Source: an uncultured Flavobacteriaceae bacterium
GTDB taxonomy: Bacteria > Bacteroidota > Bacteroidia > Flavobacteriales > Flavobacteriaceae
Length of the DNA: 63,902 bases
Assembly: GCA_947500445.1 (NCBI GenBank)
Contig: CANMSB010000030.1
Coordinates: 1 to 63,902 of the forward strand
Reading direction: 5' to 3'
The position numbers and the translations under genes are program-made. The stretch's first letter is position 1. Each line of letters opens with the position of its first letter. The notes under the pieces are model-generated. The model made no database searches and was not told the origin of the DNA. It saw only the letters and a list, made by a program, of their open reading frames with translations. Positions 1 to 63,902 of the stretch are shown piece after piece.

Positions 1-22
1 GAGTGGTACTAATTGCCCGTCG
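1..22 (+). rRNA. 23S rRNA, 3' tail only
   Basis: The first bases (GAGTGGTACTAATTGCCCG) match the conserved 3' end of bacterial 23S rRNA, and a 5S gene follows within 200 bp as expected in an rRNA operon. The rest of the gene lies before the window. The exact mature end is an estimate. Confidence 0.7.
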
Positions 23-36
23 AGCTTGCGCAAGGC

Positions 37-60
37 TCCCCTTCCCGCAAGGGAAGGGGG
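37..60 (+). other. GNRA-capped hairpin in the 23S-5S spacer
   Basis: A 9-bp perfect stem (38-46 with 51-59) closed by a GCAA tetraloop lies just after the 23S end. A GNRA-capped helix here is a plausible RNase III-type processing stem or a spacer structure of the rRNA transcript. It has no T-run, so it is not an intrinsic terminator. Confidence 0.5.
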
Positions 61-196
61 GCACGAATCCTTTTTTTAAGTACGTACCTTCCCATGGAAT
101 ACCTGTAATACGATTTTTGCACTGTCCCATTATTATGTCAAGGATTCCCAAGGGAATTCTTTAAAATATCAGCGCCCCCGTGCGGGGGACGACAAT

Positions 197-306
197 TTAG
201 GTGGCCATGGCAACGGGGCCCACCCCTTACCATTCCGAACAGGGAAGTTAAGCCCGTTAGCGCCGATGGTACTGCTATACCAAGTGGGAGAGTAGGTCGC
301 CGCCTT
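197..306 (+). rRNA. rrf: 5S rRNA
   Basis: This is a complete 5S rRNA of about 110 nt. It shows the conserved core CCGAACAGGGAAGTTAAGCC, the loop region GATGGTACTGC, and matching 5' and 3' ends that form the closing stem (TTAGGTGG... with ...CGCCTTA). It is the last gene of the rRNA operon and is followed at once by a strong terminator. The ends are placed by comparison with the family and may be off by a few bases. Confidence 0.95.
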
Positions 307-314
307 ACTTCGAA

Positions 315-345
315 AACCCCCTCCAGTAACGGAGGGGGTTTTTTT
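315..345 (+). terminator. rRNA operon terminator
   Basis: An 8-bp GC-rich stem (317-324 with 331-338, extended by an A-T pair on each side) with a 6-nt loop is followed by seven T residues. It sits 10 bp past the 5S gene. Confidence 0.93.
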
Positions 346-538
346 ATCGCCCGACATGAAATCTGAAAAATAATACCGGAAAAAGAACGAACGAACCGCT
401 ACTCCTTATTATTTTTAACAACCTTTATAAGGTTGTCCATAGCTAATAGGCATATGAAGAAATAATCCTGAAAATACATAACGTTTTTACTGAAAAACGT
501 CCTTATACCAACTGTAATCTGTTTAAAATACAAATACT

Positions 539-931
539 ATGAAATATATTACAAAGGGAGAAGGTATCCCACAATGGTCCAATCCAATTAGTCATGCCGT
601 GGTGGTCAATAACATGTGTTTTATAAGTGGTCAATTATCGGTAGACCCGGATGGATCGTATCGTACCGGAACAATTTTGGAGGAGGGAAAATTGGCATTT
701 TCCAATTTTTTTGCAGTACTGCATCATGCCAATTTTAGGAAAGACGATATCGTTTTTATTGACATTGCATTTGATAATCTTGACGATTTAGCGGAAATAG
801 ATGCATTGTATAAAAGATTATTTCCCGAGAACAAGAGACCCGCCAGAACAATATACCAGGCCGAGGCCCTCCCTTTTGGTGGTAAAATAAAAATAACGGG
901 TACCGCTGTTAAAGAGCTATTGGCGCAATAG
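539..931 (+). CDS. RidA family (YjgF/YER057c/UK114) enamine/imine deaminase
   Basis: The 130-residue product matches the full length of the RidA family, whose members are cytosolic homotrimers that hydrolyse reactive enamine/imine intermediates released by PLP enzymes. The typical C-terminal block RPARTIYQAEALPFGGKIK is present. Its arginine near residue 103 corresponds to the catalytic arginine (Arg105 of E. coli RidA). The core ISGQL segment near residues 29-33 also fits. It stands alone after the rRNA operon with no obvious operon partner. Some Rid subfamilies lack deaminase activity, but the conserved arginine argues for an active one. Confidence 0.88.
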   Translation: MKYITKGEGIPQWSNPISHAVVVNNMCFISGQLSVDPDGSYRTGTILEEGKLAFSNFFAVLHHANFRKDDIVFIDIAFDNLDDLAEIDALYKRLFPENKRPARTIYQAEALPFGGKIKITGTAVKELLAQ

Positions 932-1003
932 TATTACCAGAATATATGGACTGGTTTGAGGGGCGAACAGTTTTCTTTTTTCTTACTTTATTTAAATTGC
1001 TTT

Positions 1004-1630
1004 ATGTTGGCCATGTTATCCTTAGAAGAAAAGTTGAATACGCTTTCCCATGCAATGGGCGTATTGTTTGGTAGTATCGGTCTGTTTTACCTGCTTCAAG
1101 AAAATAGTGTTGCAACCCCTTACGCAACACTTTCCATATGGGTATATAGTGGTTGTTTTGTCATCTTGTTTATGGCTTCTACCGCGTATCATTTGGTAAC
1201 CGATGTGGATTTAAAGAGAAAACTTCGGGTATTCGACCATATTAGCATATACATGCTCATTGCAGGTACGTATACCCCCGTTGCCCTTATCGCTTTGGAA
1301 GATAGTAAAGGGTGGCCGCTTTTTTATTCCGTTTGGGGCCTTACCGCCATTGGCACATTTTTTAAACTTTTTTTTACCGGGAAGTACGAGTGGCTCTCCC
1401 TTTTGTTGTATCTGCTCATGGGATGGTTGATTATTGTTGATTTCACCAGCTTGTATGCCGCGATATCGGATTTAGGATTGCTGTTGCTCTTTTTGGGAGG
1501 GATGTTCTATACGGTCGGCATTGTATTTTATGCCATACATAAAATTCCTTATAACCATTTTATATGGCACCTGTTCGTGTTGGCCGGGGCCGTATCCCAT
1601 TGGTTTTTTATTTGCAATGATATTATTTGA
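1004..1630 (+). CDS. Hemolysin III / PAQR-type seven-helix membrane protein
   Basis: This is a membrane protein of about 205 residues with roughly seven hydrophobic helices, in the hemolysin III (YqfA/PAQR) family. Family marks seen are STAYH near the end of helix 2, DHISIYMLIAGTYTP in the next helix, and late histidines (HLFVLAGAVSH) that in PAQR proteins form a zinc site with the first His and an Asp. The biochemical role of bacterial members is unsettled; ceramidase-like hydrolase activity is proposed for PAQRs in general. An open frame extends upstream to a TTG at 956, but the ATG at 1004 or 1013 gives the usual N-terminus (LSLEEKLNTLSHAMG). Confidence 0.85.
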   Translation: MLAMLSLEEKLNTLSHAMGVLFGSIGLFYLLQENSVATPYATLSIWVYSGCFVILFMASTAYHLVTDVDLKRKLRVFDHISIYMLIAGTYTPVALIALEDSKGWPLFYSVWGLTAIGTFFKLFFTGKYEWLSLLLYLLMGWLIIVDFTSLYAAISDLGLLLLFLGGMFYTVGIVFYAIHKIPYNHFIWHLFVLAGAVSHWFFICNDII

Positions 1631-1643
1631 ATATGGCGCCACA

Positions 1644-2570
1644 TTAGTTTTTTAAAGGCGTATCATCACAAACAAGGTCTCCGCAAACGTACTGTAACCC
1701 ATCCAAAAGAAATTGGAGCATTCCTTCGTGTTCGTAGCTTTGCGGATTGTGCGAAGGCGATGCATAAAAAACACGCCCTTGGCCGTACCGCTTTACCCAG
1801 GAAACATAACAGATGTTGTCGGTACTAGTGCCTTCCTTTTTTTCTGTTATGGCATCAGCTTCCATATAGAGTAGTGGATGGAAGTCGGTATTAAAATAGG
1901 CATTGTTGAAAAAATAAGGTTCATCAACATGTTCGAAGTCAATTCCCTTGAAAGCCTTGGTCAAGGGATGCTCCGCATCCACGGTCTTTACGGTAACCTT
2001 TTGTTGCACGGGATGATAATCAAAACTTCCCCCTACCATTTTCCCGAAAGCTTCGGACTTGTTCAGCATCGTAATACCACCATGTAAAACAAAGAGTCCC
2101 CCTCCGGTCGTAACATAATCCAAAAGGTTTTGTTGAAACTGCTGGGTCTTTTTTAACTGCTGCGTTTCGGTCAGGGAGCTATCCTTCTTGATGATGTCCC
2201 AAAACAGGTCGCGTTTATCCCTTTCCGAACAGTTATTGTTTAGGATTACCGCGTCAAATTTCGCAAGATTTTCTGCTTTAAAAGCCGTAATTTTCTTAGA
2301 TGAGAACACCTTAAAAGCGCCTGATTTTTCTGCTACCGTGCGTATTATCGCTTCAGTATGTGGAATGGTCCAGTGCTCATATCCCGTATGCAATGAAAAA
2401 ATTAAAATATTTCTATTCTGTGTGGCCGGAACGGTAGTTTTGGATGGGGCCATGGCGGTAATTTTAGCGGTCCACGCATCCGTGAGTTCAAAAGGCCCCA
2501 GTTCCTGGGCAGAGCAAAAAGAACCGTAAAAAACGATTAGCATCCAGAAGTATACGTTCGTTCCCTTCAT
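1644..2570 (-). CDS. Secreted ThuA-domain protein (trehalose-utilisation-like glutamine-amidotransferase fold)
   Basis: The 308-residue product has an N-terminal signal peptide (hydrophobic stretch ending SFCSAQ) and then a ThuA domain with the sheet motifs NILIFSLHTGYEHW, DAVILNNNC and GGGLFVLHGG. ThuA has a class I glutamine-amidotransferase-like fold without the catalytic triad. In Bacteroidota, secreted ThuA proteins commonly accompany sugar oxidoreductases and DUF1080 proteins of 3-keto-glycoside metabolism, but this one has no such immediate neighbours. The function is therefore only assigned at domain level. It converges on the hemolysin III gene. Confidence 0.8.
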   Translation of the reverse strand: MKGTNVYFWMLIVFYGSFCSAQELGPFELTDAWTAKITAMAPSKTTVPATQNRNILIFSLHTGYEHWTIPHTEAIIRTVAEKSGAFKVFSSKKITAFKAENLAKFDAVILNNNCSERDKRDLFWDIIKKDSSLTETQQLKKTQQFQQNLLDYVTTGGGLFVLHGGITMLNKSEAFGKMVGGSFDYHPVQQKVTVKTVDAEHPLTKAFKGIDFEHVDEPYFFNNAYFNTDFHPLLYMEADAITEKKEGTSTDNICYVSWVKRYGQGRVFYASPSHNPQSYEHEGMLQFLLDGLQYVCGDLVCDDTPLKN

Positions 2571-2718
2571 GTCGTAAATGGAAATTTCGTTAAGATCAAT
2601 GCCGAAAGATACTATATCTCGCTCAAACGATATCGGACGCAGGTGCTGTGGCTACGGGTCTTCTTGGTCTTTGGTAAAGAATCAAATAGTATTTCGGGAT
2701 TTCTTTACGGCCTTCTGG

Positions 2719-3153
2719 TTAAGCGGGATAGTCCAGGACGGTTTTATAGGTATCGAAAAAGTCTTCGAACGATAGCATTTTTTCATTCAGGAACAGCATC
2801 GTTTCTTGCCAGGTGTTCTTGTCGTGAATGGATACGTTTTCTTTGATTACGATAATTCGGGACACTTCTTTCCCATCTTCGAGTATACCCGTTTCTTCAA
2901 ATATCGCATCGTGAAGGTAGTCCTGTAATAATATGGTTTTCAATGAAGTAAAGCGTTCCCATAGGGTAATTCGGTGTTCTAGGTCGTTCGTATTTATTTC
3001 CAACGAAACCAGGGCCATGTTCCGGTCGAAATGAAATTTAAAGGCCAAGTCCTTGATGCCCGTTTTATACCGGATCCATTTTTTGGGATATGATTTCCCG
3101 AAGGAAATCCAAAAGTCCTGCCGCAGCCGTTTGGAAGCTTCTTTACTGAACAT
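2719..3153 (-). CDS. DUF4268 domain protein
   Basis: This is a 144-residue soluble protein rich in aromatic and charged residues. The pattern KRLRQDFWISFGKSYPKKW followed by FKFHFDRNMALVSLEI matches my recollection of the DUF4268 family, which is common in Flavobacteriaceae and has no known function. The domain is related to restriction-endonuclease-fold regions in some larger proteins. The gene touches the ZIP transporter upstream, sharing its first base with that gene's stop, so the two are probably cotranscribed. No signal peptide is seen. Confidence 0.7.
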   Translation of the reverse strand: MFSKEASKRLRQDFWISFGKSYPKKWIRYKTGIKDLAFKFHFDRNMALVSLEINTNDLEHRITLWERFTSLKTILLQDYLHDAIFEETGILEDGKEVSRIIVIKENVSIHDKNTWQETMLFLNEKMLSFEDFFDTYKTVLDYPA

Positions 3154-3824
3154 TAGAGAAAATATGCGATACCGATTCCCATCGCGATTACGACAAGTTT
3201 TCTGAGGTTGAACTTATGGCCTTCCGAACTTTCAAAAAGAATTACGGTAGAGATATGCAAGAACACCCCAATAACCAACGCTTTGATCACCGTACTGTAG
3301 GTCGCCACCCAGGGTATGTTATGCGAAACAAAACTACCCAAGGGGGTCATTAGCGAAAACAGTACGATAAAGAAAACGGCTTTTTGAATACCCATTTTCG
3401 AATTCACCAGGAATATACTTAAGATAATGGCAATAGGAATTTTATGGATAAGGATACCATACAGCATCAGCTGATGCTCTTCAATGGGAAACCCTTCCAG
3501 AAAAGAATGGACCGACAGGCTGATGAAAAGCGACCAGGGAAACGCGGAAGCGTCCGTCTGTAAATGTACATGGCCATGTTCCGCCCCTTTGGAAAAAAAT
3601 TCAAGGAATATTTGCAACAAAATGCCCAGCATAATGAACAGGCCCACTTTTTTTGCATTGCCGGCTTCGTATACTTCCGGTAAAAGTTCGAAAACGGTCA
3701 ATGCGAGCAAAAAGGCCCCACTAAAGGCAAGCAACAGTTTAAAATGGCCTTTCTTTTTTGGCCGTGTAATATACACGGGCACAAAACTCAGAAGAACGGC
3801 CAATACAGGTAAAATGTATGTCAT
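3153..3824 (-). CDS. ZIP family divalent metal transporter
   Basis: The 223-residue inner-membrane protein has about seven to eight hydrophobic helices. Helix 4/5 signatures of the ZIP family are present: HSFLEGFPIEE (H-S-x-x-E-G) and, in the next helix, HKIPIAI. These contribute the two adjacent metal sites. ZIP proteins import Zn, Fe or Mn into the cytoplasm. A histidine-containing loop (GAEHGHVHLQ) lies between helices 3 and 4, where ZIP proteins often carry a metal-sensing loop. The substrate cannot be told from sequence. It leads a two-gene operon with the DUF4268 gene. Confidence 0.87.
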   Translation of the reverse strand: MTYILPVLAVLLSFVPVYITRPKKKGHFKLLLAFSGAFLLALTVFELLPEVYEAGNAKKVGLFIMLGILLQIFLEFFSKGAEHGHVHLQTDASAFPWSLFISLSVHSFLEGFPIEEHQLMLYGILIHKIPIAIILSIFLVNSKMGIQKAVFFIVLFSLMTPLGSFVSHNIPWVATYSTVIKALVIGVFLHISTVILFESSEGHKFNLRKLVVIAMGIGIAYFL

Positions 3825-3951
3825 TAACGTAACTCAGGTGAAGCGGGACAACCCAAAAATGGTTTTTCACTTATTGGCGTGCCGATTACTTCGTTGGTTT
3901 TATCGTAAGGGGTAAAATTAACCTATTTTTGCGATTGAAAGGAGCAAGTTT

Positions 3952-5115
3952 ATGAACAATAATTTTAAGATGGTGGCCAAAACACTTTTTGGTTTTGAGC
4001 CGCTATTGGCACAGGAATTACGCAAGTTGGGAGCCGGTAATGTTCAAGAGGGTACCCGAAGTGTCTCCTTTGAAGGGGATACCGGTTTTATGTACAAGGC
4101 CAACCTTTGTTTGCGAACGGCCATAAAAATTATAAAACCGATCCATTCGTTCCCCGTTCGCAATGAAAATCAGCTGTATCGTGAAATTTATAACATGCCT
4201 TGGGCGGAATACCTTTCCTTGGATACTTCTTTTGCCATTGATACAACGGTAAATTCGGATCATTTTTCCCATTCGTTATATGTATCGCAAAAGGTAAAGG
4301 ACGCCATAGTGGACAAATTTCGGAAAACCGATGGTGCACGGCCCGATGTGGATGTGAAGTTCCCCGATCTCAGGATCAACATTCACATCTATAAAGAACA
4401 TTGCAATGTGTCTTTGGATAGTTCCGGACGTTCGTTGCATCAGCGGGGCTACCGTACCGCCACCAATATTGCCCCGATCAATGAAGTACTTGCCGCAGGA
4501 CTGTTATTGCTAAGCGGCTGGGATGGGCAGTGCGATTTTTTAGATCCCATGTGCGGGAGCGGTACTTTTTTGACCGAAGCCGCCATGATCGCCTGTAATA
4601 TTCCCGCCAACATCAACCGAAAGGAATTTGCTTTTGAAAAATGGGAAGATTTTGATCAGGAACTGTTCGAGAAAATTATAGCGGTCAGCTTGAAAAAAAC
4701 ACGTGAGTTTTCACATACGATTATCGGCTACGATAAGGCACCTTCCGCAGTGAGAAAAGCGCAGGATAATATTGAAAATGCCAACCTCACAGATTATATT
4801 ACCGTATCTCGAAAAAACTTTTTTAAAACGGAAAAGGAGGTGGACGGCCCATTACATATGGTTTTTAACCCGCCCTATGGAGAACGGTTGAATTTGGATA
4901 TGGAGGATTTTTATGCCTCCATTGGGGATATCCTAAAGCAAGCGTACCCTGGTACCGAGGCATGGTTCATTACGTCGAATTTAGAGGCTTTAAAATATGT
5001 GGGGCTGCGACCGTCACGAAAAATTAAGGTGTTCAATAGCCATTTGGAGTCCCGTTTGGTCAAATACGTCATGTACGAGGGAAGTAAAAAGGCAAAGTAT
5101 CAAGATCAAAAATAG
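3952..5115 (+). CDS. THUMP-domain class I RNA N2-guanine methyltransferase (RlmL/TrmN type)
   Basis: The product has 387 residues. An N-terminal ferredoxin-like/THUMP region (residues 1-165) is followed by a Rossmann methyltransferase domain with the SAM-binding loop DPMCGSGTF (198-206) and the catalytic motif NPPYGERL (306-313), which is the N-P-P-Y form used by enzymes methylating exocyclic amines. It corresponds to the N-terminal half of E. coli RlmL (m2G2445 of 23S rRNA) without the RlmK half, the usual architecture in Bacteroidota. A tRNA m2G target of the TrmN/Trm14 type cannot be excluded. It is a monocistronic gene on the plus strand. Confidence 0.88.
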   Translation: MNNNFKMVAKTLFGFEPLLAQELRKLGAGNVQEGTRSVSFEGDTGFMYKANLCLRTAIKIIKPIHSFPVRNENQLYREIYNMPWAEYLSLDTSFAIDTTVNSDHFSHSLYVSQKVKDAIVDKFRKTDGARPDVDVKFPDLRINIHIYKEHCNVSLDSSGRSLHQRGYRTATNIAPINEVLAAGLLLLSGWDGQCDFLDPMCGSGTFLTEAAMIACNIPANINRKEFAFEKWEDFDQELFEKIIAVSLKKTREFSHTIIGYDKAPSAVRKAQDNIENANLTDYITVSRKNFFKTEKEVDGPLHMVFNPPYGERLNLDMEDFYASIGDILKQAYPGTEAWFITSNLEALKYVGLRPSRKIKVFNSHLESRLVKYVMYEGSKKAKYQDQK

Positions 5116-5184
5116 GCTTGGGCTCACCTTTTATAGAATCCGACGGAATCGGAAGCTACTTTTCCAATAGTGGATGTAGCACGT

Positions 5185-5991
5185 TTATGGTCGTTCTTCG
5201 GTATCCGTTTCCGTGGCCTCTTCTTGTTTTTTCCGTTTCTTGTAGAGCGGAACCAAATAGGTAATCGAGTAGTTGTAGCCTACACCAAATCGGCTGCCGT
5301 CGGTGACTTTGTTAAAACCAGGGATGAATAAATTCCGAAATGCCGTAGACTCCTTATCCGGATTGGTAATCAAAATGCCCAAGCGGATGCTACCGCCCAA
5401 ATATAGATTGTGAAAAAGTTCCATTTTCATTCCTACTACCCCTTCGATCCACGATGCGGTACGCCCTTTAAACTCGCGTTCCGGTAAAGCACCGGGAGTA
5501 AAGCCCGTGGGATTCCAATACCGATTGGACTCGTATATGTTATAGTTGTTCACGGTTTGGCTAAAAGAGGAAAACGCATATCTTCCACCTACCGTAATCA
5601 TATTCTGTTCGCCGTACCAATTGCCATACGTATTGTAGTCGACACCCAGCTTAATATAACTGCCGGAAGCCGTAAAGGTATACAGTTCGCCGTCGCCCGT
5701 GTCAATTTGGTTTTCACCAACGGTTTCGGTACGTGTTTTCTTTTCGTTTCCCAATTCTCCCGCCAAATAGAGCTTTTGTGACAAACGGTAATCCCCGACG
5801 AATTCCAAGCCCGTGTAGTTATCATCAAAAAAAGAAGTGATCGGTCTGCTCAGATCGATACCCACACGAAGTCCGTATGGTTGCTTGTATACCAATGTAT
5901 CCTTTGGGTTCAGATCGATGGTTTTGTCCTCTTGGGCGTAGGCAACCACGGCGACCAATAATAGAAAAAGGCTAGTGCAGTATCTTAACAT
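5185..5991 (-). CDS. DUF6048 family secreted outer-membrane-type protein
   Basis: The 268-residue protein has a clear signal peptide (LFLLLVAVVAYAQ) and alternating amphipathic strands with many aromatic and glycine residues (GVDYNTYGNWYG, RYAFSSFSQT), as in small outer-membrane beta-barrels. A charged C-terminal tail follows (KKRKKQEEATETDTEERP). I recognise it as the DUF6048 partner of DUF6452 and rlmD in flavobacteria. It overlaps the upstream DUF6452 gene by 20 bp, so translation is likely coupled. Function is unknown. Confidence 0.75.
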   Translation of the reverse strand: MLRYCTSLFLLLVAVVAYAQEDKTIDLNPKDTLVYKQPYGLRVGIDLSRPITSFFDDNYTGLEFVGDYRLSQKLYLAGELGNEKKTRTETVGENQIDTGDGELYTFTASGSYIKLGVDYNTYGNWYGEQNMITVGGRYAFSSFSQTVNNYNIYESNRYWNPTGFTPGALPEREFKGRTASWIEGVVGMKMELFHNLYLGGSIRLGILITNPDKESTAFRNLFIPGFNKVTDGSRFGVGYNYSITYLVPLYKKRKKQEEATETDTEERP

Positions 5992-6472
5992 GGGCCGAGG
6001 TTGAATTTTCTATTAAGGGAGTAACCAGTCTTATTTCGTTGATCCAAAGACTGTCATCTGCAATGGTGTTTGCCGACAGATCATTGTAGTTCACGATGTA
6101 GCCACATCCCCTGGAAAAGAATATTTCTTCCGCAACATAGGAAATGGTAACGGTATCGATATTCGCTGCAGTGGCATCATCGGTGGCATTGGTAGAAAAA
6201 ATAAAAGTGGAATTTCCTTGATCTACCCGTAACGGTATGGCTATGGAATCGAAGGTGTCTTCGTCATCTTCCCAAATTCCCAAAAGCGTATCCGCATTAA
6301 TGCCTCTAACTTCTAGGGAAGGAACCGCTTTTACAATGGCGGTATCTTCTTGATCATAAAATCGGATTACCAATAGGGGAGTGTCGTTATCCACACAAAT
6401 GTCGTCTTTCTCGCAAGAAGCGACAGTTATGATTCCTAAGAACAATAAGACAATGGTGATGCTTTTATACAT
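5972..6472 (-). CDS. DUF6452 family lipoprotein
   Basis: The 166-residue protein starts at the ATG at 6472. A longer frame begins at 6508, but the start at 6472 gives a compact signal peptide ending in the lipobox-like IITVASC and lies 4 bp past the rlmD stop. The mature part is beta-rich with no catalytic motif. It belongs to the conserved flavobacterial block rlmD - DUF6452 - DUF6048, all on the minus strand, and it is likely cotranslated with the DUF6048 gene it overlaps. The role is unknown; an outer-membrane-anchored partner of the DUF6048 barrel is plausible but unproven. Confidence 0.77.
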   Translation of the reverse strand: MYKSITIVLLFLGIITVASCEKDDICVDNDTPLLVIRFYDQEDTAIVKAVPSLEVRGINADTLLGIWEDDEDTFDSIAIPLRVDQGNSTFIFSTNATDDATAANIDTVTISYVAEEIFFSRGCGYIVNYNDLSANTIADDSLWINEIRLVTPLIENSTSAHVKILH

Positions 6473-6476
6473 GGGC

Positions 6477-7886
6477 CTATAACTTTTCCAAAAGTACAAC
6501 ATTTTCAACGTGATGGGTCTGAGGGAAGAGATCTACCGGTTGTACTTTGGTTACTTGGTATTTCTCCTTCAGCAATGCCAGGTCACGCGCTTGTGTAGCG
6601 CTATTACAGCTCACATAAACGATTTTTTGGGGAGCGATCTGCAATAGTTGTTGCACAACATCCTTATGCATACCGTCCCTTGGTGGGTCGGTAATGATTA
6701 CATCGGGCGTTCCGTTCGCCGCAATAAAGGCATCGTTAAAAACGGTTTTCATGTCCCCGGTAAAGAAATCGACATTCTCGATCTTGTTATGTACCGCATT
6801 TTCTTTTGCCGCAATAATTGCGTCGGGTACGGATTCGATGCCCACCACCTTTTTTGCCTTCTTTGCCACAAACTGAGCAATGGTACCGGTACCGGTGTAC
6901 AGATCATATACCAATTCCTCACCGGTAAGCCCGGCGAAATCCCTAGTGATCTTATACAGTTCGTATGCTTGTCGCGAGTTGGTCTGGTAAAAGGATTTTG
7001 CATTGATTTTAAACTGAAGTCCTTCCATTTCTTCCATAATGTATTCCCTACCGCTATGGCAATGGACCTCTTGATCGTATATGGTGTCATTCTTTTTTTG
7101 GTTGATGACATAGAGCAAGGCCGTAATTTCGGGAAAGGTTTGTTGCAAGTGGTTCAATAGCAGTTCCCGTTTTGCCGTATCGTCTTCAAAAAACTGGATC
7201 AACACCATAATTTCTCCAGTAGAAGCAGTGCGCAGCATTAAAGTTCTTAGCAGTCCTTCTTGTTTACGGGGATTAAAGAAGCTAAGCCCGTTGCGAATGG
7301 AAAACTCTTTTGTTTCCAAACGGATGGCGTTGGAGGGATTTTGTTGCAAGTGACATTTTTTAATGTCCAGTATTTTGTCCCACATGCCCGGAATATGAAA
7401 ACCAAGCGCGTCTTTGTCGGTAATTGCGACATCGGAACGGATCTCTTCCAAAGTCATCCATCGGCTGTTCGAAAAAGAGAATTCCATTTTGTTGCGATAA
7501 AAATAGGGTTCCGCAGCCCCTAAAATAGGAGTGGTTTCCGGAAGGTCCAAATGCCCTATTCTCCTTAGGTTGTTCTCTACTTCCCGTTGCTTATAGAACA
7601 GTTGGTGTTCGTAGCCTATGTTTTGCCATTTACAGCCCCCGCATACACCAAAATGGGCACAGACCGGTTCGGTACGTTTTGGTGACAGTTCATGAAAAAC
7701 CGTGGCGACCCCTTCATAATATGCTTTTCGCTTTTTTAGGGTCTGCACATCCACAACATCGCCGGGAACGGTATTGGAAAGAAAGATGACCCTACCATCG
7801 GGCGCCTTCCCGATCGTTTTTCCCTTTGCTCCCGCATCTACTACCATGACCTTTTCGAAAAACGGCTTTTTCTTCTTTTTTCGCAT
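6477..7886 (-). CDS. rlmD: 23S rRNA (uracil-1939-C5)-methyltransferase RlmD
   Basis: The 469-residue protein has a TRAM domain at residues 10-65, a 4Fe-4S site (CAHFGVCGGCKW, Cys 76, 82 and 85, plus a later Cys in IKKCHLQ), and the RNA m5U methyltransferase domain. That domain shows YTGTGTIAQ for SAM binding, DPPRDGMH, and the catalytic cysteine in YVSCNSAT near residue 430. The family also includes RlmC and TrmA; the Fe-S motif and TRAM domain favour RlmD. The start is placed at the ATG at 7886 because the nine extra codons upstream do not look like family sequence. It heads the operon with DUF6452 and DUF6048. Confidence 0.9.
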   Translation of the reverse strand: MRKKKKKPFFEKVMVVDAGAKGKTIGKAPDGRVIFLSNTVPGDVVDVQTLKKRKAYYEGVATVFHELSPKRTEPVCAHFGVCGGCKWQNIGYEHQLFYKQREVENNLRRIGHLDLPETTPILGAAEPYFYRNKMEFSFSNSRWMTLEEIRSDVAITDKDALGFHIPGMWDKILDIKKCHLQQNPSNAIRLETKEFSIRNGLSFFNPRKQEGLLRTLMLRTASTGEIMVLIQFFEDDTAKRELLLNHLQQTFPEITALLYVINQKKNDTIYDQEVHCHSGREYIMEEMEGLQFKINAKSFYQTNSRQAYELYKITRDFAGLTGEELVYDLYTGTGTIAQFVAKKAKKVVGIESVPDAIIAAKENAVHNKIENVDFFTGDMKTVFNDAFIAANGTPDVIITDPPRDGMHKDVVQQLLQIAPQKIVYVSCNSATQARDLALLKEKYQVTKVQPVDLFPQTHHVENVVLLEKL

Positions 7887-8207
7887 GGGGCAAAAGTAAG
7901 CATCACAATGCATTTATGGCGCCTATCGGATGCCCTTTGCTATCAAAAAAAAGTTAAAACATAGGGCTTTGGCCTTGTTTTGTTTCGCTAGTATATAAAA
8001 AGAAGCGGTAGGGAATGCTCCGCTTGTGTAATCCTATCTTTTAGAATCTTTCGATAGCGGGACTTAACACCAGAAAGGGTATTAGTCCGAAAAGGGTAAT
8101 GCCCTTCTTTTGTGACATTTTTACTCCAAATGGGTCCGGTACGTGGTCGTTTTTGGAAAACCCGGTATGCTGTTGAAATGGAATTGCAACCCCTATAGTG
8201 TGCCCGA
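7887..8207. other. Intergenic stretch of 321 bp
   Basis: There is no supported gene here. Short frames run through it on the minus strand, one of them overlapping the end of the neighbouring hydrolase gene in another frame, but they show no recognisable domain or start signal. No convincing terminator or repeat was seen. Confidence 0.5.
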
Positions 8208-9959
8208 TTACTTGTAGGGAATATAGTTGGCCCATTCCATTGGCGTAAAGGTATCCCCAATACAATAGTTCAGGAGCTCTTTATATCCACTTTCACCGTT
8301 ATCGGAATTGGTCATGATCATCATTCCGTCTCCCGTTTCCGGAAATAGGATCGAATAATGCTGAAACCCGTTTCCGTGACCTGCTTTGGTAAGGGCCGGC
8401 CCGAAAGGTGTTTCAAAATAAATCCATCCCAGGGCACAACTGAGATTAATATCATCATATCGGTCGGTTTCAACCAATCTTCCGGAACCAAAATGCGTAA
8501 GGGAACGAATACGTATTTGTGGTTTGAACAGTTCTTGATACGATGCTTTCGAAAGTACTTTTTGTTGAAGTACCGCCTCCATAAAACGAATATAATCGCC
8601 TGCGGTGGTTTCCAGGGTACTTCCCGATCGCGGTTCGTTGTCGGTATCTTTTTGATATCGCCTACCATCGGCCATATGCCCATAGGCAAAATCTTTTTCG
8701 AAGGCGGCCTGCCATTGGTAGGAAGAATTATGCATTTCCAAGGGACCGAAAATAACGTCCTGGGCCAATTGTTCCAATCCTTTTCCGGTCAATTTTTCCA
8801 AAATTACCTGGAGGTAAACAAAACCTTCCCCGCTGTACCCGTAGGCCGCCCCCGGTGGGTTCTTGACGCGTAGCTTTCGGTCCGGTTCGTCAAACCTCCA
8901 GTTTGGAAACCCAGTGGTGTGCGCCAAACACATTCGGGCCGTAATTTTATGATATCGACTATCCGCACGCAAATCGGAATAATCGTCGTGCCACCGCGTA
9001 AGTGGTGTATATTCCGATAGCTTTTTTGGAAGATAGGACTCCAAAGGAGTGTCCAGATCGATGAGGCCTTCCTCGACCAATTTCATGACCAACACACTAA
9101 ACACCGCCTTGCTAAATGAGGCGCCGTAAATGTTGGTGCTATCGGTAAGTACCATTTTGTTGGGGTAATCCTTGTAACCCGTCATATGTCGATATACCGC
9201 TTTGTTGTTATTGAATATGGCAATGGCCATACCCTGAATGTCCGCTTCTTTTGCCAAGTGTTCTATTTTATGGGTTATGGAGTCCTTTGCGACGGTACTA
9301 CCGTCCAACCGGACCACATGCTCCTGGGATTGTGCTGCCATAGTGCCTAAAGTGAAAAGCGTTAAAAATAAGGTGATGGTCATTGCCATAGGCGTTTTTT
9401 TGAATCTTAGGAAAGGGATCGAAAAAGGATAATAACACTTTTCCGTTCGAAGGACATATACAATGTTCGCGATTACGATTCCGATACAGACCGGAACCGT
9501 TCCGATGAAGATGAAGAATCCCCATTTTTCTATGGTGACCAGACTTACAAAGGAAAGTATGGCCAAGAGCAGTGCCGTAATCTGAAAGTTAATGATCTTT
9601 ACCCCATGTTGATCATAAACGGGGTTGTCTTCCCGTTTGTGTATCCATAAAAAAAGCGGAATCAAAACGTTGCATAACGGAATAAAAAAGCCCAATAACG
9701 GAGTGGCATGCATTAGTAGGAGCCATTTTTTCTTGATGGTTTCCTCTTTGGGGTCGTTCAATGGGAGAAGGTCGGTTACCTCCAGTTCCAAGGCTGTCGC
9801 TAAAGTCTTTACCGTATTCAAGTGGGGCTGTACCGCTGCCTTTTCAATGCGTTGAATAGTACGTACAGTAATATTGGTCCGCTTTGAGAGTTCTTCTTGG
9901 GAAAGCCCCTTTACCTTTCTATAGTAGCGTAATCGTTCTGCGAGTGATGCATTGTCCAT
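8208..9959 (-). CDS. HTH (XRE) - DUF4870-like membrane - serine hydrolase (beta-lactamase family) fusion
   Basis: The 583-residue protein has three parts. Residues 6-62 are an XRE/Cro helix-turn-helix (LRYYRKVKGLSQEELSKRTN, then ITVRTIQRIEKA). Residues 79-170 hold hydrophobic helices like DUF4870/Tic20-type membrane domains (MHATPLLGFFIPLCNVLIPL). Residues 191-209 form a further hydrophobic segment resembling a signal peptide (ending GTMAAQSQ). From about 225 on there is a class C beta-lactamase/esterase domain with the SFSK (SxxK) nucleophile at 281-284, a Tyr-Ser-Gly in place of the usual YxN, and GHGNG in the KTG position. The ATG at 9959 is preferred over the 20-codon extension upstream. 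It may act as a membrane-bound regulator with an exported hydrolase domain, or the hydrolase may be cleaved off. Confidence 0.82.
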   Translation of the reverse strand: MDNASLAERLRYYRKVKGLSQEELSKRTNITVRTIQRIEKAAVQPHLNTVKTLATALELEVTDLLPLNDPKEETIKKKWLLLMHATPLLGFFIPLCNVLIPLFLWIHKREDNPVYDQHGVKIINFQITALLLAILSFVSLVTIEKWGFFIFIGTVPVCIGIVIANIVYVLRTEKCYYPFSIPFLRFKKTPMAMTITLFLTLFTLGTMAAQSQEHVVRLDGSTVAKDSITHKIEHLAKEADIQGMAIAIFNNNKAVYRHMTGYKDYPNKMVLTDSTNIYGASFSKAVFSVLVMKLVEEGLIDLDTPLESYLPKKLSEYTPLTRWHDDYSDLRADSRYHKITARMCLAHTTGFPNWRFDEPDRKLRVKNPPGAAYGYSGEGFVYLQVILEKLTGKGLEQLAQDVIFGPLEMHNSSYQWQAAFEKDFAYGHMADGRRYQKDTDNEPRSGSTLETTAGDYIRFMEAVLQQKVLSKASYQELFKPQIRIRSLTHFGSGRLVETDRYDDINLSCALGWIYFETPFGPALTKAGHGNGFQHYSILFPETGDGMMIMTNSDNGESGYKELLNYCIGDTFTPMEWANYIPYK

Positions 9960-10201
9960 TCTTTTCGTTTTTATTGATGAAACAAAACTACGCAACGCCG
10001 CTTGCATTATACCCGACATTTAGATGTCATGTTACTGTCATTACCTTAAAAAGGTAGGGTTTTCAATGATTTCTTTGGAATGATGACACTACTTTTTGAA
10101 ATTTTAATGGATCGCTCCGTTCATTGGATAAGAATAAAAATGATGGTAATCGGTATCCACAAATCGGAAAACAAATGAAAAAAAGGGCCAGTTTTGAGCA
10201 C

Positions 10202-10236
10202 AAAAAAAGGAAGCTCTATTTAAGAAACTTCCTTTT
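10202..10236 (-). terminator. Terminator of the mechanosensitive channel gene
   Basis: Read on the minus strand, a 9-bp stem (10228-10236 with 10205-10213) with a 14-nt loop is followed by a run of T. It lies about 35 bp past the stop of the gene at 10271. The rest of the 311-bp gap up to 9960 shows nothing recognisable. Confidence 0.75.
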
Positions 10237-10270
10237 GGGGATTGCACTCCCTACTGAAAACAAACAACTA

Positions 10271-11443
10271 CTAATTGTCGGTACTATTGAATTTTGCTAA
10301 AATGCGTTCCATTTGTTTGCCGGCCGCAGCTCTTCCCCCTAACCCAAAAGAAAGGGCTATGGTAACCGCTACCGTTCCTAAAGTAATGCCAAACGCAAGG
10401 TTGATAATGTTGTCGCCAATTCCCATGGTCTTTAGCCCCATGGCCAAAAACAGTGCTAGGATGCATACCCGAACGATCGAGGCTATAAAACCGCTATTGT
10501 GTTTGGCCATAGCTTGATGGGCCAACGTAGCGATCCAATTTCCCAGCAACAGGATGACCAGTCCGAAAAGTACATTTCCAGCAATACCGGTCACCGTGTT
10601 TAAAACTTCGGTCAAGCGAACGAATTCCAGTTTTTCTATAGCGGTCATAAGCCCAAAAATAATGATGAAGAAATAGGCGATATTGGCCACAATGTTTGAA
10701 ATGTCGACCGTACTTGACAAATTGCCCAAATTCATGTTTTTGAACAGCTTGTTCAACTGTAAACTCTGTAACAACTCCCGTAAAAGCTGTGTTACAAACC
10801 GGCCGCCGATCACAAAGAACATCATGATCAATACGGCGACCAGTATTTTTGGTATGGCCGCAAAAAATTGTTCGAGCATTTTTGTGGCCGGTTCTGAAAT
10901 GGCCTCCATATTCAGTATATTCAATGCCGCGATGAGTAATGGAATAAAAATGAAGATGAAAACTACTTTCTTTAAAATGCTTACCAGATCCAAGTTTTCC
11001 GGTAACCGTAGTTTTGGTACGAACTTTTGTAGTGTTTCCCCAGAAAGCCCTACCAATTCAGAGACAATCGTAGCAAGCATATAGCCAACATAAGTGACCA
11101 GTCCCGCACCGATGATGTTGGGGATATATGTTAAAAAGCTATCGAGCAGGTTTTTTACCGGCTCCAAAACATTGGTCATACCGAGCTTTTCCAAAACTAA
11201 CATGAACACAAAGATCATGAGCAAGAAATAGACCAGTTTTCCTATAAATTTGGAAAGTGTAATTTTATCGGTACCCAGTTTTTCATCTACCTTGGTACGC
11301 TTAATGAGTTTGGTGATCAATCGCTTTATAAAACGGGCGATAAGCCACCCAATTACTAAAATGGCCAGCGCCGCCAGGGTGTTGGGTAAAAAATCTCCCG
11401 TCGCTTCCGTAAGTTTTTGTAGTATGCCTTCTAAATGTTCCAT
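10271..11443 (-). CDS. Small-conductance mechanosensitive channel family protein with repeated conserved TM helices
   Basis: The 390-residue inner-membrane protein is built of about nine hydrophobic helices. It repeats the 'conserved TM helix' pattern found with MscS-like proteins: LPNTLAALAILVIGWLIARFI near residue 20, IPNIIGAGLVTYVGYMLA near 112, and again IPKILVAVLIMMFFVIGGRF and AGNVLFGLVILLLGNWIA. The C-terminus (ALSFGLGGRAAAGKQME) resembles the pore-lining helix end of MscS-type channels, but no full cytoplasmic MscS domain follows. It probably gates ions under membrane tension. It stands alone on the minus strand, divergent from rocD. Confidence 0.82.
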   Translation of the reverse strand: MEHLEGILQKLTEATGDFLPNTLAALAILVIGWLIARFIKRLITKLIKRTKVDEKLGTDKITLSKFIGKLVYFLLMIFVFMLVLEKLGMTNVLEPVKNLLDSFLTYIPNIIGAGLVTYVGYMLATIVSELVGLSGETLQKFVPKLRLPENLDLVSILKKVVFIFIFIPLLIAALNILNMEAISEPATKMLEQFFAAIPKILVAVLIMMFFVIGGRFVTQLLRELLQSLQLNKLFKNMNLGNLSSTVDISNIVANIAYFFIIIFGLMTAIEKLEFVRLTEVLNTVTGIAGNVLFGLVILLLGNWIATLAHQAMAKHNSGFIASIVRVCILALFLAMGLKTMGIGDNIINLAFGITLGTVAVTIALSFGLGGRAAAGKQMERILAKFNSTDN

Positions 11444-11652
11444 AGTAGTGTTTTTCTCGTTGGTTATGGGTTAAGACACAGCTCGTTGATGAAAAGTCAC
11501 TTTTTTACGATATAAATCTTCCCAGGCCCTTTTAGGCGGACTATGTTCAATAATATTTTTATTTTTGTGTTCTTGAGTAGGGATGATTTCTCTCCCACGC
11601 TGAATTTTCGATACTTCGAAGGGAAAAAGGTGCAGAAGGAATTGCTGAAGTC

Positions 11653-11666
11653 TTACTTTAAAGTAA
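11653..11666. promoter_or_regulatory. Perfect 14-bp palindrome directly upstream of rocD
   Basis: TTACTTTAAAGTAA is a perfect palindrome that ends 7 bp before the rocD start codon. Its place suggests an operator or part of a leader structure. A candidate -7 box (TATTTTTG, 11560-11567) lies about 110 bp upstream of the gene. No regulator can be named. Confidence 0.35.
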
Positions 11667-11673
11667 TTTTATC

Positions 11674-12957
11674 ATGTCTGTTTTAGAAAGCATTTCTTCT
11701 AGCGAAGCCATCGCATTGGAAGAAAAATACGGAGCACACAACTACCATCCGTTACCGGTCGTATTAAGCAAAGGTAAAGGCGTTTACTTATGGGACGTAG
11801 AAGGAAACAAATACTACGATTTTCTTTCGGCCTATTCTGCGGTAAACCAAGGGCATTGTCATCCACAAATTATTGGGGCCTTAACGGAACAGGCCCAAAA
11901 ATTGACCCTTACCTCGAGGGCATTTTACAATGATCTTCTCGGGAAATATGAAAAGTACGTGACCGAGTATTTCGGTTTTGACAAGGTGTTGCCCATGAAC
12001 ACGGGCGCAGAAGCGGTGGAAACCGCTATTAAACTTGCCCGAAAGTGGGGGTATGAAAAAAAGGGGATACCTGAAGGTCAGGCTAAAATAATAGTATGCC
12101 ATAATAATTTTCACGGTCGTACGGTCACCATCATTTCTGCCTCCAATGACCCTGTGGCCACGAACAATTTTGGACCGTTTACACCAGGGATCGTTTCGAT
12201 ACCTTATGATGATATAACGGCCTTGCGGTCGGAATTGAAAGATGCCAACGTTGCGGCATTTTTGGTAGAACCGATTCAGGGAGAAGCAGGGGTCTATACG
12301 CCTGATCTGGATTATCTAAAAAATGCCGCCGAACTCTGCCGGTCGAACAACGTACTGTTCATTGCCGATGAGGTACAAACGGGAATCGCCCGTACGGGAA
12401 GGTTGTTGGCCACTTGTGGAAACTGCAATTGCACCGATAAAAACTGCAGCGGTACGCCAGAGGTAAAGCCCGATGTACTGATATTGGGCAAGGCCATTTC
12501 CGGTGGCGTTTTTCCAGTTTCCGCGGTACTTGCCAATGATGCCGTAATGGAAGTCATTACACCCGGTACGCATGGCTCCACTTTTGGCGGGAACCCTTTG
12601 GCCTGTGCGGTCGCCATAGCTGCGTTGGAAGTCGTCAGGTCCGAAGATCTGGCCGGTAATGCGGAGCGGTTGGGCATTATTTTCAGAAATGAAATGCAAG
12701 CCTTGGTGGATAAAACGGATTTGGTAAAACTGGTGCGTGGAAAAGGACTTTTGAACGCCATCGTGATCAACGATACTGAAGACAGTTCCACGGCCTGGGA
12801 CATCTGCATGGCCTTGAAGCAAAATGGTCTGTTGGCGAAACCGACCCATGGGAATATCATTCGCTTTGCACCGCCCTTGGTCATGACCGAAACGGAGCTA
12901 AGGGAATGTGTTGCCATCATTGCCAAAACCCTGGAAACGTTCGAGAAAACGAGATAA
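11674..12957 (+). CDS. rocD: Ornithine--oxo-acid aminotransferase
   Basis: This is a 427-residue PLP enzyme that transfers the delta-amino group of ornithine to 2-oxoglutarate, giving glutamate semialdehyde for proline and glutamate synthesis. It shows class III aminotransferase marks: [20 protein letters not shown] (108-127), the [12 protein letters not shown] block (231-242), the PLP lysine Lys273 in [10 protein letters not shown], and [12 protein letters not shown]. An insertion with four cysteines (Cys 248, 251, 253 and 258) lies just before the PLP-lysine strand. GABA or acetylornithine aminotransferases are less likely, given the close overall fit to RocD. It is monocistronic and ends at a shared bidirectional terminator. 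Confidence 0.93.
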
Positions 12958-12990
12958 GCCTTGGGATATCGGCCGGTAATTAGCCTCTAT

Positions 12991-13024
12991 AAAAAAACCT
13001 CCGAAATTTTTCGGAGGTTTTTTT
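12991..13024. terminator. Bidirectional terminator between rocD and the CCC-motif operon
   Basis: A-rich flank, stem ACCTCCGAA/TTCGGAGGT with a short T-rich loop, and a T-run. The structure is symmetric, so it can serve rocD on the plus strand and the convergent gene ending at 13042 on the minus strand. Confidence 0.88.
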
Positions 13025-13041
13025 ATTGCTGCCCGAAGGGA

Positions 13042-13344
13042 TTAGAATCCGCCTTCCGCAGCGACAAGGGCCACGATTACACCAAAGTAAAGGATGATAA
13101 AAATGACGCCTATCAGGGAAAGCGCCAGTCCGATATAGGAAAGCACACGCCCTGTTTTTACATCGCTATAGCCCATATACCGATGGGGTTCGAGCTGATA
13201 GATCCGTTCTGCTTTTCTTGCCTTGGAAAGACCGATAAAGCTGAAGATGGCCGCAAAGGGACCACAGCAGACGAATACCAATACTACCGACAATATACCA
13301 AAGATAAGGGCATTGCTGGCACCGGGTAGTGTTTCTTGATTCAT
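13042..13344 (-). CDS. CCC-motif membrane protein (small)
   Basis: The 100-residue protein has two hydrophobic segments. The first carries the cysteine pair of the family (VFVCCGPFAAIFSFIGLSKARKAE), where the helix ends in a basic stretch. The second (VLSYIGLALSLIGVIFIILYFGVIVALVA) is near the C-terminus. This layout matches the flavobacterial 'CCC motif membrane protein' family, of unknown function and related to DUF4190-type small membrane proteins. It is the last gene of a three-gene minus-strand cluster with a paralogue and a DUF2752 protein. Confidence 0.78.
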   Translation of the reverse strand: MNQETLPGASNALIFGILSVVLVFVCCGPFAAIFSFIGLSKARKAERIYQLEPHRYMGYSDVKTGRVLSYIGLALSLIGVIFIILYFGVIVALVAAEGGF

Positions 13345-13357
13345 AAGATATTTGGTT

Positions 13358-13693
13358 TTACTGTTCTATACCGTATTGTTCCAAAATCTCGTTTACCTGC
13401 TCCATATATCCTTCGATACCGCCCATCTGTTGAATTTGATATACCGTATATACAAGGGTGAGTACCCCAAGTACAAGTCCGATCAACGCAACGGTTTTAG
13501 CAGTTTTGAGTTGACTATAATTAGAATATAGCTCTGGACTTTGGTTGTATTTTTTGCCGTCTTGTGTGGTCAGTAAAAGTGCAATGCCAGATAAAACGAT
13601 ACCACCGATTCCCGAACTGCAAAAACAGCATAGGAATGAGATAATACCGAGAACCAGTGCAATGGTTACATTAGGTAGTTTTTGTTGTTCCAT
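13358..13693 (-). CDS. CCC-motif membrane protein
   Basis: This 111-residue paralogue of the gene downstream shares the start pattern (LPNVTIALVLGIISFLCCFC), the cysteine cluster, a short basic loop and a second helix (TVALIGLVLGVLTLVYTVY). It ends in an acidic tail (VNEILEQYGIEQ). It lies 13 bp from each neighbour, so the cluster is most likely one operon. Function is unknown. Confidence 0.8.
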   Translation of the reverse strand: MEQQKLPNVTIALVLGIISFLCCFCSSGIGGIVLSGIALLLTTQDGKKYNQSPELYSNYSQLKTAKTVALIGLVLGVLTLVYTVYQIQQMGGIEGYMEQVNEILEQYGIEQ

Positions 13694-13705
13694 AATAAAA
13701 AGGGT

Positions 13706-14011
13706 TTAGTTGAATATTTTTAAAAAAAAATTTCCCAAAATCAGCGCTACCGAGCTGATCATAAGGGTGTTTATGATACTATTGGCGTGTTTTATTTTAA
13801 CGAAAAGGTTTAAAAAAAGGACCAATGCGAGCGGTATCAGGGTAACCATGCCAGGGTACATCTGGGCCGAAGCAATAAAGTCTCCCCGCAACAAAAAGGC
13901 GGCCGAACGTTGCAGACCGCAACCGGGACAATCAAAACCAAAGAGTTTCTTTGTCATGCACGGAAGCATAAAATCTTCAAGGGCCCAAACTAGGAATAAC
14001 AACTTCGTCAT
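13706..14011 (-). CDS. DUF2752 domain membrane protein
   Basis: The 101-residue protein has the DUF2752 signature FGFDCPGCGLQRSAAFLLRGD near residues 24-44 (a CPxCGxxR motif), followed by two hydrophobic helices (MVTLIPLALVLFLNLFV and LMISSVALILGNFFLKIF). DUF2752 proteins are small membrane proteins of unknown role; the CPGCGLQRS motif may bind a metal or act in redox. It is the first gene of the operon with the two CCC-motif proteins, a common flavobacterial arrangement. Confidence 0.85.
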   Translation of the reverse strand: MTKLLFLVWALEDFMLPCMTKKLFGFDCPGCGLQRSAAFLLRGDFIASAQMYPGMVTLIPLALVLFLNLFVKIKHANSIINTLMISSVALILGNFFLKIFN

Positions 14012-14068
14012 GCCGTACGCAGATTTTCGTGAAAAATACCATTAATTTTATGGAATAAAAACAAAACG

Positions 14069-14617
14069 ATGGGTGATTTTCATATTGGTGACCGGGTAGA
14101 GACCATAGACGATACGATCAAAGGTACCGTTGTTGCGGTCGAGGGACCGGAAATTACCATTGAGAGCGACGAAGGTTTCCCCTTGCGGTATGCGGCCGAC
14201 GAGTTACTTAAGATAGCGGACGGTAATACCTTAAAAGTAACCAATTGGGAAGTAGCACGCATAAAACGGGAAAAAGAACCTAGCGGTAAAAAGCACCGAC
14301 CAAAAGTACCCGCAAAACAGCGGAACGCCCCTGCTATGGTTATCGATCTTCATATAAACAAACTACTGCCTTCCTCAAAAGGAATGTCGAATTTTGATAT
14401 TTTGGACCTACAGGTGGCCACCGCGAAACGTCAATTGGATTTTGCGATTGGAAAGCGAATTCAAAAAGTAGTGTTTATTCACGGTGTAGGGGAGGGCGTT
14501 TTAAAACAGGAACTGTACACCTTGTTCCGCAGGTACGACAACATTCGTTTTTATGATGCGGACTACGCGCAATATGGATTGGGTGCCACAGAAGTGTACT
14601 GTTATCAAAATGCCTGA
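14069..14617 (+). CDS. Smr-domain (MutS2 C-terminal-like) protein
   Basis: The 182-residue protein has an N-terminal SH3-like beta-barrel (FHIGDRVETIDDTIKGTVVAVEG region, residues 4-50), a lysine-rich linker and a C-terminal Smr domain (residues 90-182). That domain shows the DLHINKL start and the HGVGEGVLK loop (H-G-x-G) near 132-140 that is needed for nuclease activity in Smr proteins. Smr domains nick DNA or cut RNA, including mRNA on collided ribosomes. The actual substrate is unknown. It is divergent from the DUF2752 operon. Confidence 0.86.
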   Translation: MGDFHIGDRVETIDDTIKGTVVAVEGPEITIESDEGFPLRYAADELLKIADGNTLKVTNWEVARIKREKEPSGKKHRPKVPAKQRNAPAMVIDLHINKLLPSSKGMSNFDILDLQVATAKRQLDFAIGKRIQKVVFIHGVGEGVLKQELYTLFRRYDNIRFYDADYAQYGLGATEVYCYQNA

Positions 14618-14686
14618 GTTGCTAGTAGGGAAATCAAAAAATGGTATGTCCTTTCGGGGCCTTCCTTAAAATATTATCGGACTTAC

Positions 14687-15700
14687 CTATCCGCTTATTG
14701 TAGTGACCGTTCCAAAAGCAATGCTCGGTACAACATCCAAGGTAACATCGCTGCCCCCTTCCGTATTGCTTTGTAAAACGAGTGTTACATCGGTCAAAGT
14801 AATGGTGTGGGTAAAGGTAATCACTCCTTCCGAATCCGGTGCGTTTTCAATGGTACTGACCGATATGGTGCCCGCGGTAGCGGTATAATCGCCGATTACG
14901 ATATCGGCGTCCATAGCAGTGCTACAGACCAGTTCTTCAGTAACCAGTTCCGACAGAACGATGTTTGTAAAGGAGGCTTCGGTACCGATTTCGGCCGTTC
15001 TGGGGTTGTCACCCGTTGCCGCATTGGCAAGTAGTGCCGTGGATAACGTTAAACGGATAAATTCATCGTTTGCGGTTTTGTACAGCGGTATCTGGCCCGA
15101 GCTGGCATCGCAACCGGCAACGGTAGCCGCCTCATAATTGGAGAAGGGGACCTCCAAACTGGCACTATTTAGGGTTTCCGTAGTGAAATTCCCGTATTCA
15201 AGGGTCGACAGGTCCGTCAGGCGCTCGTTTTGATCGTTCAATAAGGATAGATCGGTGATGGAGATGGAATGGATATAGGTCTTGGTCGTCTCCGTCGTTT
15301 GCGTTACATTGGATGCGATGGATACCGTTCCCCCGGTGGCAGCATTCTCCTTTACCACGGTAGGTTCCAGGGCGGGTACCTCATTACAGAAATAATCTTT
15401 GTTTACCGTGCCAGAAAAAAAACGATAGGTAAGAGCAGGGGTAGTCGCGGTTGGCGAAAAAGTACCATTGGTGCTTCCCTCCGCCGTAGTGGCGTTGGCG
15501 AACTGTCCGGCGGCCAAGGTCAACAACAATGCCTCGTCTTCCAAAATTTTAAATAGAAAGGTCGTGGCCAGTTTTTCATCCGAGGTCGATCCGCAAAACT
15601 GGGCGTCGGTCTCGTCAAAATTGATTTCCTCTATTTGAATGTCGCCATCATCGCAGGAAAAAAAGAGGATTAGAAGGCTAAATGTTAACAATTGTCTCAT
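14687..15700 (-). CDS. Secreted lipoprotein with two tandem homologous domains, function unknown
   Basis: The 337-residue protein has a lipobox (LLILFFSCDDGD). I do not recognise a named family. The mature part looks like two copies of one domain. Residues around 35-175 run from FLFKILEDEALLLTL through ATGGTVSIASN to LSTLEYGNFTT. Residues around 190-335 run from PLYKTANDEFIRLTL through ATAGTISVST to VVPSIAFGTVTT. Both are Thr/Ser-rich and beta-rich, each with a mid-domain Cys after a Phe/Val (YFCNE, LVCST). It is likely an outer-membrane-anchored surface protein. Confidence 0.75.
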   Translation of the reverse strand: MRQLLTFSLLILFFSCDDGDIQIEEINFDETDAQFCGSTSDEKLATTFLFKILEDEALLLTLAAGQFANATTAEGSTNGTFSPTATTPALTYRFFSGTVNKDYFCNEVPALEPTVVKENAATGGTVSIASNVTQTTETTKTYIHSISITDLSLLNDQNERLTDLSTLEYGNFTTETLNSASLEVPFSNYEAATVAGCDASSGQIPLYKTANDEFIRLTLSTALLANAATGDNPRTAEIGTEASFTNIVLSELVTEELVCSTAMDADIVIGDYTATAGTISVSTIENAPDSEGVITFTHTITLTDVTLVLQSNTEGGSDVTLDVVPSIAFGTVTTISG

Positions 15701-15769
15701 GAAATCAAATTTAAACCAAATTCCCTTTTACGCCTAGGTGTATTGGATAGAAATTAACTTTATTTGGGT

Positions 15770-15777
15770 TATTTTTG
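15770..15777 (+). promoter_or_regulatory. Candidate -7 promoter box (TATTTTTG)
   Basis: TATTTTTG fits the Bacteroidota -7 consensus TAnnTTTG and lies 14 bp before the start of the cysteine desulfurase gene. A TTG triplet about 24 bp upstream could serve as the -33 element, at the long end of the usual spacing. Confidence 0.4.
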
Positions 15778-15791
15778 GGAAAAGAATACGC

Positions 15792-16952
15792 ATGTCGGTG
15801 CCAGAAAAAAAAGTTTATTTGGATAATGCGGCTACCACAAGGGTAAGGGAGACCGTAATCGCAAAAATGCAAGAAGCGCTCACCCATGCCTACGGTAATC
15901 CTTCTTCGTCACACGGGTTTGGTAGAACAGCAAAAACGGCCATAGAGACGGCACGAAAGACCATAGCCCGATACATTGGTGCGCATCCTTCCGAAATCGT
16001 TTTTACCTCGGGCGGTACAGAAGCCGATAACATGATCTTAAGAAGCGCTGTTCGCGATTTGGAGGTGCGCCACATTATTACCAGCAAAATAGAGCACCAT
16101 GCCGTTTTGCATACCGTGACCGATTTGGAAGCACAATACGGCATTTCGGTATCTTACGTAGATTTGGATGCGCACGGCAATCCCGAAATGGACCATTTGG
16201 AAACCCTTTTGCAAGGGAACGATGCTAAAACGCTCGTTAGTCTGATGCACGTAAACAATGAGGTGGGCAACATTGCGCCCATCGCCCAAATTGCAAATAG
16301 CTGTCAGGCGCACGGTGCGCTGTTCCATTCCGATACGGTGCAGTCCATAGGACATTTTGAATGGGACGTTCAACAGGTGCCCATCGATTTTATGGCCGCC
16401 GCGGCGCATAAATTTCACGGCCCTAAAGGAGTAGGCTTTGCGTTCATAAGAAAGAATTCCGGAATAAAACCCTTTATTTCGGGAGGGTCGCAGGAAAGAG
16501 GTATCCGCGGGGGTACCGAGGCGATGCACAATATCGTGGGGCTGGAAACCGCTTTTATAGAAGCCTACGAGTACCTGACGGCAGAACGGGACTATGTTTC
16601 CGAACTAAAACGCTATTTTATCCATGAACTTGGGAACGCCGTTCCCGGTGTATTTTTTAACGGACACTCGGGGGATATGGAAAAGAGTACCTACACCTTG
16701 GTGAATGTTTGTCTGCCGATAGCGGCCCAAAAAGCGTTGCTGTTACTTTTTCATCTCGATATTAAGGGAATCGCCTGTTCCAAAGGGAGTGCATGCCAAT
16801 CCGGAAGTGATGCGGGCTCCCATGTATTGGCGGAACTGCAGACAGCGGAGGCACGACAACGCCCTTCGATACGATTTTCCTTTTCAAAATACAATACCAA
16901 GGAAGAGTTGGATTATGTAGTGGCCGTTTTGAAGGATTTTATAGCGAATTGA
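15792..16952 (+). CDS. Cysteine desulfurase (IscS/NifS-type)
   Basis: This is a 386-residue PLP enzyme that removes sulfur from cysteine as an enzyme persulfide. It shows VYLDNAATT at the start, SGGTEADNMIL (73-83) for PLP binding, the His-Lys pair in AAAHKFHGPKG (His206, PLP-Lys207), RGGTEAMHN, and the persulfide cysteine in the loop KGSACQSGS (Cys335). The long loop places it in the IscS/NifS group rather than SufS. The start at 15792 is chosen over a frame opening at 15738 because family homology begins at VPEKKVYL. No Isc partners lie nearby. The next gene, an ACT-domain protein, may be cotranscribed. Confidence 0.92.
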   Translation: MSVPEKKVYLDNAATTRVRETVIAKMQEALTHAYGNPSSSHGFGRTAKTAIETARKTIARYIGAHPSEIVFTSGGTEADNMILRSAVRDLEVRHIITSKIEHHAVLHTVTDLEAQYGISVSYVDLDAHGNPEMDHLETLLQGNDAKTLVSLMHVNNEVGNIAPIAQIANSCQAHGALFHSDTVQSIGHFEWDVQQVPIDFMAAAAHKFHGPKGVGFAFIRKNSGIKPFISGGSQERGIRGGTEAMHNIVGLETAFIEAYEYLTAERDYVSELKRYFIHELGNAVPGVFFNGHSGDMEKSTYTLVNVCLPIAAQKALLLLFHLDIKGIACSKGSACQSGSDAGSHVLAELQTAEARQRPSIRFSFSKYNTKEELDYVVAVLKDFIAN

Positions 16953-17079
16953 GGGGCGTGCGGGAAGTGGCTAACCTTATAATGGTATCGGAACCGATAC
17001 CCCGTGCTTGTTACGGTAGTTATAGACCGAGTGTACTGACCATATATAGTCCCAAAAAATAGTTGCGAAAAACGGAAGA

Positions 17080-17478
17080 ATGGCTGGAGAGAACGATGTA
17101 TCCAAATTGCTTCAGGGGATGTCTCCCAAACTAAACAAAGGCTCCTACGTATTTACTACCGTAGCGGCAACAAGCGAAAATATCGATAGCAACGATACCA
17201 TTTGTCAATTTAAGGAAGAAGAGGGAATTACCGTTGTCATGAAAAAGGAAAGGGCCGACGCTCTAGGCTTGTCCTATGATTATGTTGCCGCATGGATTAC
17301 GCTTAGCGTTCATTCCTCCTTGCATGCTATCGGGTTGACCGCTGCGTTTTCCAGCGCCCTATCAAAGAACGGCATTAGCTGCAATGTCATTGCCGGATAT
17401 TATCACGATCATATTTTTGTTCCCGAAAACGAAAGTGAAGCGGCCATGAAGGTACTAAGGAAAATGAGCGATAATTAA
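17080..17478 (+). CDS. ACT_3 (PF10000-like) domain protein
   Basis: The 132-residue cytosolic protein carries a pair of ACT-like subdomains. The N-terminal part (LLQGMSPKLNKGSYVFTTV, then EEEGITVVMKKERAD) and the C-terminal ACT unit (ITLSVHSSLHAIGLTAAFSSALSKNG, ISCNVIAGYYHDHIFVP) match the small ACT family often called DUF2241. Such proteins bind amino acids and may regulate, but no target is known. The gap of 127 bp from the desulfurase leaves cotranscription open. Confidence 0.8.
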   Translation: MAGENDVSKLLQGMSPKLNKGSYVFTTVAATSENIDSNDTICQFKEEEGITVVMKKERADALGLSYDYVAAWITLSVHSSLHAIGLTAAFSSALSKNGISCNVIAGYYHDHIFVPENESEAAMKVLRKMSDN

Positions 17479-17493
17479 AATTACAAACCGCTA

Positions 17494-17654
17494 ATACTAT
17501 TTCTACCTTGAAATTACCCATTAAAAATTGCCCTTTTCCGCTTATACTTCAAAATAAAAAACAACCGTAGCTACTGCTATGCTTGCTTTTTCTTTTTCGT
17601 CCAAGCAAAAAATGACTGCTTTTTATTTGGGTAATTTCAAAGCAAAAATGGTAT
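17494..17654. repeat. Dispersed intergenic repeat, copy A (MITE-like)
   Basis: This 161-bp element fills most of the gap between two genes. The ends form a 27-bp imperfect inverted repeat (17494-17520 and 17628-17654, 23 of 27 positions paired). Its inner 13 bp are perfect (TTGAAATTACCCA / TGGGTAATTTCAA) and its outer part reads ATAC-Y-ATTT. The middle holds CGTAGCTACTGCTATGC, the same core hairpin as copies B and C. It encodes nothing. Confidence 0.8.
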
Positions 17655-17684
17655 AAAGCACTAAGGGATTTGTTTAACCTGTGG

Positions 17685-18362
17685 CTATTTTTTTTGCTTT
17701 TTCCGTTCTTTTCGTTTTTCTCGGTCATAGGGAAATTTACGGGCTGCGAGTTTCATCATCCGATCGATGAGGTCATCCGTATTTTTACCTGATTTTTTGG
17801 TGATTTTTTTCTCGTATTTCCATAACAATTTTCCGCTATCACCGTCACTTATCTTTATACCGATACGACCGTAATTTGCTTCCCCCAAAAAATAATCGAT
17901 GATACTGAATTCGGTCGGCACTCCTTTGGAAAGCAATACGTTTAGGCTTAAGGTACCGCTAATGATCCCGTCCACTCCCAATAGTTCGCTCAATTGCTCC
18001 GTAGTGTAAATGTCGATGTTCTCATAGCTAATGTTGTTTTGGGCGAGCATGGCATTGGTGTCTTCGGTATTTTGAAAATCGACAGAAAACTTTTTTTTCT
18101 TTTTTCTTTTCGAGAAATACGTTTCCAGGGCATTTTGTACGGCCAGACCCTCTTTTTTTTCCAATGCTTTCAGGGACTTCTGCGTCCTGTCGTCCTTGAG
18201 GTCCAACCGGGTAAGAAAGGGTAAAATGGCCAGTAGGCGATGGTCCTTGCTCAGGACATCGAATTTATAGGCTTCATAAATATTCTTCTGTGCCCGAAGC
18301 CCGCTGGTTCCGATCAATAGAACGACGGACCATATCAGTATTGCAGCTATTTTTCTTTGCAT
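17685..18362 (-). CDS. Secreted protein of unknown function, CsgG/LpoB-like layout
   Basis: The 225-residue protein has a signal peptide (VVLLIGTSGLRAQ). The mature part begins with a strand LLAILPF, has a mid-region ELLGVDGIISGTLSLN and a late strand GKLLWKYEKKI, and ends in a highly basic tail (DREKRKERKKQKK). This order resembles periplasmic CsgG/GNA1162/LpoB-type domains, where a 'g-v-d-g-i-i-s-G' strand is typical, but I cannot assign a family with certainty. It is the last gene of an operon with an M23 peptidase and a TonB-dependent receptor, 9 bp after the receptor. Confidence 0.75.
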   Translation of the reverse strand: MQRKIAAILIWSVVLLIGTSGLRAQKNIYEAYKFDVLSKDHRLLAILPFLTRLDLKDDRTQKSLKALEKKEGLAVQNALETYFSKRKKKKKFSVDFQNTEDTNAMLAQNNISYENIDIYTTEQLSELLGVDGIISGTLSLNVLLSKGVPTEFSIIDYFLGEANYGRIGIKISDGDSGKLLWKYEKKITKKSGKNTDDLIDRMMKLAARKFPYDREKRKERKKQKK

Positions 18363-18371
18363 TTGATTCTT

Positions 18372-20840
18372 TTAGAAGCGCATTCTCAATTTCACGTTCA
18401 ATACCCGGCTGGTTAAAAAGTTCGGTACGGCAAACTGCTGTCGGGTATCTACGTCCCTCACCCAAGTATTGGTAATCGAGTTCTGGGTGTTGAACAAATT
18501 GAAGATCTCAAAGCCACCACTGAGTTCCTTAAATCGATTTAGCCAATGGTTTTTCAGGTATTTTTTGGTATTGTCCACAAAAATATAGGAAATTCCCAAA
18601 TCCGCTCTACGATAGTCCCGTAATCTGCTTTGGAAAAGATAAGGGTCGGCATTGTTCGGGGATCCCCCCGGAACCCCAGTATTGTACACCAGGTTCAAAT
18701 ACATTTTAAGATTGGGAATGGCCGGTATATAGTCCTGGAACAGGATACCCACCTTTAAACGCTGATCTGACGGTCTTGAAATATACCCGCGATCGTCGAT
18801 ATTCTCTTCGGTCTTTAAATAGCCGAGACTGAACCACGATTCGGTTCCGGGTACAAAGGCGCCGTTCATCCGTAGTTCCGCGCCGTAGGCGTATGCTTCC
18901 GCATTGTTATCGGCGGCATAGCGGATCCGAACATCTTCCAAGGTATATGGGTTTACGTTCGATAGTTTTTTATAATAGGTTTCCGCGGTAAGCGTAAAGG
19001 GTTTGTCGCCCATCGTAAAACTATATTCACTGCCCAATACGGCATGTAGCGATCGTTGTGCATCGACGTTTGGATTGATAATTCCGTTTTGGTCCCTAAG
19101 TTCCCTGTAGAAAGGAGGCTGTTGGTACAATCCCGTGGAGAACCGGAATAGGATGTCGCGTTTCCAATCGGGTTTGATGGCGAACTGCCCTCGCGGACTC
19201 CACACGGTCTGCGATACCGTTTCGATTCCCTGGCCCCGAACACTCCAGTGCTGGCCCCGGACCCCGAGGTTGTAGTAGATATCGTGGCCGTTCCAATCGG
19301 TCTGATCACTATACTGTACAAAACCGCTAAAACGATCGGTTTGAACAAAGTTGGTTTCATCCAAGGCTTCAAAGGCCGCAATAGGCGCCTCAAAAGGGGT
19401 TTCCGGTTGGTCATTTACAAATTCCCCGCCAAGGGGACGGACGAAAAACCCGACCGAATCGATGAACTCCGATTCTTTGATGCGGTCACGAATGTCTTCA
19501 TACGAATACTTAACGCCCCATTCCACTACCTTTTTATTTTTCGCGAACCGTCCCTTGTGCTGTAAGTTAAAGATCAGGGCATCCAGATCGTTACGGGCCC
19601 TATTCAGTTCCGAACCCACTCCCTTGGAATCGACGACATTTCCCAAATTATCGCTTCCGAGGTTGGTGTCCACATCGCCCAGTTCATATTGCGCGATAAC
19701 ATCGGAATATTCCTGTTCTGTGGTATGGTAAAGTGAGGAAATGAGCTTGAGCGTTAGCTGCTCGTTCACAATATAGTTTCCCTTGAAGGCGCCCAACGCG
19801 GTATTGAACCGATTGTTCTCTTGGCCCTGATAGAAAACGGTAAGTCTGCGAGGATCATCCAAAGTGCCAAAAGTGGTTTCCCTGTTGATCGGTTCGTTTT
19901 GATAATCGTTTACCGATAAGGTACCTAAAAAGTTAAGATAGAATTTTTTGGAAAAACGATAGGTAAAATACCCTTGCATGTCCACAAAGGTAGGGGTCAA
20001 GTTGGTCTGGGTTTCCAAGGTGTTCAATAACAAATTGTTGTTTCGATAGCGAAGCCCCATAATACCGCTAAAGTTTTTATCCTTTGATACGGTTTCTACG
20101 GAGGCGGCGGCCCCTAGAAAACTGAGGTCCAGTGTGGCCCCGAACGCCACGGGATTTTTATAGGTGATGTCGAGTACCGAAGAAAGCTTGTCGCCATATT
20201 TTGCCTGAAAACCGCCCGATGAGAATTTTACGCCCTGTACCAGATCACTGTTTACAAAACTCAGACCTTCCTGTTGTGCGGAGCGCAACAAAAAAGGGCG
20301 GTATACCTCAATTTCGTTGACATATACCAAGTTTTCGTCATAATTACCACCTCTTACCGCATATTGTGTACTGAGTTCGTTGTTGGAGGAAACCCCTGGT
20401 AACAGCTTTAAAATATTTTCCACTCCGGCGTTAGCACCGGGAATTTTGCGAACCGTTTCGGGGGACAGGGCAACCACGCCTTCGGCCCGTCGTTCGCCGG
20501 AGGCACTGACCGTAACCTCTGCAATCTGGATGGCATCGGTTTTTAAAACAGGGTTGAATTGATAGGTTTCGTTGGTGGTCAGGATTAGTGCGTTCAACAC
20601 CACATTTTTGTGGCCCACATGGGAGAAGGTAATGTCGGTCGGTCGGTCGGCGATCAGTTCCAAAATATAAAATCCGTCCGCGTTCGAGGCACTACCACTT
20701 TCCGCAGTGGTAACATTTACACCCGTCAGCGGCATATCGTTTTCGTCCAGTACCACTCCGGTTATGGTCGCCGTTTGCGCCAGTACCGAACCCAAGGCCC
20801 CAAAAAGGAAAACATAAAAAAGAAATAGGTAGCCCCTCAA
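18372..20840 (-). CDS. TonB-dependent outer-membrane receptor with N-terminal carboxypeptidase-like domain
   Basis: The 822-residue outer-membrane transporter has a signal peptide ending LGSVLAQ, a CarbopepD_reg_2-like domain (about 22-105: ATITGVVLDENDMPLTGVNV), a plug domain (about 130-240) with ILKLLPGVSSNN and YAVRGGNYDENLVYVN, then a 22-strand-type barrel. The protein ends in phenylalanine (LNVKLRMRF), as barrel proteins do. It is not SusC-like: it is short and has no SusD partner. It lies 5 bp after the M23 peptidase gene, so the substrate could be linked to the cell envelope, but this is only context. Confidence 0.92.
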   Translation of the reverse strand: MRGYLFLFYVFLFGALGSVLAQTATITGVVLDENDMPLTGVNVTTAESGSASNADGFYILELIADRPTDITFSHVGHKNVVLNALILTTNETYQFNPVLKTDAIQIAEVTVSASGERRAEGVVALSPETVRKIPGANAGVENILKLLPGVSSNNELSTQYAVRGGNYDENLVYVNEIEVYRPFLLRSAQQEGLSFVNSDLVQGVKFSSGGFQAKYGDKLSSVLDITYKNPVAFGATLDLSFLGAAASVETVSKDKNFSGIMGLRYRNNNLLLNTLETQTNLTPTFVDMQGYFTYRFSKKFYLNFLGTLSVNDYQNEPINRETTFGTLDDPRRLTVFYQGQENNRFNTALGAFKGNYIVNEQLTLKLISSLYHTTEQEYSDVIAQYELGDVDTNLGSDNLGNVVDSKGVGSELNRARNDLDALIFNLQHKGRFAKNKKVVEWGVKYSYEDIRDRIKESEFIDSVGFFVRPLGGEFVNDQPETPFEAPIAAFEALDETNFVQTDRFSGFVQYSDQTDWNGHDIYYNLGVRGQHWSVRGQGIETVSQTVWSPRGQFAIKPDWKRDILFRFSTGLYQQPPFYRELRDQNGIINPNVDAQRSLHAVLGSEYSFTMGDKPFTLTAETYYKKLSNVNPYTLEDVRIRYAADNNAEAYAYGAELRMNGAFVPGTESWFSLGYLKTEENIDDRGYISRPSDQRLKVGILFQDYIPAIPNLKMYLNLVYNTGVPGGSPNNADPYLFQSRLRDYRRADLGISYIFVDNTKKYLKNHWLNRFKELSGGFEIFNLFNTQNSITNTWVRDVDTRQQFAVPNFLTSRVLNVKLRMRF

Positions 20841-20845
20841 TTTTT

Positions 20846-22567
20846 TTATTTTCTAGAAAACGCGTATTCCTCCGTAGTCGCGTTTCCCACATTATCGGTT
20901 ACGGTCACCTTAAGTTCACATTGGGTCTTGTTCAAGATCAAATCGTCAAAGTTATAGGTAAGCGTATTGGTTTTAGGTTCATATTCCATTAGGATCCACT
21001 CCCCGTTCAAGGTCGCCGAATACCGTTTTACACCGCTGAGGTCGTCCGAAATATGGAGGCTAAGATAACTATAGTTGTTTAACCATTGCCCTTGTTTGAA
21101 ATTCTTTGGGCGTATTTTTGGGGCAATACTATCTTTTACCAAGGTATAAGCGCCCAAACTTCGGGTTTTGGTGGTAAAGGAATTCCCCCTTTTATAGGTG
21201 GTGGCATGGCTGGGCCTGCCCTTACTGTCCAAACGGGCGATAAAAAGCTGTTTTCTTTCCGAAGCGCTGTACTTTTTCACATCAAAGGTCAAGGTAAACT
21301 TTCGGTGGGCGGGTACCTTATTGTTGTGAATGGTAACCGTATCGTTCCCTTTTTTAAGGTCGAGGTAGAAATTTTCGTAAAAGGTATTGGCAGGAAAGTA
21401 CACCTTTGCAGCACCCAGGTCGTAATTATTGTTTTTTCCGGCAATAAGATAATGTTCCGTTTTTATGCGCCCCTTGGCAGTTTGTACGGGCTGTTTTTTT
21501 CCTTTAACCGGGATGATCACTTTGGTTTCGTTACCGGCCAAATCTTTTAAGACCAAGGTGGCACTATAGCTCAAGCCTTCTTGTATCGCAATCCTACCTT
21601 CGTTATAAAGCGTATTGTAGATGTTCAATTTGTTTCCGGCGGATTTAAAGCATTTCTGCACCCGTTGGCGATAGCGTCCAAAATGCTCGTAGTCGATCAG
21701 GGTATTGATGTAACGGGTTTCCCCGAACGAAAAGGTCTCAAAGTCGTAATCGGTATACACTTTGCCGTTTACCTTGAGCGTTACCGAGTATACCCCGTTT
21801 TTATTGGCGGCCATATCCTGACGGTCGAACCCTTTGAACCCAAAACCGATTTCCCCGGCCGCAAAAACGGTTTCCGCAAGATAGCTACCATCCGTTTGTC
21901 TTGTAAACTGGACTTCCACTTTCGATTCGCTCTGGTTTACTTGGGCGTCTTCGGAAAGGGGATACGCATAAACCTTTTCCAACACCGGATTGGTGGCATC
22001 CCTGACCTCAAGGCCATACAAAAGCGGATTTGTGGGTTTTTCCGAAACGCTGCTCCGTATTTCGAAATGCAGGTGTGGGCCGGAAGAGCCTCCCGTGTTA
22101 CCACCATAGGCGATAACGTCCCCTTTTTTTACGGATACCTCGCCCAAATCGGGAAATACCTCTACCTGATATGATTTTTTTTGGTACTGAACGGCCTTGA
22201 TGTACGCCTCTATTTCTGGCGAAAACTTCTGTAAATGCCCATAGACCGAGGTATATCCGTTCGGGTGTGCGATATATATGGCCTTGCCATAGCCCCAATG
22301 TGAAATTTTAATACGGGTCACACTGCCATCGCCAATGGCATAAATGGGAAGTCCCTGTCGCTGTTGGGTCTTAATATCGATTCCGGAATGAAAATGATTG
22401 GAACGCAGTTCCCCGAAAGTCCCCGCTAGGATTAGGGGGATGTCCATAGGTGATCGAAACGCCTCCTGGGGATAGGTCGTTTGGCCGTTGCCCCAAAACG
22501 GAAAGGATGCCAATAACAGCATGCATAGCTGTTTGCGAAAAGAAGGGGAAGGAAGAAGATGCACCAT
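20846..22567 (-). CDS. M23 family metallopeptidase (LytM/peptidoglycan endopeptidase-like)
   Basis: The 573-residue secreted protein has a signal peptide (LLLASFPFWGNGQ), then a LytM/M23 zinc peptidase domain with HSGIDIKTQQRQGLPIYAIG (first zinc His and Asp) and PHLHFEIRS (H-x-H motif) near residues 50-170. A long C-terminal region of beta-sandwich modules follows (e.g. AGNETKVIIPVKG, VGNATTEEYAF), resembling Ig-like or cadherin-like repeats. M23 enzymes cut cross-links in peptidoglycan. It is the first gene of the operon with the TonB receptor and the secreted 225-residue protein. Confidence 0.9.
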   Translation of the reverse strand: MVHLLPSPSFRKQLCMLLLASFPFWGNGQTTYPQEAFRSPMDIPLILAGTFGELRSNHFHSGIDIKTQQRQGLPIYAIGDGSVTRIKISHWGYGKAIYIAHPNGYTSVYGHLQKFSPEIEAYIKAVQYQKKSYQVEVFPDLGEVSVKKGDVIAYGGNTGGSSGPHLHFEIRSSVSEKPTNPLLYGLEVRDATNPVLEKVYAYPLSEDAQVNQSESKVEVQFTRQTDGSYLAETVFAAGEIGFGFKGFDRQDMAANKNGVYSVTLKVNGKVYTDYDFETFSFGETRYINTLIDYEHFGRYRQRVQKCFKSAGNKLNIYNTLYNEGRIAIQEGLSYSATLVLKDLAGNETKVIIPVKGKKQPVQTAKGRIKTEHYLIAGKNNNYDLGAAKVYFPANTFYENFYLDLKKGNDTVTIHNNKVPAHRKFTLTFDVKKYSASERKQLFIARLDSKGRPSHATTYKRGNSFTTKTRSLGAYTLVKDSIAPKIRPKNFKQGQWLNNYSYLSLHISDDLSGVKRYSATLNGEWILMEYEPKTNTLTYNFDDLILNKTQCELKVTVTDNVGNATTEEYAFSRK

Positions 22568-22776
22568 AACAACTCAAATGCGTTTAATGATTTAGAAACG
22601 GGTTTTTTAACAAGGTATTGGGGTATCGAGTAAAAAAATCAAGGTAAATTTAATCAGACCATTACGATTTTCCATCGTCAAACCGGAAAATCGCTCAATA
22701 AATTGAGAAAAATAGTACAGATACCAAACCGCAAAAAGGCCGCAAAGGCGTCCCTTTAAGAATATTTAAAAAAGTA

Positions 22777-22807
22777 TTGCCCAGTAGAGGCAGGTATGTT
22801 AACTTTG
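22777..22807 (+). promoter_or_regulatory. Promoter upstream of the coiled-coil/zapA cluster
   Basis: A TTG -33 element (22777-22779), a 20-bp spacer and TAACTTTG (22800-22807), a full match to the Bacteroidota -7 consensus TAnnTTTG. It sits 25 bp before the start codon of the first gene. Confidence 0.6.
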
Positions 22808-22831
22808 TGTAAACAGCATTGAATTGGATGT

Positions 22832-23122
22832 ATGAGTGAATTGGTGCAAATCGTGGATTCCTTCGAAAACAAGATCAGTAAATTGTTGCACCGAATGGAA
22901 GTATTGCATCAGACCAATCTGAAATTGGAAAAAGAGTTGGTTTCCGTTAAAAACGAAAAGGAAGGCATACGAAATTCGGTTTTGGAATGGGAGGAAAAGT
23001 ATAATTCACTCAAGTTGGCCAGTTCGATGTTGGGCAGTAATACCAATAAAACAGAAGCTAAGCTTAAAATAAATACATTAATCAGGGAGTTGGACCATTG
23101 TATCGCCCAGCTCTCCGAATAA
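22832..23122 (+). CDS. Small coiled-coil protein upstream of zapA
   Basis: The 96-residue protein is almost entirely helical with heptads (residues 5-65: IVDSFENKISKLLHRMEVLH, KLEKELVSVKNEKEGI) and no signal peptide. Its size, coiled coil and position directly before zapA invite comparison with ZapB-like division proteins, but I see no sequence motif that proves it. The zapA start lies 17 bp after its stop, so cotranscription is near certain. Confidence 0.82.
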   Translation: MSELVQIVDSFENKISKLLHRMEVLHQTNLKLEKELVSVKNEKEGIRNSVLEWEEKYNSLKLASSMLGSNTNKTEAKLKINTLIRELDHCIAQLSE

Positions 23123-23139
23123 TTGGAACACATATCAAG

Positions 23140-23436
23140 ATGTCGGAAAAGCTAAAGATCAAGCTTTCAATTGCAGATAGGGTTTATCCCCTTACGATAG
23201 ACCCCAGTCAAGAAGAGGGGTTGCGAAAGGCTGCAAAAAACATCGAACAATTGGCAAAAAAATTCGAACAGAGTTATGCTGTTCGGGACAAACAGGACGT
23301 TCTGGCCATGTGTGCCCTGCAGTTCGCATCGAAGATCGAGCAAAAGGGTATCGAAAAATCGGAAGATACTTCTGAAGCATTGGAACGGTTAAAGGCATTG
23401 GATCGTTTGGTGAATACCAAGCTTAGCATCAAGTAA
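23140..23436 (+). CDS. zapA: Cell division protein ZapA
   Basis: The 98-residue protein has the ZapA domain: an N-terminal beta-beta segment (KIKLSIADRVYPLTIDPSQE) and a long helix with EGLRKAAKNIEQL and the tetramer-forming coiled coil after it (DKQDVLAMCALQFASKIEQK). ZapA cross-links FtsZ protofilaments at the division site. The ATG at 23140 is chosen; an open frame from 23098 overlaps the previous gene and adds residues foreign to the family. A candidate 6S-type RNA follows, echoing the zapA-ssrS neighbourhood known from E. coli. Confidence 0.9.
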   Translation: MSEKLKIKLSIADRVYPLTIDPSQEEGLRKAAKNIEQLAKKFEQSYAVRDKQDVLAMCALQFASKIEQKGIEKSEDTSEALERLKALDRLVNTKLSIK

Positions 23437-23462
23437 AGTATACGTTCTTTAAAATATATCAA

Positions 23463-23638
23463 AGTTACTGCCCACATTGGTACTATCTTTTGACAAACTC
23501 AACGTTAATTAAGTTTAAAAAGGGTGAGTTTAGGTCGTAAAAGCAAGCCTTGCATGTACAAGGATCCTTGATCGGTCTGTTAGCCCTAAACCTGTTCATA
23601 GGAGTTTGTACAAAACTTCTCCAATGTGGGTTTTTTTA
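23463..23638 (+). ncRNA. ssrS: Candidate 6S-type RNA (6S-Flavo-like)
   Basis: The region between zapA and rny folds as one long interrupted hairpin. The closing 10-bp stem is perfect (CCCACATTGG at 23471-23480 with CCAATGTGGG at 23621-23630), and seven T follow. Inside, GTTTAGG near 23527 can pair with CCTAAAC near 23585, and an apical hairpin is formed by CCTTG-CATGTA-CAAGG near 23549. A closing stem, an internal bubble and an apical arm with a built-in terminator are the plan of 6S RNA, which mimics an open promoter and binds RNA polymerase. No reading frame competes. The 5' end is approximate. Confidence 0.75.
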
Positions 23639-23741
23639 TGAGATTTTTCGAGTGCTTTTGCGATAAGCGGGGCGCTTACAACAAACCAACGAACAAAAAC
23701 GGAACGGTACAGCTACCTTTCCAATAGTTAAAACTAAAAAC

Positions 23742-25310
23742 ATGGATGTTACATCAATTATAATAGGTGCGGCAGCGGGGCTGCTCATCGGCTTTGTTAT
23801 CGCCAAATTTTTGGAAAAAGGAAAAGCTTCCAAAACGGTGGCCAATGCCAAAAGGGATGCCGATAGTATTTTAAAAACGGCAAAAACGGAGGCCGAGGGC
23901 ATTAAAAAAGATAAGATCTTTCAAGCGAAGGAACGTTTTTTGGAATTAAAGGCCGAACATGAAAAAGTGATCATTGGCAAGGACAAAAAAATAAACGAAG
24001 CCGAAAAACGCACGCGGGACAAAGAGTCGCAAGTGAGCAACGAGCTGGCAAAGGGCAAAAAACTCAACCAACAGCTCGAGTCGAAAATCAAGGACATGGA
24101 ACACCGCAGCGACATTCTCGAGAAAAAGAAGAGCGAGCTGGACAAATTGCATAAACATCAGGTACAACAGTTAGAGGTAATTTCAGGACTTTCGGCCGAT
24201 GATGCCAAAAGCCAATTGATGGAATCCTTAAAGGAGACGGCCCGTACCGATGCCATGGGCTTTATACAGAGTACGGTGGAAGAGGCGAAGTTAACGGCAG
24301 CGCAAGAAGCCCAAAAAATCGTCATTAATACCATACAGCGTATCGGTACCGAGGAAGCCGTTGAAAACTGTGTGTCGGTGTTTAATTTGGAGTCCGACGA
24401 TGTCAAAGGACGTATCATAGGGCGGGAAGGCCGGAACATCCGGGCGTTGGAATCGGCTACCGGCGTAGAAATTATTGTTGACGATACCCCGGAGGCCATC
24501 ATTCTTTCCTGTTTCGATTCGGTTCGCCGTGAAGTGGCCCGATTGTCGTTACATAAGTTGGTGACCGATGGTAGAATTCATCCGGCCCGTATCGAAGAAA
24601 TTGTAAAAAAGACCGAGAGACAGATCGAACAAGAAATCGTTGAGGTAGGTAAACGTACGGTCATCGACCTCGGTATACACGGCTTGCACCCCGAACTGAT
24701 CCGTGCGGTAGGGCGAATGAAGTACCGATCTTCCTATGGTCAAAATTTACTACAACACTCTAGGGAAGTGGCCAAATTATGTGGCGTGATGGCCGCCGAA
24801 TTGGGTCTCAATCCTAAACTGGCCAAACGTGCCGGGCTTTTGCACGACATTGGTAAGGTACCGAATACGGAAGCGGAGGTGGAGACGCCGCACGCTATTT
24901 TAGGAATGCAGTGGGCCGAAAAATATGGGGAGAAGCCTGACGTATGCAACGCCATTGGGGCCCACCACGACGAAATTGAAATGAAGACCTTGATATCGCC
25001 GATCGTTCAGGTGTGTGATGCCATTAGCGGAGCCAGACCGGGCGCGCGACGACAGGTACTCGATTCCTATATCCAACGTCTTAAGGACTTGGAGGACATT
25101 GCTTTTGGCTTTAACGGCGTTCAGAAGGCTTATGCCATTCAGGCCGGTAGGGAACTGCGGGTAATTGTGGAGAGCGAAAAGGTAAGCGACGATAAGGCGG
25201 CTGCACTTTCCTTTGAAATTTCCCAAAAGATACAAACGGATATGACCTATCCCGGACAGGTAAAGGTCACCGTTATCCGAGAGACCCGAGCGGTCAATGT
25301 GGCGAAGTAA
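23742..25310 (+). CDS. rny: Ribonuclease Y
   Basis: This 522-residue membrane-anchored endoribonuclease starts mRNA decay. An N-terminal TM helix ([18 protein letters not shown], residues 5-22) is followed by a long coiled coil (30-165), a KH RNA-binding domain with [15 protein letters not shown] (about 215-230), and an HD domain with the metal motif [10 protein letters not shown] and QHSREVAKL (about 330-370). Length and order match the family in full. It is monocistronic after the 6S-like RNA and ends at a strong terminator. Confidence 0.95.
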
Positions 25311-25331
25311 AAAGCCTTGCTTCTTGAAAAC

Positions 25332-25359
25332 AAAAAAAGAGCCCTTTCGGGCTTTTTTT
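25332..25359 (+). terminator. Terminator of rny
   Basis: An A-run, stem AGCCC/GGGCT with loop TTTC, and seven T, about 20 bp past the rny stop. Confidence 0.88.
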
Positions 25360-25422
25360 GTTTCTATAAGTTTGAGGTTCAATGATCGTATCGGTTTTTT
25401 CGAAAAGGCCGATGAACATTTA

Positions 25423-25510
25423 CTCGATAATCGAGATTTAAAATGCTCCGACGCTTGCGTCGAAATCAATATTAATTTTCGTTCTAATGCCTCATGGGTT
25501 TGCCCCGAGG
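25423..25510. repeat. Row of three short hairpins between rny and ppk1
   Basis: Three separate dyads follow each other: CTCGATAATCGAG (25423-25435), CGACGCTTGCGTCG (25449-25462) and CCTC..GGGTTTGCCC..GAGG (25490-25510). They lie past the rny terminator and before the end of the convergent ppk1 gene. None has a plain T-run. They could be a REP-like structured element or remnants of a mobile sequence. Confidence 0.45.
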
Positions 25511-25519
25511 TTATTTACT

Positions 25520-27583
25520 TTATGGGGTCAAACGATTTTTTAGATACCGGTAAATGGCTAGTTGAGAGCGAACGGCTGTACTGTTCGGGGACGGCTTTTT
25601 GAGGGTATTGGTCCCCTTTGCATCTATTTTACGGGCTTTAACGTTGTCCTTGAATTGTAGTTCCAGAATATCCTTAAGTTCCCGGAAAACCGAATCGTCC
25701 AAAATAGCGGTCAACACCTCAATACGTTTGTCGAGGTTACGGGTCATCCAGTCCGCACTACCGATGAACATTTTTTCGTTTCCGTTATCGTGAAAAAGAA
25801 AAACGCGCGCATGTTCCAAATAGCGGTCTACGATACTGCTAGCCGTTATGTTATCGCTAAGACCCGGAACACCGGGAATCAAACAACAAAACCCCCTAAC
25901 CAAAAGGCGTATCCGAACTCCCGCCTTGCCGGCTTTATAGAGCAGGTCGATCATTCGCTTGTCTTCTAAACTGTTCATTTTAATCGATACCCCTGCTGGC
26001 TTCCCCTGGCGTGCATTGGTAATTTCATTTTGCAACAAAGCTTCAAAACGGGTTCTGGTGGTAAACGGTGAAACGATCAAAGTATCCAGTTGTGGTGCTT
26101 CGATTTCCCGTTTCAATACCGCGAACACCTGCTGCAAATCGGAAGTTACCTTTTCGTCGGCGGTAAAAATACCGTGGTCACAGTACAGCTTTGCCGTTTT
26201 GGCATTAAAGTTCCCGGTACCGATATAGGCATAACGTTTTTCGATTCCAGCTTCTTCGCGTTCGATCAATAAAATTTTGGAGTGTACTTTTACGTTGCGA
26301 AAACTGTAGTGGACATGTCCCCCGTTTTCTTCGAAAATCTTGCCCCATTTCAGATTGTTCCGCTCATCGAAACGGGCCTGGGCCTCTACAAAAACATTGA
26401 CCTCTTTTTTATTGGTCAGGGCGGTCAGCAGGGCGGACGTCAATTGGGAGTCGTTTGCTACCCGGTACAACGAAATAGTTATGGTGCGTACATTTTTATC
26501 CGTTGCCGCTTGGGTCAGCCAGCTTTCCAGATAATCGAAACGTTGATAAGGAAAATGTACAATACGATCTTTATCGGATATCAAATCAAAAAAGGGATCA
26601 CCGTTTTCAAAATCCGGATGTAGGAGTGGAGGCATAGGTGCATCCGATAGGTCCATTTTGGAACCATCCCTGGGAAACGAAAAAAATGCACTGAAATTAT
26701 GATGCTTGCCCCCCGGCACCATATCTATTTTGCCCAACGCTAAAAGTTGTCGTAGTCGTTTTTGAGTTTTTTTTGGCATTCCCGTTTCAAACAATAAACG
26801 GGTAGGTTGACCGTCATTGCGCTGCGCCAACGATTCATAAATCTGCTGTACCCATTCCCCATCGTAATCATCATCCAAATAGAGCGCCGCGTCACGAGAA
26901 ATTTTGATTATATGTTTGCCTACAATTTTTTTATCGGGAAAAAGGGTATGCACATGACGCTTGATAACATCCTCCAAAAATGCATAGGTCACTTGGGTTT
27001 CGGTATGCGAGAGGGTGATAAAACGCGGAAAATCGGCAGTCGGTATTTTTAAAAATCCCAACGTATCGCTTTCCGAAAAAGAGAGCGTAAGATACAGTTG
27101 TCCATCTTCAAAAGTGTCCGTTTCAATGTCGGTGTCATAGGTTACCGATAGTTGCGCGGCCAAATGTTCTTCAAAAAATGCAAAACTTTTGGCGTCGGCA
27201 GCGGCATCGAACGTTTCCGGAAGCAAAAGGGTGATGCCCTCACGATGCATTTCCGGCAGCAGTTCCGTGTAGAACAATCGGCCAAAAAATTCTTGTTGTT
27301 CCTGAACGTTCTTTAAAATCTCTTTCAGTAGTTTGTTCGGTTTAAGGGCCAAGGGTTTTCGAATGGCTTTTTTCACCTTTCGTATTTGTCGTAATTTGGA
27401 TACACGCACCTTAAAAAATTCATCAAGATTGGAAGAAAAAATAGCCAAGAACTTTAATCGTTCGTACAGGGGATTGCTGTTGTCGGCAGCTTCCTGTAAT
27501 ACCCTGCCGTTGAAATTGATCCAGTCCAGGTCCCGGTTTTTATAAAGATCCTTGTTTTTTTTAGTATTGGTCACGTTTTCCAT
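25520..27583 (-). CDS. ppk1: Polyphosphate kinase 1
   Basis: The 687-residue enzyme makes long-chain polyphosphate from ATP, reversibly. The N-terminal domain opens with RDLDWINFNGRVLQEA. The two phospholipase-D-like catalytic domains follow, with FPYQRFDYLESWLTQAA and the autophosphorylated histidine in NVKVHSKILLIE, then GTGNFNAKTAKLYCD, GFCCLIPGVPGLSDNI and FIGSADWMTRNLD. Length is normal for the family. It is convergent with rny and monocistronic as far as can be seen. Confidence 0.95.
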   Translation of the reverse strand: MENVTNTKKNKDLYKNRDLDWINFNGRVLQEAADNSNPLYERLKFLAIFSSNLDEFFKVRVSKLRQIRKVKKAIRKPLALKPNKLLKEILKNVQEQQEFFGRLFYTELLPEMHREGITLLLPETFDAAADAKSFAFFEEHLAAQLSVTYDTDIETDTFEDGQLYLTLSFSESDTLGFLKIPTADFPRFITLSHTETQVTYAFLEDVIKRHVHTLFPDKKIVGKHIIKISRDAALYLDDDYDGEWVQQIYESLAQRNDGQPTRLLFETGMPKKTQKRLRQLLALGKIDMVPGGKHHNFSAFFSFPRDGSKMDLSDAPMPPLLHPDFENGDPFFDLISDKDRIVHFPYQRFDYLESWLTQAATDKNVRTITISLYRVANDSQLTSALLTALTNKKEVNVFVEAQARFDERNNLKWGKIFEENGGHVHYSFRNVKVHSKILLIEREEAGIEKRYAYIGTGNFNAKTAKLYCDHGIFTADEKVTSDLQQVFAVLKREIEAPQLDTLIVSPFTTRTRFEALLQNEITNARQGKPAGVSIKMNSLEDKRMIDLLYKAGKAGVRIRLLVRGFCCLIPGVPGLSDNITASSIVDRYLEHARVFLFHDNGNEKMFIGSADWMTRNLDKRIEVLTAILDDSVFRELKDILELQFKDNVKARKIDAKGTNTLKKPSPNSTAVRSQLAIYRYLKNRLTP

Positions 27584-27662
27584 AAGCCTATAAAAGTACC
27601 GATTATGTGATGGCCGAACATTATCCCAGCGTTAAGATTGTATTGGGTCTATGGCCGCTGCT

Positions 27663-27817
27663 ATACCAATTACCCGTTAAAATGAGCCAATCTAACTTGT
27701 TCATTTATTTTTCTTGTAAGCGTTTGGCGTAGCTATGGCTATGCAAAACCTTTATGGCCTCGGTAAATGAAAAAGTAACTTCGTTGTTTATGGTTTATTT
27801 TAACGGGTAATTGTAAT
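27663..27817. repeat. Dispersed intergenic repeat, copy B (MITE-like)
   Basis: This element of about 155 bp lies in the gap between ppk1 and a sulfatase gene. Its ends contain a perfect 17-bp inverted repeat (27667-27683 and 27797-27813, CAATTACCCGTTAAAAT and its complement), extended outward by the ATAC start seen in the other copies. The centre holds CGTAGCTATGGCTATGC (27728-27744), the shared core. No coding potential. Confidence 0.8.
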
Positions 27818-27861
27818 TAAACCTGCATTGTCAGGTTGGCGTACATAATGCGAATAACGTC

Positions 27862-29337
27862 TTACATCAGGTGGGTAAGGTCCAATGGGTCGTTCAATTC
27901 TTGTTGCTTGTCCAATAGCGCCCGAAAAAGGGTTTTTATGTGTTCCGAGTACTGTGCATCTTTCGCAAGGTTATATTGCTCTTCCGGGTCCTTCTTCAAG
28001 TCGAAGAGTAGTATTTTATTTAATTTCGGATAAGCGATAAGTTTAAAACCATTTTTCCGGATCATACGCTGTGTGGTCATATATGCCCCATAAATTCCAT
28101 CATATGCGCTTTCTGTCCGGATCCCTTTGGCCAAATCTAAAACGCTATTGAAAAAAAGAAAATCCGGGGCATCCATCCCGGCCAGTTGTAGTGAAGTGGC
28201 CATGGCATCCTGTAAATAGATGTCGGCGGGTATTTTTTTATTTTTTGGAATTCCGGGACCGCTAAAAATGAAAGGGGCCCTGATGCTGTGGTCGTATTGG
28301 GACTGTTTACCCAGTAATCCATGACGCCCCACGGAAAGTCCGTGATCTGCGGTAAAAATAAGGTAGGTATTGTTCATTTTTCCTGCGCTTTTCAACATAT
28401 CCACAATTGCTCCGATTTGAGCGTCAACATGTGAAATTGCGGCATAATACTCTTTCAGGTGTACCTTTACCGCATATTCCGTTCTGGGATACGGGGCCAA
28501 GGCTTCGTCCCTCAAATTACTTCCGGTACCGATACTGTCCTTAAATGGGTATTCCGGAAGAAAACTTTTGGGAACTCCTATATCTTTCAGGTCATATTTT
28601 TCAAGAAATTCCTTTGGGGCCTGTCTGGGGTCATGAGGCGCATTAAACGCCAGGTACATAAAAAAAGGATTTTCACTTTTTTCGGCTTTTTGAATAAAGG
28701 ATATGGCGTCGTCCCGTAATACTTCGCTCCAATGCTGTCCACCTTTCCAGAACCCCCCAAACTTTGGATCGGATGGAGACCATGCAGTGTCCCGTTCATT
28801 TTTGGGACGGTTGTAGCCTATCGGGAGCTCATCGGAATTTTTCCAGTTAAAGTAACCTCCCTTTCCGCTATTGATCCATGCATCTCCAGGCATTCCCGGC
28901 CTAACATGGGCGGTTTGTTGAAAAACGCTATCGGCAGGGGCGTCCACATGCCATTTACCGGTCATATAAGTGTCATAGCCGGCCTTTTCCATTAGTTTTC
29001 CCCAGGTATTTTCCAGTTGTTTTCCCGTTTTCCATTTTTCCGACATGTCCCGTGCATCCCAAACACTTCTGCCCGAAATCAGCATTGCCCTTGATGCCAC
29101 ACAAACCGCTCCGTTCCAGGCGCCCATGTTATATGCATTGGTGAAAGTGGAGCCGTTTAGGACCAAGCGATCCAAGTTGGGGGTGTGCACTATATCGTTG
29201 CCCAGGGCGCGAATGGCAGTGTACGTCATATCATCCGCAAAAATAAAGACGATGTTGGGGCGGGGCTGTGGTGGATCTACCGTTTTTTTACAGGAGAGAA
29301 AAAGAAATATGGGGCATATGAACAACAGTATTTTCAT
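27862..29337 (-). CDS. Lipoprotein sulfatase (family S1, formylglycine type)
   Basis: The 491-residue protein has a lipobox (FLFLSCKK), so it is probably membrane-anchored in the periplasm or outer membrane. The S1 sulfatase fold is shown by PNIVFIFADDMTY (metal Asp pair), the activation motif CVASRAMLISGR (Cys79, C-x-A-S-R rather than the commoner C-x-P-S-R), MTGKWH and IFTADHGLSVGRHG. The cysteine must be turned into formylglycine; no maturase gene lies in the window. It removes sulfate from a sulfated sugar, target unknown. Sequence motifs differ from the other three sulfatases here, so a different linkage is likely. Confidence 0.9.
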   Translation of the reverse strand: MKILLFICPIFLFLSCKKTVDPPQPRPNIVFIFADDMTYTAIRALGNDIVHTPNLDRLVLNGSTFTNAYNMGAWNGAVCVASRAMLISGRSVWDARDMSEKWKTGKQLENTWGKLMEKAGYDTYMTGKWHVDAPADSVFQQTAHVRPGMPGDAWINSGKGGYFNWKNSDELPIGYNRPKNERDTAWSPSDPKFGGFWKGGQHWSEVLRDDAISFIQKAEKSENPFFMYLAFNAPHDPRQAPKEFLEKYDLKDIGVPKSFLPEYPFKDSIGTGSNLRDEALAPYPRTEYAVKVHLKEYYAAISHVDAQIGAIVDMLKSAGKMNNTYLIFTADHGLSVGRHGLLGKQSQYDHSIRAPFIFSGPGIPKNKKIPADIYLQDAMATSLQLAGMDAPDFLFFNSVLDLAKGIRTESAYDGIYGAYMTTQRMIRKNGFKLIAYPKLNKILLFDLKKDPEEQYNLAKDAQYSEHIKTLFRALLDKQQELNDPLDLTHLM

Positions 29338-29453
29338 TGGGTAATGTTATATTATTGATAGGTTGACCGGGACGTTCCGAAGACAAATTTTTTATAGTAT
29401 GGTGTATGCTTTAGGGCCGTTTACGCTGTTGCATCCATGGCAAGCGCATAGTT

Positions 29454-30824
29454 TTAAAACAATTCTTTTGAGGGGTGTTGCCATCCCTCCCTGTAAGCCC
29501 GTTGTAATAGTTTTGTAGCCTCGGGGTCGTTAACGATCACTTTATTGATAGCATCGTAGGACAGCGGGCGCTTTAAGGCCAGGGCCATATTGGCCAAAAT
29601 ACAGGAAGCTGTTGAAATGTGGCCTTCCCTTAGGTCGGCCACGGGCTCGCTATTTTGGTCTATCGCTGATAAAAAATCCAGCATATGGTTGCGGGTGGCG
29701 GGAGCGGTATGCAGTTCAATATCCGCTTCGCTAAGGTCTTCCGGATACTCTTCCCTTTCATAGCGCACCTTTCCCGTAAGGATCTTTCCTTTTTTTACAG
29801 GAACAAACTCATACTTAAAAACACTGCCCGTAAGCGTTCCTTTGTCCCCGTAAATTTTGAACGCCCACGGGTATTCCGGGTCGTCGGGCGTTCCCCAACT
29901 TCGGTGTTGCCAAACACAATCCAGTTCGTCGAACTCAAAAATGGCATTTTGGGTATCGGTGGTATTGGCCTTGGCGTCTTTTTGCACATAGATGCCCCCG
30001 GTAGAGCTGATGCGTTTCGGCCAGCCCAGGCCGAGCATCCAACGAACGGCATCCAACATATGAATGCACATATCGCCAACAATACCGTTTCCATATTCCA
30101 TAAAGGAGCGCCAACGGCGGTGCGGAATACCATCAAAAGACCTCAGGGGCGCAGGGCCTGTCCACATGTCGTAATCAAAATAGTCCGGGACCGGTACGGT
30201 GGGGCGGTTTTTCGTGTCCCGCATATGGTAATAGCACCACATTTCTACATGGGCAATGTTCCCTAACATTCCCGTGTCCACAATTTTTTGTTTTGCTTCG
30301 ATCAGATGTGGCGTACTTCTTCGTTGCATGCCCACCTGTACGGTTTTGCCATATTTCTTGGCGACGGCCATAAGCGCTTCCCCTTCCAGAACATCCACAC
30401 TAATGGGTTTTTGCAGGTATATATGGGCGCCTGATTTTATGGCATCAATGGCCTGCATGGCATGCCAATGATCGGGAGTGCCGATCAGTACGATATCGAG
30501 CCGCTGTTCGGCAAGCATTTTTCGATAATCGGTATATTGTTTGGGAGGTGTGTGTTTCGGTTGTCGTTGCGCTACCAATTTAGCGGCAGCGGAAAGCTGA
30601 CGTGCATCCACATCACAAAGGCCTAAAACGCTTACATTGGCAACTTGCATCAACCGAAAAAGATCGCTTTTTCCATACCATCCGGTTCCGATCAAACCTA
30701 CTTTAAGGGCGCGGCCATTGGGGGTGAGGTCCATACCATAAGAACCCAGGGAAGACAGCGCCATGGCAGCGGTAGCCCCCTTGATAAAATGCCTTCTACC
30801 GATATGAAAATTTGTTTTGTCCAT
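29454..30824 (-). CDS. Tat-exported Gfo/Idh/MocA family oxidoreductase
   Basis: The 456-residue protein has a twin-arginine signal (GRRHFIKGATAAMALSSLGS). A Rossmann domain begins KVGLIGTGWYGKSDLFRL, followed by the family's EKP-like motif as HIYLQKPISVD and a C-terminal beta-sheet dimer domain with GDMCIHMLDAVRWML. Gfo/Idh enzymes use tightly bound NAD(P) on sugars; exported ones in Bacteroidota include 3-keto-sugar forming and glycoside-cleaving types. It lies next to the sulfatase on the same strand, 116 bp upstream of its start. Confidence 0.88.
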   Translation of the reverse strand: MDKTNFHIGRRHFIKGATAAMALSSLGSYGMDLTPNGRALKVGLIGTGWYGKSDLFRLMQVANVSVLGLCDVDARQLSAAAKLVAQRQPKHTPPKQYTDYRKMLAEQRLDIVLIGTPDHWHAMQAIDAIKSGAHIYLQKPISVDVLEGEALMAVAKKYGKTVQVGMQRRSTPHLIEAKQKIVDTGMLGNIAHVEMWCYYHMRDTKNRPTVPVPDYFDYDMWTGPAPLRSFDGIPHRRWRSFMEYGNGIVGDMCIHMLDAVRWMLGLGWPKRISSTGGIYVQKDAKANTTDTQNAIFEFDELDCVWQHRSWGTPDDPEYPWAFKIYGDKGTLTGSVFKYEFVPVKKGKILTGKVRYEREEYPEDLSEADIELHTAPATRNHMLDFLSAIDQNSEPVADLREGHISTASCILANMALALKRPLSYDAINKVIVNDPEATKLLQRAYREGWQHPSKELF

Positions 30825-30922
30825 GCTAAACCACCGGAACGGTTTCTAAAGATATTAAAAAAAAGTGCGGTTTGCCTTTCGGTCCAAATCACTATATTTA
30901 GTCGGATATTTAAATTGTTGAA

Positions 30923-32302
30923 ATGGGGTGTCGTCACTTTTTGTTCGTTTGTTCGCTGTTGTTCGGAATGTTTTTTGGGCATGCCAAAATTGAGTTGCCC
31001 AACATCTTTTCCGATCATATGGTGCTCCAACGAAACACTGATGTCACGCTTTGGGGTTGGGGTTCACCGAACGAGTCCATAAAGGTTTTTACGGAATGGG
31101 ACGGTAAATCCTATTCGGTTTCGGCGGGAGTGGATGCCAAGTGGTCGCTACTTGTGCCAACACCCGATGCCGGTGGGCCCTACCAAGTGCGGTTCGAGGG
31201 GCAGACCAATACGATTACCCTGGCCGACGTGCTCATCGGAGAAGTGTGGTTGTGTTCGGGCCAGTCCAATATGGAATGGAGCGCCAACAGCGGTATCGAT
31301 AATGCGGATACCGAGATCAAAGCGGCCGATTATCCGAACATTCGTTTTTTTACGGTAATCAAGCGAACTGCCGGTGCACCACAAGAAAATGTAAGCGGGA
31401 CCTGGTCCAAATGCGATCCAAAAGAAATGGCTGATTTCAGTGCGGTGGCCTATTATTTCGGAAAACGGTTGCAAGGGGCATTGGATGTGCCCATAGGACT
31501 CATAGATGCCGCGTGGGGCGCTTCCTCGGCGGAGGTATGGACGCCACAGACCGTTTTTGAGCAACGTTCCGATCTGGCGGAATCCGCAAAAAAAATACGC
31601 TCCAATAAATGGGTCAGTGTTCAGCCTTCAAGTTTGTATAATGCTATGATCGCTCCGCTGCACCGTTTTAAGATAGCCGGCACCTTATGGTACCAAGGAG
31701 AATCGAACACCGCTAATGCGGAAAAGTATTCCGATCTTTTTACAACGATGATCCGTTCGTGGAGAACCGCTTGGAATGCCGATTTTCCGTTCTATTTTGT
31801 ACAGATCGCCCCGTATGCCTATGGCAGTCCCGAAGAAGGCGTACAGGTAAGAGATCAACAACGCAGGGCCTTGTCGCTGACGAATACGGGAATGGTGCTC
31901 ACCAGCGATATTTGTACGGTCGATGATATTCACCCCAAAAATAAGAAGGATGTAGGCCTGCGGTTGGCAAATATGGCGCTAAAGAAACACTATGGGGCAA
32001 TTTCCGAAGAAGTAAACGGACCCTTGTTCAAGGAATTTGAGCGAAACGGCTCCAAGTTGCGCATTGTTTTCGATCATGCGGAGGGCCTCACCGCAAAAGG
32101 GAAAAAAATAGATCAATTCGAGCTTGCCGGACCTGATGGGGTATTTTATCCCGCAAAGGCAAAAATTAAAGGTGATGTGATCATCGCCTCCTCGAAAAAG
32201 GTAAGGGATCCGGTGCGGGTCCGTTTCGCTTGGAACAATACCGATATGGCACAGCTTTTCAATGGTGTGGGATTGCCCGCCTCCAGCTTTACAAGCGATT
32301 AG
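30923..32302 (+). CDS. Secreted sialate O-acetylesterase-type SGNH esterase
   Basis: The 459-residue protein has a signal peptide (FVCSLLFGMFFGHAK). The catalytic serine lies in VWLCSGQSNMEWS (block I), a GxND-like block in LWYQGESNTAN, and the Asp-His pair in DDIHPKNKKDVG. The family (PF03629) removes O-acetyl groups from sialic acid or from plant and algal polysaccharides. In a setting with mannan enzymes and sulfatases, deacetylation of a polysaccharide is more likely than of sialic acid. It is divergent from the Gfo/Idh gene and is followed by the DUF255 protein on the same strand. Confidence 0.87.
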   Translation: MGCRHFLFVCSLLFGMFFGHAKIELPNIFSDHMVLQRNTDVTLWGWGSPNESIKVFTEWDGKSYSVSAGVDAKWSLLVPTPDAGGPYQVRFEGQTNTITLADVLIGEVWLCSGQSNMEWSANSGIDNADTEIKAADYPNIRFFTVIKRTAGAPQENVSGTWSKCDPKEMADFSAVAYYFGKRLQGALDVPIGLIDAAWGASSAEVWTPQTVFEQRSDLAESAKKIRSNKWVSVQPSSLYNAMIAPLHRFKIAGTLWYQGESNTANAEKYSDLFTTMIRSWRTAWNADFPFYFVQIAPYAYGSPEEGVQVRDQQRRALSLTNTGMVLTSDICTVDDIHPKNKKDVGLRLANMALKKHYGAISEEVNGPLFKEFERNGSKLRIVFDHAEGLTAKGKKIDQFELAGPDGVFYPAKAKIKGDVIIASSKKVRDPVRVRFAWNNTDMAQLFNGVGLPASSFTSD

Positions 32303-32347
32303 GCCTTTTAAAAAAAATCCGTTGAGTTGGTTTGTAGCGTTATCCTT

Positions 32348-34471
32348 ATGACTGTATCTTTTTTTGTTTCCCGTTTATATCATGTTTCGCTTTTATTGGC
32401 GATGCTTTTGCTATTGTGCCGTTGCAAGGGCGACAAAAAATCGACCAAGGCCAATACCGTCGAACATGCCTACACCAATGCCCTGGCGAACGAAACCAGC
32501 CCGTATTTGTTACAGCATGCCCATAACCCGGTAAATTGGAAACCGTGGGGTCCCGAGGTGCTGGAAGAGGCCAAGGAGGATGGGAAACTGCTCTTGGTCA
32601 GCATCGGTTATTCTTCCTGTCACTGGTGCCATGTGATGGAGGAAGAGACTTTTGAGGATGAGGAAGTGGCGAAAATGATGAATGCCAATTTTGTGAACGT
32701 AAAGGTAGACAGGGAGGAAAGGCCCGACGTTGACCAAGTATACATGACCGCGGTACAACTAATGACGGGAAATGGTGGATGGCCGTTGAACGTTATCGTA
32801 CTTCCCAATGGAAAGCCCTTGTACGGAGGTACCTACCACACCAAAAAACAATGGATCGAGGTATTGTCCAAAATCAGCGCATTGTACAAGAACGATCCCT
32901 CGGAGGCAGAGAAATATGCCAGCATGGTGGCGGCGGGCGTTGCGGAAACCAACCTTATCGTACCCAGCGAGGATTTTGAAACATTGAATACGGAAAACCT
33001 AAAAACGGCAGTGGCCCAATGGAGGGCGGAATGGGACCTTCAAAATGGGGGGGACAAAGGTTCCCAAAAGTTTATGGTCCCGACGAACCTCGATTTTTTA
33101 ATGGATTATGCCACGCTGTCCGAAGACAAGACCGTCGACACCCATATAACGAACACCTTGGACGCCATCGCGAATGGCGGTGTATACGACCATTTGGGGG
33201 GCGGGCTGTATCGGTATAGTGTCGATTCGGAATGGAAAATACCGCATTTCGAGAAAATGTTATATGACAATGCCCAGGCGATAGCCCTTTACTCCAAGGC
33301 CTATGTCCGATTTCAAAATCCGGCCTATAAAGCCTTGGTGGCGGAGACCTTCGACTTTTTGGTCCGGGAAATGCGGGACGACAAGGGTGGTTTTTATGCC
33401 GCTATGGATGCGGATAGCGAGGGGGAGGAGGGGAAATTCTACGTTTGGAAAAGGGAGCGCCTACAAACGCTCTTGGGTGCCGATTTTGAGTTGTTCGCCG
33501 ATTATTATTCCATTACCGAAAATGGGGAGTGGGAACATGGAAACTATGTGTTGCGAAAAAATGGGACGGATAGCGCTTTTTTGAAAAAACATGGTATTGC
33601 CGTCTCCGATTTCTCTCAAAAGAAATCGCGCTGGAAAAGCATATTAATGGCCGCTCGTAATGAAAGGACTTTCCCAAGAATCGACGATAAGATCATCACA
33701 TCATGGAACGCCATGCTGATCAGTGGTCTGGTAAAGGCCCATATGGTTTTTGGCAATGCCGCCTATTTGGAGAAAGCGGAAGCGGTTTTCAAATTTCTTG
33801 AAACGACATGCTATCAAGAGGGGAACTTGGTGCATACCTACAAGGAGGGCAGTACCCGAAAAGAAGGCTTTTTAGAGGATTATGCTTTTTTGATCCGTGC
33901 GAGTTTGGACCTATATGGGGTATCCTTGAACGAACGTTATCTAAATTTTGCGGAAACCTTGACGGAAAAAGTGGCGGACCGATACGCGGACGCTTCCGGA
34001 ATGTTCCGGTATACCGATAATGACGCACTTATTGCCAAAATAATAAAGACCGACGATGGTGTAATACCTTCGGCCAACAGTGTTATGGCGCACAATTTGT
34101 TTCGCCTAGGGCATTTGCGCTACCTTCCCAAAAAACAAGATGAGGCAAAAAAAATGCTTGCATCCCTGATGCCCGCGCTTATGGAACGTCCTGCAAGTTA
34201 CGGGCATTGGGCAAAGTTGTTGCTCCATGAGGCATACCCATTTTTTGAAGTGGCCGTAGTGGGGCCCGATGCCAAGAAAATGACCATGGAGATGCATGCG
34301 TACCAGGTACCGAATACCATAGTGGTAGGGACCGTCAAAGACAGTGATCTGCCCCTTTTTAAAAGTCGGTTTTTTGATGATGGCACCTATGTCTTCGTCT
34401 GTAAAAACTCGGCTTGTAAACTCCCGGTAAAAACGACATCAGCGGCATTGGAGCAACTAAAGAATTTTTAA
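32348..34471 (+). CDS. Thioredoxin-fold DUF255 protein (YyaL / SSP411 type), lipoprotein
   Basis: The 707-residue protein has a hydrophobic N-terminus and a possible lipobox (LLLLCRCKG). The N-terminal DUF255 thioredoxin domain shows [15 protein letters not shown] (C-H-W-C at 91-94) and is followed by an (alpha/alpha)6-barrel resembling sugar epimerases ([35 protein letters not shown]). The family is often annotated as a thioredoxin-linked cellobiose-epimerase-like or glycosidase-like fold, but no activity is proven. It is placed between the acetylesterase and GH130. The ATG at 32348 is preferred over the TTG at 32327. Confidence 0.85.
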
Positions 34472-34498
34472 TGGGTAATTTAACACCAGAAATGGTAT
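34472..34498. repeat. Solo end of the dispersed repeat family
   Basis: TGGGTAATTT, eight unrelated bases, then AAATGGTAT matches the right arm of copy A (17628-17654) in order and spacing. No opposite arm or core hairpin is present. It begins immediately after a stop codon. Confidence 0.5.
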
Positions 34499-34528
34499 GA
34501 CAAGTTGATTCGGCTGTTGGTGTTCCAT

Positions 34529-34562
34529 AAAAAAACTCCCTTTGACATATGGTCAAAAGGAG
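34529..34562 (-). terminator. Terminator of the GH130 gene
   Basis: On the minus strand an interrupted stem (CTCC-TTTTGAC with GTCAAA-GGGAG) around the loop CATAT is followed by seven T. It lies about 45 bp past the GH130 stop. Confidence 0.75.
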
Positions 34563-34608
34563 ATGTAAAATGGTAGAACTCAAATCAAAATCCGTTTGGA
34601 GGTAGCGC

Positions 34609-35790
34609 TCAATAAAGCCCCTTGTTCTTTTCGATAAGCCCTAGTATGTTCTCTACCGATCCGTTGGTATGCAATTTATCTTTTGGAGTGTTTTTGCAGT
34701 AATCGATAAGGACGGGCAATGTGGAGGTTGCCACGTGCATACGGGTATCGGAGGAGGCGTAGTAAATGAACACTTTTCCATCCTCGTCGGCGATCCAGCC
34801 GTTGCTAAAAAGTACGTTGCCAACGTCACCCACCATTTCCTCGTCGATCGGGGCCATTAAATACCCCCCAGGTTGATGGATTACCCGGGTAACATCGTCA
34901 AGCGCTGTCATGAACATGTAGAGTACGTAGCGATAACCGGCAGCGGTATTACGAACCCCATGGGCAAGGTGCAACCATCCTTCTTCCGTTTTGATCGGTG
35001 ATGGACCCTGTCCGTTTTTAAGTTCATAAACCGTATGATAGGCTTTCGGGTTTAGGATAACTTCGTCCTTTACTTCGGGATGTGCCATATCGCTAACGAA
35101 GCCCAAGCCGATTCCGCCACCAGATCCCGTTTCGATAAAACCGTCCTGCGGTCGGGTATAAATGGCATATTTGCCATTTACGAATTCCGGGTGAATGGTA
35201 ACGTTCCGTTGTTGTTGTGAGTTCGATATCAGGTCTGGGAGACGTTCCCAATTCAGCATGTCCTTTGACCGAATGATTCCCGCATTGGCAATTGCCGCGG
35301 AGGTATCGCCATCGGGAGAGTTCGGATCTTTTCGTTCCGTACAAAAAATACCGTATACGTATCCGTCCTCGTGCAAGGTCAATCGCATGTCATAGGCGTT
35401 GACATCGGGTTCACTGGTTTGGGGAAGGCATAAAGGGGTGTCCCAAAAATGAAAATTGTCGATGCCATTATCACTTTCGGCAAAAGCGAAAAATGACTTT
35501 CGGTCCCATCCTTCTACCCGTACGGCCAATACGTATTTATCTTTCCATTTGATCGCTCCCGCATTGAAGGCCGCATTAACGCCGATACGTTCGAGGCCAA
35601 AGGGATTGGTTTCCGGATTTAGATCGTACCGCCAATGGATAGGGATGTGTCCAGCGGTGATGATCGGATGTTCATAACGTTGAAAGATACCATTGGTGTG
35701 TTGGGCAGCGGGATTGGGGCGTTGGACCAACTTTTTGTGTTCAGCAAAAATGTTGTCCTGATTTTTAATTTTTGTGGAGGTCATAGTCAT
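34609..35790 (-). CDS. GH130 subfamily 1, 4-O-beta-D-mannosyl-D-glucose phosphorylase
   Basis: The 393-residue cytosolic enzyme has no signal peptide. Long stretches match what I recall of the Bacteroides fragilis mannosylglucose phosphorylase: HWRYDLNPETNPFGLERIG, NAGAIKW, VRVEGWDRKSFFA, the catalytic-Asp block AYDMRLTLHEDG, QRNVTIHPEF, TGSGGGIG and FIYYASSDTRMHVATST. It splits Man-beta-1,4-Glc with phosphate into mannose 1-phosphate and glucose. In mannan use it follows a 2-epimerase that turns mannobiose into mannosylglucose; no such epimerase gene is recognisable in the window. It is transcribed after the symporter with an 11-bp gap. Confidence 0.92.
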   Translation of the reverse strand: MTMTSTKIKNQDNIFAEHKKLVQRPNPAAQHTNGIFQRYEHPIITAGHIPIHWRYDLNPETNPFGLERIGVNAAFNAGAIKWKDKYVLAVRVEGWDRKSFFAFAESDNGIDNFHFWDTPLCLPQTSEPDVNAYDMRLTLHEDGYVYGIFCTERKDPNSPDGDTSAAIANAGIIRSKDMLNWERLPDLISNSQQQRNVTIHPEFVNGKYAIYTRPQDGFIETGSGGGIGLGFVSDMAHPEVKDEVILNPKAYHTVYELKNGQGPSPIKTEEGWLHLAHGVRNTAAGYRYVLYMFMTALDDVTRVIHQPGGYLMAPIDEEMVGDVGNVLFSNGWIADEDGKVFIYYASSDTRMHVATSTLPVLIDYCKNTPKDKLHTNGSVENILGLIEKNKGLY

Positions 35791-35801
35791 GGTAAGGTAT
35801 T

Positions 35802-37625
35802 TTATAGTTGTTCATCGAGGGTGTCCCACCAGAATTTTTTAAGTAGTATGGCGCAAACGGCAAAAATGCCCAAACAGATCAGCAGCGGGGTGTATTCCCT
35901 TAGGACCAGGTAAAGCGGAATGATTACCAACAAGGTCTGTGCCGCGGTCCCTACAAAAATGTTGAACATGTCTTTTTTGAATTTTTTGTTTTCTACGAAA
36001 GTGGGGTCTTCCGCTACTACCTTATCGTGTATCGGCTTCCAAAAGCCCCATGGACGTGTTCGTTTATAAAACTCCATTAATTTTTTTTCGTCGGTCGGCC
36101 CTGCGGTATAGGTGCCTATGATACACCCTAATGTGGTAATCAAAAGCAGCAAGGGAAAGAGGTGTAGTTCCAAGGTTTCCTTGAACACTAACGGAAAGAG
36201 AACGGCAGGCACCAGTCCGGATAGCATTCCCCAGAAATAGCCTTCGCCGTTAAAACGCCACCAGTGCCATTTTAGGATGTTGGAAACGATATAGCCGCCC
36301 CATAGTGCGGATACGATCCATTGGGTAATGGAGTTGACGTCCTTTACAAAAAAACCGAGTACGATGCTCACCACCACCACAACGATACCACTGGTGTAGT
36401 TCATGGCGCTGATCTGTTTGGGACTGGCATCCTTCTTGTTGCGGAGGTAAATATCATTGACCAGATATGCCTGTGCAGCGTTAAGGGTGCCCGCAAAAGT
36501 GGACATGAACGCGGCCAATAGTCCTGCAAGCAACAGTCCCATAAGGCCTACCGGTACAAATTGACTGATGGCCGAAGGTAGGATCTGTTCAAAATCGATC
36601 GCTCCGGCGCGTTGAAGATCCAGTTGGTCATAGAACAGCAGCCCCAATACGGCAAACCCTCCGATCATCAGGTACCGTGCGGGCATTAAGGCCAAGGACA
36701 CAAAACCGCTCATTTTCGCCGCTTCCTTGGGCGATTTTGTCGATAATATCTTTTGCATATCATAGTTCGGTGCGGGACCTGCGATACTGGAAAGCAACCC
36801 TTTGAACACGCAGAGCATAAAAAATATTCCAAACAGGGAGAATCCGTCCGAAGCGATCTTTTCGTTTACTTCACTGATAATGCCCGTCCAATCGATATCG
36901 AGCTGCCAACCGAAAAAGGGATCCATCCAGCCCTCTGGCAAGGTCATGCTATGCTCTCCCATGGCGCTCCAGGCGATAAAGGCAATGGCAAAAGCCGATA
37001 CCGTCATAATGGTAAATTGCAATAGATCGGTCCATACAATGCCCGACATGCCTCCCAAAACGGAGTAGAAAACGGCGAAGCAGGTAAAAACCGTACCATA
37101 GAAATGCGGTACGTACTGTGGTGCAATATCAAAAGGAATATAGGCGCCGATTACTTCCCACGGCAAAAATATTTCAACGAACTTGCCCAATCCAATAAAA
37201 CCGTAGGCCAAAAAACCAAGGCAACTGACGATGGCAAAAATGACCACTACGGTATGCGACCGGCGACCGCCCTTGCCCTCACCAAAACGAAAGAAAATCC
37301 ATTCAGCCCCGGTGGTGACATTACTGCGCCGTAGCCAGGCCGATAGGTAGACCATTAGGAATACTTGATTGAATACGGGCCATAACCAAGGGATCCAAAT
37401 ACTTTTTAATCCGTATACAAAGGTTATCGTAACGAGCCACATGGTGCCCGAAATGTCGAACATTCCGGAAGCATTACTAAGGCCCAACATATACCAAGGG
37501 ATGGATTTGCCCCCTAAAAGGTAGTCGTCCTTACTCCGTTGTGCCCGTTTTCTAAGTACCAGCCCAATGATAACTGTAGCTGCCAGATATGCCAAAATAA
37601 TTAAGATGTCTACAGTTTTAAGCAT
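35802..37625 (-). CDS. Sodium:solute symporter (SSS family), likely oligosaccharide importer
   Basis: The 607-residue inner-membrane protein has about 13-14 hydrophobic helices. It starts with DILIILAYLAATVIIGLVLRK, has GGKSIPWYMLGLSNASGMFDISG in helix 2 and GLLLAGLLAAFMSTFAGTLNAAQAYLVNDIY in the region of the SSS sodium site (S-T-F-A-G-T-L-N). Family members bring sugars in with sodium. Directly coupled to GH130, it most likely imports mannobiose or mannosylglucose. It is divergent from an AraC regulator. Confidence 0.9.
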   Translation of the reverse strand: MLKTVDILIILAYLAATVIIGLVLRKRAQRSKDDYLLGGKSIPWYMLGLSNASGMFDISGTMWLVTITFVYGLKSIWIPWLWPVFNQVFLMVYLSAWLRRSNVTTGAEWIFFRFGEGKGGRRSHTVVVIFAIVSCLGFLAYGFIGLGKFVEIFLPWEVIGAYIPFDIAPQYVPHFYGTVFTCFAVFYSVLGGMSGIVWTDLLQFTIMTVSAFAIAFIAWSAMGEHSMTLPEGWMDPFFGWQLDIDWTGIISEVNEKIASDGFSLFGIFFMLCVFKGLLSSIAGPAPNYDMQKILSTKSPKEAAKMSGFVSLALMPARYLMIGGFAVLGLLFYDQLDLQRAGAIDFEQILPSAISQFVPVGLMGLLLAGLLAAFMSTFAGTLNAAQAYLVNDIYLRNKKDASPKQISAMNYTSGIVVVVVSIVLGFFVKDVNSITQWIVSALWGGYIVSNILKWHWWRFNGEGYFWGMLSGLVPAVLFPLVFKETLELHLFPLLLLITTLGCIIGTYTAGPTDEKKLMEFYKRTRPWGFWKPIHDKVVAEDPTFVENKKFKKDMFNIFVGTAAQTLLVIIPLYLVLREYTPLLICLGIFAVCAILLKKFWWDTLDEQL

Positions 37626-37804
37626 ACGATTTTGTCTTATAAGAAAGATTGATATATAAAAAAGTGAAACAGAATTGTGACAAAACTCCGTATTTGGCTT
37701 CTTATGTCCTTCATTAATTGTTCAAATGTAAAATATTTGTTAATATTGTGCCGACTATATTTTGTCAAAAAAAATACAAAAAACAGCATATTTAACACGA
37801 AAAA

Positions 37805-38683
37805 ATGGACATTCTAAAAAAAATCCATCGGGAAATTACGCCATTGTCCAATGAGGATAGTTTTTTGGTCTTTGATAGGACCAAGGACTTTTTTGATTTT
37901 CCCATCCATTTTCACCCCGAAATGGAACTCAACTTTATTTCCAATGGGGAAGGGGTACAGCGTATTGTTGGGGACAGTATAGAAGAGATTACGAACGTAG
38001 AGTTGGTATTGGTTGGACCAAGCCTGTATCACGGTTGGGAACAAAACCGTTGTGATAACAAAAACATCAGGGAAGTGACCATCCAATTTCATAACGACCT
38101 TTTTGATAACGCCTTTCTGAGACGAAGTATTATGAAACCGCTAAGAGATCTGTTCGACCGGTCGGTGCACGGCATCCTATTTTCAGAAGAGGTCGCACTG
38201 CAGTTACAGCCTCGTTTGTTCAAAGTTTCCAAATTGGACGGTATCGACTATTTTATGGAGCTATTGTCCATTTTGTTCGATTTGGCGAATTCCAGGAACC
38301 AGCGTTTGTTGTCCACTTCCACCATACATCTGGAAAATTTTGAGAACAGCGAGAAGATAAAGACGCTGTACGATTTTGTTCAGGAAAACTATGCCTCCAA
38401 GATCACTTTAGGGCAAGTTTCGGAATTATTGAACATGAGTAATGTGTCGTTTAATCGTTTCATCAAAAAAAGGACGGGTAAAACTTTTGTCGAATATTTG
38501 AACGATGTACGTATCGGTTATGCCTCTCGTTGGCTGATCGAGAAAGACCTCAGTATCTCGGAAATCGCCTTTATGTGCGGTTTTAACAGCATTGCAAATT
38601 TTAACCGGGTATTCCGAAAAAGCAAGGGAAGAACCCCCACCCGGTATCGTGAAGATTTTTCGGGCATTCAAAGGGTATTATAA
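37805..38683 (+). CDS. AraC family transcriptional regulator (cupin + HTH)
   Basis: The 292-residue protein has an N-terminal cupin-like sensor (DFPIHFHPEMELNFISNGEG, then GPSLYHGWEQN) and two C-terminal HTH motifs (KITLGQVSELLNMSNVSFNR and ISEIAFMCGFNSIANFNRVF, then GRTPTRYR). It is divergent from the symporter/GH130 operon with a 179-bp gap and is a likely activator of it in response to an imported sugar. In the gap, TTTG (37736) and TATATTTTG (37756) form a weak promoter candidate for this gene. The second AraC gene starts right at its stop. Confidence 0.9.
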   Translation: MDILKKIHREITPLSNEDSFLVFDRTKDFFDFPIHFHPEMELNFISNGEGVQRIVGDSIEEITNVELVLVGPSLYHGWEQNRCDNKNIREVTIQFHNDLFDNAFLRRSIMKPLRDLFDRSVHGILFSEEVALQLQPRLFKVSKLDGIDYFMELLSILFDLANSRNQRLLSTSTIHLENFENSEKIKTLYDFVQENYASKITLGQVSELLNMSNVSFNRFIKKRTGKTFVEYLNDVRIGYASRWLIEKDLSISEIAFMCGFNSIANFNRVFRKSKGRTPTRYREDFSGIQRVL

Positions 38684-39547
38684 ATGCTTTTGCCCATGGA
38701 ACGCGTCGGAACCCTTTTTGAACTTGAACATTTTTTGGAGGGTTCCGATCGGTTTCATTTTTCCAAGAACCGCTTATCGGCCGAAACGGACCTGGCGTAC
38801 CACAGGCATGACTACTTTGAACTTTTTTGGGTCTCCGAGGGGAAGGGGCACCACCTTTTGAACGGAAAAACCTATCGGTTGGCAAAGGGGGACCTCCTGT
38901 TCATGAGGCCTGGGGATTCGCATACCTTTTCTTTTGATGCGCCATCGGATTTTGTGTTGATCTACAACCTTGCTTTTTTTCCAAAGGATGTCTCCTGCTT
39001 TCAGGAACGTTACCTTCAAAACAAGGTGGAGTATTTTTGGACGACCGAAGCGCGGCCGCAGCAACTTAAGGCCGACGAAGTCCAATTAAAAACGCTTTCA
39101 AATCGTGCCGATGAGTTGTTGGGAGCTCCCCGATCACTGTTCTATTTGGATAACTTGTTGTTGTATCTGTTCGACCTTATGGTGTTTTCGAATAGCCCCG
39201 ACAACCTGGCCCCATTTTGGTTAAAGCAGGCAATCGGTGCATTTAACGCCGAACCGACGGGAAAAGCATATCAAGAGGGGGTAGCTGCATTTTTAGCGTT
39301 GTGCGGTCGTTCGAATGCACATGTCAACCGGTCATTGGGTGCTTTTTATGGGCAGAACGTTACGAATTTTGTGAACGGACTACGGCTTCGAAGGGCAAAG
39401 CAAGCGCTGACGGCAACGAACAAAGGGATCAAAGAGATCGCTTTTGACCTCGGGTTTAACGATGTCAACTATTTTCACAAACTGTTCAAGGCGGCCAATG
39501 GGTTGAGCCCCAATGCTTACCGTAACAAAAAGACCATCGTTTTCTGA
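38684..39547 (+). CDS. AraC family transcriptional regulator, second of a pair
   Basis: The 287-residue protein has an N-terminal cupin sensor (AYHRHDYFELFWVSEGKGHH, RPGDSHTF) and a C-terminal AraC HTH (IKEIAFDLGFNDVNYFHKLF, NGLSPNAYR). The start may be the ATG at 38684, touching the previous stop, or the ATG at 38696. It is only distantly like the first regulator, so it is not a recent duplicate. Cotranscription with it is clear. The target could be the downstream phytanoyl-CoA dioxygenase/GMC genes, or the symporter operon; the sequence does not decide. Confidence 0.88.
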   Translation: MLLPMERVGTLFELEHFLEGSDRFHFSKNRLSAETDLAYHRHDYFELFWVSEGKGHHLLNGKTYRLAKGDLLFMRPGDSHTFSFDAPSDFVLIYNLAFFPKDVSCFQERYLQNKVEYFWTTEARPQQLKADEVQLKTLSNRADELLGAPRSLFYLDNLLLYLFDLMVFSNSPDNLAPFWLKQAIGAFNAEPTGKAYQEGVAAFLALCGRSNAHVNRSLGAFYGQNVTNFVNGLRLRRAKQALTATNKGIKEIAFDLGFNDVNYFHKLFKAANGLSPNAYRNKKTIVF

Positions 39548-39653
39548 CCAATACGCGTACAGTACTATAAATGTGCGATGCACGCCAGAAAGTCTCCATT
39601 TTTGGCTGAAAATACCCCCTTATCTTTGTACCCGCAATCGTAAACAACAACAC

Positions 39654-40409
39654 ATGGCTACTACAACACAAAAGGGACTATCGGAAAAGGAACGACAATT
39701 TTATCGGGACCAGGGATACCTATTAACGGAACGGCCCTTGTTCGGAAACTCCGAATTTGAACGATTGCATGCTATTTTTGAAGAACACCTGTCCAATAAA
39801 GGGGCATTGGGCGCAGATGAATTGGATGTTCCCCATTTTAAGGATGCCCGCCTGTTCGATTTTTTAATGGCCGATTCCGTATTGGAGGTAGTAGGTTCGC
39901 TCATCGGACCCAATATTGGGCTTTGGAGCAGTCATTTTATCTGTAAGGAGCCTATGGTCGGTAAGCGTACCCCATGGCATGAGGACAGTGCTTATTGGGA
40001 AGGACGTTTTGATAGTTTTGACAAGGTGGTTACGGTATGGCTGGCAATCGACCCTTCCTTTAAGGAAAACGGTTGTATGGGAGTAGTGCCCGGAACCCAT
40101 AAAAATGGATTTTCGGAGTACAAGGAAATCGATGGTAGTACCGCTACCTTCGATACCGAGATCAAAATGACTGTAAACGATGCCGATGTGGTATGGTTCG
40201 AACTGGAACAAGGGCATTATTCCCTGCATGACTCTCGGATCATACACGGTGCCAATGCCAACAAAAGTTCCCATAGAAGAACCGGCTACACGATGCGTTA
40301 TTTTAGCACCGACCTCATTTTAAATAGGGAACACCCCGGTAATAAAACCCATAAAATATACCACTGCTGCGGGGAAAACAAGGGCAACAACCCGTTGATT
40401 TACCTATAA
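39654..40409 (+). CDS. Phytanoyl-CoA dioxygenase (PhyH) family Fe(II)/2-oxoglutarate oxygenase
   Basis: The 251-residue cytosolic protein has the iron facial triad: H-x-D in PWHEDSAYW and the distal His in HDSRIIHGANANKSSHRR, whose following Arg would bind 2-oxoglutarate. The start at 39654 is chosen over an open frame from 39513 that overlaps the previous gene. PhyH family members hydroxylate or demethylate small molecules; sugar-related targets are known only loosely. Lying between regulators and the GMC dehydrogenase operon, it may act on a modified sugar, but this is inference. Confidence 0.87.
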   Translation: MATTTQKGLSEKERQFYRDQGYLLTERPLFGNSEFERLHAIFEEHLSNKGALGADELDVPHFKDARLFDFLMADSVLEVVGSLIGPNIGLWSSHFICKEPMVGKRTPWHEDSAYWEGRFDSFDKVVTVWLAIDPSFKENGCMGVVPGTHKNGFSEYKEIDGSTATFDTEIKMTVNDADVVWFELEQGHYSLHDSRIIHGANANKSSHRRTGYTMRYFSTDLILNREHPGNKTHKIYHCCGENKGNNPLIYL

Positions 40410-40641
40410 CTTACAGCGACTTTTTTTAAAAAAAATCCAAACAGCGCCGTTGCCGTTGCAATTAAAGTGACAGGTAGCCGCAAAATCGAAATGGACCGAC
40501 CTCGCTATTCCCTAAATTGTCGGAAACGATGTTATCCCTTTTTGAAAAAGGCGTAAAAGAATTCCCAAATCTTTAAGACCGACCCATGCTTATGAAGGCA
40601 AAATTGTGGTCTTTTTTCACTTTTTTTTTGTAAAATCCCCC
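40410..40641. other. Intergenic stretch before the terminator
   Basis: AT-rich with homopolymer runs. No gene, promoter or repeat that I can support. Confidence 0.4.
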
Positions 40642-40670
40642 AAGGCCGATTTTTAATCGGCCTTTTTTTA
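40642..40670 (+). terminator. Intrinsic terminator before the GMC operon
   Basis: A perfect 10-bp stem AAGGCCGATT/AATCGGCCTT with a TTT loop runs into a T-run. It lies 230 bp past the PhyH gene and separates it from the GMC operon. Confidence 0.85.
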
Positions 40671-40761
40671 TTTATTGGGTTCCGATATGATAAAATTGTA
40701 CATTCCTTTTCCGTTAAAAGCAGTAACTTATTGCCATTAAAAACCAGTGTAAAAACAGATT

Positions 40762-42483
40762 ATGCAGATAAAAGAATCTTCCGAAGTATTCGACGTGATT
40801 ATCGTAGGTTCGGGTGCGGGCGGTGGAATGGCCACAAAACAGTTGGCGGACGCAGGCTTGAAGGTTGCGGTGGTGGAAGCGGGACCCTTTTTCGATCCGG
40901 CGGACCCTAAGACCATGACGCAGCTGAAATGGTCATATGAATCGCCTAGGCGCGGTGCGAATACCGATCGCGTGTTCGGGGAATGGGACATGGCCTATGG
41001 CGGATGGGAAGTAGAAGGGGAGCCTTATACCCAAGAAGAAGGCACCGATTTTTGGTGGTACCGTTCCCGAATGTTGGGAGGCCGTACGAACCACTGGGGA
41101 CGCATTTCCCTTCGTTTCGGACCAAAGGATTTTAAAGGGAAGACCAGGGATGGCCATGGTGACGATTGGCCGATCGGTTACGACGATATCAAACCCTATT
41201 ATGATAAGGTGGATAAGCTCATTGGTGTTTTCGGAACCAATGAAGGTTTGGAGAACGATCCCGATGGCTTTTTCTTGCCACCGCCAAAACCACGGTTACA
41301 CGAACTGTTTTATATCGAAGGGGCAAAAAAGTCCGGTATTCCCGTAATTCCGGGTAGAATGTCCATGTTGACCAAAAAAATCAACGAGGACCGGGGCGTT
41401 TGTTTTTATTGCGGACAGTGCAGCAGGTCTTGTCAGGTATACGCGGATTTCTCTTCGGGGAGCTGTCTTATATTCCCGGCCCAAAAAAGCGGGGGACAGG
41501 TCAAACTCTTTGTCAATTCCATGGTCCGTGAAGTGCTCACCAACGAGGAAGGCAAGGCTACAGGAGTCTCTTATATCAGCAAGGACGATCGAAAAGAATA
41601 TAAATTAAGGGGTAAAGTCGTTGTTTTGGCGGCATCCGCCTGTAGTTCGGCGCGAATTTTGCTCAATTCAAAAAGCAAACAACATCCCAACGGTTTAGGA
41701 AACAGTAGCAACCTGGTGGGGAAATACCTGCATGATTCTACCGGATCGAGCGCCATGGGATTTATTCCGGCATTGATGAACCGCGATGTGTCCTATAACG
41801 AAGATGGGGTCGGTGGACTGCACGTATATTCTCCTTGGTGGGGCGATAACAGTAAGTTGGACTTCCCCAGGGGGTACCATATTGAAATGTGGGGAGGAAT
41901 GGGCATGCCCAGTTATGGTTTCTCATGGAACCCCAGTGAGTTCAATAAGTTCTTTGGACTGAAAGTAGGTGGTTACGGGGAATCGATACGTACCGATGTG
42001 AAAAAGTACTATGGGTCGGTCATCGGACTGGCCGGTAGGGGAGAGGGTATCGCCAGAAAAGAAAACTATTGCGAAATCGACCCGACCACTGTTGACGAGT
42101 TTGGTATTCCCGTATTAAAATTCAATTACCAATGGTCCGATTTTGAGGTCAAGCAGGCGAAACATATGCAAGACACTTTTGAAGAGGTAATTCATAATAT
42201 GGGCGGGCACCCACTGGGCGAAAAACCCGGTAAAGAGGAAAGCTATGGTCTTGAGGCACCGGGAAAGATCATTCACGAAGTGGGAACCACCCGTATGGGC
42301 GACGACCCCAAAACATCGGTGACCAACAAATTCAACCAACTGCACGATGTGGATAACGTTTTTATCGTTGATGCCGGACCATTCGTATCCCAGGCCGATA
42401 AAAACTGTACCTGGACCATTATGGCGCTGTCCTGGAGGGCATCGGATTATATTATCGAGCAGTTGAAACAACAAAACATCTAA
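40762..42483 (+). CDS. GMC family FAD-dependent sugar dehydrogenase, large subunit
   Basis: The 573-residue flavoprotein has the FAD dinucleotide fold DVIIVGSGAGGGMA (11-24), GGRTNHWGRISLR, a four-cysteine cluster CFYCGQCSRSC (Cys 214, 217, 220, 224) that probably binds an Fe-S cluster, and the C-terminal active-site block GTTRMGDDP and FIVDAGPF. It has no signal of its own; the small subunit next to it has a Tat signal, so co-export as a complex is expected, as in fructose and glucoside dehydrogenases. It oxidises a sugar hydroxyl, plausibly C3 of a glycoside. Confidence 0.9.
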   Translation: MQIKESSEVFDVIIVGSGAGGGMATKQLADAGLKVAVVEAGPFFDPADPKTMTQLKWSYESPRRGANTDRVFGEWDMAYGGWEVEGEPYTQEEGTDFWWYRSRMLGGRTNHWGRISLRFGPKDFKGKTRDGHGDDWPIGYDDIKPYYDKVDKLIGVFGTNEGLENDPDGFFLPPPKPRLHELFYIEGAKKSGIPVIPGRMSMLTKKINEDRGVCFYCGQCSRSCQVYADFSSGSCLIFPAQKSGGQVKLFVNSMVREVLTNEEGKATGVSYISKDDRKEYKLRGKVVVLAASACSSARILLNSKSKQHPNGLGNSSNLVGKYLHDSTGSSAMGFIPALMNRDVSYNEDGVGGLHVYSPWWGDNSKLDFPRGYHIEMWGGMGMPSYGFSWNPSEFNKFFGLKVGGYGESIRTDVKKYYGSVIGLAGRGEGIARKENYCEIDPTTVDEFGIPVLKFNYQWSDFEVKQAKHMQDTFEEVIHNMGGHPLGEKPGKEESYGLEAPGKIIHEVGTTRMGDDPKTSVTNKFNQLHDVDNVFIVDAGPFVSQADKNCTWTIMALSWRASDYIIEQLKQQNI

Positions 42484-42488
42484 CGACA

Positions 42489-43208
42489 ATGGATAGAAGA
42501 AAAAGTATACAGACCCTTATTCTTGGTGCAGGTGCCGCTGGCTTGGCCATGCACGGCTGTAAAACCGAAGGGGAAAATGTCCCGACCGAAGAAAAGATCA
42601 CCGAAGGTGCGGAAAAGTATTTCGGGCGTACCCCAAAGGAGTTGGAGCGAATTGAAAAGCTAAATGCCGAACAACTCTTCAACGCACACGAAATGGAGAC
42701 CATTGCGGTACTGAGTACGATCATTCTGCCACCAAAGGAACCCCATGGGGGGCCAATAGAGGCAGGTGTTCCGGAATTCGTAGAATTTATGGGCAAAGAT
42801 CTTCCCGTTATGCAGACTACCCTTTTGGGAGGGCTTATGTGGCTCGATCATAAAACCAATACGGACTTTGGTACCGAATTTAAGAGCGCTACCATCGAAC
42901 AACAAAAATCCATTTTGGATACCATTGCCTATCACGATGTGGAAGTTCCCTTAGAGGAACAGGCCCTGGAAATCCAGTTTTTTCATTTGATGCGGGGGCT
43001 TACGGTATCAGGATACTACAGTTCAAAAGTGGGTATTGCCGACCTCGGCTATAAAGGCAACCAGCCCAATGTTTGGGACGGGGTACCGCAGGAAGTTTTG
43101 GACAAGCACGGTATTGCCTATGACCCGGAATGGGTGGCAAAATGTATAGACCACAGCAAACGGGGCGTTATTGCGGAATGGGACGATGAAGGGAATTTGC
43201 TTACCTGA
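42489..43208 (+). CDS. Gluconate 2-dehydrogenase subunit 3 family protein (Tat-exported small subunit)
   Basis: The 239-residue protein has a twin-arginine start (DRRKSIQTLILGAGAAGLAM), and a cysteine at HGCKTE may serve as a lipid anchor. The mature part is helical, with NAHEMETIAVLSTIILPP and FHLMRGLTVSGYYSS, typical of the gamma subunit that pairs with GMC dehydrogenases. It starts 6 bp after the large-subunit gene. Its role is to carry the FAD subunit through the Tat pathway and support electron transfer. No cytochrome subunit is encoded beside it. Confidence 0.9.
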   Translation: MDRRKSIQTLILGAGAAGLAMHGCKTEGENVPTEEKITEGAEKYFGRTPKELERIEKLNAEQLFNAHEMETIAVLSTIILPPKEPHGGPIEAGVPEFVEFMGKDLPVMQTTLLGGLMWLDHKTNTDFGTEFKSATIEQQKSILDTIAYHDVEVPLEEQALEIQFFHLMRGLTVSGYYSSKVGIADLGYKGNQPNVWDGVPQEVLDKHGIAYDPEWVAKCIDHSKRGVIAEWDDEGNLLT

Positions 43209-43267
43209 ACGAAACAAGGCCGACACCATACATTTTAAAATAAACAATACACGAAATTAACGATAAC

Positions 43268-44854
43268 ATGAAAAAATTCTTATTCATCCCGCTAACGCTA
43301 CTTTTTACCCTCGGGGCAAATGCGCAGGAAATCGGGTTGCAATTGTATAGTCTAAGGAACCAATTTAAGACCGATGTTCCGGGAACCCTAAAGATGGTCA
43401 GCGATTGGGGCATTACCAAAATTGAGGCAAAAGACACTTATGGAATGTCCGAAGCCGATTTTAAGGCCTTGTTGGCGCAAAACGAACTCGATATGGTCAG
43501 CATGGGCGCCGATTTTGACGCCTTGAAGGAGCATCCTGAAAAAGTAATGGAAAGAGCAAAACGTTTTGGAGTGAAATATGTCATGTGCGCATGGGTGCCG
43601 CATGAAGAAAACAAGTGGGCCTTTGCCGAAACCAAGGAAGCCACCGAAGTGTTCAACAGGGCCGGGAAATTGATGCAGGAAAATGGGATTACTTTTGTAT
43701 ACCACCCGCACGGTTATGAATTCAGTGCTTGGGAAGACGGCACCTTGTTCGATTATATGGCGCAGCATGCGACCCACTTCACCTTTGAGCTTGATGTTTT
43801 TTGGGCACAGCACGGAGGTGCCGATCCATTGGCGCTCATGAAAAAATACCCTTCAAAATTTACCCTGATGCACTTAAAGGATATGGAAAAAGGAGTTGAG
43901 GGTAACCATTCCGGTCATGAAGATGTTGAGACCAATGTGGTTTTGGGACAAGGGCAGATCGATATCGCCGGAACGGTAGCAGAGGCCAAAAAATTGGGTA
44001 TCGAATACCTCTTTATCGAAGACGAATCGTCTCGCGTGGTAGAACAGGTGCCGCAGAGTTTGGCGTATTTGAAAACGCTGAACGAAACCAAAATAGGGAT
44101 ACAGCTATACAGCTTGCGCAACGAATTCCCCAAGGACGTACCAGGTACCTTTGCCAAAATCAAGGAATGGGGTATCCATTATCTGGAAGATGGTAATGAC
44201 GGCACTTATGGGTATCCGATGGAGGAGTACAAGGCCATGATCGCCGAAAACGATTTGAAGATGGTCAGCGTAAGTGCGCCCTTTGAGGAGTTAAAGGACA
44301 GTCCCGAGACCGTATTGGCAAGGGCAAAGAATTATGGTTCCAAATACGTGGTCTGTTTTTGGATTCCACATAATGGTACCGATTTTACCTTGGAGGATAC
44401 CGAAAAGGCCATAAAAGTGTTCAATACCGCCGGAGCATTTTTGGCCAAGGAAGGAGTCCAGTTGATGTACCACCCCCATGGCTATGAGTTTAGGCCGTAT
44501 GAAGGGGCTACCCTAATGGACCACATGGTAAAACAGTCCGAACATTTCGACTTTGAAATGGATGTATATTGGTTTGCACTTCCCGGTGAAGATCCCGTGG
44601 CGTGGCTCCAACGGTACCCGAACGAATTTAAGCTGATGCACCTTAAAGACTGCGAAAAGGGTGTCGGTGTTAGCCATACCGGAGAGTCCGATGTTGAAAA
44701 TAATGTGGTCTTAGGTTCCGGTCAAGTAAATATTTCAGGGGTCGTAGCGGAAGCTAAAAAATTGGGACTGGAGTATTTGTTCATAGAGGATGAATCGTCC
44801 CGCGTGGTCGATCAAGTCCCTAAAAGTGTGGAGTACTTAAAAAACTTGGAATAG
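43268..44854 (+). CDS. Secreted tandem TIM-barrel sugar isomerase/epimerase (two AP-endonuclease-2-like domains)
   Basis: The 528-residue protein has a signal peptide (LIPLTLL-type core ending GANAQ) and two full homologous domains. Residues 20-273 open with EIGLQLYSLRNQFKTDVPGT; residues 276-528 open with IGIQLYSLRNEFPKDVPGT. Both keep the family's likely metal and substrate residues in order: VYHPHGYEF / MYHPHGYEF, FELDVFW / FEMDVYW, LMHLKDMEKG / LMHLKDCEKG, and LFIEDESSRVV in each. Single-domain relatives act on sugars including 3-keto-glycosides. It is the third gene of the GMC operon (60-bp gap). Confidence 0.93.
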   Translation: MKKFLFIPLTLLFTLGANAQEIGLQLYSLRNQFKTDVPGTLKMVSDWGITKIEAKDTYGMSEADFKALLAQNELDMVSMGADFDALKEHPEKVMERAKRFGVKYVMCAWVPHEENKWAFAETKEATEVFNRAGKLMQENGITFVYHPHGYEFSAWEDGTLFDYMAQHATHFTFELDVFWAQHGGADPLALMKKYPSKFTLMHLKDMEKGVEGNHSGHEDVETNVVLGQGQIDIAGTVAEAKKLGIEYLFIEDESSRVVEQVPQSLAYLKTLNETKIGIQLYSLRNEFPKDVPGTFAKIKEWGIHYLEDGNDGTYGYPMEEYKAMIAENDLKMVSVSAPFEELKDSPETVLARAKNYGSKYVVCFWIPHNGTDFTLEDTEKAIKVFNTAGAFLAKEGVQLMYHPHGYEFRPYEGATLMDHMVKQSEHFDFEMDVYWFALPGEDPVAWLQRYPNEFKLMHLKDCEKGVGVSHTGESDVENNVVLGSGQVNISGVVAEAKKLGLEYLFIEDESSRVVDQVPKSVEYLKNLE

Positions 44855-44940
44855 CGGTCCGTAACCTGCCATAATTTTAAAAGTGTTGTCTTCGAAAAGA
44901 GGCAACGCTTCTAATTTTTTATAGTAGCGACCCGTTAATA

Positions 44941-44966
44941 ATACCATTATAACGTTAAAATGGTAT
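44941..44966. repeat. End-only palindromic remnant of the dispersed repeat
   Basis: A 26-bp near-perfect palindrome (two arms of 13, 12 of 13 paired) made of ATACCATT-W-TAAC and its complement. These are the outer ends of the repeat family joined head to head without the centre. It ends 15 bp before the start codon of a sulfatase gene, so it lies in that gene's leader or promoter. Confidence 0.6.
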
Positions 44967-44981
44967 ACTAAAAAGTTGGTA

Positions 44982-46607
44982 ATGAGGAATATAGTTTTAG
45001 CATTGGTAGGGATTACCTTCATTATGGGCTGTTCCGAAGAGAACAAAGAAACGTCCCCTATCGAAAAAACGGTTTTGCCCAACATTGTTTGGTTGGTGGC
45101 CGAGGACCAGTCTCCGGAATGGTTTCCCATGTATGGCGATACGACCATTGCGCTGCCAAATTTGCAAATGCTGGCCAATGATGGGGTTACCTACGAAAAT
45201 GCCTATTCCCCTGCACCGGTATGCGCCCCGGCCCGGAGCGCCATTATAACGGGAATGTACCCGACTACTTTGGGTACCCATAACATGCGCGCCCATGCCT
45301 CATGGCGAGGGGTAAACAACGAACCGACCATAGGTATTCCAAGCTATTCCCCGGTAGTGCCGGATGGTACCAGAATGTTTACCGAATATTTGCGCGCAAA
45401 AGGCTATTATTGTGCAAATGGACCCAAAGAAGACTATAACTTTGAAAAAACCGATGCCGCTTGGGACGAAAGCAGTGACCAACGACATTGGAGGAAACGA
45501 AAGGACGGCCAACCCTTTTTTACGGTCTTCAATTTTAAGGTGTGCCATGAATCCCAGATATGGAAAAGAGGTAAGGATAGCTTGTTCGTAAACCCAAAAG
45601 ATGTTCCCGTTCCACCATATTTTCCCGACAATGATACCATTCGTCACGACCTGGCCGTTAATTACAGTAACCTAAAGCGGTTGGACGACCAAATCGGTGA
45701 GGTATTGGCGCAATTAAAGGAGGACGGATTATACGAAAACAGCATCATTTTCTTTTATGGTGATCATGGGGGACCTTTCCCAAGACATAAAAGGGCATTG
45801 TACGAAACCGGAACGAAGGTTCCGATGGTCATAAAATTTGCTGCCAACATGGACGCCGGTAGCAGGGACGATCGCTTTCTCAGCTTTATAGACCTGGCAC
45901 CGACAGTGCTTTCCCTAGCGGGTATCGAGCCGCCAAAAGTAATGCAGGGAAAGGCGCAGTTCGGAACTTTCGAAGCAGCAAAAAAACCACGGTATACCTT
46001 TCATGCCTCCGACCGTTTTGATGCCGTTTATGATCGGTTGCGGGCGGTAAGGGGAGCACGTTATAAGTACATTAAAAGTTTTAATACCGATTTGCCCCAT
46101 GCGCTTCCGGTGACCTACAGGGAGCAAATGCCCACCATGCGTAATTTGAGGGCATTGCACGCAAGTGGCAATCTGAACGACGAACAGGCCGCTTGGCTGA
46201 ACAGCCCAAAGCCGGAAGAGGAGTTGTACGATCTGAAAAAGGACCCGTACGAACTACACAATTTGGCAGCGGTACCAGCGCTGGCGGACACCTTACTGTT
46301 CTATCGAAAACTATTGTCCGATTGGATGACAAAAACTAACGATTTGGGCGGTTTTGCGGAAAAAGAACTCCTTGCCAAATGGCTCCCTAAGGGAGTGCAG
46401 CCTGCATTGCCACCCTTGGAAATGGAAGAGAAAGGGGTTAGCATTGTACTCCTTTCCAAAAAAAGCGATGCTACCATTGTTTGGAAACGACCCCAAGATT
46501 CCATTTGGTCGGTATACAGTACACCCTTGCCCAATAAGGTATCTTTTGAGGCAAAAGCGGAACGCATCGGATTTATCGATAGTGACACCTTACGGTACGA
46601 GCAATAA
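44982..46607 (+). CDS. Lipoprotein sulfatase (family S1, N-sulfoglucosamine sulfohydrolase-like)
   Basis: The 541-residue protein has a lipobox (TFIMGCSEE). Sulfatase motifs: LPNIVWLVAEDQSPEW, the activation motif CAPARSAIITG (Cys81, C-x-P-x-R), GDHGGPFPRHKRALYETG and the C-terminal LYDLKKDPYELHNLA. The E-D-Q in place of the usual D-D near the N-terminus and the general pattern recall the heparan N-sulfatase-like subgroup; substrate is unknown. A further C-terminal beta domain (residues 475-541) is present. It follows the tandem TIM-barrel gene but a repeat remnant intervenes. Confidence 0.9.
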   Translation: MRNIVLALVGITFIMGCSEENKETSPIEKTVLPNIVWLVAEDQSPEWFPMYGDTTIALPNLQMLANDGVTYENAYSPAPVCAPARSAIITGMYPTTLGTHNMRAHASWRGVNNEPTIGIPSYSPVVPDGTRMFTEYLRAKGYYCANGPKEDYNFEKTDAAWDESSDQRHWRKRKDGQPFFTVFNFKVCHESQIWKRGKDSLFVNPKDVPVPPYFPDNDTIRHDLAVNYSNLKRLDDQIGEVLAQLKEDGLYENSIIFFYGDHGGPFPRHKRALYETGTKVPMVIKFAANMDAGSRDDRFLSFIDLAPTVLSLAGIEPPKVMQGKAQFGTFEAAKKPRYTFHASDRFDAVYDRLRAVRGARYKYIKSFNTDLPHALPVTYREQMPTMRNLRALHASGNLNDEQAAWLNSPKPEEELYDLKKDPYELHNLAAVPALADTLLFYRKLLSDWMTKTNDLGGFAEKELLAKWLPKGVQPALPPLEMEEKGVSIVLLSKKSDATIVWKRPQDSIWSVYSTPLPNKVSFEAKAERIGFIDSDTLRYEQ

Positions 46608-46760
46608 CCTTCCCTTTGTGTTAACGGAACAAAGAAAGTGATCTAGTGAAACAGTTGCTGCTGTCTTAACCATTTGCGGAACCAAATCCCAATTGCAAAT
46701 TAAAATGGTATAATTAATGACGCCCCTATATCAGGGCCGTTGGAGAAAAATAAAATAATT

Positions 46761-46798
46761 CTACTAAAAAGTTAGTAGTAGTACTAAAAAATTAGTAG
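46761..46798. promoter_or_regulatory. Two BlaI-type operator dyads
   Basis: CTACTAA-AAAG-TTAGTAG (46761-46778) is followed at once by TACTAA-AAAA-TTAGTA (46782-46797). These two near-identical dyads are 20-21 bp apart centre to centre, about two helical turns, and lie 25 bp before the blaI-like gene. TACTA/TAGTA half-sites fit the operator type of the BlaI/MecI family, so autorepression of the two-gene operon is the natural reading. Confidence 0.78.
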
Positions 46799-46822
46799 TT
46801 TTAATCCAAAGCAGTTGTTCGA

Positions 46823-47191
46823 ATGCAGAAATTGACGACAAGGGAAGACCAGATCATGCAAGTTATATGGCAGTCCGAAGAGGGGATGTTCATACGGGAT
46901 ATTTTGGGGCATTTGCCCGATCCAAAACCCCATTACAATACCATAGCCACTATAGTAAAGATTCTGGTGAAGAAGGCATTTTTAACTTCTGAAAAATTAG
47001 GGAATAGCGACCGTTATAGGGCTTTGGTCAGTTTGGAGCGTTATCGCAAAACCGATATTCTGGATATCAAGAAAAAGTACTTTAACAATTCCCTTCCAAA
47101 AATGATGGCGCACTTCGCTAAAGAGGAGCAACTTTCGGATGCGGAGATTGCGGAATTGATAAGGATCATCAAATCAAAAAAAAGCGGGTAA
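46823..47191 (+). CDS. BlaI/MecI/CopY family transcriptional repressor
   Basis: The 122-residue protein has a winged helix (LTTREDQIMQVIWQSEEGMF, then KPHYNTIATIVKILVKKAFL) and a C-terminal dimerisation region. In the family the repressor is released by proteolysis through an M56 peptidase encoded next door. Here the M56 gene starts 1 bp before the repressor's stop codon ends, so translation is coupled. Two matching operator dyads lie upstream. Confidence 0.93.
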   Translation: MQKLTTREDQIMQVIWQSEEGMFIRDILGHLPDPKPHYNTIATIVKILVKKAFLTSEKLGNSDRYRALVSLERYRKTDILDIKKKYFNNSLPKMMAHFAKEEQLSDAEIAELIRIIKSKKSG

Positions 47192-48870
47192 TGGTGTTGT
47201 ATGTTATCAAAGCGGCTTTAGGCATGGCCATTATTTTGGGGTTCTACCGGCTTTTGTTAAAAGAAGAACGTTTTTTTAGCAGTAACAGGGCGTATCTTTT
47301 GGGAGGCCTACTCTTTACTTTCTGCTTGCCTTTTATGGTGTTACCGGCATTGTTTTCCGATCAAGGCATACTGAGCGTTGCACTTTCGGAAGTAGGGGCG
47401 GCCGAGCCTTATGTAATTCAAGGTGATATTGGTGATGGGCCAAAATCGGAAGCTGTCGATGCTGCCTTGGCAACCATACCAATACCCGAAGCAACCGCTA
47501 CGGGTACTAAATTCCAAAGACCGCTATTTTGGATAGGGCTCGTTTATCTTTTTGGAATGGGACTGTTGTGCATTAAATTTTGTTATCAATTATGGTGCGT
47601 TTTCAAGAGTATCGGCGATGGCGCTGATAAGTTTCACGATGGAAGGTACGTCATTATCAATAACGAAATGCCCAGTGGTCCCTGTTCCTTTTTCCATTAC
47701 ATTTTTATAGATGCCGAAAAATATGACGATGTAGCCTATGCACACATTTTGGCCCATGAAAAGGTACATGCCCGCAACTACCATTCCTTCGACCTGTTAA
47801 TGGCGGAGGTTGTTTGTATGCTGCTTTGGTTCAGCCCCTTTACATGGATGTTCCGAAAGGATATCGAAAAGAACATTGAATTTCAGACCGACCATTTCAT
47901 GCTTCGCACCGAATTGGTAGATCCGGAAGACTACCAAATGAATTTGCTTAGGACCGCTACGGGTCAAAAATCCTTATCCATCGTATCCAATTATAATAAA
48001 TCATTAATCAAAAAACGAATCATCATGATGAACACAAAACAATCGAAACGCACAAACTATTTTAAGTATGCATTGATCGCACCCATGCTATGCTTTACCA
48101 TTTTATTTATGAACCGACCATCGATGTTATATGCCCAAGAAAGTACGGGGCCAAGCGAATATTATGATGGGGATACGGGGGAACAAACCCCGTTGATGCG
48201 TGCCGCTGCGGATGGGGAGTTGCAAACGGTACGCCGTTTAATTTCGGAAGGGGCAGATGCCAATCAAATGATACGGGGCGAAGGAACCGCACTATACTTG
48301 GCCTTACAGCATTCCCATGTCGGTATTGCCAATGTGCTTCTAGCGCATGGTGCGGACCCGAACCTTGGAAATCGGATGGACGGTTTTCCGTTGTTGGTCG
48401 CCATTGCCAGTGGCGATGAGGATATGGTAAGGCGGATGATCGAAAAAGGAGCCGATGTGAACAAGTTGTTGCCGGGGGACGGGAGTGCACTGATCGTAGC
48501 ATCAAAATTGGGATACCTGGGAATTGTAAAAATGCTGGTAAAGGAAGGTGCCAATCTCGATATGGGAGTCAAGGGAGACGGAAACCCACTGATCATGGCG
48601 TCTAAAAATGGACAGCTGCATGTGGTGAAATACCTTATAGGGGAAGGCGCCGATGTAAATGCAGCGGTCAAGGACGACGAAACTCCACTCATTAACGCCA
48701 GTGAACAGGGACATCTTGCTGTCGTACGTTATTTGGTCGAACAGGGCGCCGATGTAAACCTATCTTCTACGGATAGCTCGGGCCGTTACCGTTCGCCATT
48801 AAAGATGGCCCGGTTGAAAGGACATACGGAAATCAGCACCTTTTTGAAAAGTAAGGGAGCCGAAGAATAA
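47191..48870 (+). CDS. M56 (BlaR1-type) membrane metallopeptidase fused to seven ankyrin repeats
   Basis: The 559-residue protein has N-terminal TM helices (5-20, 36-55, 110-130), then the M56 zinc peptidase loop with AHEKVHARNYH (His189, Glu190, His193) and LMAEVVCMLLWFSPFTW. A further hydrophobic segment (about 288-315) ends MLYAQ, like an internal export signal. Residues 331-559 are seven 33-residue ankyrin repeats (e.g. TPLMRAAADGELQTVRRLIS, SALIVASKLGYLGIVKMLVK), several ending in G-D-G or E-G. In BlaR1 the part after the last helix is an outside penicillin sensor; in many flavobacterial M56 proteins it is a TonB-like tail. Here ankyrins replace it. Confidence 0.9.
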   Translation: MVLYVIKAALGMAIILGFYRLLLKEERFFSSNRAYLLGGLLFTFCLPFMVLPALFSDQGILSVALSEVGAAEPYVIQGDIGDGPKSEAVDAALATIPIPEATATGTKFQRPLFWIGLVYLFGMGLLCIKFCYQLWCVFKSIGDGADKFHDGRYVIINNEMPSGPCSFFHYIFIDAEKYDDVAYAHILAHEKVHARNYHSFDLLMAEVVCMLLWFSPFTWMFRKDIEKNIEFQTDHFMLRTELVDPEDYQMNLLRTATGQKSLSIVSNYNKSLIKKRIIMMNTKQSKRTNYFKYALIAPMLCFTILFMNRPSMLYAQESTGPSEYYDGDTGEQTPLMRAAADGELQTVRRLISEGADANQMIRGEGTALYLALQHSHVGIANVLLAHGADPNLGNRMDGFPLLVAIASGDEDMVRRMIEKGADVNKLLPGDGSALIVASKLGYLGIVKMLVKEGANLDMGVKGDGNPLIMASKNGQLHVVKYLIGEGADVNAAVKDDETPLINASEQGHLAVVRYLVEQGADVNLSSTDSSGRYRSPLKMARLKGHTEISTFLKSKGAEE

Positions 48871-48897
48871 TCCGTTTCAAATCGACTTGACCAGACC

Positions 48898-48936
48898 GAA
48901 AAAACGCTCTTTCGATATCGAAAAGAGCGTTTTTTC
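48898..48936. terminator. Bidirectional terminator between the M56-ankyrin and GH26 genes
   Basis: A long stem (AACGCTCTTTCGA with TCGAAAAGAGCGTT, one mismatch) is flanked by an A-run on the left and a T-run on the right. It can serve the plus-strand operon and the convergent GH26 gene. Confidence 0.82.
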
Positions 48937-49024
48937 ATCGTATTAAGGCGTTTTTTAGAAAAGATACAGCGGGTATATAAGTGCTATTGTACCGCACATG
49001 TTGTAACAGCGATCAATTTCATTG

Positions 49025-50071
49025 CTACCTTTTCAAATCGTTTAAAAAAAGCACTTCCTCAAGTCTGGAAAACCGTATAAAATCGTCACAAGAGGTATGG
49101 CCGGGAAAAGGGGCGTAGTGGTGTCTTTCGCTATCGTTGCGCCAAACCAACGCATAGCATATTCCGCTATCTTTCAATAACGGGTGCAGTACCTTGGTAA
49201 ACCAATTGGCGGTATTCACTTTTTCCAATCCGGTTTCCGTAAGCGCATAGGGTTTGTTTTTTGCTTTGGCCACGGTTTGTAGTGTCCTTAGATCTTTTTT
49301 TAAATGTCTTTTGAACAAGCCGGTGGTAAGGTGTTGGTATACATCTATCCCTAACATATCTACGTAAGCGTCCCCGGGGTAATAGGTCAGGTAGTCCTTT
49401 TTTCGGAACAGGAGGTTGGGCGAATAGCAATACAGCAGGTTACGTACTTTGAATTCCCGTACCAAAAGCCTGTGCGTTTCTCGCCAAAGACGTTGGTATT
49501 CCTGCGCGTTACAATGGCCTTTTCCCCACCAGAACCATCCGCCGTTCATTTCATGATAGGGCCGGAAGATTACAGGAATACGTTTGCCCTTTTTGTCTTT
49601 CAGACTCCTAAAAAAATGCGCCAGGTTTTTGGTCCACTCATAAAGTGTATCGTATCGATCGCCTTCGGGAAGTAAGCTCGGTACGGCTTTGGTAACGTCC
49701 CATGCATTGCCATTGGACACTGGGTTGTCCGGGTGCCAGCTCAAGGTAACGACACCGCCTTTTTTGTAGGCCTTGCGAATGAGCTTGCGCATGATGTCGA
49801 AATTGACCGAATCGATGCTGTTCGGTAGGGCCTTTTCCAAATTTCCCAGTTCAAAACCGAATACCGCTGGGTGTTTTCCGCATACCAGGGCCACATCGCT
49901 TTTCATTTTTTTGCCGTTGTTTTTCCAAGTGATGCCATAAGAAAGGGCATCTTGGTGCCCGAAAGCATAGCCTTTTTTTGGAATTTCGGAAAGGCGTCGC
50001 AACAGTTCGGCCGTACGACGAGTCATTTTTTTGCGTATTGTGGTGGTGGCGATTTTTTTAGCATCTGTCAT
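49025..50071 (-). CDS. GH26 beta-mannanase-like glycoside hydrolase without signal peptide
   Basis: The 348-residue protein has GH26 marks: GYAFGHQDALSYG (35-47), WHPDNPVSNGNAWD, the acid/base glutamate in IFRPYHEMNGGWFWW (Glu174) and the nucleophile in YALTETGLEK (Glu279). GH26 enzymes cut beta-1,4-mannan, some releasing mannobiose. The N-terminus is basic and polar (KKIATTTIRKKMTRRT) with no signal, unusual for a family that is mostly secreted. No hydrophobic in-frame extension is visible upstream. It may act inside the cell on imported oligosaccharides, alongside GH130 and GH1. Confidence 0.88.
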   Translation of the reverse strand: MTDAKKIATTTIRKKMTRRTAELLRRLSEIPKKGYAFGHQDALSYGITWKNNGKKMKSDVALVCGKHPAVFGFELGNLEKALPNSIDSVNFDIMRKLIRKAYKKGGVVTLSWHPDNPVSNGNAWDVTKAVPSLLPEGDRYDTLYEWTKNLAHFFRSLKDKKGKRIPVIFRPYHEMNGGWFWWGKGHCNAQEYQRLWRETHRLLVREFKVRNLLYCYSPNLLFRKKDYLTYYPGDAYVDMLGIDVYQHLTTGLFKRHLKKDLRTLQTVAKAKNKPYALTETGLEKVNTANWFTKVLHPLLKDSGICYALVWRNDSERHHYAPFPGHTSCDDFIRFSRLEEVLFLNDLKR

Positions 50072-50184
50072 ATCGCTGAAGGTACAAATGAAATTCGACC
50101 AATGAACTGAAAAGCCACCGAACCCCGTTATCGGTCGTTTTGGGCAGGCCGGTAATCCTTCGGGTTTCTCCTGTTTGCTGTCAA

Positions 50185-51993
50185 TTAGTTCCTAAGAGGG
50201 AGCGCTATTTTTTTAAATTGTAACAAGCGCAGGTCGATCGCCTCCTTACCATCAAAGGCCAGTGCTTTTAGCGTTAAAAGATGCCTTCCTTTTCTCAGGG
50301 GGATCACGCCCATGTTATGCGGCTTGAATTCCTTTATATAGGACTCCTTTCTGGGAACACGATCATGTTCCATTCCGGTGATGGGAGCGTCAAAATTTTC
50401 CCTTAAACGGGTGACCAATTTGCTCTCGCCATGGCTCAACATAAGCCCAACCCCGTTGTTGTCGGCCTTTGAGGTATAGAGCAGTTCTACTTCAAAATTA
50501 CCATCTTCCAATACTTCCACATCCCAGGTGATGGAATCGTTTTGGCTTTTCCAATTGGTGAAAAACGTATTGTTCGGGTACTGGTTGCTTCTTTTTATGT
50601 TTCCGTGTGGAATGCCGTCCCTCGCCGGCATTTGGGTGTATATGGCCCCAGGATGCCCCAAAGTAAACGGCCGATCATCGGTTTCCCGGGTAAGTGGGGC
50701 CGTTGCTATAAGCCAATCGGCTTTCGCCTGCTTTAGGGAATCCCTTAGTTTTTGGTTTTGTAGACCGATGTCAGTAGTTTGGCCGGGATCTTTTTTCATA
50801 TCATAGAGGCGGTCTTCATGGTCCAAACGATAGCCTTGGGTACGTACGCTGGTATGGCCGTTCCAATGGTTGTAGATCAAGCGATCCTCCCAAGGGGTGT
50901 CCTTATCTCCTTTTAAGATCGGCGAAAGGTCTTTTCCATCGATGGATAAATTTGTCGGGCGCGTTACATCGGACAAATTGAGCAAGGTCGGTAGAAGATC
51001 CACAGCACTGGCGATGTGTGCAACTTTTTTACCGGCCGGCAGCACATTTTTCCATTGTATGAACAAGGGACTTCGAACGCCGCCGTCGTCGGTACTTCCT
51101 TTTTTGCCGCGCATTCCCCCGTTGTAACGCCATCCGTTGGGTCCATTGTCCGATAGGTAAATGACGATGGTCTGCTCTTCGAGGTCGAGCTCCTTTAATT
51201 TGGCACTGACCCGCCCTACATTATCATCTATATTTTCTACCATGGCCAATGCCGCTTTGGTAAATGGGATGTCCTCGGTTTCCGTTCCATGGTATTTTTG
51301 TTCCATTTCCCGATCTTTAAAACGGTCCCAGTAACTGTCGGGGACCTGCATGGGGCTATGCGGGGTATTGTAGGGCAGATAGAGCAAAAAGGGACCGTTT
51401 TTGTTTTCCTCCATAAATTCGAGTCCCCTAGTGGTCAGGTCGTCGGTCAGGTATCCCTTCCCACGGACCAATTTTCCGTTATATTCCAGCATAGGGTCAA
51501 AATAATTTCCCCAATGCCCGGAGGTAAACCCATAGTAGGTATCGAAGCCCTGGGAGTTGGGGTGATAGGGCGGTTGCATACCGTTGTGCCATTTGCCAAA
51601 AGCACCGGTAGCATAGCCCTGCTCCCTTAGCAATTCCGCTAGGGTGAGCTCTTCCGGGTTCATTCGTTCCCCTCCCTCCGATACCCAATGTACGCCGGTT
51701 CTGGGGTAGTACTTTCCCGTGAGCAGTTCGGCGCGGGTAGGGGAGCATACGGGCTGTACAAAAAAATGGTCGAAAGAAACCCCGTTTTGGGCAAGCGCGT
51801 CGATGTTGGGTGTTTTTAAATTAGTATTGCCGTGTAGGCTCAAATCTCCCCAGCCCTGGTCATCGGCCAAAATGATTACGATGTTGGGCAGTCTTTCCAG
51901 AAAAGGTTCCGTGCCGGTTTTTCTGCTATCGGTCTTGCAGGCGCTGGCGGCCCACAATAGACATAAAATTGCAATGGAAACTCTGATATTCAT
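50185..51993 (-). CDS. Lipoprotein sulfatase with C-terminal beta domain (arylsulfatase A-like)
   Basis: The 602-residue protein starts at the ATG at 51993 (a frame open to 52041 adds a non-signal extension), giving a lipobox LLWAASACKTD. Motifs: LPNIVIILADDQGWGDLS, CSPTRAELLTGKYYPRTG (Cys83, C-S-P-T-R), GKWHNG, YLSDNGPNGWRYNGGMRGKKGS. The last 130 residues form an extra beta-sandwich (VEVLEDGNFEVELLY, GRHLLTLKALAF) like a carbohydrate-binding or DUF4976-type module. It lies between GH26 and GH1 on the same strand. The sulfated target is unknown. Confidence 0.91.
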   Translation of the reverse strand: MNIRVSIAILCLLWAASACKTDSRKTGTEPFLERLPNIVIILADDQGWGDLSLHGNTNLKTPNIDALAQNGVSFDHFFVQPVCSPTRAELLTGKYYPRTGVHWVSEGGERMNPEELTLAELLREQGYATGAFGKWHNGMQPPYHPNSQGFDTYYGFTSGHWGNYFDPMLEYNGKLVRGKGYLTDDLTTRGLEFMEENKNGPFLLYLPYNTPHSPMQVPDSYWDRFKDREMEQKYHGTETEDIPFTKAALAMVENIDDNVGRVSAKLKELDLEEQTIVIYLSDNGPNGWRYNGGMRGKKGSTDDGGVRSPLFIQWKNVLPAGKKVAHIASAVDLLPTLLNLSDVTRPTNLSIDGKDLSPILKGDKDTPWEDRLIYNHWNGHTSVRTQGYRLDHEDRLYDMKKDPGQTTDIGLQNQKLRDSLKQAKADWLIATAPLTRETDDRPFTLGHPGAIYTQMPARDGIPHGNIKRSNQYPNNTFFTNWKSQNDSITWDVEVLEDGNFEVELLYTSKADNNGVGLMLSHGESKLVTRLRENFDAPITGMEHDRVPRKESYIKEFKPHNMGVIPLRKGRHLLTLKALAFDGKEAIDLRLLQFKKIALPLRN

Positions 51994-52067
51994 TTGTTCT
52001 AGTGTTTTATGATGAGGTGATGGGTTAAAGTCGAACTGCAACCCCGACTACCTTTGTTCAGCAACAT

Positions 52068-53492
52068 TTATAAGCGTTCTTTATCGTCCGTGGCCCGAAA
52101 TCCGTTGTTCTGGGTAACCCCTCGATACCAGATCGCCGAATTTTTTGGAGTACGCTCCAATGTTTCATAGTCAACATAATGCATGCCGAATCGTTTGGAA
52201 TACCCCAAGGCCCATTCAAAATTATCCATAAAGGACCATACGAAATAACCCCTTAGGTCTACTCCGTTGGCAATGGCCTCATGGCAGGCGGTCAAATATC
52301 CTTCTAAAAATTCCTGTCGTAAGGGGTCGCGTATTTCGCCGTCTTCTATTCGATCGTCAAGGGCACAACCGTTCTCGGTGATATAAATGGGCGGGTTTCC
52401 ATAACGATTTCGAATCCATTCCAATAGCTTTCGGCATCCCCAGGGGACGATGCCCCAATTCATACTGGTCATTTTCCATTTCGGGTCGGCGGTCAACTGC
52501 ACATACTGGTCCTCAAAAATACCTCCGTTTCCATATACCTCGTTTTGCACCTCACCATTTGGGTTTACATCGGAGGCGTAAAGGGTAGTATAGTGGTTGA
52601 GCCCGAAAAAATCGGAGGAGTCCTTTAGCAGGGCCTTATCCTCTTCGGAAAAGCGGGGCAAACGGTCCCCGACACGATCTTTCATGGTCTGCGGGTAATC
52701 CCCCAAATATATTGGGTCGGCAAACCACCCCAGAAAAAATTCCAAGGAGCGTTCGGCGGCGTCCTTATCGGCCCGTGATGTGGTCAGCGGTTCCCGCCAA
52801 TCGCAATTGTTGGTAATGCCGATCGTTCCTCCTTGCGCTTTCTGAAATTTTTGACGATAGCATTGTACGGCCTTCGCATGGGCCCTTAAAAGCTGGTGTG
52901 CCACCAAGTAGGGCTCGTTTTTAGATGTTCTTCCGGGGGCGAACACCCCTTCCCCATATCCTAAAATAGCCACCACCCAAGGTTCGTTCAAGGTAATCCA
53001 ATGCGTTACACGGTCCCCAAAATGTTCAAAACAGATGCTGGCATATCGGGCGAAAAAATCAGCGATTTCCGGATTGAGCCATCCGTCTTTTTCGGTTTGG
53101 AGCGCAAGCGGAAGATCCCAATGGTAAAGGGTCGCCCAAGGGGTTATTCCATTGGCGATAAGTTCATCGATCAAGTTGTTGTAAAAAGCGATTCCCTTTG
53201 CATTGATTTCGCCCCGACCATCGGGTTGGATCCGGCTCCAAGAAATTGAAAACCGATAGGCCTTCACGCCCATGTCGGCCATCAGGGCAACATCTTCCCT
53301 ATACCGATGATAGTGGTCACAACCAACATCGGCATGTTCGTTGTTATGGGTTCTGCCAGGGGTATGGGCATGGGCGTCCCATATGCTCCAGGCACGACCA
53401 TCGGTGGTAGCGGCTCCTTCTATTTGATAGCTTGAGGTAGCGGAGCCCCAGATAAAATCCGAAGGAAATGTCAATAGCTGTTTTTCATTCAT
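52068..53492 (-). CDS. GH1 family beta-glycosidase
   Basis: The 474-residue enzyme has no signal peptide, so it is cytosolic. GH1 marks: FPSDFIWGSATSSYQIEGA at the start, the acid/base glutamate in WITLNEPWV (Glu170) and the nucleophile in PIYITENGCAL (Glu373), and the end pattern SFMDNFEWALGYSKRFG. It hydrolyses beta-glucosides, beta-mannosides or related disaccharides; the sequence does not settle which. The ATG at 53492 is chosen over a 26-codon upstream extension. It is transcribed ahead of the sulfatase (74 bp), so both are likely one unit. Confidence 0.93.
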   Translation of the reverse strand: MNEKQLLTFPSDFIWGSATSSYQIEGAATTDGRAWSIWDAHAHTPGRTHNNEHADVGCDHYHRYREDVALMADMGVKAYRFSISWSRIQPDGRGEINAKGIAFYNNLIDELIANGITPWATLYHWDLPLALQTEKDGWLNPEIADFFARYASICFEHFGDRVTHWITLNEPWVVAILGYGEGVFAPGRTSKNEPYLVAHQLLRAHAKAVQCYRQKFQKAQGGTIGITNNCDWREPLTTSRADKDAAERSLEFFLGWFADPIYLGDYPQTMKDRVGDRLPRFSEEDKALLKDSSDFFGLNHYTTLYASDVNPNGEVQNEVYGNGGIFEDQYVQLTADPKWKMTSMNWGIVPWGCRKLLEWIRNRYGNPPIYITENGCALDDRIEDGEIRDPLRQEFLEGYLTACHEAIANGVDLRGYFVWSFMDNFEWALGYSKRFGMHYVDYETLERTPKNSAIWYRGVTQNNGFRATDDKERL

Positions 53493-53680
53493 AAGGCGCA
53501 ATTGATTACCGTAAGATACGGATATAAAAATCTTTAAAATTTTAGAAAACTGCAACGCGGATACTGACAAATTCGAATACCAATTTGAAAGGATACGGAT
53601 TTTTACGACGGAAAAATATTCCTATCTTACCTGCGCAACGGAATACTACCAAGGGCTCATTTTAATGGGCAATTGGTGTA

Positions 53681-53866
53681 ATACCATTTTAAATTTGAAA
53701 TAGCACTAATAAATGGTTTCTTTTTCAGGTATTCTTCGTTAAAAAGCCCGTCCCCAGCTTGACTGGGGATAGAACCGTAGCTAAGGCTATGCTTCCATTT
53801 TTTGGCCTTGAATACCCAAAAAATAATTCAATTTCTATACCCACTATTTCAAAGTTAAAATGGTAT
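53681..53866. repeat. Dispersed intergenic repeat, copy C (MITE-like)
   Basis: This 186-bp element has 23-bp terminal inverted repeats that differ at one position (53681-53703 and 53844-53866: ATACCATTTTAA-M-TTTGAAATAG). The centre holds CGTAGCTAAGGCTATGC (53776-53792), and a second hairpin (TCCCCAGCTTGACTGGGGA, about 53751-53769) lies beside it. It fills most of the 399-bp gap between the divergent GH1 and DUF5060 genes. No coding potential. Confidence 0.85.
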
Positions 53867-53891
53867 AAAACTTCCAATCAAACTACTACCA

Positions 53892-55748
53892 ATGAAAATA
53901 TGGAAAAGGCGCAAAACCCTGGCTTTTGTGTGCATGTTTCTATTTTGCCTTATGGCGTGTTCCGAAAAACAACGGAATTCTAACTACTTGATCGATGGGA
54001 GTCTGAAAAAATGGCAACCGGTGACACTGATTTTTGACGGTCCCAAGGTCTCCGAAACCGATAGTATCAATCCCTTTACGGAATACAGTTTGCTCACTAT
54101 TTTCACCAATGGCGAAGATACTTTACGTGTACACGGCTATTTTGCGGCTGATGGGGATGCGGCCAACTCCGGCGCTGGCTCGGGAAACAAATGGGAAACC
54201 AAATTTTCTCCGCCCAAAACCGGCTCATGGACTTTTGAATCCTTTTTCCGCAAGGGAGCGGGTAGCGGTATCGTTCCCGATACTGCCCCCGAGAAGGTCG
54301 ATTTACTTTGGAAAACCAAAGGTACTTTCGAAATTACGGAAACCGATACCACCGAAACAGGTTTTTATCGCACTGGAAAACTGGCCTATGTCGGTAAGCA
54401 TTATTTGGAGCGATCGGAAAGCGGGACGCCATTTTTAAAAAATGGGGTGGGCAGTCCGGAGAACTTTTTAGGCTATTGGGAGTTCGACGGTACGTTTGAC
54501 AATGGCGGGGCGGATACGCCCACGTTAACAGATGGATTACACCGATATGAGCCGCATACCCGCGACTGGAAGTCGGGAGACCCGAGTTGGGGCAATGGAA
54601 AAGGAAAGGGCATTATCGGTGCGCTGAACTACATGGCCTCCAAGGAAATGAACAGTCTGTATTTTCTAACCATGAACGAGCATGGTGATGGCGACGATGT
54701 ATGGCCTTGGATTAAACCCGAAATACAGACGCGTTACGATGTGAGCAAATTGCAACAATGGGAAATGGTATTTTCCCATATGGATCGCTTGGGAATAGCC
54801 ATGAACCTATTTACACAAGAGACGGAAAACGATACCATTCTGGACAAGGGCGACTTGGGCGCCACCCGTAAATTGTATTATAAGGAATTGGTGGCGCGGT
54901 TTGGGCATCATTTGGGCGTGGTCTGGAATTTAGGTGAAGAAACCAACCGAAATGCCGACCAACTAAAAAGTTATGCCAGTTATATTCGGCAACTAGACCC
55001 CTATCGCCATCCTATCGCCGTGCACAACCATGTTCGGGTAACCGGAAAACGGATGGAGGGCAGACCGCTCGACCCTATAAAGGAGACGCTTACCCCAATG
55101 CTCGGATATGCCGATTTTGAGGTGCCTTCCCTCCAAATGTTCGACACTACCGAGGTACATCGTGAAGTACGTAAATGGCGCGACCTTTCGGTAAAACACA
55201 AAAAGCCTTGGGTGGTATATTTGGATGAGATCGGACATTGGGATATCGGTGTCACTACGGACACTGCCGCAAAAAACAACCATCAAATGGTCATGCGTTC
55301 AAGCCTCTGGGGGAGCCTTTTGAGCGGTGGTGCGGGAACCTCCTGGTATTTTGGGGGGCTGGATACGCCCAACAACGATATGGCGGCCGAAGACTTTCGA
55401 ACACGGGAACAATGGTGGCAGATCAGCGGAAATGCCAAAAAGTTTTTTAACGATCATCTTCCCTTTTGGGAAATGCAGGGGCATGACGAGCTGTTGAGCA
55501 ACCCGAAAGCCTTTTGTTTTGCCAAGAAAGACGAAATATATGTGGTGTACCTCCCCAAAAACGAACGTACCGAACTGGAAATCGGTGATGGGGCCTTTAC
55601 CATTGCTTTTTTTGACCCCTTGGCCGGAGGCAAGCTATACGATATGCAGAACGGGGGGTGGGAAATTACCAAACCCAATAGCGTCACCTTGTCAGCGTTG
55701 AACGGGAAAAGCGACATGGATTGGGTTATTGTGATCAAAAGAAAGTAG
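53892..55748 (+). CDS. DUF5060-domain TIM-barrel protein, putative glycoside hydrolase lipoprotein
   Basis: The 618-residue protein has a lipobox (LFCLMACSEK). An N-terminal beta-sandwich (about 40-150: KKWQPVTLIFDGP, KTGSWTFESFF) fits DUF5060, a barrel region follows (about 230-470), and a C-terminal beta domain resembles the putative collagen-binding domain. Candidate catalytic acids of a clan-A type barrel are in GVVWNLGEETNRN (strand 4 position) and WVVYLDEIGHWD (strand 7 position). The family is a likely but unproven hydrolase of marine polysaccharides. It heads a plus-strand run with the serine hydrolase, VanX-like dipeptidase, sulfatase and esterase genes. Confidence 0.78.
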   Translation: MKIWKRRKTLAFVCMFLFCLMACSEKQRNSNYLIDGSLKKWQPVTLIFDGPKVSETDSINPFTEYSLLTIFTNGEDTLRVHGYFAADGDAANSGAGSGNKWETKFSPPKTGSWTFESFFRKGAGSGIVPDTAPEKVDLLWKTKGTFEITETDTTETGFYRTGKLAYVGKHYLERSESGTPFLKNGVGSPENFLGYWEFDGTFDNGGADTPTLTDGLHRYEPHTRDWKSGDPSWGNGKGKGIIGALNYMASKEMNSLYFLTMNEHGDGDDVWPWIKPEIQTRYDVSKLQQWEMVFSHMDRLGIAMNLFTQETENDTILDKGDLGATRKLYYKELVARFGHHLGVVWNLGEETNRNADQLKSYASYIRQLDPYRHPIAVHNHVRVTGKRMEGRPLDPIKETLTPMLGYADFEVPSLQMFDTTEVHREVRKWRDLSVKHKKPWVVYLDEIGHWDIGVTTDTAAKNNHQMVMRSSLWGSLLSGGAGTSWYFGGLDTPNNDMAAEDFRTREQWWQISGNAKKFFNDHLPFWEMQGHDELLSNPKAFCFAKKDEIYVVYLPKNERTELEIGDGAFTIAFFDPLAGGKLYDMQNGGWEITKPNSVTLSALNGKSDMDWVIVIKRK

Positions 55749-55870
55749 CCTATTGCTCTTCGGTTTCAGATGCATTCCGAAAACAAATTTTATTCCTAGC
55801 GATATCACCTATTACGGGAAAACAGAAACAGTATAAGAAGTATAGGGAAACCTTGTTAAACATTTTGAAC

Positions 55871-56974
55871 ATGAAAAGAATTTTAGCCGTTATAATGTCC
55901 TTATGTCTATGGACGTCCTGCAAAACCGAGAAAGAAGCGTTACCGATGGTTTTTCCAACGGACAGCTGGATCGAGAAAACCCCGGAAAATTTGGGGGTAG
56001 ATGCCGTTAAAATGCAAGAAGCCCTAGATTATTTGGCCTCCGAATCCGGTGAGGACGGTCTGGATGAGGTGCTTATCGTCCGTAACGGGTATCTCATTTA
56101 TAAAGGGGACAGTATTCATAAAAAGCATAACATTTATTCATCTAGCAAATCATTTACCAGCACGGTGCTCGGTATTTTGTCGGATAAGAAGATCGTAGAT
56201 GAAAATACGTATGCAAAAACTATTGATACCGCCCTTTCGGAACAGTACCCCGAAGTACGATTGAAACACTTTTCCAGTATGACCTCAGGCTATAGCGGTA
56301 AAGGCGTTAGCCGATGGAACGAACCTAGTGAAGATTGGTCCTGGACGCCCTATGCCATTGATTCGGCATTGTTCGCCCCGGGTACCCGATATGCCTATTG
56401 GGACGAGGCGCAAATGATGTTCGGCCGCTTGCTGACCTTAAGTGCAAACAAAAGTTTAAAGGCCATTTTTGATGAACAGATCGGAAACGCCATCGGTATG
56501 GGCAGCTATGATTGGGGTACGGAAAACGATCCCGACATACCGGAAAAAGTGTTGAACAATGGTTGCACGGGCGTTACCATAAATGCGGAGCAACTGGCCC
56601 GTTTTGGACATTTTTACCTGAACGAGGGTAACTGGAACGGACAACAATTATTGTCAAAAGAATGGGTAAAAAAAGCGACCCAAAACCAGGTGTTCGCAAA
56701 AGAGGTGGCCGATACCGACCGAAAAAAAGTTGACGGTAGGGGCTGTTACGGCTATAACTGGTGGGTAAACGATAAAATGCCAACAGGGAAATGGCACATG
56801 CCCGACGCGCCCAAATCCCTGTATTACGCTAGTGGACTGCACAATAATATGTGTTTTGTAATACCGGAATGGAACATGGTGTTCGTGAGAAGGGGAGAGG
56901 ATGGCAATCCCGAAAAAGGAAAGCCATTTGTGTACAACGAGTTTTTTAAACGGATGGCATTGGCGGTGAAGTAA
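55871..56974 (+). CDS. Lipoprotein serine hydrolase (class C beta-lactamase/esterase family)
   Basis: The 367-residue protein has a lipobox (LCLWTSCKTE). The SxxK motif is SSSK in NIYSSSKSFTST, a YxN-like YWD follows (YAYWDEAQMMFG), and the third motif region is ASGLHNNM. The family mixes beta-lactamases, DD-peptidases and esterases (EstB type). In a polysaccharide locus a carbohydrate esterase is more likely than drug resistance. The ATG at 55871 is preferred over the frame open from 55721, which overlaps the DUF5060 gene and lacks a signal. Confidence 0.87.
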   Translation: MKRILAVIMSLCLWTSCKTEKEALPMVFPTDSWIEKTPENLGVDAVKMQEALDYLASESGEDGLDEVLIVRNGYLIYKGDSIHKKHNIYSSSKSFTSTVLGILSDKKIVDENTYAKTIDTALSEQYPEVRLKHFSSMTSGYSGKGVSRWNEPSEDWSWTPYAIDSALFAPGTRYAYWDEAQMMFGRLLTLSANKSLKAIFDEQIGNAIGMGSYDWGTENDPDIPEKVLNNGCTGVTINAEQLARFGHFYLNEGNWNGQQLLSKEWVKKATQNQVFAKEVADTDRKKVDGRGCYGYNWWVNDKMPTGKWHMPDAPKSLYYASGLHNNMCFVIPEWNMVFVRRGEDGNPEKGKPFVYNEFFKRMALAVK

Positions 56975-57063
56975 CAACACCTACTTTTTTAGTACTTTCG
57001 GTACGCAATAATCATCTTGTAAACGAACCCAAGACGGGTTCTTAAGCATCAAACAAAAACGCC

Positions 57064-57786
57064 ATGACCAAACAACTTGGTTACCTCTTTGTTTTTTTAC
57101 TGCTAGTTTCTTGTAAGGAAAAAACAGAAAACAAGGATGTGGTGGAGCACCCTTTGCCCATGGATACCATACAAGCGAAAAAAGAGCTAGAACAGAAAAC
57201 CACCGAAACAAAAACCTTTCGGTCGTTCGAAAAACTGGCCGATACTACTTTTGTGCGTTTGGCCGATTTTAGCGATGGTTTCTCCTATGATCTGCGTTAT
57301 GCTACCGAGAACAATTTTTTAAAGGAAAAAGTGTATGATTGTGCCGAATGTTATACCAGGGTAAAAACGGCAAAGGCCTTATTGGCGGCCAATAAAGCCT
57401 TTCGGGAAAAAAAGGTGCGGATCCGTTTTTTCGATTGTTACCGGCCCAATTCCGTACAGTACAAAATGTGGGCCATAGTACCCAACCCGCAATATGTGGC
57501 GAATCCTAAAAAAGGGTCGATCCATAACAAAGGAGGCGCTGTGGACATCACTTTGGAAACCTTGGACGGCAAGGTGCTTGATATGGGAACCGATTTTGAT
57601 TTTTTTGGAAAGCGGGCCTATCATGATATGAAAGATTTGCCACAGGAAATATTGGAGAACAGAAAGTTACTAAAAACAACGATGGAGGCCCATGGGTTTT
57701 GGTCTACCCGGACGGAATGGTGGCACTACAATTTGAACGGTGCCCACAAAAACGAGATTGCCAATTTTAAATGGGACTGTAAGTAA
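57064..57786 (+). CDS. M15 D-alanyl-D-alanine dipeptidase (VanX/DdpX type), lipoprotein
   Basis: The 240-residue protein has a lipobox (LLLVSCKEK). Zinc-site motifs of the M15D group are present: SIHNKGGAVDITL (His and Asp ligands) and the late EWWHYNL (catalytic Glu and His ligand), together with the structural FDCYRPNSVQYKMW. The family hydrolyses D-Ala-D-Ala. Here it is exported, so it would recycle or scavenge cell-wall dipeptide rather than give vancomycin resistance. It lies 89 bp after the serine hydrolase and 8 bp before the next sulfatase, so it belongs to that operon. Confidence 0.88.
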   Translation: MTKQLGYLFVFLLLVSCKEKTENKDVVEHPLPMDTIQAKKELEQKTTETKTFRSFEKLADTTFVRLADFSDGFSYDLRYATENNFLKEKVYDCAECYTRVKTAKALLAANKAFREKKVRIRFFDCYRPNSVQYKMWAIVPNPQYVANPKKGSIHNKGGAVDITLETLDGKVLDMGTDFDFFGKRAYHDMKDLPQEILENRKLLKTTMEAHGFWSTRTEWWHYNLNGAHKNEIANFKWDCK

Positions 57787-57794
57787 TAATTACT

Positions 57795-59354
57795 ATGGAA
57801 AAGAACATGTACTACGAGGTAGCTTTAAAAAGAACTTTAATAAAAAAAATCACCCGTATATCACCGATGGCTCTAGTGTTGTTGTTGGGCTTTAGCCTCC
57901 TTCTATCGTGTAAGGAGGACGTAAAGGCCCCTGAGAAAACAGCGTCTAAACCGAACGTATTGTTCATTGCCGTTGATGATCTTAACGATTGGATTGGCTG
58001 TTTGCAAGGGCATCCACAGATAAAGACGCCCAATATGGACCGTTTGGCGGCCATGGGTACCTTGTTCACCAATGCCCATACCCAATCCCCGATCTGTAAT
58101 CCTTCCCGAACCAGTTTGTTGACAGGGTACCGCCCCTCTACTACCGGCATTTACGGACTTTCCCCTTGGATACGCCAAGTGCCCGATCTTAAGGACATGG
58201 TGACCCTACCGCAATATTTTTCTGCGAACGGCTATGCCACCTATGCCACGGGCAAAATATTTCATGGAGGATATGGCAAGGGAAAAGACCCTGTGGAGTT
58301 CGATAGTTTGGGACCTGCTTCCGGGGTAAAGACCGCTCCTCCAAAAAAGTTGGCCGGTGAAACGCCCGGTGGTAACAATCCATGGGTGGATTGGGGCGAT
58401 TTTGGACTAAAGAAAGAGGATACCCAGGATTATGATATCGCCTCTTGGGCGGTAGATGTGTTAAAAAATACACCGGAGGAACCCTATTTCCTGGGAGTCG
58501 GGTTTTTTCTGCCCCACGTTCCCCTTTTCGCTCCCACGGAACATTTTAAAAAATATCCCAAAGATTCGGTGGTCATGCCGCCGATGTTGGCCAATGATCG
58601 GACCGATACGCCACGCTCGTCCTGGTACAATCATTGGGACGTTCCCGAACCGCGTTGGAAATGGTTCCAGGAAAAAAAGCAGGATACCCTTTTTGTTCAG
58701 GCTTACCTTGCTTCCATTTCGTTTGTCGACGATCAGGTGGGAAGGGTATTGGACGCTTTGGAGGCGAGCGGACAGCAGGATAATACGATCATTGTGTTAT
58801 GGTCCGATCACGGATTTCATTTGGGCGAAAAAGAAATATCGGGAAAAAACACGCTATGGGAACGCGCTACCCGGGTTCCGCTTATTTTTGCGGGAAGAGG
58901 TGTTGGCGTGGGCAAACGGTATGCCGAACCGGTAGAGCTATTGGATATCTATCCTACCCTTAACGAACTTTGCGGACTGCCCCCAAAAAAGGATTTGGAG
59001 GGACATAGTTTGGTGCCCCAATTGACCGATAGCGAAACTCCGCGCCCATGGCCGGCCATTACCACCAACAACTGGAACAACCATGCGGTCCGTACCACCG
59101 ATTGGCGCTATATCCGCTATGCAGACGGCGAAGAGGAATTGTACGATATGAAGAACGATCCCAACGAATGGGAAAACCGTATTGATGACAAACAGCTCAA
59201 ACCCCTGGTGGATAGTTTGGCCTCCTGGCTTCCCAAAGAAAATCACCTTCCGTATACGGGAGATTACCAGCGGGTATTGGAGTATAAAAACGATTCCATT
59301 ATATGGCAGGGAAAGCCGATCGATGCTTCTGATCCCATTCCCGGGTTGGAATAG
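57795..59354 (+). CDS. Lipoprotein sulfatase (iduronate-2-sulfatase-like, family S1)
   Basis: The 519-residue protein has a hydrophobic N-terminal segment ending in a lipobox (GFSLLLSCKED); the true start may be the first ATG or a nearby one. Motifs: PNVLFIAVDDLNDWIGCLQG, the activation motif CNPSRTSLLTG (Cys101, C-x-P-S-R), GKIFHGGYGKG, SDHGFHLGEKE. The V-D-D-L-N-D-W start and K-I-F-H in place of G-K-W-H mark the iduronate-2-sulfatase-like subgroup, often seen in algal-polysaccharide loci. It sits between the dipeptidase and the esterase. Confidence 0.91.
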   Translation: MEKNMYYEVALKRTLIKKITRISPMALVLLLGFSLLLSCKEDVKAPEKTASKPNVLFIAVDDLNDWIGCLQGHPQIKTPNMDRLAAMGTLFTNAHTQSPICNPSRTSLLTGYRPSTTGIYGLSPWIRQVPDLKDMVTLPQYFSANGYATYATGKIFHGGYGKGKDPVEFDSLGPASGVKTAPPKKLAGETPGGNNPWVDWGDFGLKKEDTQDYDIASWAVDVLKNTPEEPYFLGVGFFLPHVPLFAPTEHFKKYPKDSVVMPPMLANDRTDTPRSSWYNHWDVPEPRWKWFQEKKQDTLFVQAYLASISFVDDQVGRVLDALEASGQQDNTIIVLWSDHGFHLGEKEISGKNTLWERATRVPLIFAGRGVGVGKRYAEPVELLDIYPTLNELCGLPPKKDLEGHSLVPQLTDSETPRPWPAITTNNWNNHAVRTTDWRYIRYADGEEELYDMKNDPNEWENRIDDKQLKPLVDSLASWLPKENHLPYTGDYQRVLEYKNDSIIWQGKPIDASDPIPGLE

Positions 59355-59461
59355 TTTAAAGAAAAGTCGAATATGAAATGAGCTATAACAACTCTTGATA
59401 CCAACCGAAATGATTATTGGCGAATTACATCTGACCATTAAAAAACAATAAATGTAAACAG

Positions 59462-60382
59462 ATGAAAAAAACTGTCCTTTTAACCTTCTTTAGCGCAATG
59501 GCATTTTCGGGTAGTGCACAGGATACTATAATTCCGCTATGGCCCAAGGGGCTTATGCCCAACTATATTGCCTCCGATGAACGGGAAACACAGGAGCGGG
59601 CGAACGGCATGTTGAAGCTCAGAAAGGTACAGGAACCAACAATCGAGGTATACCTTCCCGCAAAAGGAAACGCAACGGGCGAGGGGCTATTGATTTTTCC
59701 CGGAGGCGGTTATGGCATTTTGGCCTACGATTGGGAAGGGACCGATATTGCAAAGTTTTTGAACGGAAAGGGAATTGCCGGTATTGTGGTCAAATACAGA
59801 CTGCCTTCCGATCGTTCCCAAAAGGAAAAACACCATGTGCCGTTAATAGACGCGCAACGGGCGCTACGTTCGGTGAGGAGTATGGCGAGCGATTTTAACT
59901 TGGATGCCGATAAGATCGGCATTATCGGTTTTTCGGCAGGGGGGCACCTTGCGGCTACGCTCGGGACACAATTTAATGAGAACGTGTATGCTCCGATCGA
60001 TGCGATCGATACGGAAAGTGCACGTCCGGACTTTATGGCCTTGTGCTATCCCGTCATTGCGTTCGGGGAAACGGTGACCCATAAAGGTTCACAAAACAAT
60101 TTGTTGGGAAAAGATGCGGCAGCAGATTTGATAAAGCGGTTTTCCGCTGAAAAACAGGTTACTACAGAAACGCCTCCTACTTTTTTGGTACACGCCCTGG
60201 ACGATGTTTCTGTACCGGTAGCGAACAGTCTGCTGTTTTTGGAAGCGTTGGAGGCCAAAGGATGCTCCGCGACCTTACACGTATATCCAAAAGGGGGACA
60301 TGGATTTTCCTTGGCGCGGGACGACCGTCATTTACGGGGATGGACCGAGCGCATGGTCGAATGGATCAGCAGCCTAGAATGA
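59462..60382 (+). CDS. Secreted alpha/beta hydrolase (acetyl-xylan-esterase/BD-FAE-like)
   Basis: The 306-residue protein has a signal peptide (FFSAMAFSGSAQ). The triad is visible: nucleophile in GIIGFSAGGHLAA (Ser158), Asp in LVHALDDVSVP and His in PKGGHGFSL; the oxyanion-hole loop is FPGGGYG. Members of this group remove acetyl or feruloyl groups from polysaccharides. It closes the plus-strand run of carbohydrate genes. Together with the sialate O-acetylesterase it suggests an acylated substrate. Confidence 0.88.
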   Translation: MKKTVLLTFFSAMAFSGSAQDTIIPLWPKGLMPNYIASDERETQERANGMLKLRKVQEPTIEVYLPAKGNATGEGLLIFPGGGYGILAYDWEGTDIAKFLNGKGIAGIVVKYRLPSDRSQKEKHHVPLIDAQRALRSVRSMASDFNLDADKIGIIGFSAGGHLAATLGTQFNENVYAPIDAIDTESARPDFMALCYPVIAFGETVTHKGSQNNLLGKDAAADLIKRFSAEKQVTTETPPTFLVHALDDVSVPVANSLLFLEALEAKGCSATLHVYPKGGHGFSLARDDRHLRGWTERMVEWISSLE

Positions 60383-60468
60383 TATTTGCTGTTTCAGGAC
60401 GCCATTTGCCGTTTTAACGTCTTACATTCCATTTGGGAATAGCTTTTTTGTACTTTCGGTACACGGTT

Positions 60469-61044
60469 ATGGAAGCACTACGCACATTTTTAAATCATTC
60501 CGAAGGGCTGTCAAAAAATGATATGGTTTTTTTGATCGATCATTTGGAGGAACGGCGCATTAAAAAGGGAACCGTACTCTTTGAGCAAGGGGCAGTGGTC
60601 ACCACTATTTTTTTTGTAAGTACCGGAATACTCCACCATTTTAACTATACGGAAAAAGGAGAGAAAAAAACCATCGACCTGCACGATGCGCCTTGCTTTT
60701 GTACGGACCTCGAAAGTTTTACCGAAGGAAAATTGTCCAAGGATAGTTGTGTCGCCCTAACGGATGCTACCATTTACGTTTTGACGAAGGAGAAATACGA
60801 TGCTTTGGTGAATACCAATGTAAAATGGAGCAATTTTGTAAAACGGGTCATCGAAAAAACCTTGGTCAACATTCTTGAGCAATTGAAAACCATCGCGAAC
60901 AAAACGATCGAGGAACGATATTTAGAGCTGGTGAAAACCAAACCGGATATCGTACAAAACACTTCCGTTGGAATATTAGCTTCCTATTTGGGCACGTCAA
61001 GGGAAACCTTGCACCGTATTCGAAAGAAACATCTTTTTGCTTAA
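60469..61044 (+). CDS. Crp/Fnr family transcriptional regulator
   Basis: The 191-residue protein has a cyclic-nucleotide-binding-type beta-roll (about 15-110: KKGTVLFEQGAVVTTIFFVS) and a C-terminal Crp HTH (SVGILASYLGTSRETLHRIRKKH). No cysteine cluster of the FNR type is visible, and the cAMP-contact residues of E. coli CRP are not clearly kept. The start at 60469 is chosen over an upstream frame at 60433. A CRP-like palindrome lies 36 bp past its stop. Confidence 0.88.
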   Translation: MEALRTFLNHSEGLSKNDMVFLIDHLEERRIKKGTVLFEQGAVVTTIFFVSTGILHHFNYTEKGEKKTIDLHDAPCFCTDLESFTEGKLSKDSCVALTDATIYVLTKEKYDALVNTNVKWSNFVKRVIEKTLVNILEQLKTIANKTIEERYLELVKTKPDIVQNTSVGILASYLGTSRETLHRIRKKHLFA

Positions 61045-61079
61045 CGTTAGCGTGCCCTAGTTTCTTAATTTTTTGTTAG

Positions 61080-61095
61080 TGTGTCATTTGACACA
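61080..61095. promoter_or_regulatory. CRP-like palindrome (TGTGTCATTTGACACA)
   Basis: A perfect 16-bp dyad TGTGTCA-TT-TGACACA with the same half-site spacing as the CRP consensus TGTGA-N6-TCACA. It is in the gap between the Crp/Fnr gene and the SRPBCC gene, 87 bp upstream of the latter, so it could control that gene. No T-run follows, which argues against a terminator. Confidence 0.55.
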
Positions 61096-61181
61096 GTGGT
61101 TTGGTTATGGATGAATGAACTTTAAGCTATAACTAGAATATCCTAGATTATAGACAATAGGTATTCGTTAAAACCAACATT

Positions 61182-61664
61182 ATGAAAACGCTTTTTTTTA
61201 GTACGGCACTGTTTTTTTCCATTTTTACTTTTTCGCAATCAAAGGATACCGATAAACGGTTCGAGGCAACGATCGACCTTAATGTGGGGGCTGCGGATGT
61301 CTGGACCTTGTTGACCGATGTGGCCCGGTGGAAGGAATGGGACACGCATGTAATCGATGCAAAACTTATAGACGGGTTTGCGCCAAAGGCCCAGGGAAAA
61401 TTGGTCACCAAAAATGCCAAAGTAATCGATTTCGGTATTCAGGAGTCTCAAGAAGGGGTCGGGTACACGCTACGGCACAAATTATCCTCGGGTACCCTTT
61501 TTATCAAACGGTCCATTTCGGAAACCGATTCTGGAGCGCTACTTACTGCAAACGTTTGGTATACCGGCATTTCCCCAAAGAATTTTAAAAAGTACATGGG
61601 GGAGGACTATGCCGGTATTTTAGAAGCGGAGTTGGTCACTGTTAAGGAGCTTTTGACCGATTGA
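61182..61664 (+). CDS. Secreted SRPBCC (START-like) domain protein
   Basis: The 160-residue protein has a signal peptide (TALFFSIFTFSQS). The mature part has the SRPBCC/polyketide-cyclase-like pattern: a first strand FEATIDLNVGAADVWTLLTD, WKEWDTHV, and a C-terminal helix GILEAELVTVKELL. The fold holds a hydrophobic ligand in a deep pocket; exported versions are less usual. It may be a target of the neighbouring Crp/Fnr regulator because of the palindrome in between. Confidence 0.82.
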   Translation: MKTLFFSTALFFSIFTFSQSKDTDKRFEATIDLNVGAADVWTLLTDVARWKEWDTHVIDAKLIDGFAPKAQGKLVTKNAKVIDFGIQESQEGVGYTLRHKLSSGTLFIKRSISETDSGALLTANVWYTGISPKNFKKYMGEDYAGILEAELVTVKELLTD

Positions 61665-61717
61665 TCTACAAACGGGGATCAACCATGTTTCTTTTGTTAA
61701 AAGTTTTTATCAAAAAG

Positions 61718-61749
61718 TTGTCAAATACGTTCCGAACTGTTTATTTTTG
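61718..61749 (+). promoter_or_regulatory. Candidate promoter upstream of tRNA-Pro
   Basis: TTG (61718-61720), a 21-bp spacer and TATTTTTG (61742-61749) fit the Bacteroidota pattern. It lies about 150 bp before the tRNA, so the primary transcript would carry a long leader that includes the short tRNA-like 10-mer at 61789. Confidence 0.45.
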
Positions 61750-61896
61750 CCGTTTTAATTTGGGGGTGATTTTTAATGCTCCCTAACACGGGATGTGGTC
61801 CTTCGGCTCCGCTCAGAATAAACTGCTCCACAGCGGTATCAGGGCAAGGCAAAAACCATGGGAAGCCAACGTAACAGTGGTTTCAAAATACATTTT

Positions 61897-61970
61897 CGGG
61901 ATGTGGCGCAGTCCGGTAGCGCACTCGGCTGGGGGCCGAGTGGTCGCAGGTTCAAATCCTGTCATCCCGA
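61897..61970 (+). tRNA. tRNA-Pro (anticodon GGG)
   Basis: A 74-nt cloverleaf. Acceptor CGGGATG (61897-61903) pairs with CATCCCG (61963-61969), followed by discriminator A. The anticodon arm CTCGG-CTGGGGG-CCGAG gives anticodon GGG, and the T arm has GCAGG-TTCAAAT-CCTGT. CCA is not encoded. It is the likely integration site of the element whose integrase follows. Confidence 0.95.
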
Positions 61971-62000
61971 CAAAACCATTTTTTTTGGTTTTATAAAAAT

Positions 62001-62053
62001 GCTAACTAAATGATTTTCAGAATTTTAATTTTTTTTGATTTCATTTAGTTAGC
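62001..62053. repeat. 13-bp perfect inverted repeat between tRNA and integrase gene
   Basis: GCTAACTAAATGA (62001-62013) and TCATTTAGTTAGC (62041-62053) are separated by 27 AT-rich bases. The position between tRNA 3' end and integrase suggests a recombination directionality factor or integrase binding region, or a weak terminator for the tRNA transcript. Confidence 0.6.
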
Positions 62054-62071
62054 TTTAAAATCAATTAAATC

Positions 62072-62100
62072 GGGAACAATTCGGGAACAAAAAGGGAACA
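62072..62100 (+). promoter_or_regulatory. Three helically phased GGGAACA repeats (probable integrase arm sites)
   Basis: GGGAACA occurs at 62072, 62083 and 62094, exactly 11 bp apart, and once more at 62195 overlapping the integrase start. Regular phasing on one face of the helix, next to the attachment site, is typical of arm-type binding sites of tyrosine recombinases. Confidence 0.6.
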
Positions 62101-62202
62101 GTTCATTTATCTTTTTTTTCGTAACTTCTTTAGTGAGAGCAAGGCTTTCGATGTGATTTGACTTTCGTGTTAGGATAATGTTTAAACCTAAAACGGGAAC
62201 AA

Positions 62203-63426
62203 ATGAAAACTTTCAAAATTTTATTTCGACTATTAAAAGCTAGGGCTAAAAATGATGAAGCTCCTATTTACGTCAGAATAACCGTAAACGGAAAACGCGC
62301 AGAATTTAGCACAGATTTATTTTATCCTATTGAAGAATGGGATAGTAAAATGGGCAAGGCTATTGGCAGAACTTCAAATGCCAGAATTTTAAATGATGAA
62401 CTCGAAGTTATTAGAGTGGATTTAAAGGAGTCTTATAGGGAATTGACTAGAGAAGGTCGGTTTGTGACAGCTCACACCGTTAAAGCTCGGTATCAAGGAA
62501 CGGACCATAATAATGAAACCTTGTTGGGACTATCAAGGTATCACTATGAAAAAAATAAGAGGAAACTTGGTAAGGGTACTTTAAAGAATTATAAGACCAC
62601 AGAAACGTATTTACTTGCCTTTATAAAGAAGCAATACAAGGCATCTGATATACCATTACAACAAATCCAATATAGTTTTATTATTGATTTTGAAGTTTTT
62701 CTTAGGGATTCCAAAAATCATTTAAGTAAGGCTAGACCTCTTAAGAATAATGGGTTAATGAAACATTTCGAAAGGCTCAATAAGCTTATGAACTTTGCAG
62801 AAAAATTGGAATGGGTTTCAAAAAATCCATTTGAGAAATACGAATTGTCATATACTAAATTCAAAAATGGTTTTTTAACGGAGCAGCAGCTGAATGACTT
62901 TGAAACCGTGGAATTAGAGAACTTAAAATTAGACCGTGTACGTGACGTATTTGTTTTTTGCTGCTACACGGGTTTGTCCTATATAGATGTAAAGCTACTC
63001 ACTAGGGATAATATTGTTATGGGAATTGATGGTAATTTATGGCTATCACTTTACCGAGAGAAAAGTGATGAACCCGTTAAAATACCTTTATTAAATAAGG
63101 CAAAAGCAATTCTTGAAAAATATGAAAATTTCGAGGATTCTAATAGATTGTTACCTGTATGTTCAAATCAAAAACTGAATGAATACTTAAAAGTAATAGC
63201 TGCCAAATGTGATATTGATATTAAAGTTACGTGCCATATTGCCCGTCATACCTTTGCGACTACAGTAACGCTTTCTAATGGCGTTCCTATTGCTACTGTT
63301 TCCAAATTATTGGGACACGCTAAACTTTCCACCACTCAGATTTATGCGAATGTTGTTGAAAGAAAGTTACTTGACGATATGAATAATTTACAGGACATTT
63401 TAAACCGTAATCAAGTAAGTGCATAG
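62203..63426 (+). CDS. Tyrosine recombinase / integrase of an integrative element (IntDOT-like)
   Basis: The 407-residue protein has an N-terminal arm-binding domain (about 1-95, VRITVNGKRAEFST), a SAM-like core-binding domain (about 105-205) and a catalytic domain. Catalytic set: Lys287 in YREKSDEPVKIP, His345-x-x-Arg348 in CHIARHTFATT, His372 in LLGHAKLSTTQ, and the nucleophile Tyr381 in TTQIYANV. The first box reads CYTGLSYIDV with Ser259 where most recombinases have arginine, as in CTnDOT integrase and its Bacteroidota relatives. It is AT-rich compared with the rest of the window. It lies 232 bp past tRNA-Pro. Confidence 0.94.
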   Translation: MKTFKILFRLLKARAKNDEAPIYVRITVNGKRAEFSTDLFYPIEEWDSKMGKAIGRTSNARILNDELEVIRVDLKESYRELTREGRFVTAHTVKARYQGTDHNNETLLGLSRYHYEKNKRKLGKGTLKNYKTTETYLLAFIKKQYKASDIPLQQIQYSFIIDFEVFLRDSKNHLSKARPLKNNGLMKHFERLNKLMNFAEKLEWVSKNPFEKYELSYTKFKNGFLTEQQLNDFETVELENLKLDRVRDVFVFCCYTGLSYIDVKLLTRDNIVMGIDGNLWLSLYREKSDEPVKIPLLNKAKAILEKYENFEDSNRLLPVCSNQKLNEYLKVIAAKCDIDIKVTCHIARHTFATTVTLSNGVPIATVSKLLGHAKLSTTQIYANVVERKLLDDMNNLQDILNRNQVSA

Positions 63427-63543
63427 AAATGCTTGATTTTTTGAGAATAATTTAAAAACTCCTGTATAACTGTGTTAAAGCGATACAGTATGAAATTGAG
63501 GTCAAATACCTAAATTATTTTACCATTGAAAGTTAAATCACGG

Positions 63544-63585
63544 AAAACCGCTATATGTGCGCTTAAAGCACTATAGCGGTTTTTT
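63544..63585 (+). terminator. Terminator downstream of the integrase gene
   Basis: AACCGCTATA pairs with TATAGCGGTT, and inside GTGC pairs with GCAC around a GCTTAAA-type loop with one bulge. A T-run follows. It lies about 120 bp past the integrase stop. Confidence 0.85.
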
Positions 63586-63848
63586 ATTTCTATTATTACT
63601 TTGACAGACCCAAATTACTATGAGGATTAGCTAATTGTCAAATTTTCATATCCCCTTAAAATTTCCTTTCCATTGTGTTAAAATTTAACCCGACTCGGGT
63701 TGAACTGGTGATTTTTTTCCACTAAAACTATTCAAGTTTGTACAAAGAATGTCAAACAATACGAATGGGGTTTAAATAGATTTTTTAATCCTAATTCTAA
63801 AAAAAAAGAATAGTTATGCCAGCAAGTGTAAGCTACCCTTGAAACCGA
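63586..63848. other. AT-rich intergenic stretch of the integrative element
   Basis: No supported gene. A short perfect palindrome CCCGACTCGGG lies near 63690. Otherwise there are only homopolymer runs. Confidence 0.35.
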
Positions 63849-63888
63849 ACTGTTTAAAAGTAGAATAATAACCTTAATTTTAAACAGT
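63849..63888. promoter_or_regulatory. 11-bp perfect inverted repeat upstream of the last gene start
   Basis: ACTGTTTAAAA (63849-63859) and TTTTAAACAGT (63878-63888), 18 bp apart, end 4 bp before the ATG at 63893. It is probably a leader hairpin or operator of the gene that leaves the window. Confidence 0.5.
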
Positions 63889-63892
63889 CATT

Positions 63893-63902
63893 ATGAGAAA
63901 GA
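63893..63902 (+). CDS. Possible start of the next gene, cut by the window end
   Basis: Only ATG AGA AAG A is visible. An ATG followed by basic codons after a structured leader is a plausible start, but nothing can be said about the product. Confidence 0.25.

Follow-up and report, generated by a model that had tools for sequence, protein, structure and literature searches.

The window, that is, the whole 63,902 nt stretch of DNA analysed here, holds elements of one plan in three intergenic gaps (copies A, B and C; Table 1). We read them, with a probability of about 0.6, as members of a MITE-like superfamily of near-fixed length that is moved in trans by IS5-type transposases and keeps a hairpin on one strand, probably as a transcript. 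That such elements are mobile was established by target duplications, a recent burst of near-identical copies and a nested insertion, and covariation together with pairing exceptions that are G-U and not A-C established that folding on one strand is under selection. The initial annotation had reported three elements with a shared core and offered a MITE or a structured RNA. All three elements were present, the core had three matches in the window and none in 100 shuffles, and both options are supported together, by the evidence for mobility and by covariation with strand asymmetry.

Copies A, B and C come from three different subfamilies and their arms therefore differ strongly. In copy A, the arms at 17494-17520 and 17628-17654 match at 23 of 27 positions, with the inner 13 perfect, exactly as first described. 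The bottom strand of copy A folds at -61.9 kcal/mol and the top strand at -39.8 kcal/mol, and R2, a covariance model with a corrected structure that was applied to the window copies and to IS5-family loci, matches it at 17533-17615 (minus strand) with 84.4 bits. The corresponding values for copy C are -65.6 (bottom) and -56.0 kcal/mol (top), with 42.4 bits for R2. Copy C is longer because it contains a GC-rich hairpin insert, and the REP-like match of this hairpin is on its own not rare, as it was present in 18 of 100 shuffles. Copy B is an exception in that its plus strand folds better (top -57.0, bottom -41.1 kcal/mol); its right end is degenerate and its TSD is not intact (CTA/ATT). R2, which is largely sequence-driven, still matches copy B on the minus strand (56.3 bits). 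No match to Y1, DDE_Tnp_1 or IS5_3 was found on the contig, so for these families the earlier statement that the window lacks a transposase holds.

Table 1. Features of the 63,902 nt window
Feature	Position	Strand	Details
5S rRNA	197-308		
Copy A, left 3-bp TSD	17492-17494		TAA
Copy A	17495-17653	-	159 bp, TACC class, subfamily II; structured strand is minus
Copy A, core	17566-17582	-	reverse complement of CGTAGCTACTGCTATGC, which stands on the structured strand
Copy A, right 3-bp TSD	17654-17656		TAA
6S-Flavo RNA gene	23497-23607		
Copy B	27664-27815	+	152 bp, own subfamily, end TACCAATTACCCG; core 27728-27744
Mini-palindrome	44942-44965		24 bp, TACCATTATAACGTTAAAATGGTA, two ends only
Half-arm	53653-53678		like the end of copy B's subfamily; abuts the copy C TSD
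Copy C, left 3-bp TSD	53679-53681		TAA
Copy C	53682-53865	-	184 bp, TACC class, subfamily I, GC-rich hairpin insert
REP-like GC hairpin	53752-53768		within copy C
Copy C, core	53776-53792	-	
Copy C, right 3-bp TSD	53866-53868		TAA
tRNA	61897-61970		

The window also carries a second dispersed repeat of approximately 100 bp (25419-25521), which has copies at 96-98% in three other places of the same genome and many copies at approximately 68-95% in same-genus genomes, G002, G007, G001, G009, G003 and G008 among them. Inverted ends were sought in this repeat and none was clear.

A lack of further copies would have refuted the family. In the genome from which the window comes (5.18 Mb; the own genome below), CGTAGCTA-n-GCTATGC was found 63 times and the reversed pattern not at all. 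The pattern CRTAGCTANNGCTATGC, in which R replaces G, has 88 exact occurrences against one for its reversed control; with up to two mismatches the core was found 122 times (control 41), and the end TACCATTTYWACYTTRAAAT with up to three mismatches 509 times (control 14). Counting the own genome, CRTAGCTANNGCTATGC is present in 10 of 60 genomes searched and, within the family, in 52 of 397, representing 43 of 237 genera, while the reversed control gave one match each in seven of the 397. When a sample of the phylum was searched with covariance model R1, copies were recovered from at least 8 of 395 genomes, the own genome included. One of these, G575, belongs to another family, listed as the same class, and the five copies analysed from it measure 159-160 bp, each flanked by an exact duplication of TTA or TAA. 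As the R1 structure was misplaced by two columns, the phylum search rests mainly on sequence; 11 candidates per genome were scored and the counts are lower bounds. Neither plasmids and phages, searched with copy C only, nor viral contigs, searched with one exact 20-letter pattern, yielded a match. No element of the window matched Rfam at or above the gathering score and the same was true of five loci, among which the best match overlapping an element was SpF25_sRNA in L005, which scored 28.7 bits where 48 were required and lay on the unstructured strand.

For further analysis we used 80 of the 88 exact-pattern copies of the own genome and 76 copies from relatives. Selection by the exact core means that the invariance of the core in the alignment is built in; core variants do exist, among model matches and in the G208 burst described below (AATAGCTATGGCTATTC). 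The plan is near-constant, approximately 71 nt, a 17-nt core and 72 nt, or 160 bp. Arms of 71 and 72 nt are the commonest in the 80 own and 76 relative copies, and the total is 159-161 bp in 49/80 and 43/76, respectively. An end class could be assigned to 78/80 own and 63/76 relative copies, leaving two own and 13 relative copies unclassed: ends beginning TACC were found in 74 own and 39 relative copies, GAA[C/G]T in 4 and 21, and GAGACTG in none and three. Thus, it is the length and the centre that persist while the ends do not. Even within the own genome there are subfamilies with unrelated ends, namely I (TACCATTTTAACTTTG), II (TACCATTTCTACCTTG), a GAAGTG type, a GAACTC type and that of copy B. 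Other end types round the same core (AGTGTTAAGTTAAG, GAGCTTGTTTAAA, CAAGCATAATCTTACG, GTGTCATGTC and GAACCTGTTTAGG) were seen as single copies (L234, L235, L218, L221, L222 and L087), which suggests more transposase partners. There is no long open reading frame; the longest stop-free run in six frames had a median of 38 and a maximum of 54 codons (109 copies), which is too short for a transposase, though a tiny peptide is not excluded.

The arms of one copy had been said to match each other better than arms of different copies, and this also holds inside both large subfamilies of the own genome. Out of 26 positions, 22.05 match within and 21.75 between copies in subfamily I (42 copies), and 22.04 within and 20.42 between in subfamily II (26 copies), with 0/5000 permutations in each case.

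The GC hairpin insert, allowing four substitutions or fewer, was found in 20/20 own copies of 180-186 bp and in 0/54 of 155-165 bp. This 23-bp GC-rich hairpin (TCCCCGGTCAAGCCGGGGA type) can sit on either side of the core or on both, at mirror positions, which results in lengths of 160, 183 and 206 (for example, in L001, L009, L023, L045 and copy C). Different GC hairpins are present in L025, L069 and L070. The 23-bp hairpin may have arisen by independent insertion or by arm-to-arm copying. Palindromes of 24 bp of the TACCATTTTAACTTTGAAATGGTA kind were found in 34 places in the own genome (exact pattern), often with TWA flanks, and at least five of these places are ends of full copies; the right end of some full copies itself reads as the 24-mer. 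Examples are L103, L105, L111-L113, L118 and the mini-palindrome of the window. They account for some of the 509 matches to the end TACCATTTYWACYTTRAAAT: among 20 fetched arms that lacked a partner, 16 were such end-only mini-palindromes, which are either scars from hairpin deletion across AAAT repeats or the smallest mobile form.

Exact target duplications flank 43/74 own TACC copies, 20/39 TACC copies of relatives, 12/25 GAA copies in all and 2/3 GAGA copies, but these counts are inflated because the script used to set boundaries rewards matching flanks. Within the 3-bp flanks, the left and right middle bases are the same in 63/73 own TACC copies (mean of 2000 shuffles 32.1, highest 44) and in 31/34 from relatives (shuffled mean 14.8, highest 23), and exact 3-bp flanks were found in 9/16 GAA-class relatives (shuffled mean 1.7, highest 6). 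The recent burst in G208, a relative, is free of the boundary bias because its ends are fixed by near-identical copies. Forty loci were fetched and both ends were found in 36, of which 35 have exact TNA duplications (19 TAA, 14 TTA, 1 TCA and 1 TGA). Twenty-six copies are 161 bp long and 97.5-100% identical to the commonest copy, and the burst is a good system for catching transposition. The G208 loci (L348-L387) are of one subfamily, with 65 nearly unchanged arms among the matches listed.

Nested within one copy from G208 (L259) is a second element with the same general form, and the target of this insertion is unoccupied in 6/6 copies checked. The ends of the insert are ambiguous, allowing either a TTAAA or a TAA duplication. 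The inserted 167-bp element (L259:254-420) represents a further class, with ends CCCGCTTTATG and a core-like GCATAGCACGGCTATGG. At L011, where a subfamily I element lies inside a subfamily II element, the case for an empty site is only suggestive. Empty sites were also sought in same-genus genomes, where the order of genes round copies A and B is not kept and no clean ortholog comparison was possible; at the copy A locus one neighbour gene is missing too. As small inverted-repeat units without a transposase that make target duplications and are present in many dispersed copies, the elements meet these four criteria for MITEs; ends shared with an autonomous element that could move them are known for the GAA class only, and we call the elements MITE-like.

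The core hairpin with one G-T pair reported in the initial annotation is present, but that pair belongs to the strand that folds less stably. The initial annotation had written the opposite of the folded strand; a new observation here is that the strand reading GCATAGCNNTAGCTACGG, called the structured strand, is the folded one. In standard-length copies, the structured strand folds better in 53/53 own and 50/51 relative copies, by approximately 15 kcal/mol on average. Length and class filters had left 104/156 copies for this comparison; without them, the structured strand is the better one in 77/80 own and 72/76 relative copies (149/156), and in a fixed 162-nt frame in 74/80 and 73/76, respectively. 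Random windows of the same loci gave 107/223. On average the structured strand is favoured in 33/33 genera, other species of the own genus included. The opposite strand is the more stable one in seven of the 156 copies. In three of them, copy B, L206 and L209, the difference exceeds 10 kcal/mol, and there we infer that the core has perhaps been turned round. In the G208 burst the structured strand is better in 35/35 copies (mean 24 kcal/mol); the strand bias is therefore not only a property of old copies.

Covariation, the absence of which would also have counted against the family, was found across genera. A structure computed from 24 own copies only was applied to 24 TACC elements drawn from 19 other genera, where 80.2% of cells are Watson-Crick pairs compared with 28-42% when the structure was slid, and 44/54 pairs have two-sided changes. 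The exceptions to pairing were 119 G-U, 17 A-C and 120 other, with G-U exceeding A-C in 24/24 loci. When 52 elements (seven own and 45 from other genomes) were compared over their inner 83 columns, 82.4% of cells paired, and covariation was 0.419 compared with 0.161 shuffled and at most 0.244 slid. One of five measures was weaker, with 21 pairs with two-sided change against 18.1 shuffled, a value reached by 10/500. These statistics ignore the shared ancestry of the copies. In the 20-bp ends, the exceptions on the structured strand are again G-T more often than A-C (87 vs 14 in relatives, 82 vs 25 in own copies). The bias is reversed in the core, where the structured strand has an A-C mismatch in 46/52 rows and A-U in six. 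This points to conservation of the tip for its sequence, although the core had also served as the search key. The G-U/A-C asymmetry alone does not prove RNA, because single-stranded DNA, too, accommodates G-T better than A-C. That the selected molecule is RNA from the structured strand is our inference, made without expression data.

Where neighbouring genes, called by simple open reading frames, are in tandem, the structured strand is sense in 59 cases and antisense in 29 (own 30:19, relatives 29:10). In the G208 burst the ratio is 5:5, and 0/36 copies lie inside an open frame. This is consistent with insertions that have no preferred sense, after which copies with a transcribed structured strand survive, but the numbers are small and the gap types differ. 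The bias in orientation may reflect late survival, or chance.

A possible source of the transposase was found for the GAA class. The own genome contains an IS5-type element, L151, that ends in GAACTCATTTAAACTTTTTC and whose left end is apparently cut; its transposase matches IS5_3 (4.1e-24, under the model cut-off) and DDE_Tnp_4. We gathered 31 related IS5-family loci and, leaving out L320, examined the ends of 30 from named records. GAAGTG ends with exact ANT duplications (aat, agt, aat, att, act, att and atc) were found in seven, which include Aquimarina, Pricia, Algibacter and Flagellimonas records; the duplication of L300 was the second-ranked pair. No such pair was found in the remaining 23, of which some are truncated, some have one end only and some have a mismatched duplication. 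IS5 subgroups use ANT and TNA targets (ISfinder). The GAA-class elements share their ends (GAAGTGATTTAAACTTTTT) and 3-bp ANT duplications with these IS5-family elements (NCBIfam transpos_IS5_3; DDE_Tnp_4/DDE_Tnp_1), which differ in being approximately 900-930 bp in the seven clear cases, in encoding a transposase and in lacking the core (0/31 loci with R1, 0/35 with R2). As the IS5 partners of the GAA class do not include the core, the elements are not simple deletion products of them; an origin by internal deletion is frequent among MITEs without being obligatory. Genome G156 has four GAA-end transposase genes above the IS5_3 cut-off and also a 161-bp GAA element (L278) flanked by ATT/ATT. 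From the shared ends, the duplications and this co-occurrence in one genome, we infer that the GAA-class element is moved by an IS5 transposase.

For the TACC class, to which the window copies belong, a transposase is inferred but was not found. A DDE_Tnp_1 profile search of 13 genomes, with 30 loci scanned, returned no TACC end and one GAA end (L151), and no TACC partner was seen in nine loci and two copy groups checked after an IS5_3 search of 24 genomes (25 matches). The G383 group was considered as a TACC partner and rejected, as 5/5 copies have 5-bp duplications. Thus, the search for a transposase with matching ends that the initial annotation had proposed gave a candidate for the GAA class only.

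If our preferred reading is correct, IS5-type DDE transposases would recognise the ends, move the elements in trans and make the 3-bp TNA or ANT duplications, and the ends would have been exchanged, or have wholly diverged, while the core, the 160-bp length and the full-length one-strand hairpin were retained. The selected molecule would be RNA read from the structured strand, a single DNA strand being less likely. The function of the fold can only be inferred. The least certain step is that in most copies the RNA may act in cis, by folding inside any transcript that reads through the element; insertions would then do little harm and the host lineage would survive. An RNA-binding or processing factor may recognise the conserved tip.

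Integron attC sites and IS200/IS605 ends are hairpins of one DNA strand that are used in excision or insertion. The elements could likewise need a hairpin of one DNA strand, exposed for instance in replication, to excise or insert. Consistent with this, the fold spans the whole mobile unit including the ends, G-T outnumbers A-C among the exceptions in the 20-bp ends, and the asymmetry already seen in the recent burst points to the life cycle of the element itself. However, clean 3-bp duplications together with inverted ends are typical of double-strand transposition by DDE enzymes, the GAA class has the ends of IS5 DDE elements, and the five Y1 (HUH) loci of the own genome contain neither the core nor the TIR motifs in the roughly 3 kb of sequence examined. 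We consider a single-stranded DNA element unlikely, though it deserves to be kept in mind. REP/BIME-like repeats moved by a RAYT (TnpA-REP) transposase are far harder to accept. Their appeal is the GTAG tetranucleotide in the core, since GTAG-tagged REPs are described (PMC3733652), and both families are repeated palindromes between genes; but the present elements are much longer (160 bp compared with 20-40 bp), have inverted ends and target duplications, and none of the five Y1 loci adjoins a core or end, leaving no link to a RAYT in the own genome.

The remaining explanations concern the fold. A portable transcription terminator, in which the tip hairpin and a T tract end transcripts between genes, would account for the T tract (on the structured strand, at least 7 T among the 12 nt that follow the core) in 97/113 TACC copies and for the many copies in convergent gaps, such as 18/32 in G208 (four are divergent). 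It is nevertheless improbable, because GAA (5/25) and GAGA (0/3) copies mostly lack the T tract yet keep the core, length and fold, most of the folded length would not be needed, and the wider set has no convergent surplus (27 convergent and 29 divergent of 144). There is slightly less to be said for ordinary MITEs in which the hairpin is a mere by-product of the inverted ends and folding is not selected. Any inverted-repeat element folds, and MITE transcripts in general are said to form stem-loops (PMC10969869). However, pairing runs through the inner 83 columns with covariation far above the shuffled value, and the G-U excess over A-C in 19 genera would be invisible to double-stranded DNA; unless a strand-biased mutation process is demonstrated, the asymmetry itself refutes this explanation.

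Among known systems, the Correia/NEMIS and ERIC elements are prokaryotic MITEs with folding transcripts, and Correia RNA is cut by RNase III (PMC10969869). To that extent they resemble the present family, being small, with inverted ends, many intergenic copies and stem-loop transcripts. The family described here differs in that its fold has been conserved between genera, with compensatory changes and an asymmetry of strands, and in having the same centre and length with unrelated ends. Integron attC sites are similar in that one strand is the folded and functional one, but they are recombined by an integrase and have no target duplication. A superfamily of fixed length that swaps its ends and covaries between genera was not found described in the open-licence literature, to which the search was confined and which it did not cover as full texts.

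A bolder possibility, which we put forward only tentatively, is a modular mobile RNA, in which a conserved 160-nt hairpin RNA gene endures as one lineage throughout a bacterial class by swapping its ends to suit any IS5-type transposase present, the folded transcript is selected and the tip binds a factor of the host or the element. If so, the tip factor would make insertion harmless or aid spread. MITEs are usually seen as by-products of transposases, whereas here the conserved part is the part that the transposase does not recognise, and in many genera it covaries on one strand. The family therefore makes a direct and testable case for selection on the transcript, or on one DNA strand, of a non-autonomous transposon. 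It also provides a natural set of elements with swapped ends from which to learn how elements change transposase partners.
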